35,489 bases of DNA from Ruminiclostridium sp. (GTDB taxonomy: Bacteria; Bacillota; Clostridia; Oscillospirales; Ruminococcaceae), in contig JAFTVY010000076.1 in assembly GCA_017465545.1 (NCBI GenBank), positions 1 to 35,489 on the forward strand, in the 5' to 3' direction. Position numbers and translations under genes: made by a program. The notes beneath the pieces were generated by a model, which ran no database searches, had not been told where the DNA came from, and was given only the letters and a program-made list of their open reading frames with translations. Below are positions 1 through 35,489 of this stretch, piece by piece (position 1 is the first letter of the stretch; each line of letters opens with the position of its first letter).

Positions 1-447
1 AAGGCGTTCATCTCAAGAGGTAACGTACTTGATATGACTGTAGGTATGATCGTAGGTTCTGCTTTTACAGCAATCATCACAGCTCTTGTAAACAAGGTGC
101 TTATGCCCGCCCTCGGTATGCTGACAGGCGGCATCGACTTCAAGGATCTTAAGATCATCCTCAAGGAAGCAGTTTTAAATGCAGAAGATCCTACAATTAT
201 CGATGTTCCCGAAGTTGCTATTGCATACGGCGAATTCATTGCCGCAATCATCAACTTCTTCTTAATTGCTATTTCCGTATTTATTCTTATCAAGGTTATC
301 GGTAGCTTCAAGCGTAAGAAGGTTGAAGAGCCTGCTCCCGTTGAAGAACCAAAGCCCGATCCTCAGATTGAACTGCTTACAGAAATCCGTGATCTTTTAA
401 AGGGCGAAAAGGCTACTGAAGAAGAAAAGGAAGCCGAAACAGTATAA
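1..447 (+). CDS. mscL: Large-conductance mechanosensitive channel MscL, 5' end missing
   Basis: MscL is a small homopentameric inner-membrane channel that opens under membrane tension and releases solutes during hypo-osmotic shock. The reading frame is open from base 1, and the window begins inside the N-terminal amphipathic region (KAFISRGNVLDM), so only the first few residues are lost. TM1 follows (TVGMIVGSAFTAIITALV), then the periplasmic loop, TM2 (about FIAAIINFFLIAISVFILI) and a charged linker. The linker is rich in Glu and Pro. The C-terminal helix motif ELLTEIRDLLKG is typical of the family and forms the cytoplasmic helical bundle. The stop is followed 9 bases later by a small membrane protein gene on the same strand, so the two may be cotranscribed. 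The identity is secure; the true start is outside the window. Confidence 0.95.
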   Translation, partial: KAFISRGNVLDMTVGMIVGSAFTAIITALVNKVLMPALGMLTGGIDFKDLKIILKEAVLNAEDPTIIDVPEVAIAYGEFIAAIINFFLIAISVFILIKVIGSFKRKKVEEPAPVEEPKPDPQIELLTEIRDLLKGEKATEEEKEAETV

Positions 448-456
448 GAATACATA

Positions 457-1017
457 ATGAAAAAAGATAAAATAATATACGATGGTGAACTGACAAAGGA
501 AGAAAAAGAAGAGCTTGCAAGACAGTATTTCATAAAAGAAGAAAAGCAGACAAGGCTTGGCAAGACGTTCATTATCCTGTCTCTCGTACTTCTTACTTTG
601 AATACAATCGTCACAAGCCTCTTCTACCCCTCGTTTGCCGAAGAAACTATGTATTTTACCTTTGTGGCATATCTCAAAGATGCCGATATGGCGGCAATGA
701 GATTCATTCTGCAATTTGTGGTAATTGCCGTGATAGTGCTTAAAATAGCTCTTTCAGTTTCTTCAATAGTCTGCGGCATTACGTTAAAGGGCGCAAGAGG
801 GATGATAGGAATAAGCTCCTGTGTTACAGCATTTATCGATCTTCTGTTCTCTATACTGCTCTTATGCGATCCGAACACCTATGGCAGTAACGAAACGTTT
901 ATAGCTCTTATCGTAAATATTTCAGCACTACTGATAAGCTGTGCAGTTATCTATATGTCGGTATTTACAGACAGAATATCTGCATATACATACTCTAAAA
1001 TGACAAAGAAAACGTAA
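457..1017 (+). CDS. Hypothetical four-helix membrane protein
   Basis: This is a 186-residue protein that I do not recognise. The first 33 residues are highly charged (KKDKIIYDGELTKEEKEEL) and probably cytoplasmic. About four hydrophobic segments follow, near residues 35-60, 85-108, 113-135 and 147-168, and the tail is basic. It begins 9 bases after mscL on the same strand. No clear Shine-Dalgarno lies before its ATG, so translation may depend on coupling to mscL. A strong bidirectional terminator follows directly. Many Clostridia carry such small integral membrane proteins without an assigned role. The position behind mscL is the only functional hint, and it is weak. Confidence 0.75.
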   Translation: MKKDKIIYDGELTKEEKEELARQYFIKEEKQTRLGKTFIILSLVLLTLNTIVTSLFYPSFAEETMYFTFVAYLKDADMAAMRFILQFVVIAVIVLKIALSVSSIVCGITLKGARGMIGISSCVTAFIDLLFSILLLCDPNTYGSNETFIALIVNISALLISCAVIYMSVFTDRISAYTYSKMTKKT

Positions 1018-1027
1018 TTAACAATTC

Positions 1028-1078
1028 AAAAAAATAACCGCTTCCGGATTTTAAATTTCCGAAAGCGGTTTATTTTTA
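1028..1078. terminator. Bidirectional rho-independent terminator
   Basis: Arms at 1036-1048 and 1058-1070 pair over 13 positions with one C/A mismatch. A T-rich tail follows on the + strand (tatttttat) and an A-run precedes on the left (T-run on the - strand). It sits between convergent ends: the membrane protein ending at 1017 (+) and the AGCS symporter ending at 1083 (-). Confidence 0.88.
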
Positions 1079-1082
1079 TCGT

Positions 1083-2492
1083 TTAGTCCCAATAATCGAC
1101 CTTATCGGGAAGATTTATATTCTTTGCCTTGAACACAGGCTCCTTACCCTCTTTTCTTTGCTTTTCATAATCCCTTAAAGCTCTCAGAGCGTATTTTGAA
1201 AGTATCAGAATTACGGGGATATTTATTATAGCCATACCACCCATAAGGATATCCGATATATTCCACAGAAGTGCGGAATTGAGTCCTGCTCCGAGAATTA
1301 TAAGAAGTGAAAAGAAGATATGAACTATCAGCATTATTTTTTTACCGGGTACTCTGCCCGCTATATGAGCTATGCCCTTATCCACGTAGTAAAGATTGCC
1401 AAGAAGTGTTGTGAATGCAAAAAGGATCATTGCAACAGTAATAAATATCGGTCCGAAATCTCCCAGAGTCGTCTTGAGTGAAAGCTGAACGTAGGGTGCG
1501 CCGGATAAGCTTTCGGAGGGTTCAACGCCTGAACACATGCACATAAATGCAGTCGCGCTACATACAAGCACTGTATCGATAAACACTGAAAGCACCTGAA
1601 CAAGTCCCTGCTTTACAGGATGCTGAACGTCAGCGGATGCAGAGGCATTGGGAGCAGAGCCTACACCTGCCTCATTACTGAATAAGCCTCTCTTGATACC
1701 GTACATTACACAAGAACCTGTAAATCCACCGAAAATGGCTTCAAAATCAAAAGCCTGACTGAATATCTTTCCGAATACGTCGGGGAGTAAAGGAAGATTG
1801 ATAACAACTATAATAACAGCAACTAAAATATACGCAAGTCCCATTACAGGCACTAATACGCTTGTTACCTTTTCGATTCTCTTTCCACCACCTAAAAGGC
1901 AATAACAAACCACAGCCGCCACGATAACACCTATTATCCAGGTGGTAATTTCCTTATTGTAAAAAGCGTAAGTGGAAAAAGTTGACTGAAGATTATAAGA
2001 AGCAAGCATATTGAAACCAACACCGTAAGTAAGAATAAGCAGTACAGAAAATACAATTGCAAGTGGTTTACATTTGAGTCCAGCCTCTATATAATAAGCA
2101 GGTCCGCCATAACTTCCGTCAGGACCTCTCTTTTTATATATCTGCGCAAGCGTACTTTCAATAAAAGCTGATGCACTTCCTATTATTGCAATTACCCACA
2201 TCCAGAAAACTGAGCCGAAGCCACCCATACAAAGAGCCGTGGATACGCCTATGATATTTCCTGTACCGACACGGGAGGCAGTAGATACCATCAGAGCCTG
2301 AAAGGAAGATACGCCGTTTTTGTCCTTAGGCTTTTCCATAACAGCCTTTATCTGCTGTCTGAAAAGCCTGAAGGGTGCAAAGCGGGTTGCTACAGTAAAT
2401 ATAAGTCCGCCTGCCACAAGTATGATAATCAGCAGGTACGTGTACATAAAGTCACTTACCGATGCTACAATGTTATTTATTACATCAAACAT
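1083..2492 (-). CDS. AGCS-family sodium:alanine/glycine symporter
   Basis: This 469-residue integral membrane protein belongs to the alanine/glycine:cation symporter family (AGCS, AgcS/DagA type), which brings in small neutral amino acids with Na+ or H+. Visible family signatures are SRVGTGNIIGVSTAL (about residue 73), GGPAYYIEAGL (about 129) and KRGLFSNEAGVGSAPNASA (about 268), plus roughly eleven hydrophobic segments and a charged C-terminal tail. Length is normal for the family. The ATG is preceded by AAAGGAAA. It is the last gene of an amino acid uptake operon, 11 bases after the GNAT gene, and ends at the bidirectional terminator. Combining a primary ABC importer and a secondary symporter in one transcript suggests both answer the same amino acid limitation. 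The exact substrate cannot be read from sequence. Confidence 0.93.
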   Translation of the reverse strand: MFDVINNIVASVSDFMYTYLLIIILVAGGLIFTVATRFAPFRLFRQQIKAVMEKPKDKNGVSSFQALMVSTASRVGTGNIIGVSTALCMGGFGSVFWMWVIAIIGSASAFIESTLAQIYKKRGPDGSYGGPAYYIEAGLKCKPLAIVFSVLLILTYGVGFNMLASYNLQSTFSTYAFYNKEITTWIIGVIVAAVVCYCLLGGGKRIEKVTSVLVPVMGLAYILVAVIIVVINLPLLPDVFGKIFSQAFDFEAIFGGFTGSCVMYGIKRGLFSNEAGVGSAPNASASADVQHPVKQGLVQVLSVFIDTVLVCSATAFMCMCSGVEPSESLSGAPYVQLSLKTTLGDFGPIFITVAMILFAFTTLLGNLYYVDKGIAHIAGRVPGKKIMLIVHIFFSLLIILGAGLNSALLWNISDILMGGMAIINIPVILILSKYALRALRDYEKQRKEGKEPVFKAKNINLPDKVDYWD

Positions 2493-2503
2493 AGAAATTT
2501 CCT

Positions 2504-2932
2504 TTATAGTTTTTTCAGCATATCGATATGAGGACAGAATTCGTCCATATATTCGTTACCGAATTCCTTGTATCCACACTTTTTATAGAAATTCGACGCT
2601 CTGACCTGAGCGGACAAGACGAGTGAGCACATTCCCTGTTCTTTCGCAAAATCCTCCACCCTGAGCATTATATAAGCTCCGATTTCCTTACTGCGATACT
2701 CCTTCACTACGGCAACCCTGCCGATATGATACGGAGCTTCATTGCCGTAAAGTCTTGCGGTTGCCACAGGTATTTCACCATCGTAGACGATAAAATGGTA
2801 TGCTATTCTGTCAATATCGTCGTATTCTGTGCTGAAGCCTTGTTCGGTAAGAAAAACCTCTTCTCTTATTTTGCCTGCGACAGAAAACAGCTCGTTTTCA
2901 TTACCTTCAAATATAACAGTTTTAAGCTCCAT
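2504..2932 (-). CDS. GNAT family N-acetyltransferase (ElaA-like)
   Basis: A 142-residue GCN5-related N-acetyltransferase, which transfers an acetyl group from acetyl-CoA to an amine. The sequence shows the ElaA-like pattern REEVFLTEQGF and DDIDRIAYHF near residues 23-48, a central strand with VATARLYG, the segment GRVAVVKEYRSKEIGAYIM that binds CoA, and the C-terminal FYKKCGYKEFG. The usual glycine-rich RxxGxG/A loop appears as RSKEIGA. The start is the ATG at 2932; its first base is also the last base of the upstream ATPase stop (TGATG), a classic translational-coupling overlap. A TTG one codon upstream is less likely. The substrate is unknown. Lying between an ABC importer and a symporter, it might acetylate an imported amino acid or amine, but this is inference. 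Confidence 0.87.
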   Translation of the reverse strand: MELKTVIFEGNENELFSVAGKIREEVFLTEQGFSTEYDDIDRIAYHFIVYDGEIPVATARLYGNEAPYHIGRVAVVKEYRSKEIGAYIMLRVEDFAKEQGMCSLVLSAQVRASNFYKKCGYKEFGNEYMDEFCPHIDMLKKL

Positions 2933-3657
2933 CAAAGCACCTTTGATAAGAATTCTTTAAGTCTCGGACTTTTTGGATTAGCAAAGAATTCTGCAGGTGT
3001 ATTCTGCTCTACTATCATACCCTCATCCATGAACATAACACGGGAGGCAACCTCTCTTGCAAAGCCCATTTCGTGAGTTACAACCACCATTGTCATACCG
3101 TCGTGTGCAAGCTCCTTCATAAGGTTTAAAACCTCGCCTACCATTTCAGGATCGAGCGCAGACGTAGGCTCATCGAAAAGCATTATTTCAGGATTCATTG
3201 CAAGAGAACGTGCAATTGCAATTCTCTGCTTCTGTCCGCCTGAAAGCTGGTTAGGATACTGATTTGCTTTGTCCAGTAATCCGACCTTTGCAAGAAGCTC
3301 TTCTGCTACTCTGTCAGCCTCTTCCTGCGTCATAAGCTTTAATTTCACGGGTGCAAGAGTTATATTTTTCTTGATTGTAAGATGCGGGAAAAGATTGAAA
3401 TGCTGGAACACCATACCCATTCTGCGTCTTATAAGATTTACTTCTTTTTCAGGAAGGCGTGTAATATACACACCGTCAACAAAGATTTCACCTGAAGTAG
3501 GTCTTTCCATTAAGTTAAGGCATCTTAAAAAGGTACTCTTACCGGAACCCGAAGGACCTACTATAACTACCTTTTCGCCCTTTTCAATAGTTTCTGTAAT
3601 ATCCTTTAAAACGTGAAGCTTATTAAAGGACTTGTTAAGATTGTTAACGTTTATCAT
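2932..3657 (-). CDS. Polar amino acid ABC transporter, ATP-binding protein (GlnQ/HisP type)
   Basis: A 241-residue cytoplasmic ATPase that powers the adjacent amino acid permease. Motifs in order: Walker [10 protein letters not shown] (about residue 34), Q-loop [11 protein letters not shown] (about 84), signature [15 protein letters not shown] (about 142), Walker [14 protein letters not shown] with the catalytic Glu (about 162), and switch histidine VVVTHEMGF (about 195). This is a complete set of the amino-acid-uptake subfamily (GlnQ, ArtP, HisP). The start is the ATG at 3657, with AAAGGAG about 11 bases upstream; the TTG at 3678 overlaps that site and is rejected. The gene overlaps the permease end by 14 bases and the GNAT start by one base, so the three genes are tightly coupled. 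Confidence 0.95.
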
Positions 3658-4357
3658 TTTTTGCAAGTCTCCTTTCAAGCTTTGTTACAAGGAACGATAA
3701 GAACATTACCATTACAAGATAAATAACAGCTACTGCGATAAGAGGAAGGAATGCTTCATAGGTAAGGCTTCTGATGATATCGCCGCCCTTTGTAAGGTCG
3801 GAAATAGCAATATAGCCTGATACGGAGGTTTCCTTCAGCAGAACGATAAATTCATTTGCAAGAGCAGGAAGTACGTTTTTAAGTGCCTGAGGCAATATAA
3901 TGCTCACCATAGTCTGCATATAACCGAGACCAAGGCTGGAGCCTGCCTCAAACTGTCCGTTATCTATAGACATAATACCTGAACGGACGATCTCCGCTAC
4001 GTAAGCGGCTGAATTAAGTCCGAAGGCTATTACCGCTACAATGAGCTTATCTATATCAAAGGAACCGAAAATTACGAAGTAGATGATAAGCAGCTGAACT
4101 ACAACAGGTGTACCTCTGATTACTGTCAGATACAGCTTTGCTATAACGTTAAGAAATCCAAGCTTACCCGTTTTATCGTGAGTCGCTCTTATTATCGCAA
4201 TAAGAAAGCCTAAAACAAGACCGATTATGATTGAAAGAAAAGTAATGATGAGCGTGTTTGCAAGACCGTCAGTCAGGTATTGCCAACGGGCATCCTTTAT
4301 AAAATTATCATAGAACTTTTCGCCGAAGTCTGCAAACCACTGCATTATATAGTCCAT
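3644..4357 (-). CDS. Polar amino acid ABC transporter, permease (HisM/GlnP type)
   Basis: A 237-residue inner-membrane permease of the His/Glu/Gln/Arg uptake family. A hydrophobic core starts at about residue 31 ([20 protein letters not shown]), and the EAA loop that docks on the ATPase reads [20 protein letters not shown]. The typical [14 protein letters not shown] motif sits near residue 86. About five membrane helices are visible, and the C-terminus is basic. The chosen start is ATG 4357, preceded by AGGAAGG; the longer GTG-started frame to 4426 runs through a hairpin and is not coding. Only one permease gene is present, so the transporter is probably a permease homodimer. Confidence 0.94.
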
Positions 4358-4399
4358 ATTTTTTATCCTTCCTATAAAGTTTTTGTTTACAAATTTTAC

Positions 4400-4429
4400 G
4401 CCGTGCAAATCAGTACCGATTCGCACGGC
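4400..4429 (-). promoter_or_regulatory. Intercistronic hairpin between binding protein and permease
   Basis: The 30-base palindrome pairs 12 bases on each side of a 6-base loop, with one G-U pair (arms 4400-4411 and 4418-4429 on the + strand). It lies 21 bases after the binding-protein stop and about 43 bases before the permease start. No run of U follows. Such hairpins usually protect the upstream mRNA from 3' decay or cause partial termination, so that binding protein exceeds permease. That role is inferred. Confidence 0.75.
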
Positions 4430-4450
4430 GAAGAATATATTCTGTTCAGA

Positions 4451-5233
4451 TTACTTCTTTCTTACAACGATAACCTGATTTGCCTTTGTATAAGGATTAG
4501 AGAAGTCAACGTTCTTGAGACGGTCTTCTGTTACGGACATACCTGCAACACCAACGTCAGCCTTGCCTGTGTTTACCGCAGAGATGATAGCGTCAAAATC
4601 CATATCCTCAATCTTGAGCTCATAGCCGAGCTTATCGCAAACTGCCTGCATCATATCAGCATCGATACCTACAACCTTGCCGCCCTCAACAGATTCATAG
4701 GGAGGGAACGCAGCGTTTGTAGCCATTACGAGTGTGCCGTTAGGTCTTTCAACGTTTTCAGGTGACTTGTAAGGATACTGACCGATTTCGTCACCGATCC
4801 AGTTTCTTACTATCTTGCTGAGTGTACCGTCTTCTTCAAGCTCTTTAAGAGCGCCGTTGATTTTTTCTGTAAGCTCGGAACCCTTCTTGATAGCGATAGC
4901 ATATTCTTCTGTAATAAAGGGATCATCAAGAATTTTGAGATCGTCGTTCTTTTCAACGAAAACTTTTGCAGGCTCTACGTCGATAACAACTGCATCAACC
5001 TTACCCTGCTTTAAAGCCTGGATAGCATCAGCGCCCTTCTTGTATCTGTCGATTGTAGCACCTTCTACCTTTGATGCCTCTGCATCGCCTGTTGTACCCT
5101 GCTGAACACCAATTGTCTTGCCAACAAGATCATCCTTGGAATTTACAGAGTTAGGCTTTACTCCGGCGGAGCAACCTACTAACGTTACTGCGAAAATCGC
5201 TGTTGCAACAATAGCTGAAATTATTTTCTTCAT
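4451..5233 (-). CDS. Amino acid ABC transporter substrate-binding lipoprotein, circularly permuted family 3
   Basis: A 260-residue lipoprotein: signal sequence with basic start and lipobox LVGC, Cys21 being the lipidated residue. It captures a polar amino acid outside the membrane for the adjacent permease. Family 3 (SBP_bac_3) motifs are clear but in reversed order. VGKTIGVQQGTTGD (37-50), KKGADAIQALKQGKVDAVVI (65-84) and the ITEEYAIAI / INGALKELEEDGTLSKIV block (107-142) normally form the middle and end of the domain, yet here come first. NGTLVMATNAAFPPYE (165-180), VGIDADMM, MDFDAIISAV, GMSVTEDR and the terminal FSNPYTKANQVIVV normally begin it, yet come last. The two halves are joined by a linker around residues 148-164. 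Total length is normal, so nothing is missing. It has its own promoter and is followed by a hairpin. Confidence 0.93.
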   Translation of the reverse strand: MKKIISAIVATAIFAVTLVGCSAGVKPNSVNSKDDLVGKTIGVQQGTTGDAEASKVEGATIDRYKKGADAIQALKQGKVDAVVIDVEPAKVFVEKNDDLKILDDPFITEEYAIAIKKGSELTEKINGALKELEEDGTLSKIVRNWIGDEIGQYPYKSPENVERPNGTLVMATNAAFPPYESVEGGKVVGIDADMMQAVCDKLGYELKIEDMDFDAIISAVNTGKADVGVAGMSVTEDRLKNVDFSNPYTKANQVIVVRKK

Positions 5234-5302
5234 TTTCTTTTTTCCTTTCCTTTGAGGTAAACCTCGATTTCATTTAATATTAAACATTAACCATATACAG
5301 TT

Positions 5303-5332
5303 ATTATAGCATACCATAAGCCATAAAGTCAA
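5303..5332 (-). promoter_or_regulatory. Sigma-A promoter of the amino acid uptake operon
   Basis: On the - strand a -35 box TTGACT (5327-5332) and a -10 box TATAAT (5303-5308) are separated by 18 bases. The leader is about 60 bases. It contains a short inverted repeat (5254-5265) just before a purine-rich ribosome-binding site. Confidence 0.85.
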
Positions 5333-5357
5333 CTAAAAAAGCGGTTTTTGTTAAAAA

Positions 5358-8321
5358 TTATACAATATTATCAAACTCAGGCAGGCAATGGGTTGCGTCG
5401 GGCTTGAGCGGAGCAACTCCGTCCTTTATCATATCCAGCATAAACGGAACTATCTGCGGATCGAACTGGGTTCCTATGCCGTTTTCAAGCTCCCCTACCA
5501 CCGTTTCTGAGTCAAGTGCCTTTCTGTAGCACCTGTCGCTTGACATAGCGTCATAGGCATCGGCAACACCGATAATTCTGGCAACGAGCGGTATATTCTC
5601 CCCTGCAAGCTGTTTGCCATAACCTTTTCCATCGTATCTTTCGTGATGATAGCTTGCACCGTCGCTGGAGCCTTCAAGCGCCGTGAAATCCTTCAGTATC
5701 TCACCGCCTATAAGGGGATGAGTCTTGATAACCGCAAACTCTTCTTCTGTGAGTCTGGAGGGCTTATTTAAAATTGCATCGGGAATACCGATTTTACCAA
5801 TATCGTGAAGAAGCGCTATGTAATATACCTTTTCCTGCTCCTCCTCGCTCATTCCCATTCGTTTTGCAAGCTCCCTTGAATAGCTTGCTACTCTCATCGA
5901 GTGACCGTTTGTATATTTGTCTTTGGCGTCTATGGTACGGGCAAGAGTTTCAAGTCCCTGCACCACTATACCCTTATATTCCTTTTCTCTTCGTCTCAGA
6001 ATCTTCATCTTATGCTGAGCCGCTATCATTGCTATAAGCACGGAAACAAGCATCACAAGAATAATACAACCGGGAATAAAAAACGGCTGTTCGTATATCT
6101 TCATTTCCTTGTTTATAACAATTCTTTGCTCAGACGTCTTCGTCGGATCAGTCGGATCGTATATTCTGAGAACAAAGGTGTAAGAACCGCCGGGAAGGTT
6201 TGTGTAGCTTATTTCTCCGCTCTTCTGATTGAGAAGAACCGTTTCTTTGTTTTCAAAGCCTTCAAGCTTATAGGAAACGGCAACGGAAGAAATATCGGTA
6301 AAGGAAAGTACGGAAAAGTCTATCGTAACTCTTTTATTACCAGCTGACAAATTCATAGATGTGGGATGCTGGAATATTTCTTCATCCGTCTGGATGTCGT
6401 TAACTATTATCTTCGGAATATCCGTTTCCTTTATTTCAAATCCGAAGTGACTGATTCCGTTTCTGGTTGCCAGATAAATACTGCCGTCACTATCTGTATA
6501 ATGCCACGTATTTGCGTTAAGCGAGCCTGTAAGTCCATGCTTTAAGCCATGTACCTCACCCGATACCTTTTCGCCGGAAAGCAGCTTGCTCTTGTCAACC
6601 GAGAAAACACCGCTGTTCTGCATTATCCAGAGCATTTCGCCCTTATCGCAGAAATCAAATATGCTTCCCGGTCCCTTTTCAAGATTGTCAAGCTTTCTGA
6701 ACTGTCCGTTTTCAAAGTAATAAAGACTGCTACCCGCACTTACAAAATAAGCATCTTTTTTCAAGGTATCAGGGGTGATTCTGAGGATAACGCCTTCTCC
6801 GAGTCCATTTTCAAAGGAATACTTTGTGACCTTACCATCACTTATTCTATATATACCGTCTCCGTCGCTACCTGCCAGAACCGAGCCGTCCGAAGTCTCG
6901 TAAAGGCATAATATCTGCGTAACGTCAAGGCCATCCTCTGCACCGATATTCAGCGTAACCTTTCCGTCCTTTATATAGGAAATACCAAGCTGTGTACCAA
7001 CAACAATCGTTTTATCCGAGGTTTCGTAAATAACCCTTGCACGGTTGCATATAAGTCCGTTGTCCTCGTTATATACGGTAATATCCTTTGTTCTTGTATC
7101 ATAGCATATAACCGCATTATCGGAATACGTTGCAAACCATACGTTACCGCTACCATCAGCAAGAATGTGCCTTATTCTTACCCCTTCAAGCATTTCAGCA
7201 ATCGACGTATCTACCTTTTCCCAGCTTTTGCTGTAAACCATCAGTCCGCTGTCGTGACCTATATAATAATTGTCTCCCTGCTTTGCAATTGCATTCACCG
7301 AAACGGAATCGAGCTGTAAAGCGATACCGTTCGGGGAGCTGTAGCATCCTCTTGTGTATTTGATAACGCCATAAGAGGAGGATGCCAGCCAGTAACTGCC
7401 TTCATAGTCACGAATAGCATTGTTCACAGATGCCGCTTTATCCGTTTCTGCAAACTCGGTAAGTCTTCCGTCCTTATCTATGACCGCAAAGCCTCTGAGT
7501 CCGCTTACAAGGAGATCACCGTTTTCGCTGACTCTGATTCCGTTATGAGTATTGACGTTTCCCGTCTGTATACACTCTTTTGTGCCGTCAGCTCCACATC
7601 TGATAATTACGTTACCTGACGTTCCGATAAGAATATTTCCTTCTTTATCAGCAGCAACACAGTACGGCTCCATAATTGTTCCATCGCTGTCCTCATAGGA
7701 ATAATCGCAGTTTTCCACGCTCATATCATCAAGATTCACTATGCAGACAGCTGAAGTAAGCGCACCCCACAGTCTTCCCGACTTGTCGATGGCACAGCTG
7801 TAGAAGGTTGTCCCGTTGAGCTCTTTGGAAAGCGGAGAAATAGCTTCGTTCTTTATTTCGGCAAGACCTGAATTGGAAGCACAGAATACCCTTCCCTCTT
7901 CATTCTCGCAGAAGCCTCTTATACAAAGGTAATCATTTTCTTCAGTTCCCTTTATTTTTCTGAACTCATCATTTTCGTAAACGTATACACCGATATCGTT
8001 TGTACCAATCCACAGTCTGCCCTTGCTGTCCTCAAACATAGCACGGATGGAAGATGATTCTATCTCACCCGATGTGCTGTAGTTTCTGAACTCACTGCCA
8101 TCATATCTGATAAGGCCACCGTAGCTTCCTATCCAGATATACCCGTCAGAGGTCTGAAGAATATCGTTTGCTTCACCTGTGGGCAGTCCGCTTTCTTCGT
8201 TATAAACAGACGTAACAAAATCACCGAATTCCTCTGCAGTAACCAGCTGTGAAAAGCTACACACAGTTACGATTACCATTGCAAAGAGAATGCATAATTT
8301 ACTTATAATTCTTTTCCTCAT
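5358..8321 (-). CDS. Beta-propeller sensor fused to HD-GYP phosphodiesterase domain
   Basis: A 987-residue membrane protein. A signal peptide (residues 1-30, hydrophobic LCILFAMVIVTVCSF) exports a large sensor built of two-component-regulator propeller repeats (about 35-650; recurring patterns such as DGYIWIGSYGGLIRYDG and SKGRLWIGTNDIGVYVY). A Y_Y_Y-type beta-sandwich follows (about 660-735), then one TM helix (about 748-768) and a short linker. The cytoplasmic C-terminus (785-987) is an HD-GYP domain with HDIGKIGIP (839) and HHERYDGKGYG (892). HD-GYP proteins hydrolyse cyclic di-GMP; here the third letter of the GYP motif is Gly. The layout resembles hybrid two-component sensors, but with a nucleotide hydrolase as output instead of a kinase. 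The start is ATG 8321 with GGAG 6 bases upstream; the TTG at 8369 lies in the promoter. It is a single-gene unit. Confidence 0.93.
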   Translation of the reverse strand: MRKRIISKLCILFAMVIVTVCSFSQLVTAEEFGDFVTSVYNEESGLPTGEANDILQTSDGYIWIGSYGGLIRYDGSEFRNYSTSGEIESSSIRAMFEDSKGRLWIGTNDIGVYVYENDEFRKIKGTEENDYLCIRGFCENEEGRVFCASNSGLAEIKNEAISPLSKELNGTTFYSCAIDKSGRLWGALTSAVCIVNLDDMSVENCDYSYEDSDGTIMEPYCVAADKEGNILIGTSGNVIIRCGADGTKECIQTGNVNTHNGIRVSENGDLLVSGLRGFAVIDKDGRLTEFAETDKAASVNNAIRDYEGSYWLASSSYGVIKYTRGCYSSPNGIALQLDSVSVNAIAKQGDNYYIGHDSGLMVYSKSWEKVDTSIAEMLEGVRIRHILADGSGNVWFATYSDNAVICYDTRTKDITVYNEDNGLICNRARVIYETSDKTIVVGTQLGISYIKDGKVTLNIGAEDGLDVTQILCLYETSDGSVLAGSDGDGIYRISDGKVTKYSFENGLGEGVILRITPDTLKKDAYFVSAGSSLYYFENGQFRKLDNLEKGPGSIFDFCDKGEMLWIMQNSGVFSVDKSKLLSGEKVSGEVHGLKHGLTGSLNANTWHYTDSDGSIYLATRNGISHFGFEIKETDIPKIIVNDIQTDEEIFQHPTSMNLSAGNKRVTIDFSVLSFTDISSVAVSYKLEGFENKETVLLNQKSGEISYTNLPGGSYTFVLRIYDPTDPTKTSEQRIVINKEMKIYEQPFFIPGCIILVMLVSVLIAMIAAQHKMKILRRREKEYKGIVVQGLETLARTIDAKDKYTNGHSMRVASYSRELAKRMGMSEEEQEKVYYIALLHDIGKIGIPDAILNKPSRLTEEEFAVIKTHPLIGGEILKDFTALEGSSDGASYHHERYDGKGYGKQLAGENIPLVARIIGVADAYDAMSSDRCYRKALDSETVVGELENGIGTQFDPQIVPFMLDMIKDGVAPLKPDATHCLPEFDNIV

Positions 8322-8360
8322 AATAACTCCATTCAGTTTCACATAAATATACTCTATTCT

Positions 8361-8389
8361 ATTATACATCTTTTTACCAGATTGTTCAA
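8361..8389 (-). promoter_or_regulatory. Sigma-A promoter of the HD-GYP sensor gene
   Basis: On the - strand a -35 box TTGAAC (8384-8389), a 17-base spacer and a -10 box TATAAT (8361-8366). The transcript would start near 8354, which rules out the TTG at 8369 and supports the ATG at 8321. Confidence 0.83.
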
Positions 8390-8454
8390 TAAAAAAACAG
8401 GAATTTCAGTAAAACTATATATCAGGCTAAGGCTATTTTTATATAATTTTACAA

Positions 8455-8487
8455 GCAAAACGGACTTATACCCAAGGCATAAGTCCG
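8455..8487 (-). terminator. Rho-independent terminator of the GNAT gene
   Basis: Arms 8461-8469 and 8479-8487 form a perfect 9-base stem with a 9-base loop. The - strand continues with TTTT and a T-rich stretch. It lies 10 bases after the acetyltransferase stop. Confidence 0.82.
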
Positions 8488-8497
8488 CAAACCCTTG

Positions 8498-8980
8498 TTA
8501 TTCATTTATCCATTCCATAAAGCCGATAGCAAAAGGCAGATGAGGATGAATACTTGCACCGGCATAGTTAAATCCGTTTTTTTCATACCATCTTTTTTCT
8601 ATCTGTCCACCGTCAGCTACGCTTGCTATAAGCTTTTTTCCACCAAGCTCACAGACTCTGCTCTTTGCAAGCTCTACCATCTGCGTTCCGTAGCCCTTTC
8701 TTCTGTAAAAAGGCAGAACGCTGAAGCATTTTACTTCGTATATATCCTTTTCCTTTAAAGAAAGAGAGAAAAAGCCTACCATAGTATCATTTTCATCTGT
8801 TGCGGCATACATCTCAAAACCCCAGTTATAAAAGCTTTCTAATTTTTCTATAGGCATAAAGCTTGTATGATTGGGACAATTCATTTTTGTAACACCGAAC
8901 ATCGATGCTTCTGTTTCGTAGCTTTTATGTATAATTTCAAGGCACTGTGGCAAATCTTCTCTGTTTACTTTTCTTATCAC
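8498..8980 (-). CDS. GNAT family N-acetyltransferase
   Basis: A 160-residue acetyl-CoA-dependent N-acetyltransferase. The acetyl-CoA loop RRKGYGTQMVELA lies at about residues 93-105, preceded by the beta-strand EVKCFSVLPFY. The C-terminal pattern KRWYEKNGFNYAG (about 127-139) is typical of GNAT enzymes. The N-terminus IRKVNREDLPQCLEIIHKSY matches the usual first helix. The start is GTG 8980 with AGGAG 9 bases upstream. It has its own promoter and terminator, so it is monocistronic. Substrate unknown; it is unrelated in sequence detail to the GNAT at 2504. Confidence 0.88.
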   Translation of the reverse strand: MIRKVNREDLPQCLEIIHKSYETEASMFGVTKMNCPNHTSFMPIEKLESFYNWGFEMYAATDENDTMVGFFSLSLKEKDIYEVKCFSVLPFYRRKGYGTQMVELAKSRVCELGGKKLIASVADGGQIEKRWYEKNGFNYAGASIHPHLPFAIGFMEWINE

Positions 8981-9020
8981 TCTGTTATCTCCTCTGTCGT
9001 CTCATAATAGCATATTATCT

Positions 9021-9049
9021 ATTTTACCATATTTTTTCGACTTTGTAAA
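9021..9049 (-). promoter_or_regulatory. Sigma-A promoter of the GNAT gene
   Basis: On the - strand a -35 box TTTACA (9044-9049), a 17-base spacer and a -10 box TAAAAT (9021-9026), about 40 bases before the GTG start. Confidence 0.7.
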
Positions 9050-9065
9050 GTCCTGAGGAGCAAAA

Positions 9066-9095
9066 GAAAAAACCCGCACATTAATATGCGGGTTT
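9066..9095 (-). terminator. Rho-independent terminator of the CofE-like gene
   Basis: Perfect 9-base stem (9070-9078 with 9087-9095), 8-base loop, and a run of T on the - strand (AAAAAA at 9067-9072 on the + strand). It starts 5 bases after the gene's stop. Confidence 0.88.
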
Positions 9096-9100
9096 CAAGC

Positions 9101-10294
9101 TTATTCTGTTGTGTAGTTATCAAAGTAACCCTGAATAAATACAATAGGTGTACCCTTATCACCTGAACCTGAAGTAAGGTCGCAAAGTGAACCGATAAGG
9201 TCTGTAAGTCTTCTGGGAGTTGTACCCTCAGAAACCATCTGACCTACAAGGTTGCTGTCCTTCTGCTGAATCTTTTCCTTGATAGCATCTTTTAATGCAT
9301 CACCGGAAAGATCTGAGAAATCATTATCAGCAAGGTACTTTAATTTAAGTTCGTTGGGTGTACCCTCAAGACCTGCTGTATATGCAGGAGATACAACGGG
9401 GTCAGCAAGCTCCCATATCTTACCGATAGGATCCTTGAAAGCACCGTCACCGTAAACCATAACCTCTACATTCTTGCCTGTAGCAGCCTTAAGCTTTGCG
9501 GCAATAGCGTCAACGACAGGCTGGCAGTCTCTGGGGAAGAGCTTTACCTGATCTTCAGTTGACTTGTTTGAACCTAAAAGGCCGTAGTTTTCGTTATAAC
9601 CACTACCATTTACGGGTGCATTGAGAATTTCATCAAGTCCTAAAACTATTTCAGCGCCTGCCGCCTTTAAAATTCTCTTGGTTCTTGCTCTGGTGTGAAT
9701 ATCACAGCATAGAACGTTCTTTGTATAAGGGAGAATTGCCTTTGCGTTGTTTGCAAAAACTATCTCACAATCTGCACCGCATTCACGGATAAGACTTTCA
9801 TAATACTCTACGTAGTCAACGCCTGTAAAGGTGTGCTTTTCGTATCCGAAAAGCTCACGGTACTTTTCAAGTGAAAGTACGTCTGTATAGGGATTAACAC
9901 CCTTTTCGTCAAGAGCATCAAGGCTTACAAGGTGGTTACCCACTTCGTCAGAAGGATAGGAAAGCATAAGAACTATCTTCTTTGCGCCCTTTGCAATGCC
10001 ACGCAGACAGATAGCGAATCTGTTACGGCTTAATATCGGGAAAATAACGCCTACGGTTTCTCCACCGAACTTTGTTCTGACGTCAGTGGCAATATCATCA
10101 ACAGTTGCGTAGTTACCCTGCGCTCTTGCTACGATAGCCTCTGTCATCGCAACAATATCTCTGTCACGAATTTCAAAACCATCATCCTTAGATGCTTCGA
10201 GAATTGAATTTGTAACGATTTCAACGATGTCATCACCACTTCTGATAATGGGAGCACGGACACCTCTTGAAACAGTACCAATCATACGGCTCAT
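9101..10294 (-). CDS. CofE-like protein (coenzyme F420 gamma-glutamyl ligase family)
   Basis: A 397-residue cytoplasmic protein of the family that includes CofE, the GTP-dependent enzyme adding L-glutamate to coenzyme F420-0. Family traits seen are the N-terminal GTVSRGVRAPIIRSGDDIV, the segment IRDRDIVAMTEAIVARAQGNY (about 42-62), and the metal/nucleotide region MVYGDGAFKDPIGKIWELADPVVSPA (in two pieces, near 282-307). Clostridia are not known to make F420, so the true substrate is open; a gamma-glutamyl or similar amide ligase is likely. The start is ATG 10294 with AAGGAG upstream; the GTG at 10303 overlaps that site. It is flanked by its own promoter and terminator. I found no other F420-related gene here. 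Confidence 0.8.
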   Translation of the reverse strand: MSRMIGTVSRGVRAPIIRSGDDIVEIVTNSILEASKDDGFEIRDRDIVAMTEAIVARAQGNYATVDDIATDVRTKFGGETVGVIFPILSRNRFAICLRGIAKGAKKIVLMLSYPSDEVGNHLVSLDALDEKGVNPYTDVLSLEKYRELFGYEKHTFTGVDYVEYYESLIRECGADCEIVFANNAKAILPYTKNVLCCDIHTRARTKRILKAAGAEIVLGLDEILNAPVNGSGYNENYGLLGSNKSTEDQVKLFPRDCQPVVDAIAAKLKAATGKNVEVMVYGDGAFKDPIGKIWELADPVVSPAYTAGLEGTPNELKLKYLADNDFSDLSGDALKDAIKEKIQQKDSNLVGQMVSEGTTPRRLTDLIGSLCDLTSGSGDKGTPIVFIQGYFDNYTTE

Positions 10295-10352
10295 ATTGAA
10301 CACTCCTTAAAAATTAAATGCAATCAGATTTACGAAATCAATCGCAATGATT

Positions 10353-10381
10353 ATTTTAGCACATTTACTTTCATTTTTCAA
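10353..10381 (-). promoter_or_regulatory. Sigma-A promoter of the CofE-like gene
   Basis: On the - strand a -35 box TTGAAA (10376-10381), 17-base spacer and a -10 box TAAAAT (10353-10358). The stretch 10382-10460 after the ABC exporter operon shows no convincing terminator, so some read-through into this gene is possible. Confidence 0.75.
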
Positions 10382-10460
10382 TAGTATTTTGCAAATTTTT
10401 TATCTTTAAACAACATTTTTATCTATGAAACAAAATTTATACCATTTCATCCATCGGATT

Positions 10461-12338
10461 TTATGTAGCTATACCTGCAAACTGAGTATTATAAAGCTTT
10501 GCATAAGCACCATTCTGAGCAAGTAAGGTCTCGTGATTGCCTGCCTCTACTACCTTACCGCCTGCAAGTACAACGATTTTATCTGCATCACGGATAGTTG
10601 ACAATCTGTGGGCAATGATAAGACTGGTTCTGCCCTTCATAAGATTCAGCATAGCCTCCTGGATATATACCTCTGTTCTGGTATCTATGCTTGAAGTTGC
10701 CTCATCAAGAATAAGTATCTTAGGATCGGCAAGCACAGCTCTCGCTATAGCAATAAGCTGTCTTTGTCCCTGACTGAGATTTCCGCCGCCTTCTGTCAGC
10801 ATGGTGTCGTATCCGTCGGTAAGCTTTTCGGCGAACACGTCGACCTTTGCAGTCTTTGCCGCCGCTATTACCTCTTCGTCTGTAGCGTCAAGCTTGCCGT
10901 ATCTTATATTCTGTGCAATGGTATCGTTGAATATCACGGTATCCTGAAGTACTATTCCTATAGATTCACGGAGCTTTTTCTTGGGGATTTCAAAAATATC
11001 CTGTCCATCAAGAGTAATTGTACCCTTGTCAATGTCGTAGAATCTTGTAAGAAGATTTACTACAGTAGTTTTTCCCGAGCCTGTAGCACCTACTATAGCA
11101 AGCTTCTGTCCGCTCTTTATCCACAGATCGAATTCCTTCAGAACCGTTTCGCCTTCTACGTAAGAAAACTCAATATCCTTGAAGTTGATATCACCCTTTA
11201 CGTTTTCTACGTCAAAGTCAGTATCCGTGCCGAAATCCTCTTCGGGAGGATTGTCCATTATCTCAAACACACGCTCTGCACCTGCAATAGCAGTCTGGAT
11301 AGCCGCATACTGATGAGCGATTTCGTTTATAGGACGAGAGAAATTCTTTGTGTACTGTAAAAAAGCCTGGATAGTACCTACAGTCATCGCACCGTAAAGT
11401 GCAAGAGGGTTGAAATCTATAATCAGGAAGTATGCGCCAAAGCCCGCTACAAGCAGAAAGCTTATATTTGAGATGACGTTCATACAAGGTCCCATCACAC
11501 CGCCCGATATCTGCGCCTTGATAGACGCCTTACAAAGCTTGTCGCTTATCTTATTGAATTCCTCGCAGGCATCCTCTTCCTTGGAGAAGGCGGCTACAGT
11601 CTTATAGCCCGTTACCATTTCCTCGATATGACCATTGAGGTTGCCAAGTAAGGTCTGTTGCATCGGGAAATACTTTCTCATTATCTTTGTGAGGTTTGTA
11701 GTAACGAGAAGTGTAAGCACTATGGTTGTAAGGCTCACCAGAGTCAGTATCGGTGAATAATACAGCATAAAGCACAAGCAACCTATAAGGGTTAACACGC
11801 CTGAGAACAGCGAAGCTATCGACTGGGATACCGTATTTGAGATATTCTCCACGTCGTTTGTCATACGGCTCATAATATCACCGTGCTGATGACTGTCGGT
11901 ATACTTTATAGGCAGATAGGATATTTTATCAAAAAGATCCTTTCTCATTATCTTTACCGTTGTCTGTGACAGCTTTGCCGCTATTATTCCCTGGAAATAC
12001 GTAAGGCAGGAGTTTGCAAGATACACACAAAGTAGTGCTATAAGGCAGAACACCATGCCTTCGAGATCTACCTGAAGTCTGTTTTCGGAAATCGTAATCT
12101 TATCTATAGCCATACCCTGAATAAAGGGCGCTACAAGATTAAGCAAGGTAACAAACAGCATTATGACAAGAAGCGTTATCATAAGGTATCTGTTTTTACC
12201 TATATAGCTCATAAGTCTCTTTATCGTCTTTTTAGAATCCTTTGCCTTTTCTGTAGGCATTGCCATTCTCTGATGAGGCGGAGGGCCTCCCCTTCCCATC
12301 ACTCTTGGCATCTGAGGAGCAGGTCTTTGTTCAGCCAT
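10461..12338 (-). CDS. Heterodimeric ABC exporter subunit with intact ATPase site
   Basis: A 625-residue fused membrane/ATPase half-transporter. A Pro/Arg/Gly-rich cytoplasmic tail of about 45 residues (PHQRMAMPTEKAKDSKK) precedes six TM helices (about 50-320). The ATPase domain follows, with GATGSGKTT, the Q-loop VLQDTVIF, signature LSQGQRQLIAIARAV, Walker B ILILDEATSSID with catalytic Glu, and switch His in IIAHRLSTI. It pairs with the upstream half-transporter, whose stop it overlaps by 8 bases. The start is ATG 12338 with AGGAGGG upstream; the ATG at 12356 contains that ribosome-binding site. Such pairs (YheH/YheI, TM287/TM288 type) export drugs, lipids or peptides. The substrate here is unknown. 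Confidence 0.94.
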   Translation of the reverse strand: MAEQRPAPQMPRVMGRGGPPPHQRMAMPTEKAKDSKKTIKRLMSYIGKNRYLMITLLVIMLFVTLLNLVAPFIQGMAIDKITISENRLQVDLEGMVFCLIALLCVYLANSCLTYFQGIIAAKLSQTTVKIMRKDLFDKISYLPIKYTDSHQHGDIMSRMTNDVENISNTVSQSIASLFSGVLTLIGCLCFMLYYSPILTLVSLTTIVLTLLVTTNLTKIMRKYFPMQQTLLGNLNGHIEEMVTGYKTVAAFSKEEDACEEFNKISDKLCKASIKAQISGGVMGPCMNVISNISFLLVAGFGAYFLIIDFNPLALYGAMTVGTIQAFLQYTKNFSRPINEIAHQYAAIQTAIAGAERVFEIMDNPPEEDFGTDTDFDVENVKGDINFKDIEFSYVEGETVLKEFDLWIKSGQKLAIVGATGSGKTTVVNLLTRFYDIDKGTITLDGQDIFEIPKKKLRESIGIVLQDTVIFNDTIAQNIRYGKLDATDEEVIAAAKTAKVDVFAEKLTDGYDTMLTEGGGNLSQGQRQLIAIARAVLADPKILILDEATSSIDTRTEVYIQEAMLNLMKGRTSLIIAHRLSTIRDADKIVVLAGGKVVEAGNHETLLAQNGAYAKLYNTQFAGIAT

Positions 12339-14079
12339 TGTTTTCACCCTCCTCATTCTTCATCTGTGAGAAATAAATATCTCTGTATACGTCGCTTGTT
12401 TCCATAAGCTCCTTATGAGTACCGAAGGCACATATCTGTCCATCGTCAAGTACAGCTATCTTATCAGCTCTCATAACGCTTGCTATTCTCTGTGCTATCA
12501 TAACTATGGTAACACCGCCGAGATTTTCCTTCAGAGCTTTGTGTAAAGCCGCTTCTGTGCTTAAATCGAGTGCAGAGGTGCTATCGTCGAATATAAGTAT
12601 TTCAGGCTTTTTGACAATCGCTCTTGCAATTGCCATTCTCTGCTTCTGACCGCCTGACAGAGATGCACCCTTTTCGCTTATCATAGTTTCGTAGTCGTCG
12701 TTAAAGCCCATAATGAACTCATCAGCCTGAGCTATTTTTGCCGCTTGCTTTACTTCTTCATCGGTAGCGTCGGGATTACCCCAGCGGATATTCTCGCTGA
12801 CCGTACCCGAAAACAGCTCACTCTTCTGTAATACAACGCCTATTCGGCTACGAAGCTCTTCAACAGTCTGTTCCTTGACGTTTACTCCGTTTACGTAGAC
12901 CTCGCCGCTTGTGGCATCATAAAAACGTGGTATAAGATTTACAAGAGAGGTCTTTCCGCATCCGGTAGCACCAAGTATAGCTACCATCTGTCCCTTTTCT
13001 ACCTTCAGATCTATATCCTTCAGTACAGGTCTGCCTGAAAAACCGGGATAGTAGAACTGTACGTTTCTGAATTCCACGGTTCCGTTTTCTTCCGCCTTTA
13101 CTTCACTTTCAGGATCGTTTACTGCGGGCACCGTATCAAGTACCGCTCTTACTCTTCTGATAGAAGCAGTTGCACGGGAAACCTGCTGTATCATCATACC
13201 AACCATCATAACTGACATAAGTATCTGTGTTATGTAAGTGATAGCCGCCATAACGTCGCCTACCATCATAGCCTTGGCTTCTACCTGAAAACCACCTATA
13301 AGTATAATCGCAATTACAGAGGCATTCATAACCACCATGAGTATAGGATTAAGCGTAGCAAGAAGCTTCTGTACCCTGAGATTGGTAGTCATAAGGTCTG
13401 TATTTGCTTTGTCGAATCTGTCTTTTTCGTATTCTTCTCTTGTAAACGCCTTTACAACTCTTGCACCTGTTACGTTTTCCTGCACTACGCTGTTTACCTT
13501 ATCCAGCTTATCCTGTACAACTCCGAAAAGAGGTGCCGCCTTACGCAGTATAAGGAACAGTACGATAATCTGTATTGGCATTGATATAGCGAGCACCATA
13601 CCGAAGTTCACGTTTAAAGTAAGTATTACCGCAATACCGCCTATAAACTGCATACCCGTCCTTACGAACATACGAAGAGACATTGCCACAAAATCCTGAA
13701 CAGCAGTAACGTCATTTGTCAGTCTTGTAACAAGTGAACCGGTTGTGAATTTATCCGTCTGCTGAAAAGACAGATGCATAACCTTATCAAATACAGCCTT
13801 TCTTAAATCATTACCCATTTTCTGAGCCGCTGTAGTGCCGAACGCCGCACTGGCAATTCCTCCAAGACAGCCTATTATCGAAAAGCCGAGCATTTTAAAT
13901 CCCGTTATTACAACGTAGCTTAAATTACTCGCCGCATCTCCGTCTCCGAGAATGCCGTTGTTTACAATATCCGACATAAGCTGTGGCTGTAGCAGATCCA
14001 TTGATACTTCCAGTATCATAGCAAGCGGGCTGAGTAAAGCCAGCCACCAATAAGGCTTCAGATATTTCAGAACCTTCAT
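12331..14079 (-). CDS. Heterodimeric ABC exporter subunit with degenerate ATPase site
   Basis: A 582-residue half-transporter, first gene of the exporter operon. Six TM helices occupy about residues 10-305. The ATPase domain has GATGCGKTS (about 370), signature [15 protein letters not shown] (about 474) and Walker B ILIFDDSTSALD (about 494). The catalytic Glu after Walker B is replaced by Asp (position 499), and the switch histidine is replaced by Gln in VMIAQRIASV (about 530). These are marks of the non-hydrolysing site in asymmetric exporters such as TM287/TM288. The start is ATG 14079 with GGAAG 8 bases upstream; a TTG at 14118 falls at the transcription start and is rejected. No regulator gene lies next to it. 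Confidence 0.93.
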   Translation of the reverse strand: MKVLKYLKPYWWLALLSPLAMILEVSMDLLQPQLMSDIVNNGILGDGDAASNLSYVVITGFKMLGFSIIGCLGGIASAAFGTTAAQKMGNDLRKAVFDKVMHLSFQQTDKFTTGSLVTRLTNDVTAVQDFVAMSLRMFVRTGMQFIGGIAVILTLNVNFGMVLAISMPIQIIVLFLILRKAAPLFGVVQDKLDKVNSVVQENVTGARVVKAFTREEYEKDRFDKANTDLMTTNLRVQKLLATLNPILMVVMNASVIAIILIGGFQVEAKAMMVGDVMAAITYITQILMSVMMVGMMIQQVSRATASIRRVRAVLDTVPAVNDPESEVKAEENGTVEFRNVQFYYPGFSGRPVLKDIDLKVEKGQMVAILGATGCGKTSLVNLIPRFYDATSGEVYVNGVNVKEQTVEELRSRIGVVLQKSELFSGTVSENIRWGNPDATDEEVKQAAKIAQADEFIMGFNDDYETMISEKGASLSGGQKQRMAIARAIVKKPEILIFDDSTSALDLSTEAALHKALKENLGGVTIVMIAQRIASVMRADKIAVLDDGQICAFGTHKELMETSDVYRDIYFSQMKNEEGENNG

Positions 14080-14125
14080 AGAATAATCTTCCACTTCCCT
14101 TTCAGTAAAATAATCCAACTTGATA

Positions 14126-14155
14126 ATTATACTACTTTTTTTCGATAAAAGTCAA
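14126..14155 (-). promoter_or_regulatory. Sigma-A promoter of the ABC exporter operon
   Basis: On the - strand a -35 box TTGACT (14150-14155), an 18-base spacer and a -10 box TATAAT (14126-14131). It is divergent from the promoter at 14207. Confidence 0.83.
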
Positions 14156-14206
14156 TATTTATATTGTCATACTGCGGATTTTTCACAATATTTTCACTTT
14201 TTGCTA

Positions 14207-14235
14207 TTGCATTCCTGATGGAATTTATATATAAT
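14207..14235 (+). promoter_or_regulatory. Sigma-A promoter of the membrane protein gene
   Basis: A -35 box TTGCAT (14207-14212), a 17-base spacer and a -10 box TATAAT (14230-14235). Only about 50 bases separate it from the divergent exporter promoter. Confidence 0.75.
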
Positions 14236-14272
14236 GGTAATATATCTAATCAAGAGACAAAGGTAGGATTAA

Positions 14273-14824
14273 ATGTACTCAAATAAAAGCAAAAGCTTTT
14301 GCATTGCACTATGCGGAATTTTAAGCGCAATATGTGTGATACTTATGTTCTGCACAGGCTTTATTCCTATAGGAATATATATTCTCCCTGCTGTTGCCGG
14401 TCTTGTTATCTGGCTTATCTACAGAGAGATAAACAGAAAATGGGCATTGCTCAGCTTCGGATGTGTGGCACTGCTTACAATGTTACTCACACCCGATATG
14501 GAATCAAAGCTGTTATTTGCAGGCTTTTTCGGTTACTATCCCATTATCAGAAGCTTTTTAGTCAAAATAAAGCCGAAATTTCTTTCGGTCATAGCAAGGT
14601 TTGCGGTATTCAACATAACCGTTATTATCATTTACGCCATTCTCATTAACCTGCTGGGTATGGGCAAGCTACTTGAGGACTTTGCTGACTTCGGTCAGTT
14701 TGCCACTCTCGTTTTCTGGGCGTTCGGAGCGGTAGCCTATATCTGCTATGATATATGCCTCGGTCAGCTTGAATACGGCTATGATAAATGGCTCAGGAAA
14801 AGGATTCATAAAATTACGAAATAA
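14273..14824 (+). CDS. Hypothetical polytopic membrane protein
   Basis: A 183-residue protein I cannot assign to a named family. The N-terminus is short and polar (YSNKSKS). Five to six hydrophobic segments follow, near residues 9-28, 30-47, 55-66, 78-92, 102-125 and 142-160, and the C-terminus is basic (KWLRKRIHKITK). The helix-rich pattern with a central proline (FGYYPIIRSFL) is reminiscent of small predicted membrane proteins or vitamin-transporter S-components, but no signature supports that. AGGTAGG precedes the ATG. It is monocistronic, with its own promoter and terminator, and divergent from the ABC exporter. Confidence 0.8.
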   Translation: MYSNKSKSFCIALCGILSAICVILMFCTGFIPIGIYILPAVAGLVIWLIYREINRKWALLSFGCVALLTMLLTPDMESKLLFAGFFGYYPIIRSFLVKIKPKFLSVIARFAVFNITVIIIYAILINLLGMGKLLEDFADFGQFATLVFWAFGAVAYICYDICLGQLEYGYDKWLRKRIHKITK

Positions 14825-14831
14825 CATAACA

Positions 14832-14872
14832 CAGCCGCTGTATCAGAAATAATACAGCGGCTGATATTTTTC
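14832..14872 (+). terminator. Rho-independent terminator of the membrane protein gene
   Basis: A perfect 12-base stem (14832-14843 with 14852-14863) and an 8-base loop are followed by a tail containing TTTTT. It begins 8 bases after the stop at 14824. Confidence 0.9.
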
Positions 14873-14874
14873 AT

Positions 14875-14908
14875 ATTCCCACATAATCATCTCTGACCAT
14901 GTGGGGAT
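14875..14908 (-). terminator. Possible terminator hairpin after the anti-sigma gene
   Basis: Inverted repeat of 10 bases with one G-T pair (14875-14884 with 14899-14908) around a 14-base loop, about 100 bases beyond the end of the putative anti-sigma gene. On the - strand only a short A/T stretch follows, so termination would be weak. The rest of 14909-15006 shows nothing I can name. Confidence 0.45.
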
Positions 14909-15006
14909 TCGGTTATCTTCTATAAACGTTCAGAAGCTATCACTCAGTCTTAAAACACTCAAATCCCTTTCCATCCTTGGCGTTTACATAGCAATGATAG
15001 TATAGA

Positions 15007-16470
15007 TTAGTTGTTTTCTTCCGCATATTTCCCTTCTGATAAAGTTCTTTTATCCGCATTATCTCCGTTTGGCTTAAGTTCAAAATAAACAACGTGTGAA
15101 ATACAATCCACGATATAAACCGAACCAATTTTCATATCAATATAAGCACATATTCTCATATCGTCATTTGATGATGCATTATGCATAAGCTCTTCATCAA
15201 GAACAAAGGTCCACATCGGTCGATACTCTGTTGCAGGAGGAAGCCCTTCGCCGTAATTGCCGATAATCGCAATGTACTTTATATCTATATCCTTGATACT
15301 GAAACGCGTGCCGACTTTATTTGATAAAATATCACAGGCAGAGGAAAGCGAAATAAAGCTGTCATTACATTCCTGCATCTTTATATTGCCGCTATTGCTG
15401 TCTGAAACGTAGCTATTCGAATAGAAAGTAGATATTTCTTTAAAATGAGCAAGTGCATCCATTTCAAGCACAATATAGCTTGGCTTTGAGATACCTGTTT
15501 TTATATTGGAATAATCGCATCCCTCATCCAGCGGTATTCCATTTATCAGCTTTTCTGCAATAAATCTGTAGGTATATTCACCATTATCAAGCTTTTTTAT
15601 AAATAACGTCTTTAATCTGAGATCTTCAGCAGGATGAATAAACTGTTCAAGCTTCTCAAGAGTCTGATTGCAATATTCAGTTGCATCCTTTAACGAATAT
15701 GCTTTTCCGTTAAGCGTATATTCACCTTCGGCTGTTTCTCCTCTGTCAAATCGTACCAATTTTTCATAGGTATAATCAGCATTTAAAAGAGTAAATTCCT
15801 CATCTCTAAAGACAAGATTGTATCCTCCGTTAAGATCTGACGAGAAGGAAATATGCTTTGCTCCGCTTTCCCACAGATATTCTGATTTTTCCGTGTCAAA
15901 TCTTATATCCGACTGACTTATTTTTTCTCCTACGATTACGTTACCAAATTCCGCAATATCGTTTTTTATCTTCTCTGCGTCACCTTTTATATTCCAATCG
16001 GCAGTAAAGGTATAAAGCGACTGTACTTTATCAAGAGTAATATTCTGAGGCAGGCTGAGCTTATCGTATTTTTTCAAAAGAGCGTCATCTGCTGTAGAAT
16101 ATATTTCCGATAAACTTAAAAATTCCGCATCTGTAATAATAGTTGAATTTGACGAGTTAAGAAGCTCTTTATCTGTTGTTGAGCTAACTTCCTGTGCTGA
16201 AGAATTTGCTATAGAAACCTCATTACCCTTAACCGCCGCAACAACTCCGACAGACACAACACAAACGATTGCCGCCGCAACCGCAGATAAACCGATAAAA
16301 ATATTGGATGACTTCTTTTTCGGATTTTCTCTTATTTCTATAAAATCCTCTAATTCGAAACTGTGAATTGTATTTTTATTTTCATTTTGCATACTATCGG
16401 AACTTTCTTCTATAAATCGTCTGTCAATGCCGTCTACTACCTTTTTGATATTATCAAATTGTCGTGACAT
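15007..16470 (-). CDS. Membrane-anchored protein, putative anti-sigma factor
   Basis: A 487-residue single-pass protein: about 56 charged cytoplasmic residues, one TM helix (57-80, IFIGLSAVAAAIVCVVSVGV), then about 400 residues outside the membrane. It follows the sigma factor gene by 13 bases, with AAGGAGG before its ATG. That arrangement and topology are typical of anti-sigma factors, which hold the sigma factor at the membrane until a signal arrives. I see no zinc-binding anti-sigma motif (HxxxCxxC) in the N-terminal part, nor a recognised RsgI or DUF4179 pattern. The outer region has alternating Lys/Glu-rich and aromatic strands and two Cys in CNQTLEKL and CDISNK-like contexts. The sensing domain is unidentified, and the role rests on context. 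Confidence 0.7.
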   Translation of the reverse strand: MSRQFDNIKKVVDGIDRRFIEESSDSMQNENKNTIHSFELEDFIEIRENPKKKSSNIFIGLSAVAAAIVCVVSVGVVAAVKGNEVSIANSSAQEVSSTTDKELLNSSNSTIITDAEFLSLSEIYSTADDALLKKYDKLSLPQNITLDKVQSLYTFTADWNIKGDAEKIKNDIAEFGNVIVGEKISQSDIRFDTEKSEYLWESGAKHISFSSDLNGGYNLVFRDEEFTLLNADYTYEKLVRFDRGETAEGEYTLNGKAYSLKDATEYCNQTLEKLEQFIHPAEDLRLKTLFIKKLDNGEYTYRFIAEKLINGIPLDEGCDYSNIKTGISKPSYIVLEMDALAHFKEISTFYSNSYVSDSNSGNIKMQECNDSFISLSSACDILSNKVGTRFSIKDIDIKYIAIIGNYGEGLPPATEYRPMWTFVLDEELMHNASSNDDMRICAYIDMKIGSVYIVDCISHVVYFELKPNGDNADKRTLSEGKYAEENN

Positions 16471-16483
16471 AACCTTTTCCTCC

Positions 16484-17038
16484 TTAAACGTTATAACCCT
16501 TACCGAGTAAGAATTTTTTCAGTTCTTCTCTTGTCCTGAACAGCTTTGTTTTTACCGTTGCCTCCTTGATACCAAGTCGCAACGCTATATCCTTCACGGA
16601 AAGATTATAGTAATATCTTAAAACAAATACTTTTCGGTTAAGAGCTTTTCTCGTTTCCAGAAACTGATTTACGTAAGCTATAAGCGTTCTGCTTTCAAGC
16701 TCTGCTTCAGGCCCTGCCTCGTCAGGCAGAAGGTCCGCAAGCTCAAGAAAATAAATCTGCGTTTCTGAATAGCTTTTATTTGCTCTGAAAACAGCAAAGG
16801 CGGCATTGCGCACAACCTCGCACAGATACGCCTTGAGGGATTTCGGACGTGTGGGCGGAATAGCATTCCATACGTTCATATATGCAGAATTTACGCATTC
16901 CTCTGTATCCGCATCATTATGCAGTATGTTATAGGATATACATCTGCACAGATTCCCGTACTTGCTGTCAATATCCGCTATTGCTTTTTCATCTCTGTCG
17001 AAGAATTCTTCTATAATGGTTTCATCAGATATCTGCAA
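16484..17038 (-). CDS. ECF-type sigma-70 family RNA polymerase sigma factor
   Basis: A 184-residue alternative sigma factor. Region 2 spans about residues 10-80, with core-binding and -10-recognition segments around NILHNDADTEECVNSAYMNV and WNAIPPTRPKSLKAYL. Region 4 spans about 125-180, with the helix-turn-helix LSVKDIALRLGIKEATVKTK that reads the -35 element. It lacks region 3, as ECF sigmas do. The start is TTG 17038, supported by AGGGAGG 8 bases upstream and no nearby in-frame ATG; a weak start may keep its level low. It is the first gene of a two-gene unit with the putative anti-sigma partner. A possible self-recognised promoter lies upstream. Confidence 0.9.
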   Translation of the reverse strand: MQISDETIIEEFFDRDEKAIADIDSKYGNLCRCISYNILHNDADTEECVNSAYMNVWNAIPPTRPKSLKAYLCEVVRNAAFAVFRANKSYSETQIYFLELADLLPDEAGPEAELESRTLIAYVNQFLETRKALNRKVFVLRYYYNLSVKDIALRLGIKEATVKTKLFRTREELKKFLLGKGYNV

Positions 17039-17063
17039 CTTTATTTCCTCCCTTCTGCCTTAT

Positions 17064-17091
17064 AAGAGTATAATTTTTCAAAAAGGTTCCC
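17064..17091 (-). promoter_or_regulatory. Possible ECF-type autoregulated promoter
   Basis: On the - strand GGGAACC followed by a T-run (17085-17091 and beyond) resembles the AAC-centred -35 element used by many ECF sigma factors, and a short TACTC/TATA region follows 15-20 bases later. No ordinary TTGACA/TATAAT pair is visible. ECF operons are often self-activated. The assignment is inferred. Confidence 0.45.
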
Positions 17092-17106
17092 GTTTTTCTG
17101 AAATTT

Positions 17107-17140
17107 TTAAAAAACGGCAGTATCTTAATGGATACTGCCG
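17107..17140 (-). terminator. Rho-independent terminator of the V-ATPase operon
   Basis: Perfect 10-base stem (17115-17124 with 17131-17140), 6-base loop and six T on the - strand (AAAAAA at 17109-17114). It lies 10 bases after the subunit D stop and separates the operon from the sigma factor promoter. Confidence 0.92.
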
Positions 17141-17149
17141 CTGAAATTA

Positions 17150-17800
17150 CTACATATTGAATTTTTTCTTTACCCTTGCCAGCTGTTCCTTTTTCATTTT
17201 TGTGCTCTTTATAACCTTCTGACGAGAGAACTCTTCTCTTTCCTTTTCTTCAAGGGAGTTTGTTATAAAGCTCAGCTGTGCCTCATATTTCGGAATAATT
17301 ATATTTTTGAGCGCATTCGCACGCTTCTGCGTCTTTTTTATCGCAACCGCTAATCTATAGATGCTGTTTTCTATCTCTGCAAGAGCTACCGTCATATATT
17401 TGGTATCGTTAAAGCAGATAACCGCATAGTCAAGATAAGAATTGGTCATAGCAACGTCATACTGGGGTACAAGCTTTCTTTCAGGCAACGTAACCGTAGG
17501 AAGCTCAACGCCCATAACACTGCGGAAGGAAAGCTGAAGCTCCGATTCCTCGGGAACGAACTGCATAAAGGTCGATACAGAGCCAAGAGTCATATTAGCC
17601 TTCTGCAAAGCAAGATAAGCCTTTTCGTAGGTCTGCTCTATATTGTCTCTTACAAGCTTGGATTTATCGATAAGTGCGACCATCTCACGGATAAGAACGT
17701 TTCGCTTTCTGTCCATAAGCTCATAGCCTTGTTTTGCCTGCTGTAAGGAGCGTTTTGTTTTTATTAAATTACCTTTGGTAGGAAAAACCTGCTCAGCCAC
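17150..17800 (-). CDS. ntpD: V/A-type ATPase subunit D
   Basis: A 216-residue central-shaft subunit that turns inside the A3B3 head and couples ATP hydrolysis or synthesis to ion flow. The family hallmark at the N-terminus is visible: FPTKGNLIKTKRSLQQAKQG then LMDRKRNVLIREMVAL (about 7-44). Long heptad-like helices occupy both ends, and the C-terminus is strongly basic (KSTKMKKEQLARVKKKF). Length is normal. The start is GTG 17800 with GGAAGG upstream. It is the last gene of the nine-gene operon, ends 10 bases before a strong terminator, and follows subunit B by 32 bases. Confidence 0.94.
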   Translation of the reverse strand: MAEQVFPTKGNLIKTKRSLQQAKQGYELMDRKRNVLIREMVALIDKSKLVRDNIEQTYEKAYLALQKANMTLGSVSTFMQFVPEESELQLSFRSVMGVELPTVTLPERKLVPQYDVAMTNSYLDYAVICFNDTKYMTVALAEIENSIYRLAVAIKKTQKRANALKNIIIPKYEAQLSFITNSLEEKEREEFSRQKVIKSTKMKKEQLARVKKKFNM

Positions 17801-17832
17801 ACTATCACCTTCCTTTATAATTTAATATAGTT

Positions 17833-19224
17833 TTATACGAATTTTTCAGCCTTTGCAGGATCGTAATGTTCCTTTATAAGCTGTTCACTTACTCTGTCAA
17901 GCTCACTTTCGGGAAGCAGAGACAGAAGCTCCCAGGCAAGGTCAAGGGTTTCGTCCATCGTTCTGTTTTCGTCAAAGCCCTGATTCAGGAAATACTTTTC
18001 AAACATCTGTCCGAATTTCATAATAGCTTTATCGGAAGGAGAAAGCTCATCCTCGCCTATTACCGAAGCCAGCGCTCTTGCATCCTGCACTCTCGCATAG
18101 CAAGCGAAAAGCTGGTTTGTAACGTCTGCATGGTCAGCTCTTGTATATTCTTCACCGATACCGTCCTTCATAAGTCTTGACAAAGACAACAGTACGGAAA
18201 GTCCGGGATATATGCCCGTCTGGTCAAGGTTTCTGTCAAATACTATCTGTCCCTCCGTTATATATGCGGTAAGGTCAGGGATAGGATGCGTTATATCGTC
18301 ATTAGGCATTGTAAGTATAGGAATCTGTGTAACAGAGCCTGTGCTGCCCTCTACTACTCCTGCTCTTTCGTACATAGAGGCAAGGTCGGAATAGAGGTAT
18401 CCGGGGTATCCCTTTCTACCGGGAATCTCACCCTTCGAAGAGGAGAATTCACGAAGTGCCTCGCAGTATGAAGTCATATCCGTCATAATAACAAGGATAT
18501 GCATATTCTTTTCATAAGCTAAATATTCAGCAACGGTAAGAGCGCATCTTGGAGTAAGAATACGTTCTATGATAGGATCGTTGGAAAGATTCAGGAACAT
18601 ACAAACACGCTGAATTGCACCCGTTTCCTCAAAGCTACGGCGGAAATATTCCGCAACGTCATTCTGTACGCCCATAGCGGCAAAGACTACCGCAAAGTCC
18701 TTTCCTTCGGCATACGCAATCTTCGCTTGTCTTACTATCTGTACTGCAAGCTTGTTATGTGACAGACCTGAGCCTGAGAAGATAGGAAGCTTCTGTCCTC
18801 TGATAAGGGTCATAAGGGAGTCTATTGAAGAAATACCCGTATGGATATAGTTTCTGGGATAAGAACGTGCAACGGGATTTAGAGCTCTACCGTTTATATC
18901 TCCGTACTTTTCTGCGAAAACGTCACCAAGTCCATCAATAGCCTTACCTGCACCGTTGAAGGTTCTTCCGAGCATTTCAGGTGACAGAGGGATTTCAAGA
19001 GGCTTTCCTGTAAAAGATATTCTTGTATTATTCAGCGAAATTCCGTTTGTTCCTTCAAAAACCTGAAGCACGACCTTATCGCCCTGCATCTCGACAACTC
19101 TGCCAAGACGCTTTGTACCGTCGGAAAGTGTAATCTCGCCTATTTCATCATAAGCAACGTCCTTTACACCCTGAAGGCATACAAGTGGTCCGTTTATTTC
19201 GCTGAGTCCTGCATATTGTATCAT
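17833..19224 (-). CDS. ntpB: V/A-type ATPase subunit B
   Basis: A 463-residue non-catalytic head subunit, alternating with A in the hexamer. The N-terminal beta-barrel starts [19 protein letters not shown]. The region equivalent to the P-loop reads [19 protein letters not shown], without GKT/S, as expected for B. The segments [33 protein letters not shown] and [20 protein letters not shown] are diagnostic. Length is typical. The start is ATG 19224, with AAAAAGGA upstream; the longer frame to 19263 overlaps the A gene and is rejected. It follows subunit A by 31 bases. Confidence 0.96.
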
Positions 19225-19255
19225 ATCATTTTTTCCTTTTTCTAAACAAAGTACT

Positions 19256-20992
19256 TTATGCAAAGCACTGATTTATATGAGAAAAATATTCATCAAATTT
19301 TGAAAGCTCATCATTGGGAATATCATATTTCATCTTTATAAGCTTATCAAAAAGTCCGTAGCTCATAATTTCTGAAATGGGTTTACCCGCTGATATTGCA
19401 TCCCCCGCCTTATGATACAGCATAAGTATCGCCTTCATCATAAGTCTCTGCTTTTCAAGAGGCACGAAGGTATCATCCTTGTGGAAAGCATTCTGCTGTA
19501 AAAAGCCTACTCTGATAACTCTCGCTATCTCGATTACAAGCTTCTGATCGTCGGGAAGAACGTCAGCACCGATAAGCTTTACTATTTCCATAAGATTATT
19601 TTCTTCGATAAGAAGTGAGGAAATCTCTTGTCTGAGACTACAGAAATCCTTACCCACGTTCTCTGTATAGTAATCTGCTAAATCATCATAATATTCAGAA
19701 TAGCTCTGAGTCCAGTTGATTGCAGGATAGTGTCTTGCATACGCAAGGCTCTTATCAAGCGCTAAGAAGCAACGTACAAATCGCTTTGTGTTCTGGGTTA
19801 CAGGCTCTGAGAAGTCCGAACCCTGAGGAGAAACCGCACCGATTATTGTGACGCTTCCTTCATTTTTGTTCATAGTTTCGACATAACCTGCACGTTCATA
19901 GAACTCGGAAAGTCGTGACGGCAGATACGCCGGGAAGCCTTCTTCTGCAGGCATTTCTTCAAGTCTGCCTGATATTTCTCTGAGCGCCTCTGCCCATCGT
20001 GAGGTAGAGTCAGCCATAATAGCAATATGATAACCCATATCACGGTAATACTCTGCAAGAGTGATTCCCGTATAGATTGACGCCTCTCTTGCCGCAACGG
20101 GCATATTCGAGGTATTGGCAATAAGAACGGTTCTGTCGGTGAGAGGTCTGCCGCTTTTAGGGTCGATAAGCTCGGAAAATTCTTCAAGAACCTGAGTCAT
20201 CTCATTTCCACGTTCACCGCATCCGATATATACGATTATATCAGCATCGCACCATTTTGCAATCTGGTGCTGAGTCATAGTCTTACCTGTACCGAAGCCA
20301 CCGGGAACCGCCGCCGTACCACCCTTCGCAAGAGGTGCTATAGTGTCAATTACTCTCTGTCCGGTAACAAGAGGCTTTGATATAGGGATTCTTCTGTTTA
20401 CGGGACGGGCTGTTCTTATAGGCCATTTCTGTACCATTGTAAGCTCAATTTCAGTTCCGTCTGCATTTTCAATCTTACATATAACGTCGTTTACCTTATG
20501 CTTGCCGTTTTCCGCAATATAAGTAACAGTACCGCTCACTGCAGGAGGTACCATACATCTGTGTGTGATTATAGCTGTTTCGGGACATTCGGCATAAATT
20601 GTACCACCTGATACAGCATCGCCGACCTTTACGGTAATTGTGACGTCAAATTCTCTTTCCTCATCAAGTGCAGGAATAGAGCTTCCTTCTGTTACGTATA
20701 CGCCGCTGATATCGGTCATAACCTTCAGCGGGCGCTGAATTCCATCGTAAATATTTGAAATTATACCCGGTCCTAAAGTGGCGCACATAGGACTTCCCGT
20801 TGCCTCTACAGGGTCTCCCGGCATAAGTCCTGCCGTTCCCTCGTAAACCTGAATGGTGGTAATATCGGAGGTTACTCCGATAACCTCACCGATAAGCTTC
20901 TTTTCACCTACCAGTACCATTTCTCTCATAGAAAAGTCCTTGGTGTCCTTCACCTTTACAACGGGACCGTTTATAGCATAGATTTTATTCAA
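19256..20992 (-). CDS. ntpA: V/A-type ATPase catalytic subunit A
   Basis: The 578-residue catalytic head subunit binds and turns over ATP. N-terminal barrel [14 protein letters not shown], the A-specific non-homologous insert around residues 110-190, Walker [14 protein letters not shown] (231-243), [20 protein letters not shown] (about 253-272) and the catalytic-region [17 protein letters not shown] are all present. The alternate P-loop GGFGTGKT replaces the common GPFGSGKT. Length is normal. The start is TTG 20992 with GGAGG 7 bases upstream. It lies between E and B in the operon. The enzyme may run as ATP synthase or as an ion pump; which way cannot be told from this gene. Confidence 0.97.
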
Positions 20993-21006
20993 GGTCTTAC
21001 CTCCGT

Positions 21007-21597
21007 TTAAAGTGAAAGCTCACTATGATTTGCAAAATCCTTGCGCTGTTTTTCAAGCTGGGAATCAAAGGTGTAATCAAGATAGATATTCTCCTTCGGA
21101 TAGAATACCAGAATACCACCGAGCAGAATAGTCTTGTCAACCGCTGTTCCGACAGTCTTGCCGCCGGCTATAGCTGATATAACATCCTTATCCCCTGCGC
21201 TGTGGTATATAACACAATCCTTATAAAGGGGGATTTCTTTATCCGCTCTTTCTATAAGTGCAGAAAGCTTTTTTGTGTAAGCGTCCGACTGTACGTATTC
21301 CAAAATACGGCTGCTTACTCTTTCAAAAAGCTCGTTCACCTTCTGATTTCTGAAGGCAAGCACGTCCTTTTTAGCTTCAAAATCTCTGTGTGAAAGCTCT
21401 TTGGCGTATATAATGCCGGTATCGTGCTTATCCTGAAGAATATCCTCTTCCTCATCGTGTTTATATTTTTCCTGTGCCTTTTCTACAATCTCTTCCGACT
21501 GTTTTCTGGCATTTTCAATAATCTCCTCTGCAATGCGCTTTGCATCCTCAAGGATTATTTTACCAAGTCTTTCGGCACGCTTCTGTTCTTCAAGCAT
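21007..21597 (-). CDS. ntpE: V/A-type ATPase subunit E (peripheral stalk)
   Basis: A 196-residue stalk protein that, with the H/G subunit, ties the head to subunit I so it does not spin. The first about 100 residues are a long charged coiled coil (AKRIAEEIIENARKQSEEIV), and the second half is a small alpha/beta domain ending LDYTFDSQLEKQRKDFA, where the head binds. Length is typical. ATG start with AGAGGA upstream. The gene lies between F and A, instead of between K and C as in Enterococcus. Confidence 0.88.
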   Translation of the reverse strand: MLEEQKRAERLGKIILEDAKRIAEEIIENARKQSEEIVEKAQEKYKHDEEEDILQDKHDTGIIYAKELSHRDFEAKKDVLAFRNQKVNELFERVSSRILEYVQSDAYTKKLSALIERADKEIPLYKDCVIYHSAGDKDVISAIAGGKTVGTAVDKTILLGGILVFYPKENIYLDYTFDSQLEKQRKDFANHSELSL

Positions 21598-21640
21598 ACT
21601 TTTTTCCTCTCTTAAAATGGATAGAGCTATCCCGCATAGG

Positions 21641-21949
21641 TCAGAATTTAATACCTATAGCTTCGCTTACGTACTGATCTATCGACTGGCTGATACCTGA
21701 CGCACCGTGTCTGTCGGGAATCTCGACTATAAGCGGCTTTGCACAATTCAGCTTCATATCGTAGACTGTATCCCTGCACATATTTATAAGCTTTTCGGTC
21801 ATTAATATAACTCCGACATTCCTATCAGCTTTAGCCTTCTCCAAAGATTTTTTGACCTGCTCTGCCGTATGGACTACAACTCCGTCTATACCTGCAAGTC
21901 GCATACCCATCCGGGTATCGTTATTGTCGCTTATCAGAAAAAATTTCAT
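21641..21949 (-). CDS. ntpG: V/A-type ATPase subunit F (central stalk)
   Basis: A 102-residue Rossmann-like protein that binds subunit D in the central stalk. The pattern KFFLISDNNDTRMGMRLAGI with VVVHTAEQV, GVILMTEKL and PLIVEIPDRHG matches the family end to end. Length is typical. ATG start with AAGGAAGG upstream, 18 bases after the K stop. Confidence 0.92.
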   Translation of the reverse strand: MKFFLISDNNDTRMGMRLAGIDGVVVHTAEQVKKSLEKAKADRNVGVILMTEKLINMCRDTVYDMKLNCAKPLIVEIPDRHGASGISQSIDQYVSEAIGIKF

Positions 21950-21967
21950 AGCAGAGCCTTCCTTCTG

Positions 21968-22411
21968 TCAGGAGAAGAGAATAAGAATAGAAATAAGCAG
22001 GCCGTAGATAGCAACACCTTCACCAAGAGCAACGAAGATAAGGGATTTTGTAAAGTTCTTGTCATCCTCAGAGGTAGCACCAATAGCCGCAGGAGCCGCA
22101 CTACCTACCGCAATACCGGTACCGATGGTAGCAAGACCTGTTGATAATGCCGCACTGAGATACTTGAGGCCATCGCCTACTCCGAGAACGGTCTGTACAG
22201 CCTCAGCGCCTTCTTCTGCCGCAAAAGCGAACACAGGTACAAAGATGCTCATAAGCACCATAACGCCTATAAAGCTACCTGCATTGAGAAGAATTGATTT
22301 CTTCACGTTTACTGTCTTACCATCGTGCTTTCTCTTTATCATAAGAACGAGAGGGGTAATAATAAGTGCGAGTGCGAATAAGGGTAATAAAAATGAAATT
22401 GCTTTTTCCAT
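21968..22411 (-). CDS. ntpK: V/A-type ATPase membrane ring subunit K (c subunit)
   Basis: A 147-residue proteolipid whose ring carries the transported ion. The C-terminal half is a standard helical hairpin: GLKYLSAALSTGLATIGTGI (81-100), then SLIFVALGEGVAIYGLLISI (123-142), with the ion-binding Glu131. The N-terminal half has two further hydrophobic segments (about 6-24 and 39-64) linked by IKRKHDGKTVNVKK, but they do not repeat the hairpin, unlike the tandem duplication in E. hirae NtpK. The second ends in VFAFAAEEGAE, which looks like a signal-peptidase site. The start is ATG 22411 with GGAGG upstream; the ATG at 22426 contains that site. Whether the ion is H+ or Na+ is not clear. Confidence 0.9.
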   Translation of the reverse strand: MEKAISFLLPLFALALIITPLVLMIKRKHDGKTVNVKKSILLNAGSFIGVMVLMSIFVPVFAFAAEEGAEAVQTVLGVGDGLKYLSAALSTGLATIGTGIAVGSAAPAAIGATSEDDKNFTKSLIFVALGEGVAIYGLLISILILFS

Positions 22412-22429
22412 GAGTTTATCCTCCATATA

Positions 22430-24745
22430 TTAAACATTTACCTGAAGCGGTGTAAATTCCTTACCATCGCTGACGTAAAAACGTCCGAATAATTCGTAGA
22501 ACTCAAGTCTCAGTACCTGAATACCTACTATAAAGCCTTCCATACCGATAACAAAAAGGTTACCGATTATCTGGACGATTATCATTCCTGCAGAAAGCTC
22601 TGTTCCTGCAAGAACGTTTACTACAAGCATCATACCTGCGTGGCTCAGGATAAAGCCGCCCACACGAAGGAATGACATTGTATTCGTAAGATAGGAGAGG
22701 CAGGTTTCAAACATTTCGATAAAGCCCTCTACTATCATATTGCCAACGGATTTCTTTTCTTTTACCGTCTTTTCCTGCTTTCCGGAAGCCTTGTAACGCT
22801 TGTATTTTGTAAGCTCGGACGGCATCTTCATTCTTTCAAAGGAAAGACCTAAGAATATTTCGTCTACCTTTGCCTTTTCGCTCTTGGGAGTAAAGTAAAC
22901 ACCGTAGACCATACCATCCTTTTCGGATACGGGAACGAAGGCGTAATCGCTGTTCTTGTGGTATCCGAGCTTCATCTGTGCTTCAGAAGGCATTCTGCCG
23001 TAAACCGCACGTACGTTCTTCATGCTCTGGATGTAATCAAGCTGTTTTCTGAGCTTTCTCGCATCATTTTCATCAAGTCTGTCAGAGGTTCTGATAGCCG
23101 CATTTGCAACTGCAAGCTTCTGTGTCTGCAGAACGTTGCCTCGTACTGCATTTGCTACCACGTGTGCAAGCGGTTCTTTAAAGAACATAATGCACAGAGG
23201 TAAAACTATCAGGAAAATTATATAAAGCGGTGTGAACATCTGTATACCAAGCACCAGCTGTAAAGCCGCCGCCACAAGTACCGATACGTAGAATACCATA
23301 CCTGCTACGCCGTTTGCACCGAATAAGGCTGATTCGTAGTCCTGTCTCTTTACTGAAAGGGTTATATTGAGTATCATACACGAAATAAGCAGTATGACAC
23401 CGATAACCAGAGCCGCAATCAGCAGATACGTGGACACCTGGAATATGTTGTGGGGCTGTCCCATAAGTGTGTAGAAGGGTTCTGAATGGAAAAACGGTGT
23501 TATCAGTTCTTCGTTGCCGAATACAGAACCATACAGCACACCGAATATTGCCGAACTTATACCGATTCGCATCATAATAGGTGCAAGCTTTACCTTTTTC
23601 CATCTGTCAAGTATAAAGCCGAGCAGGGATATTACAAGTCCCTGACCAAGATCTCCGAACATTATGCCGTATAAAAGCATAAAGGTTATAGCTACGTAAG
23701 GGGTAGGATCTATACCATTATAAGCGGGTAGTCCGTACATCTTTACAAACATTTCAAAGGGTCTGAAAAGCCAGTTATTTCTCAGCTTTGTCGGAGGCTT
23801 CATTCTGTCGTCAATAAAATAAGGCTTATCCTCAATCTCTATATCCGTTACAGAAGAAAGAGCTTCCTTGAAAGCACCAAGCTTTCTCGTCGGGATAAAG
23901 CCCGCCATATGGAAGCGATTGTTGATTACCGACACCTGATTTCTCATTTCATAGCTACTGTCAAGGAACCTCAGCTTACTTCTTACCTTCAGGAAGCAAT
24001 CATATTCTCTTTCTTTCACTTCGCTGAGTTGTTTCAGTACCTCTTCACGCTGTTCTTCAAGCTCTGCAATCTGGTGGGAGAGATCAGCAAGAGCTGTTTC
24101 ACCATCACCCGTTACGTAATCAGGAATTCTGATTCTCTCAAAATAAAGTCCGTTGAATATATCATCAGTTTCTGATTTTGTGCTGACAGGAGCGAAATAT
24201 ACACCCCATACATAACCCTCATTTTCATCGAGCGGAACAAACACAAAATCCTTATCAGAATAAAAACTCAGCTTTGTATAGCTGTCTGAAGGCATTCTGC
24301 CGAATCTCACCTTGACGTACTTACAATTTATAATATCCTTGAAGTCGGTATCAAGATTTGACAGATTCTCAATATGGCGCAACGCCTGGTGATACTGATC
24401 GATAGATTCATCAAGGAAGCCCTTGTAGCTTATAAGATCGCCTACTTCTTCCTCTATACTACGGAAATATTCGTCAAATTCGTGCTTAGCCTCCATCGTT
24501 ATTCCGTCGTAGGCTACCGTTTTATCCTCAATACCAAGTCCCTGCGCTATATCTTCCGCTCTTTTGATAAGATTTCTGTAAATATCCTTATCCTTCAGAG
24601 TTTTGAACTGTGCCGATCCGTAGGTCAGCGTATAATAATTCGGCTCAAGATGAAAGCACTTTGTTTCACAGCACCTTACAAGCGTCTTGTTGACCTGCTT
24701 TAACGGTCCGCTGACGGAAACAAGCGACATTTTTTCAACTGCCAA
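22430..24745 (-). CDS. ntpI: V/A-type ATPase subunit I (a subunit) with internal module duplication
   Basis: The 771-residue stator subunit holds the ion channels beside the K ring. N-terminal cytosolic arm (1-320) has an alpha/beta lobe and two long coiled coils (about 85-130 and 215-260). The membrane domain starts near residue 348 (YVAITFMLLYGIMFGDLGQG), continues through helices at 391-411, 437-462, 480-500 and 506-522, and ends with the conserved FETCLSYLTNTMSFLRVGGF (679-698), where Arg694 faces the ring, plus two more helices. Between EPLAHVV and that region is an extra block of about 130 residues (about 535-665). It holds a second copy (578-646) of the module at 144-212, with shared GRMPS, FVP, GVYF and FER motifs. 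Usual length is near 650. The start is TTG 24745 with AAAGGG upstream and the usual AVEKM start. Confidence 0.93.
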   Translation of the reverse strand: MAVEKMSLVSVSGPLKQVNKTLVRCCETKCFHLEPNYYTLTYGSAQFKTLKDKDIYRNLIKRAEDIAQGLGIEDKTVAYDGITMEAKHEFDEYFRSIEEEVGDLISYKGFLDESIDQYHQALRHIENLSNLDTDFKDIINCKYVKVRFGRMPSDSYTKLSFYSDKDFVFVPLDENEGYVWGVYFAPVSTKSETDDIFNGLYFERIRIPDYVTGDGETALADLSHQIAELEEQREEVLKQLSEVKEREYDCFLKVRSKLRFLDSSYEMRNQVSVINNRFHMAGFIPTRKLGAFKEALSSVTDIEIEDKPYFIDDRMKPPTKLRNNWLFRPFEMFVKMYGLPAYNGIDPTPYVAITFMLLYGIMFGDLGQGLVISLLGFILDRWKKVKLAPIMMRIGISSAIFGVLYGSVFGNEELITPFFHSEPFYTLMGQPHNIFQVSTYLLIAALVIGVILLISCMILNITLSVKRQDYESALFGANGVAGMVFYVSVLVAAALQLVLGIQMFTPLYIIFLIVLPLCIMFFKEPLAHVVANAVRGNVLQTQKLAVANAAIRTSDRLDENDARKLRKQLDYIQSMKNVRAVYGRMPSEAQMKLGYHKNSDYAFVPVSEKDGMVYGVYFTPKSEKAKVDEIFLGLSFERMKMPSELTKYKRYKASGKQEKTVKEKKSVGNMIVEGFIEMFETCLSYLTNTMSFLRVGGFILSHAGMMLVVNVLAGTELSAGMIIVQIIGNLFVIGMEGFIVGIQVLRLEFYELFGRFYVSDGKEFTPLQVNV

Positions 24746-24766
24746 AATATCATCCCTTTCTTAATG

Positions 24767-25810
24767 CTATATAATAAGCATTTTTTCTATTTCTGCCGAG
24801 GGTATTGAATATCTTATACCCTCGATTATTGTCGTTAAATTACTTAATTCTATTTCCATAAGCTCTGCAAAGGAAAACAGCACAACGCTGTCATACTGAG
24901 ACAGCATAAGCTTTTTTCTGAAGAAATTGAGCTTTGAATAGCTTACCGCCGTTTCAAAATCCATACCTTCCGTATCCGGGCAGGACTTGAAATAAGGGTG
25001 CTTTCTTATAAGCGTCTCTATCGGCTCGGAATCGGATTTTTCAAGCAGTCGCTTCATATCCTTCTCTGAGAATCTGTAATGATACGGCAGATAGTTGTCC
25101 ATAACCTGCTCGTTAGTCATTTTAAAGATTCCCTTGAGTCTGTAGCACAGCTTCATATTATAAATATCAGCGCTGTGCAGAACGCATTTTTCTATTTCTT
25201 CTCTTTCCTTACCCTGAAACTCTTTTTTTATAGTCGTTGTAAGCCATTCGTGGAAATGCTGTCCCATAACCGTTTCAACTATTCTTATTTCCGGGAACAA
25301 CGCTCCTTCGGGTGTAAGGGGCTTCAGCACCTTATAATAAGGCGTACCTTTAAGAAAGTCCAGAACCTCTCTGAAGGTTCTTGCCTTTACAAGCTCCATA
25401 AACTTAACTTCGCTGTGCTTCTGAAGGAACATAGGAAAATAGAGAATAAAATTTTCATATTCCCCTGCGCTTATATACATTATAGCCTTGATTATCTGGG
25501 CTATTTCCTCACGTTTCAGAAGATAGCGGAAGAATCCGTTTTTCTGTCTGAATTTAAAATTACAAAGCTCGATATAATTACCAAACATCCATTTATATAG
25601 AAGCTGCTCTGCAAGATTTCTGCGTACCGAGCTGTCGTTTACCTCAGCAAAGTATTTTTTATATCCGGGTAACGTTTTTAGTGCCGCCACCACGTAGGAA
25701 ACGTCGCTTTTGCCTGCAAGCTGTCTGTAATCGGACAACGTCAGCATTTTTCCGTACTTGCATCTGGCTTTGGCGACGACTGCAGTTCTACCTGCCGACA
25801 AATTCCTCAC
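24767..25810 (-). CDS. ntpC: V/A-type ATPase subunit C (central stalk-to-ring adaptor)
   Basis: A 347-residue subunit (d subunit in other naming) that joins the D/F shaft to the membrane ring. The N-terminus VVAKARCKYGKMLTLSDYRQLAG and the repeated helical bundles, with segments such as LRNRIAEQLL-like RRNLAEQLLYKW and FSFAELMEIELSNLTTIIEG at the C-terminus, match the family. Length is typical. The start is uncertain: GTG 25810 has only AAGAG directly before it, whereas TTG 25801 has AGAGGTG about 6 bases upstream. It precedes I in this operon; in Enterococcus it comes after E. Confidence 0.88.
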   Translation of the reverse strand: MRNLSAGRTAVVAKARCKYGKMLTLSDYRQLAGKSDVSYVVAALKTLPGYKKYFAEVNDSSVRRNLAEQLLYKWMFGNYIELCNFKFRQKNGFFRYLLKREEIAQIIKAIMYISAGEYENFILYFPMFLQKHSEVKFMELVKARTFREVLDFLKGTPYYKVLKPLTPEGALFPEIRIVETVMGQHFHEWLTTTIKKEFQGKEREEIEKCVLHSADIYNMKLCYRLKGIFKMTNEQVMDNYLPYHYRFSEKDMKRLLEKSDSEPIETLIRKHPYFKSCPDTEGMDFETAVSYSKLNFFRKKLMLSQYDSVVLFSFAELMEIELSNLTTIIEGIRYSIPSAEIEKMLII

Positions 25811-25820
25811 CTCTTATACG

Positions 25821-26132
25821 TCAGCTGTCTATTATTGCTGTAAAAATTTCATCCTCAAGAGCTGCTCCGCTTTTTTCAAAGTAGCTCTCTATCGCCTTTA
25901 TCTTTTCATCTCGTTCATCGTTGGTTTCGTGAATATGCTGTGTACCTGTCGATTTAAGGTCTTCATGGTATTCCTTAACCATACTGTCACGCTCTGCTAT
26001 ATATTTGAGTCGCATGCTTTCCTTGACCTTTTCAGCCACCTCAAGCATCTCCTTACTCGTTTTTTCAGCTGAGCGCACTATCTCTTCTGCCTGCTTTTCA
26101 TAGGAAATGATTTCACCGATGATATCCACCAT
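25821..26132 (-). CDS. V/A-type ATPase subunit H/G (peripheral stalk coiled coil)
   Basis: A 103-residue, almost wholly helical protein rich in Lys, Glu and Ala (SYEKQAEEIVRSAEKTSKEM, then VAEKVKESMRLKYIAERD). It is the partner of subunit E in the peripheral stalk. It belongs to the G/H subunit class (NtpF in E. hirae) by position, size and coiled-coil pattern; the sequence itself is low in signature residues. The start is ATG 26132 with AGGAGGG upstream; an ATG at 26165 lies at the transcription start. It is the first gene of the operon. Confidence 0.8.
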   Translation of the reverse strand: MVDIIGEIISYEKQAEEIVRSAEKTSKEMLEVAEKVKESMRLKYIAERDSMVKEYHEDLKSTGTQHIHETNDERDEKIKAIESYFEKSGAALEDEIFTAIIDS

Positions 26133-26167
26133 ATACAAACACCCTCCTTCTTTTCGCAGATACATAA

Positions 26168-26196
26168 ATTATACTCCTTTTTTTTTATTAAAGCAA
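26168..26196 (-). promoter_or_regulatory. Sigma-A promoter of the V-ATPase operon
   Basis: On the - strand a -35 box TTGCTT (26191-26196), a 17-base spacer containing a run of nine A, and a -10 box TATAAT (26168-26173). The leader is about 30 bases. Confidence 0.78.
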
Positions 26197-26245
26197 GAGA
26201 AATTTTCAAAAAAAGACTTTTAAACTTAATTTTTAGCAAAGATTC

Positions 26246-26278
26246 AGCCGCAATCACCTAAAATCTGGGATTACGGCT
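26246..26278 (-). terminator. Terminator-like hairpin after the 1229-residue gene
   Basis: A 10-base stem with one G-T pair (26246-26255 with 26269-26278) and a 13-base loop, 6 bases after the stop. The following - strand is A/T-rich with only short T runs, so it may terminate incompletely and let transcription reach the V-ATPase promoter region. Confidence 0.65.
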
Positions 26279-26284
26279 GGTTTA

Positions 26285-29200
26285 TTATTCCATTACAAGA
26301 GGAGTCATATCTCCGAAAAGCTGTTTTTGTAATTCATAAGACATACCTGGGTTTGCTTTTAAGATTCTGTACGCTCTTTCTATATAAGACAGCACGTCCA
26401 CGTTATCATAAAGCTTTTTATCCGTCTTGCCCTCTACTATGCTGTCAACTGCTCTCGCACAATGGGTATAGAAATCAGTTTCATAGGTAGCTGTAAAAGC
26501 ACGGTTCTTGACACCTGACTGCTCGGATATGAATTTATCACTGTAATTTATCACGTAACAGTCTGTGATTGCTGTAAATTCTGCCTCCGCCAGCTTTATG
26601 AGTCTGTTCTTTTCCTGAGTCCTGCTATCCTCAAAGGGGCAGACTACGTCGGAATTATCAAGATAGTTCGCATTGAGGGTGATAGTTGAAAGAATGATAT
26701 TCTTGCCATACTTTTCGGTAAGGAAATCAGCAAGCTTCTTTACACATTCCCTGACGTATTCATCCGTAACGCTGCCCTTTTCATAAGGCAGAAGCTGTTC
26801 ATCCCCGGCTAAAAACTCTTTAAATATTCTTGTAGTCTCACATCTTGGCGTATATGCAAAATAAGTGTCACCGTGGGCATATATCGGTCTTATTATCTCA
26901 TTGAAATCGACGAGTATCCAGTCGGACGGCTTACTTATCTTATCAAAGCGCTTTTTAGAAAGCTCCTTATAAAACAGAGAGCCCGTATCAATATAGCTGT
27001 AGTCAACGTCAACAGGCTCACAGAAGGCAGTCAGCACCGAACAATCAACGATACTTTTACCCTCAGCCGCAACAACACATTCGCCAAGCACCTCCTTAAG
27101 ATTGGTACCTCCCAGCGAATCAACGACAACAGGTCTGTTCTTCTTATAATATTCCGAAACAAGCATAGCTACCGCCGTATTGTTTTTGCCGGAAATCATA
27201 AGCTGTGCGCATTTCAGGTAGAAATCAAGATTTCTTGTATCAAGGCTACAGCGAGGAATTACGCCCTCCTTATCGAAATAATCCGAAAGAACCTGTGCTA
27301 AAAGATTTTTCGCATACAGATCAAGTCTGATTATTTCCTCAATATCCTTGTTATCAAGCTTTCCTCGTATCAGGCTGTAAATTGCACCACACACTCTGCG
27401 AAGAGTCTTATTTTCACCGAAATCATAGGTGCTTATAAGCTCTGAAAGACTTAAAGGTGCATTTTTCTTCATATTCTGAAGATCGTCAAAATGGGCACCT
27501 ATAAAATCGGAGCTTAGCTTTGAAATGATAATATCCGCCGCCACGTTAGAGCCGAAGAAGAAGCTGTCACAATCTGATTTCTTGATAGCGTCAAAACGCT
27601 CGCCCACCATAGAAAGCCACAGTCTGCTGTTTTTCTGCATGGTGTAGCTCTGTGACAGATAATCGTTCTGTGCAACGCTTATTGCCGCTTCTGAGATATT
27701 CTGTGCAAATCTGCGGTCACGGTTTACCGAGAAGCTTGCACCGTTTGAATTGACATAGCCCGGATAATACCCTGAAACGTCAATCACCACAGGATTCACC
27801 ATTCTGATAAAATAGCATTCCATATCAAATAACAGCTTGCTGTCAAGCGCAGTATCGTCGTTTCTTATAAATCTTCCGTTCCTGTAATACAGCTTAGGAT
27901 CTGTCACCTTAACAAGGATTATCCTTTTTTTATCGTAAACGGATTTTATAGTTTCGATATATTTATCAAGAAGCGGCTTCCATACTTTGTCGTCCTTTAT
28001 ATCAACAAGCTTCAGTCTGCTCTCGTTTTCCTCAAAAAAGCGGGATTGTCTGAAGGCTCTACCTCCTGAATACAGAACTCCGTCAAGCTCATAGTGAGGT
28101 GTTGTCACGGTATAATAGAAGTCCAGTATCAGTGCATCCTTTTTGTTATCCTCAAGATATTCCCTGAAATTCTTCGTAAGGTTCCAGTATAGGGGTGTGA
28201 CACCGTCACGGTACATTCCCTCTTCTACCTCTATTCTGTCACCGCACAATGCAAGCTGAGATATAAAAAGGTGTGAACGATCTGTGATAACCTCATCGTT
28301 GTCCTTAAAAAGCTCGGAGATCAGAGGTGATCCGTTAAGTGCAAAGCTTACGTTCTGACGTGGCTTCTGGTATCTTGCATAGGTTATCTTGTCACCAAGG
28401 GCGTCTCTGACCATATTTGTAAATCTGCTGTAATCGGAATTACCGAAGCTTGTACGATTCGCTTCTGTGAGTACAAGCGCATGGCGCATAGAGGAGCCTC
28501 TTGTCATAGCATATGGAATATATCCTGTAAAATCGTTTCTTACCTTGCCGGTCTTTCCATCTCTGACAAGTCGCAGGCACAAAAGCGCACCTATATCCTC
28601 AAATTTTGTAACAGCTTTTCCCGGGGTTACAGAGCCTATGGAGTATGCAACGCTGACGTTTCTGCCGTCCTTTGCTGTTATTACGTCATACTCGCAGAGA
28701 GTACCCAGTCCGCATCCGACGATAAAATCCGCACCATATTCGGCAAGCTTTGTCGCATATTTTCTCCAGCCTGCTTTTACTACGGGTGTGTGACGTTCCT
28801 TCCAGTTGCAGTAAACTATTACAAACTCCGCGCCCTGGCTTTTTGCCGTACTGATAGCCTGGGATATATCAAGCTCGATCGTTGTGCTGAAGAACGCCAC
28901 CTTTATATTCTTTATATCTACAATTCTGAACTGTTTTCCAAAGGCTTCCGAAGCACCTGACGAGAAAACGGAAAAAGGATAGTCGGAAAGTATTTTTGGT
29001 GCCTTTCTTGCAAGCTTGCCGCTAAGAGCTACCGAATCAAGCCCTGCCTGACACAGGGTGTCAAGAATAGCGGAAGGACAATTGTTCACCTTTTCGTTTT
29101 CGTAGGTATAGTCCTTATCGTCATTCACGTCGGTATCAAGTGCCGCCACGGAAAAATCCGATGAACGGAAGACTTCGCCAAGGGACGACATAACGTAATC

Positions 29201-29974
29201 AAAGCCGAAGCCTCTCACCATAGCGTCGTGCTGTGTAGCGGCACAGGTAGAAATATCACCGCCGAGCATAATAAGGCATTTGTGGTTTTCATCCTGAAGC
29301 ACGCCCTGCTTCAGCGCATATCTGCCCGACGTATTACCTGCAGTATCCTTTGCGAAGCGTTCTATTTTTCTGTCTATCGCAGTCTGTACGTCGGATGTCG
29401 CCGCATCAAGCTGAATCTCCGCATACTCGCCGGCGTTACTGATTTTTTCGGTATGATTTATAATCTTGAAGCTACGCACTTTAAAGCGTACTTTACCCGT
29501 AATACCGGTTACGTCTACTCTGCAATCCCTTGCTCCGCTGTACTGTAAAAAGGTGTATTTATCATTACAATCCTTATCGATATAAATCTTATATCCGTCA
29601 GCATCAGAATCATCTACCCAGCAGAGTATTACAGAGCTTTCCCCTCCCTTGCTTACAACAAGATTACGGGGTGTTTTCATAGGACAAAGAGAAACTATCT
29701 GGGATTCTGCAAAATAATTGTCAGGACCATCAGCAATTCTGAACGCCTTTATTTTATAGTCTACAACAATACCGTTGCGGCAATTTGTAAATACCGCTCT
29801 TGTTCTGTTGGTGTTTATCTGTCCTATAAAGTGATTTTTGCCGTGTGCCGAGGAAAAAACACGATAGCCGTCAGCATAAGGAACCTTTTCCCAGGTCAGC
29901 GAAACTGTGTTTTCAGCTGTTCCGGTTTCAATGGGGAACTTGGGCTGACTTTCACATAATTGTTTAAAATTCAT
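26285..29974 (-). CDS. Very large Fn3-like / CapA-like / double DUF6270-like protein
   Basis: A 1229-residue protein with no signal peptide or TM helix. Domains by pattern: two fibronectin-III-like modules (about 21-97 and 101-190, each with W-x-D/E...GY motifs such as ADGYRVFSS and ADGYKIYID); a CapA-like metallophosphatase-fold domain (about 230-505), with IMLGGDIST, GLDSVALSG, FVIVYCNWKERHTPV, GADFIVGCG and VAYSIGSVT; and two SGNH/DUF6270-like modules (about 540-775 and 945-1190), each with a central LILDFYYTV or ILVDFNEII strand. CapA proteins serve poly-gamma-glutamate or capsule synthesis, and DUF6270 proteins occur in surface-polymer loci. The CapA metal-site signatures (NNH, HWG, GHHPH) are not preserved, so it is probably not a standard hydrolase. 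It lies 26 bases after the toroid gene. Domain edges are estimates. Confidence 0.7.
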   Translation of the reverse strand: MNFKQLCESQPKFPIETGTAENTVSLTWEKVPYADGYRVFSSAHGKNHFIGQINTNRTRAVFTNCRNGIVVDYKIKAFRIADGPDNYFAESQIVSLCPMKTPRNLVVSKGGESSVILCWVDDSDADGYKIYIDKDCNDKYTFLQYSGARDCRVDVTGITGKVRFKVRSFKIINHTEKISNAGEYAEIQLDAATSDVQTAIDRKIERFAKDTAGNTSGRYALKQGVLQDENHKCLIMLGGDISTCAATQHDAMVRGFGFDYVMSSLGEVFRSSDFSVAALDTDVNDDKDYTYENEKVNNCPSAILDTLCQAGLDSVALSGKLARKAPKILSDYPFSVFSSGASEAFGKQFRIVDIKNIKVAFFSTTIELDISQAISTAKSQGAEFVIVYCNWKERHTPVVKAGWRKYATKLAEYGADFIVGCGLGTLCEYDVITAKDGRNVSVAYSIGSVTPGKAVTKFEDIGALLCLRLVRDGKTGKVRNDFTGYIPYAMTRGSSMRHALVLTEANRTSFGNSDYSRFTNMVRDALGDKITYARYQKPRQNVSFALNGSPLISELFKDNDEVITDRSHLFISQLALCGDRIEVEEGMYRDGVTPLYWNLTKNFREYLEDNKKDALILDFYYTVTTPHYELDGVLYSGGRAFRQSRFFEENESRLKLVDIKDDKVWKPLLDKYIETIKSVYDKKRIILVKVTDPKLYYRNGRFIRNDDTALDSKLLFDMECYFIRMVNPVVIDVSGYYPGYVNSNGASFSVNRDRRFAQNISEAAISVAQNDYLSQSYTMQKNSRLWLSMVGERFDAIKKSDCDSFFFGSNVAADIIISKLSSDFIGAHFDDLQNMKKNAPLSLSELISTYDFGENKTLRRVCGAIYSLIRGKLDNKDIEEIIRLDLYAKNLLAQVLSDYFDKEGVIPRCSLDTRNLDFYLKCAQLMISGKNNTAVAMLVSEYYKKNRPVVVDSLGGTNLKEVLGECVVAAEGKSIVDCSVLTAFCEPVDVDYSYIDTGSLFYKELSKKRFDKISKPSDWILVDFNEIIRPIYAHGDTYFAYTPRCETTRIFKEFLAGDEQLLPYEKGSVTDEYVRECVKKLADFLTEKYGKNIILSTITLNANYLDNSDVVCPFEDSRTQEKNRLIKLAEAEFTAITDCYVINYSDKFISEQSGVKNRAFTATYETDFYTHCARAVDSIVEGKTDKKLYDNVDVLSYIERAYRILKANPGMSYELQKQLFGDMTPLVME

Positions 29975-30000
29975 ATAAAATCTCTCCCTTGACTACGGAG

Positions 30001-31785
30001 TCAAATATTGTTGAGAATCCAGTTCACAAAGGATGCTCTTTCCGCATCAGCAGATATAACCGAGGGCTTTACAACAGGCTTGTTCAGTATTTCGTCATAG
30101 CACTCCTGAAGCTCGTCAAAATGCTTGTAGAAGTGATAATAACCGCCTATGTAATGCTGTACGTCGTCTATTCTGATACGGTAGCTGTCGTGTCTTACGC
30201 AGAAGGTTTCAGCTACTCCGAGCGGATTCTTCATATACATCGCAAATTCAGGATACAGATAACCGTTGAGCATATAATGAGCTCTTCTGTAAATGGTTCT
30301 GATAAACGCTTCCTTATTGAATTTCTGCATATAGGAAGCACGGAGCTTATTCTTCTCTACTCGCTCATACAATTCATATGCCGCCATAAGAAGCTCTAAG
30401 AAGGTGTGGAAGGTAGTATCCTGATTGAAAATTCTCGTCAGATTCTCGTTAGCGTTACGAAGTCCGAAATTGAGATACCTTTCCTGCGGATCGTACATCG
30501 TGACCTCGTTTACGGAATAGGCTATCCAGTGATCGCAGAAACGGGTATAATCATTCTCAATGAAATAATCCAGTGCCTTTTTAGCACCATTCAAAAATCT
30601 TTCATCACCGGTTACGCTGTAAGCACGGGCGAGAGCAAAGGTTGCTTCTCCATCGTAATATACGATTCTGTCTCTTTCCTTACGGCTGTAATCGGGATAA
30701 TTCAGTACGTGATAATAGCTTCCGTCTGCCTCCTGACTATCCAGTATGGAATTGGCAATCTTTCTGATAAGCTCTGTGTACTTATCGCTTCCGAAAACCT
30801 TCATATAAGTTGATAGGGTAATGATAACCACCGCATTGCCGCCTATCTTCACCTCGTCGGCTTTTCTTTCGATAAGATAAGCGTGATTTTCATCAGGGCT
30901 TTCGATACTATCCAGCATATAGCCTATAGCACTTTCTATTTTAGGAATGAGCGCTTCATCACGGGTGGTATCATACTGCATTATAACGCTCCATATAGTA
31001 CCTGCGTGACGAAGGATATTATAGGTAACGAAATGGAAGTCTGTAACGGGATTCACACCATAGTCAAATCTTCCGTTTTCATCAATAGCATTAGCAAGAT
31101 ATACGGAGGATTTTCTGATTACTCTGCCTATATCTTCCTTCTTCAGCTCACCTATCAATCTTCTTCCGTAATTTTCATCATCGGGATACAGCTTGCTGGT
31201 CTTCATATCTTCATCGCAGATATATCCGACCGTTGTAAACTCTATAACGCTCTCAGGTATAGATCTGAATCTGTCGTTTCCGATTTCGCTGAAATAATCT
31301 CTGATTTTGGCAACGTTGAGCTGATAGGATCTGTAATCTATCAGGCCACCGCAATTGAGCTGTGCTTCAAGAAGAGCCGTGTCAAAGTCCACGTCGAAGC
31401 TGACGCCCTTCTTAAAGAAATACTCTCTCGTCTCCTTTATCTGAGCCAGAAAGCTTTTATACGGAACTATCCTGCTGTAATTTACAAAATCAGCTTTAAG
31501 CCACAGCGTATCTACCTCGTTTTCAGTAACGAAGCTCCTTGCTTTTTCGCAGGCTTTTTCAAAGGCGTCGGAAATATCATATTCCGCCGCAGAAAAAACC
31601 CTTGCACGGAACGTACCGTCTGTAACCGAGATAAAGCAAACCACCTTTGAAAAAAGCGTACCTGCCGTATAATCTGTTACAGCAGATAAAATATATGGAT
31701 CTCCCTTGATAAATTTCTTCAGTGCGGATTTCTTTTTTCCGAAGCTGTCAGAAACGGGATTAAGCTTTGTTTTAGTTTTAGCCAA
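30001..31785 (-). CDS. Six-hairpin (alpha/alpha) toroid protein of unknown function
   Basis: A 594-residue cytoplasmic-looking protein. The first about 200 residues form an alpha/beta region that I cannot name. From about 215 to 490 come repeated helical hairpins of the (alpha/alpha)6 toroid kind, seen in GlcNAc 2-epimerases, glucuronyl C5-epimerases and several glycoside hydrolases: NPVTDFHFVTYNILRHAGTI, GGNAVVIITLSTYM, SILDSQEADGSYYHVLNY, VYYDGEATFALARAYSVTGD and FLNGAKKALDYFIEND. A carbohydrate substrate is therefore likely, but the activity is not known. The start is TTG 31785 with AGGAGG 9 bases upstream; the GTG at 31806 contains that site. It heads a two-gene operon with the CapA/DUF6270-like gene under a near-perfect promoter. 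Confidence 0.72.
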   Translation of the reverse strand: MAKTKTKLNPVSDSFGKKKSALKKFIKGDPYILSAVTDYTAGTLFSKVVCFISVTDGTFRARVFSAAEYDISDAFEKACEKARSFVTENEVDTLWLKADFVNYSRIVPYKSFLAQIKETREYFFKKGVSFDVDFDTALLEAQLNCGGLIDYRSYQLNVAKIRDYFSEIGNDRFRSIPESVIEFTTVGYICDEDMKTSKLYPDDENYGRRLIGELKKEDIGRVIRKSSVYLANAIDENGRFDYGVNPVTDFHFVTYNILRHAGTIWSVIMQYDTTRDEALIPKIESAIGYMLDSIESPDENHAYLIERKADEVKIGGNAVVIITLSTYMKVFGSDKYTELIRKIANSILDSQEADGSYYHVLNYPDYSRKERDRIVYYDGEATFALARAYSVTGDERFLNGAKKALDYFIENDYTRFCDHWIAYSVNEVTMYDPQERYLNFGLRNANENLTRIFNQDTTFHTFLELLMAAYELYERVEKNKLRASYMQKFNKEAFIRTIYRRAHYMLNGYLYPEFAMYMKNPLGVAETFCVRHDSYRIRIDDVQHYIGGYYHFYKHFDELQECYDEILNKPVVKPSVISADAERASFVNWILNNI

Positions 31786-31842
31786 ATGAATCAGCCTCCT
31801 GTCCACCGGACGTACTGCCGAATGATATATGTATACATCTTA

Positions 31843-31871
31843 ATTATATCAGATTTTTAAAAAATTGTCAA
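31843..31871 (-). promoter_or_regulatory. Strong sigma-A promoter of the toroid/CapA-like operon
   Basis: On the - strand a consensus -35 box TTGACA (31866-31871), exactly 17 bases, and a consensus -10 box TATAAT (31843-31848). The leader of about 50 bases has a small GTCC/GGAC hairpin just before AGGAGG. Confidence 0.88.
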
Positions 31872-31891
31872 CGAAACAGCGTAGATACTGC

Positions 31892-31920
31892 TTGAAAATT
31901 TAATCAGTTAGTGCTATACT
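31892..31920 (+). promoter_or_regulatory. Sigma-A promoter of nadA
   Basis: A -35 box TTGAAA (31892-31897), a 17-base spacer and a -10 box TATACT (31915-31920), about 35 bases before the ATG. It is back to back with the strong - strand promoter, their -35 boxes about 20 bases apart. Confidence 0.78.
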
Positions 31921-31954
31921 ATATATCAGATAAAAATGCTTTCAGGAAAGGTAA

Positions 31955-32875
31955 ATGAAATCAATGATTAAAAATATACAGGAAGAAATACTGAAGCTCA
32001 AAAAGGAAAAGAATTGTTGTATCTTAGCTCACAGCTACGTGGCAAAGGAAATAACCGAGATCGCAGACTTTGTCGGCGACAGCTTTCAGCTCTCTGCCGC
32101 CGCTGAAAAAGTAGACAACGAAATGATTCTGTTCTGTGGCGTTCATTTTATGGCAGAAACGGCAAAGCTTCTCTCTCCCGATAAAAAGGTAGTTCTCGCC
32201 GCTCCTCACGCAGGCTGTCCTATGGCGGAGCAGTTTACTCCCGAAGAGGTAGAAGCCTTCAGAAAAGAGCATCCCGATTTTGCAGTAGTTTCCTATATAA
32301 ATACTACAGCGGCTCTTAAATGTGTCACAGATGTGTGTGTTACCTCTGCATCGGCTCTCAACGTAGTCGGAAATATGAAAGAGCAGAACATTCTCTTTAT
32401 CCCTGATATAAATCTCGGTAGCTACGTAAAGGAGAACTTCCCTGAAAAGAATATCATATTGTGGAACGGCGGTTGTCCCATTCACGGAAGAATGACCGCA
32501 GAGGATGCAAGGAAGGCGAAGTCTCTTCACCCTGATGCACTTTTACTGGTTCACCCTGAATGCCCTCCCGAAGTATGCAAGGAAGCTGACTACATAGGCT
32601 CTACGGGTGGAATTATGAAATACGTGGACGAGCATGAGCATAAGGAGTACATAATAGGAACAGAGATAAGCATAGCAGAACTGCTTTCCTACAAGTACCC
32701 TGACAGAAGCTTCTATCCTATGCATAAAGGTCTTATCTGTCCCGATATGAAGGAGACCACGCTTATGGACGTTTACAAGGCTCTTACAGGCACAGGCGGA
32801 CTTGAAATTGAAATGAGCAAGGAATATATTGATAAGGCATCAGGCTGTATCAGAAGAATGCTGGAGCTTAACTGA
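31955..32875 (+). CDS. nadA: Quinolinate synthase NadA
   Basis: A 306-residue [4Fe-4S] enzyme that condenses iminoaspartate with dihydroxyacetone phosphate to quinolinate, the second step of de novo NAD synthesis. The three cluster cysteines are in place: Cys61 (FCGVHFMAETAKLL), Cys174 (WNGGCPIHGRM) and Cys262 (ICPDMKETTL). The first substrate-site motif is AHSYVAKEITEIADFVGDS, with further conserved VSYINTTAALK and LVHPECPPEV. Length is that of the short, core form. ATG start with AGGAAAGG upstream. The partner genes nadB and nadC are not next to it, so the NAD pathway is split here. Followed by a small gene with a sequestered ribosome-binding site. Confidence 0.96.
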   Translation: MKSMIKNIQEEILKLKKEKNCCILAHSYVAKEITEIADFVGDSFQLSAAAEKVDNEMILFCGVHFMAETAKLLSPDKKVVLAAPHAGCPMAEQFTPEEVEAFRKEHPDFAVVSYINTTAALKCVTDVCVTSASALNVVGNMKEQNILFIPDINLGSYVKENFPEKNIILWNGGCPIHGRMTAEDARKAKSLHPDALLLVHPECPPEVCKEADYIGSTGGIMKYVDEHEHKEYIIGTEISIAELLSYKYPDRSFYPMHKGLICPDMKETTLMDVYKALTGTGGLEIEMSKEYIDKASGCIRRMLELN

Positions 32876-32883
32876 GTAATAAA

Positions 32884-32933
32884 AGACCTTCCCTCTTCAT
32901 ACATTTTAAAAATGTATTTTAAAGGGAAGGTTT
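32884..32933 (+). promoter_or_regulatory. Hairpin burying the ribosome-binding site of the small gene
   Basis: The outer stem pairs 32884-32894 with 32923-32933 (9 Watson-Crick pairs in the core), and an inner 8-base hairpin (32899-32906 with 32910-32917) fills the loop. The right arm contains AGGGAAGG, the only ribosome-binding site of the gene starting at 32938. It could hide that site, act as a weak nadA terminator (few T follow), or both. Confidence 0.72.
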
Positions 32934-32937
32934 AATT

Positions 32938-33201
32938 ATGCTTGAATTTCTGAAAAAGAAAAAGAAAGAAAACTTACAAAGCAAAAAGCTTGACGACTAT
33001 ATTACCCGTATGCAGTACATACAAAGCCGTCTCGAAAAGGTCAGACAGCTATTCAACAACGAAACGGATCCTGAAAGAACAGAAGCCTTTATCTACGAAG
33101 AAAAGGCACTTATGATAAGGCTTGATCATCTGATAAAATCCGCCAAAGAGGATGGAATTTCCATCGATGCCTTTTATAACAAGCAGGATTCAGACCTCTG
33201 A
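32938..33201 (+). CDS. Small charged helical protein, hypothetical
   Basis: An 87-residue soluble protein, not recognised. A basic N-terminus (LEFLKKKKKENLQSKKLDD) leads into two predicted helices: YITRMQYIQSRLEKVRQLF (about 21-39) and AFIYEEKALMIRLDHLIKSA (about 50-69). It probably forms a coiled-coil hairpin. AGGGAAGG is 7 bases before the ATG but lies in a hairpin. Its 3' end overlaps the convergent DNA glycosylase gene by 12 bases. It is preceded closely by nadA and may be in its transcript. Confidence 0.72.
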   Translation: MLEFLKKKKKENLQSKKLDDYITRMQYIQSRLEKVRQLFNNETDPERTEAFIYEEKALMIRLDHLIKSAKEDGISIDAFYNKQDSDL

Positions 33202-33672
33202 TATAAGCCTTTTCCATTCGGATATGAGCTTTTCAAGTGACCAGGCGGCATTAGCGGGACTGGTAGAAGGGAGCTTTACAGCGGCAATCCCGGTTTTATC
33301 AAGGCACAGCTTATTATATAAGGTATAAGAAAGATTTCCATTTGTAAAAACCCTTGTTACCCTGCTACCTTCAAGAATCTGCGATAAATCATTAGGCACG
33401 GCATTTTTTACAGAGCTGTCGGACGAGCCTGTTATCTCGCAGGAACGTATAACGTCCCACACAGCTATATTATTTTCCAGCAGAAACTTTTTCTTTTCTT
33501 TTACTGTCTGTGGACATTCGCTGTCAAAAACAGCCGATATGACCTTCCAGAAGCGGTTCTGCGGATGTGCGTAAAAAAACTGAGCTTCTCTTGATTTTAC
33601 CGACGGGAATGAACCTAAAATCAGTATTCTGCTGTTTTCATCGAAAACGGGCGGTATATTATGGTACGTCAT
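33190..33672 (-). CDS. DNA-deoxyinosine (hypoxanthine) glycosylase, UDG superfamily
   Basis: A 160-residue base-excision-repair enzyme of the uracil-DNA-glycosylase superfamily, in the group that removes hypoxanthine formed when adenine deaminates. Motifs: ILILGSFPSVKSREAQFFY (about 16-34), HPQNRFWKVISAVF (about 36-49), NNIAVWDVIRSCEITGSSD (about 66-84) and the C-terminal PSTSPANAAWS (about 134-144). Length is normal. ATG start with GAGGTG upstream, and its own promoter. It is convergent with the small gene and overlaps its end by 12 bases, so no terminator lies between them. Confidence 0.88.
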   Translation of the reverse strand: MTYHNIPPVFDENSRILILGSFPSVKSREAQFFYAHPQNRFWKVISAVFDSECPQTVKEKKKFLLENNIAVWDVIRSCEITGSSDSSVKNAVPNDLSQILEGSRVTRVFTNGNLSYTLYNKLCLDKTGIAAVKLPSTSPANAAWSLEKLISEWKRLISEV

Positions 33673-33694
33673 TCTAACACCTCAATTCATTTAA

Positions 33695-33723
33695 ATTGTA
33701 CCACAAAAAGCACTGTAAATCAA
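33695..33723 (-). promoter_or_regulatory. Sigma-A promoter of the DNA glycosylase gene
   Basis: On the - strand a -35 box TTGATT (33718-33723), a 17-base spacer and a -10 box TACAAT (33695-33700), about 20 bases before the ATG. Confidence 0.75.
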
Positions 33724-33726
33724 GAA

Positions 33727-33916
33727 AAATTACGATGAAACAGCAAATCAGAAAACAGAGCAAATAAGAGAAAATAAAAGAGAAAACAAGAGATTACGGG
33801 ATATATTTGAATTCGGCAAATTTTTTTGAAATAGCAAACGAGAAAACGAGAGAAACAGAGAAAAACAAAGAGAAATACAGAGAAATATTGCTATATTTAA
33901 AAAAATTATAAAAAAC
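33727..33916 (+). repeat. Purine-rich region with phased GAGAAA repeats
   Basis: This stretch upstream of the rplM promoter holds no gene. It is strongly purine-biased on the + strand and carries seven GAGAAA elements, at 33768, 33780, 33840, 33850, 33858, 33870 and 33880. The last five are spaced 10, 8, 12 and 10 bases, close to the DNA helical repeat. An A/T-only stretch (about 33891-33913) follows and abuts the -35 box. Phased A-tracts bend DNA, and such a region can act as an UP-like element. The function is inferred. Confidence 0.7.
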
Positions 33917-33919
33917 CTA

Positions 33920-33948
33920 TTGACAAGTGGCATTCCTTCGTGTATAAT
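33920..33948 (+). promoter_or_regulatory. Strong sigma-A promoter of rplM-rpsI
   Basis: Consensus -35 TTGACA (33920-33925), exact 17-base spacer and consensus -10 TATAAT (33943-33948). The leader is about 37 bases, too short for an obvious ribosomal-protein autoregulatory fold. Confidence 0.92.
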
Positions 33949-33991
33949 ATGTAACGTTGCAAAAAAACATAAAATTCAGGAGGAGAAAAAA

Positions 33992-34420
33992 ATGTCAACT
34001 TATATGCCCAAAGCTGAAACTGTTGAACGTAAGTGGTATATTTTAGACGCAGCAGGCAAGCCCTTAGGCCGTGTTGCTGCAAAGGCTGCTCACATTCTCA
34101 GAGGCAAGCACAAGCCCACATTCGCACCTCACTGCGACTGCGGCGATCACGTAATCGTAATCAACTGCGAGAAGGCTATTCTCACAGGTAACAAGCTCGA
34201 AGACAAGTACTACAGATGGCACACAGGCTGGATCGGTGGACTCAAGGAAGTTCAGTACAGCAAGTTAATGGCTGAAAAGCCCGAAAAGGCTATGCAGCTC
34301 GCAATCGAAGGTATGCTTCCCCACAACTCACTCGGCCGTAAGGCTGCAACAAGAATGCGTCTTTACAGAGGTGCAGAACACAAGAATGCAGCACAGAAGC
34401 CCGAAGAATACAAATATTAA
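33992..34420 (+). CDS. rplM: 50S ribosomal protein L13
   Basis: A 142-residue early-assembly protein of the large ribosomal subunit. The N-terminal ERKWYILDAAGKPLGRVAAK, GDHVIVINCEKAILTGNK and the C-terminal VEGMLPHN-like IEGMLPHNSLGRKAATRMRL are diagnostic. Length is normal. The start is ATG 33992 with AGGAGGAG upstream; the frame upstream to 33920 overlaps the promoter and is not coding. It is cotranscribed with rpsI, 12 bases downstream, the usual pair in bacteria. Codon choice is of the highly expressed type (mostly AAG, CGT, GGT). Confidence 0.98.
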   Translation: MSTYMPKAETVERKWYILDAAGKPLGRVAAKAAHILRGKHKPTFAPHCDCGDHVIVINCEKAILTGNKLEDKYYRWHTGWIGGLKEVQYSKLMAEKPEKAMQLAIEGMLPHNSLGRKAATRMRLYRGAEHKNAAQKPEEYKY

Positions 34421-34432
34421 GGAGGGATAACA

Positions 34433-34831
34433 ATGTACGAATCAAAGCCTTATTACTACGGCACAGGTAGAAGAAAGCACTCTGTTGCAAGAGTACGTGT
34501 TTATCCTGGTAGCGGTACAATCACAATCAACGGTCGTGACATCGAAGATTACTTTGGTCTCGACACATTAAAGCTCATCGCTCGTCAGCCTCTCGCTCTC
34601 ACAGGCACAACAGAGAAGTTTGACATCATCTGCACAGTTGCAGGTGGCGGTGTTACAGGCCAGGCTGGTGCTATCCGCCACGGTCTTTCAAGAGCATTAC
34701 TTCAGTACAGCGACGAACTCCGTCCCGTACTCAAGAAGGCAGGCTTCTTAACTCGTGACCCCAGAATGAAGGAAAGAAAGAAGTACGGCTTAAAGGCTGC
34801 ACGTCGCGCTCCTCAGTTCTCCAAGAGATAA
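34433..34831 (+). CDS. rpsI: 30S ribosomal protein S9
   Basis: A 132-residue small-subunit protein whose C-terminal tail reaches the P-site tRNA. The pattern [19 protein letters not shown] (10-28), [20 protein letters not shown] (about 71-90), [20 protein letters not shown] and the terminal QFSKR are complete. ATG start with GGAGGG upstream. It is the last gene of the rplM-rpsI operon. A tyrosine-integrase gene begins 205 bases downstream, and the intact 3' end of rpsI may be the attachment site of that element. Confidence 0.98.
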
Positions 34832-34921
34832 CCCTTATCCCTTTCGGGAACTCGCAAACTGCATTGTTATCGTGTTTGTATCAGTGTGGAATTGCTTGAA
34901 ATACAGCAAAATCAAACTTAC

Positions 34922-34951
34922 AACTAACACATAACTAACAAGCAACTAACA
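34922..34951 (+). repeat. Three AACTAACA repeats at 11 bp pitch
   Basis: AACTAACA occurs at 34922-34929, 34933-34940 and 34944-34951, with exactly 11 bases between starts, so the three copies lie on nearly the same face of the helix. They sit between rpsI and the integrase, where arm-type sites for integrase or excisionase are expected. A related copy, AACTTACA, lies just before (34915-34922). Confidence 0.75.
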
Positions 34952-34956
34952 AATTT

Positions 34957-34991
34957 CAAGGCATTCATCGTAAGGTGGGTGCCTTGTTTTT
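34957..34991 (+). terminator. Rho-independent terminator of rplM-rpsI
   Basis: Stem CAAGGCA (34957-34963) with TGCCTTG (34980-34986), a 16-base loop and then TTTTT (34987-34991). At 125 bases from the rpsI stop it is farther than usual, which fits element insertion having moved or replaced the original terminator. Confidence 0.72.
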
Positions 34992-34996
34992 ATGCC

Positions 34997-35032
34997 AAAA
35001 TCCGCCGACAGATATTTCTGCCAGCGGATTTT
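34997..35032 (-). terminator. Terminator of the integrase gene
   Basis: A 9-base stem (34997-35005 with 35024-35032) with an inner CAGA/TCTG pairing. It ends 3 bases beyond the integrase stop, and the - strand side ends in TTTT. Confidence 0.72.
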
Positions 35033-35035
35033 ATA

Positions 35036-35489
35036 TTATATCTTATTTATTGCTCCCAACAACTCCTGCACATTGATGTGAGTATAAACTCTCTCGGTCA
35101 GTGTCATCGCTCCCGAATGTCCTACAATTTTCTTGATAATGGTAGGGGAAACCTCTTTTTCTGTCAGCATTGATATACAGGTGTGACGGGTATCGTGCGG
35201 TTTGTGAGCAGTGTCTATCAGCTCCATTACAGGTGTCCAGTAGCTGTCGTAATAATTGCGGTAGGTGAAATGCTCGCCTTCGGGCGTATGGAGCAGATAT
35301 TCAAAGCCGTCATCATACCATTTTTTGAAAAACGGATAGGTTTTGTCTGCAATCGGAACAGCTCGTATGCCGTTGTCGGTTTTGCTCTCCACTACATTGA
35401 AATAATGCTCGTCAATATGAACATTCTCACGTTTTAGGTCAAGCAGTTCTGAAACACGGACGCCGCTGTATATCAGCATAAGGACAATC
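35036..35489 (-). CDS. Tyrosine recombinase/integrase, catalytic domain, 5' end missing
   Basis: About 150 C-terminal residues of a phage-type site-specific recombinase; the frame is open to the window edge, so the N-terminal arm- and core-binding domains are outside. The catalytic residues are all visible in order: Arg in YSGVRVSELLDLK, Lys in VESKTDNG, His-x-x-Arg in HDTRHTCISMLTE, His in IVGHSGAMT and the nucleophile Tyr in RVYTHINVQ. The enzyme cuts and rejoins DNA for integration and excision. Its 3' end points to rpsI, 205 bases away, suggesting that rpsI is the target. Codons and base composition (more CGG/GTC-type) differ slightly from the neighbours, in keeping with transfer. Confidence 0.92.
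   Translation of the reverse strand, partial: IVLMLIYSGVRVSELLDLKRENVHIDEHYFNVVESKTDNGIRAVPIADKTYPFFKKWYDDGFEYLLHTPEGEHFTYRNYYDSYWTPVMELIDTAHKPHDTRHTCISMLTEKEVSPTIIKKIVGHSGAMTLTERVYTHINVQELLGAINKI

Follow-up and report, generated by a model that had tools for sequence, protein, structure and literature searches.

Genes and segment order at the locus

The window, by which we mean the whole stretch of 35,489 nucleotides analysed, encodes on its minus strand a 260-residue lipoprotein of the family 3 amino-acid-binding proteins (SBP_bac_3), together with the permease and the ATPase of an ABC importer (Table 1). Over the interval of the lipoprotein gene, frame 1 of the plus strand is interrupted by stops. 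The signal peptide closes with the lipobox LVGC, and a promoter-like site lies approximately 70 bases upstream of the start codon; nine such sites were found in the region compared with 6.9 expected. Elsewhere on the same strand, positions 5358–8369 encode a 1003-residue protein that combines regulator propeller repeats and a Y_Y_Y domain with an HD_5 (HD-GYP-like) domain and probably has a membrane segment between them. We read it as a propeller sensor whose partner, in place of a kinase, is a probable cyclic-di-GMP phosphodiesterase. A run of genes at 17150–25810, also on the minus strand, resembles a V/A-type ATPase when its translations are judged by eye.

Table 1. Features of the binding-protein locus
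Feature	Position	Strand	Basis
ABC ATPase (ABC_tran), from ATG at 3657; open frame to 3678 with TTG start; overlaps the permease end	2932..3657	-	ORFs, Pfam
Permease (BPD_transp_1), from ATG at 4357; open frame to 4426 with GTG start	3644..4357	-	ORFs, Pfam
Family 3 amino-acid-binding lipoprotein, very probably circularly permuted, 260 aa, ATG start	complement(4451..5233)	-	Translation, Pfam, NCBIfam, phmmer, segment HMMs, AlphaFold2
Residues 164–259, canonical segment 1 (the greater part of lobe 1, up to and including the first hinge strand)	4457..4744	-	Pfam, phmmer, segment HMMs
Residues 148–163, new linker from old C-terminus to old N-terminus (DEIGQYPYKSPENVER)	4745..4792	-	Linker comparison
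Residues 33–147, canonical segments 2 and 3 (lobe 2, second hinge strand, C-terminal helices)	4793..5137	-	phmmer, segment HMMs
Residues 1–21, signal peptide and lipobox (MKKIISAIVATAIFAVTLVGC)	5171..5233	-	Translation; Cys21 invariant in 36 aligned relatives
Promoter-like site TTGACT-18-TATAAT, 11/12, TG before the second hexamer	5303..5332	-	Consensus match only

The first-pass annotation had described this protein as a circular permutant with its motif blocks in swapped order, and the same order was recovered with Pfam, the NCBIfam GlnH model, phmmer, and segment HMMs. The SBP_bac_3 profile PF00497 matched with 126.8 bits (gathering score 26.4) in two stretches, the out-of-order partial hits that had been foreseen for a domain search. 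The better stretch placed profile positions 1–92 on residues 168–259, and no single colinear match running through the N-terminal part of lobe 1, lobe 2, and the C-terminal part of lobe 1 was obtained. Since the profile begins at residues 168–259 and its remainder lies before them, we regard the protein as a permuted variant of SBP_bac_3. Similarly, positions 25–118 of the GlnH model fell on residues 166–259. In a phmmer comparison with the Thermotoga arginine-binding protein (PDB ID: 6svf), chain residues 8–104 aligned with window residues 164–259 (i-Evalue 9e-22) and chain residues 113–228 with residues 33–147 (i-Evalue 6e-24), values that exclude a chance match; the block limits proposed initially were right to within a few residues.

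The window protein matched 84 distinct PDB sequences at 1e-8. Among the best 60 of these, the tandem protein 6h30 was the only one whose match ran unbroken through both halves, as lobe 1 of its second domain comes after lobe 2 of its first. A profile built from 36 relatives yielded 105 PDB matches with the same picture among the 60 listed, and a single permuted domain was found neither among the best 60 of 84 nor among the best 60 of 105. Permuted proteins that we tested came out of profile tools as partial or split matches.

Segment HMMs were built from 12 canonical proteins for the N-terminal part of lobe 1 (S1), the first part of lobe 2 (S2), and the second hinge strand plus the C-terminal helices (S3). 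We refer to the canonical order as 123, to that of the window protein as 231, and to a rotation cut inside lobe 2 as 312. The scan found all canonical segments in the window protein, in the order 2-3-1. The cut separates the first hinge strand (...QVIVVRKK), which has become the C-terminus, from the following SKDDLVGKTIGVQ, which has come to lie near the N-terminus, while the old C- and N-termini are bridged by GDEIGQYPYKSPENVERPNG in a linker of under 20 residues whose type recurs in much of the clade of the window protein. The initial description of a clean permutation, with the cut at the hinge strand between the lobes, a new linker, and signal peptide, lipobox, and overall length (260 residues, Cys21) as in ordinary members, was borne out by the sequence, the predicted structure, and 73 proteins of the same order.

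An AlphaFold2 model computed with 36 locus proteins had a mean pLDDT of 91.1 and a pTM of 0.82, with each ten-residue block from residue 31 onward above 90, suggesting that the permuted chain could still fold, as had been proposed. In a Foldseek search, the best E-value of this model was for the GlnPQ tandem SBD1-SBD2 (6h30), yet with a TM-score of only 0.31 and an rmsd of 19–21 Å. Among the 50 matches listed, amino-acid binders scored 0.41–0.43 (by query) at 10–16% identity, OpuAC structures 0.41–0.49 at 15–17% identity, and two-lobe proteins other than amino-acid binders, OpuAC included, up to 0.49; this sequential aligner gave no clean superposition among those 50. Such weak sequential matches, despite the clear sequence match of the halves, are expected of a permuted chain.

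Conservation and operon context of the permuted protein

The window gene is under purifying selection, with dN/dS values of 0.04–0.20 against seven relatives of 66–97% protein identity. A pseudogene was set aside on these values and on the conserved order. That two genes or halves had been joined by an assembly or sequencing error, which the first-pass annotation had named among the findings that would overturn its reading, is a conceivable concern for one contig of a 112-contig draft genome; however, proteins of the same order at 66–97% identity are present in other assemblies, one of them the complete chromosome of Ruminococcus bicirculans 80/3 (L043), 73 distinct proteins have this order, and purifying selection extends across the frame. 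This conservation rules out a joining error for practical purposes, and we assign it a negligible probability.

Eight positions of the window protein (Q44, T47, D85, T172, N173, F176, F213, and R238) were invariant in 36 aligned 231 proteins, and we take them to be ligand contacts of LAO, HisJ, and GlnH or neighbours of such contacts. The Arg binding the carboxylate, the Asp binding the ammonium group, and the aromatic and Thr/Ser contacts presumably correspond to R238, D85, F176, F213, T47, and N173, and by this mapping to LAO numbers the ligand contacts of SBP_bac_3 are present. In 26 aligned 312 proteins, the corresponding T105, F109, R171, Q222, T226, and D270 were kept. Purifying selection and the invariant contact positions together support a retained function, with ligand binding as its likely content. 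By analogy with the family, the ligand would be a polar amino acid; no riboswitch hinting at the ligand was found among Rfam matches at the gathering score within the window.

The operon is intact, as claimed at the outset: a BPD_transp_1 permease and an ABC_tran ATPase follow on the same strand, so that the window protein is a lipoprotein encoded beside both partners, as in the family at large. The lipobox pattern was found in 71 of the 73 distinct 231 proteins and in all 58 distinct 312 proteins; the two exceptions, L079 and L168, are fused to a permease and hence held at the membrane regardless. A permease, on the same strand of the fetched stretch or fused, accompanied 72/73 (231) and 57/58 (312) of the proteins, and a permease plus an ATPase occurred in the fetched stretches, some of which are incomplete, of 69/73 and 55/58. 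Fusions to a permease comprise five 231 proteins (L079, L080, L152, L166, and L168) and one 312 protein (L126).

A search of 60 genomes of the same genus with the permease matched 31. All 17 permeases at 70–100% identity (the window's own included) were paired with a 231 gene, and all seven unfused permeases at 45–52% (L146–L151 and L154) with a canonical one; the remaining rows (42–49%) sit in fused frames covered only in part. We conclude that the permuted protein probably serves a permease of its own. Binding proteins of the SBP_bac_3 type can also serve as receptors, and a permuted protein might thus have become a sensor or decoy that no longer transports; the permeases in the fetched stretches of 72/73 and 57/58 of the rotated proteins and the six fusions of 231 or 312 domains to a permease argue against this and leave it quite unlikely. 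Taken together, the window protein is very probably a functional, lipid-anchored, circularly permuted binding protein of an ABC importer. We know of no permuted member for which ligand binding, transport, or a solved structure has been described.

Distribution and recurrence of three segment orders

Order was read in the ORFs of fetched loci up to L212, and after removal of identical cores the distinct proteins numbered 73 (231), 58 (312), and 43 (123). Tandem and irregular ORFs (123123, 123123123, 231231, 23131, 2313121, 3123131231, 31231, 3112, 31, and 13) were excluded from this tally and from the trees, apart from the tandem units added to one tree as described below. The survey of Clostridia genomes that the first-pass annotation had proposed as a check recovered the same order. 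The surveys overlap, and at the strict thresholds used their counts are lower bounds. Among 38 loci of named genomes, 10 were 231, 24 canonical, two canonical with a weak S2 that was missed, and one tandem (L042); in L069, S3 and S1 alone were recognised. At the rank of order, the window query matched 41/394 genomes at E 1e-36, giving 26 loci of order 231 (24 new plus L001 and L012) and four tandem canonical-permease fusions, with 13 rows left out of the order reading. A 312 query matched 32/394 genomes at 1e-45, giving 27 loci of order 312, one 312 with an insertion (L117), and two of order 231 (L122 and L128), with two rows left out.

At the rank of class, 34/391 genomes matched the window query (23 of order 231, seven of order 312, and four rows left out), and 28/391 matched the 312 query at 1e-40, all 28 being 312 and including three one-contig genomes (G626, G654, and G773). 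At the rank of phylum, 4/299 genomes matched, with three 231 proteins, one of them from another class (L213), and one canonical protein. Distribution within the genus was patchy, with 9/36 genomes (the window's own included) matching at E <1e-80. In the genome of the window itself, one other match to the window query was found at E 0.001, on contig C78, and was canonical in order.

The 312 chain (L027 and relatives) begins at the second hinge strand (consensus VKVIDIxLTxEEYAFGV), proceeds along the C-terminal helices to a linker, then to lobe 1 and the first part of lobe 2, ending after the helix that canonically precedes the second hinge strand. Its AlphaFold2 model had a pLDDT of 92.6 and a pTM of 0.80 and was superposed by Foldseek on glutamine-bound GlnBP (8eyz rows) over approximately 185 columns at 2.0–2.4 Å, whereas the fit to open, ligand-free targets (e.g., 1ggg and 4prs) was poorer (5.6–7.7 Å). 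These approximately 185 columns are roughly the length of S1 plus S2, suggesting that S3 was left out of the superposition. A third, nearby cut site was observed in a few 231 proteins: in L122, L125 (585–1451), and L093, a SxDDL-type helix remains behind S1 and the chain opens with a strand (I/V)GVQ, and L128 was placed with them by tree grouping. On the minus strand of L125 (G293), a 312 gene and a 231 gene with this shifted cut lie adjacent (1498–2367 and 585–1451), upstream of one permease. L093 (G406) and L104 (G240), one a 231 and the other a 312 protein, both of genus code g126, carry the near-identical signal peptide VVLALVLG[ML]TALWACGG, as if it had been reused during re-cutting.

Proteins of opposite order can be closely similar. 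The closest pair was L077 (231) and L044 (123), with 75% identity overall, 79% in S1, and 72% in S2 plus S3; L044 was also the nearest canonical relative found for the window protein, at 60% identity (62% and 59% for the halves). These near-equal halves bear on whether the protein is a chimera, its first half taken from the C-terminal part of one binder and its second from the N-terminal part of another. Tandem-domain transporters (6h30) do contain a span of this kind where two domains adjoin, and half-to-half identities correlated at only 0.64 between permuted and canonical proteins, compared with 0.88–0.94 within each order. However, the halves of both the window protein and L077 resemble the same canonical protein almost equally, the correlation among the 231 proteins themselves was 0.88, and duplication of one gene followed by loss counts as both a chimera and a permutation, the two being indistinguishable here. 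We therefore consider a union of halves from two different binders very unlikely and retain circular permutation.

Phylogenetic trees were built from proteins rearranged into canonical segment order. For the careful tree, 55 single-domain rows were taken out of 174; it needed eight order changes, and in 0/200 bootstrap trees was any order a single group. AU tests rejected a single clade for 231 (p 2e-7), for 312 (p 3e-5), and for 123 (p 8e-5). The permease tree, covering 51 of 54 loci (three were without a usable permease), needed 10 order changes, again placed L077 with L044/L045 at 100/99, and mixed the orders. In addition, S3-S1 linkers were alike within clades and unlike between clades. 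Of the 20 linkers compared from the window's clade, 15 carried the motif Yx(S/T)P, as did those of L077, L078, and L081–L083; no other linker among those compared had it. Together, the AU tests, bootstrap counts, permease tree, and clade-specific linkers suggest that members of this family in Clostridia were re-cut on several independent occasions, with 231 and 312 as the outcomes.

One ancient permutation behind all rotated forms would instead require that short alignments and long branches had produced the mixing of orders artificially. The alignments indeed hold only 204–207 columns and several branches are long; moreover, one linker type is common to most of the window's clade, L077, and L078/L081–L083, and joining these with L044/L045 as one clade was compatible with the data (test G, p 0.30). 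Nevertheless, 231 and 312 require different cuts, and the AU tests, bootstrap trees, and permease tree concur against a single origin, which we judge unlikely, so that several independent events remain the preferred reading. The shared Yx(S/T)P motif speaks for a common permuted ancestor of L077 and the window's clade, which would make L044/L045 candidates for a return to canonical order. As proof of reversion this pair was weakened, since holding the main 231 clade apart was not rejected (test C, p 0.083; test E, p 0.47). The placement of L122 and its relatives within 312 was starred in the large quick tree, and the AU test of it, with three 312 rows of that clade, gave p 0.072 (test F).

To our knowledge, few natural circular permutants have close sisters that are not permuted, and recurrent re-cutting at several sites beside such sisters is of wider interest than the single gene. 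With three orders, three cut sites, and a 75%-identical pair of opposite order, each beside a related permease, the SBP_bac_3 set makes it testable whether permutation is neutral or adaptive, how a cut in one hinge strand affects motion, and whether delivery to the permease depends on anchor position. Binding proteins have been permuted by hand for biosensors, and the permuted SBP_bac_3 proteins are possible scaffolds of this kind.

Proposed origin and comparison with known binding proteins

In the mechanism that we propose, the window protein would close on a polar amino acid in Venus-flytrap fashion and pass it to the permease. Its two free ends would now form one of the two hinge crossings, and the lipid anchor would depart from the hinge/lobe-2 side rather than from lobe 1. 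The permuted form may have arisen when a binding domain was duplicated in tandem and fused, after which the outer pieces were lost. Candidate types of intermediate include 123123-permease (L096–L098), 123123123-permease (L042), and lipobox-231-231-permease-ATPase (L014/L157 of G005 and L018/L156 of G029). The last type unites two 231 binding domains, a permease, and an ATPase in one polypeptide, an entire importer made as a single chain on permuted domains; in the G005 protein, segment 2 directly follows the lipobox (L014). The large tree also included the units of 123123, 123123123, and 231231 proteins and left out seven long-branch rows; in it, the tandem-domain proteins fell outside the window's clade. 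They are thus analogues of the intermediate rather than a demonstrated ancestor.

The giant fusions of binding domains and permeases (L013–L016, L018, L020, L153, and L155–L158) first resembled relatives of the window gene because matches span their domain junctions. They were rejected as such, as 12 units from L014, L016, L018, and L155–L157 formed a separate clade. L152, unlike these, has one binding domain.

A broader scheme, which we put forward tentatively and consider possible rather than probable, would have Clostridia family 3 binders repeatedly re-cut through tandem-domain intermediates at a minimum of three sites. Some lineages would have been rotated twice or reverted (L122/L125/L128 in the 312 clade and L044/L045 in the 231 clade), and selection would keep the rotations because each takes the lipid anchor away from lobe 1 and places it on the hinge/lobe-2 side.

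Natural permutation is known for other binding proteins, whereas permutants of SBP_bac_3 and their recurrent re-cutting at multiple sites appear to be new; no report of natural SBP_bac_3 permutants was found in the literature searched, in which coverage of subscription journals and bioRxiv was limited, and such absence is weak evidence. The accessible part of the report on Tp0684 (MglB-2) of Treponema pallidum describes a 'type Ic' permuted glucose-binding lipoprotein, with relatives in Gram-positive bacteria (PMC4990184). Tp0684 is a type I (cluster B) sugar binder of another sequence family whose cut adds a fourth hinge crossing, and one topology is described there, whereas the family of the window protein has several. 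The type I sugar-binder family was absent from the four Pfam matches of the window protein at E 0.01.

Glycine-betaine binders (2b4l OpuAC and ProX), molybdate binders, and CysB form a permutation family with a conserved pocket, as far as the accessible part of the source describes (PMC2395249). The likeness to the window protein lies in circular permutation among two-lobe binders with a conserved pocket. However, any pair in that family shares <24% identity in the part of the source available (PMC2395249), whereas SBP_bac_3 proteins of opposite order reach up to 75% beside related permeases; the glycine-betaine binder family was likewise absent from the four Pfam matches at E 0.01.

The canonical family 3 binders GlnH, ArtJ, TmArgBP, and AncQR have segments, contact positions, lipobox, and operon all in common with the window protein. 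They differ in order, 1-2-3 as opposed to 2-3-1, and the anchor of the window protein would accordingly sit at the hinge/lobe-2 side. Finally, in GlnPQ (6h30) the stretch comprising lobe 2 of the first domain and lobe 1 of the second reproduces the order of the window protein. In GlnPQ-type proteins, however, at least two complete domains are fused to the permease, and those of GlnPQ itself are canonical and in tandem, whereas the window protein consists of one 260-residue domain with its permease encoded by a separate gene.
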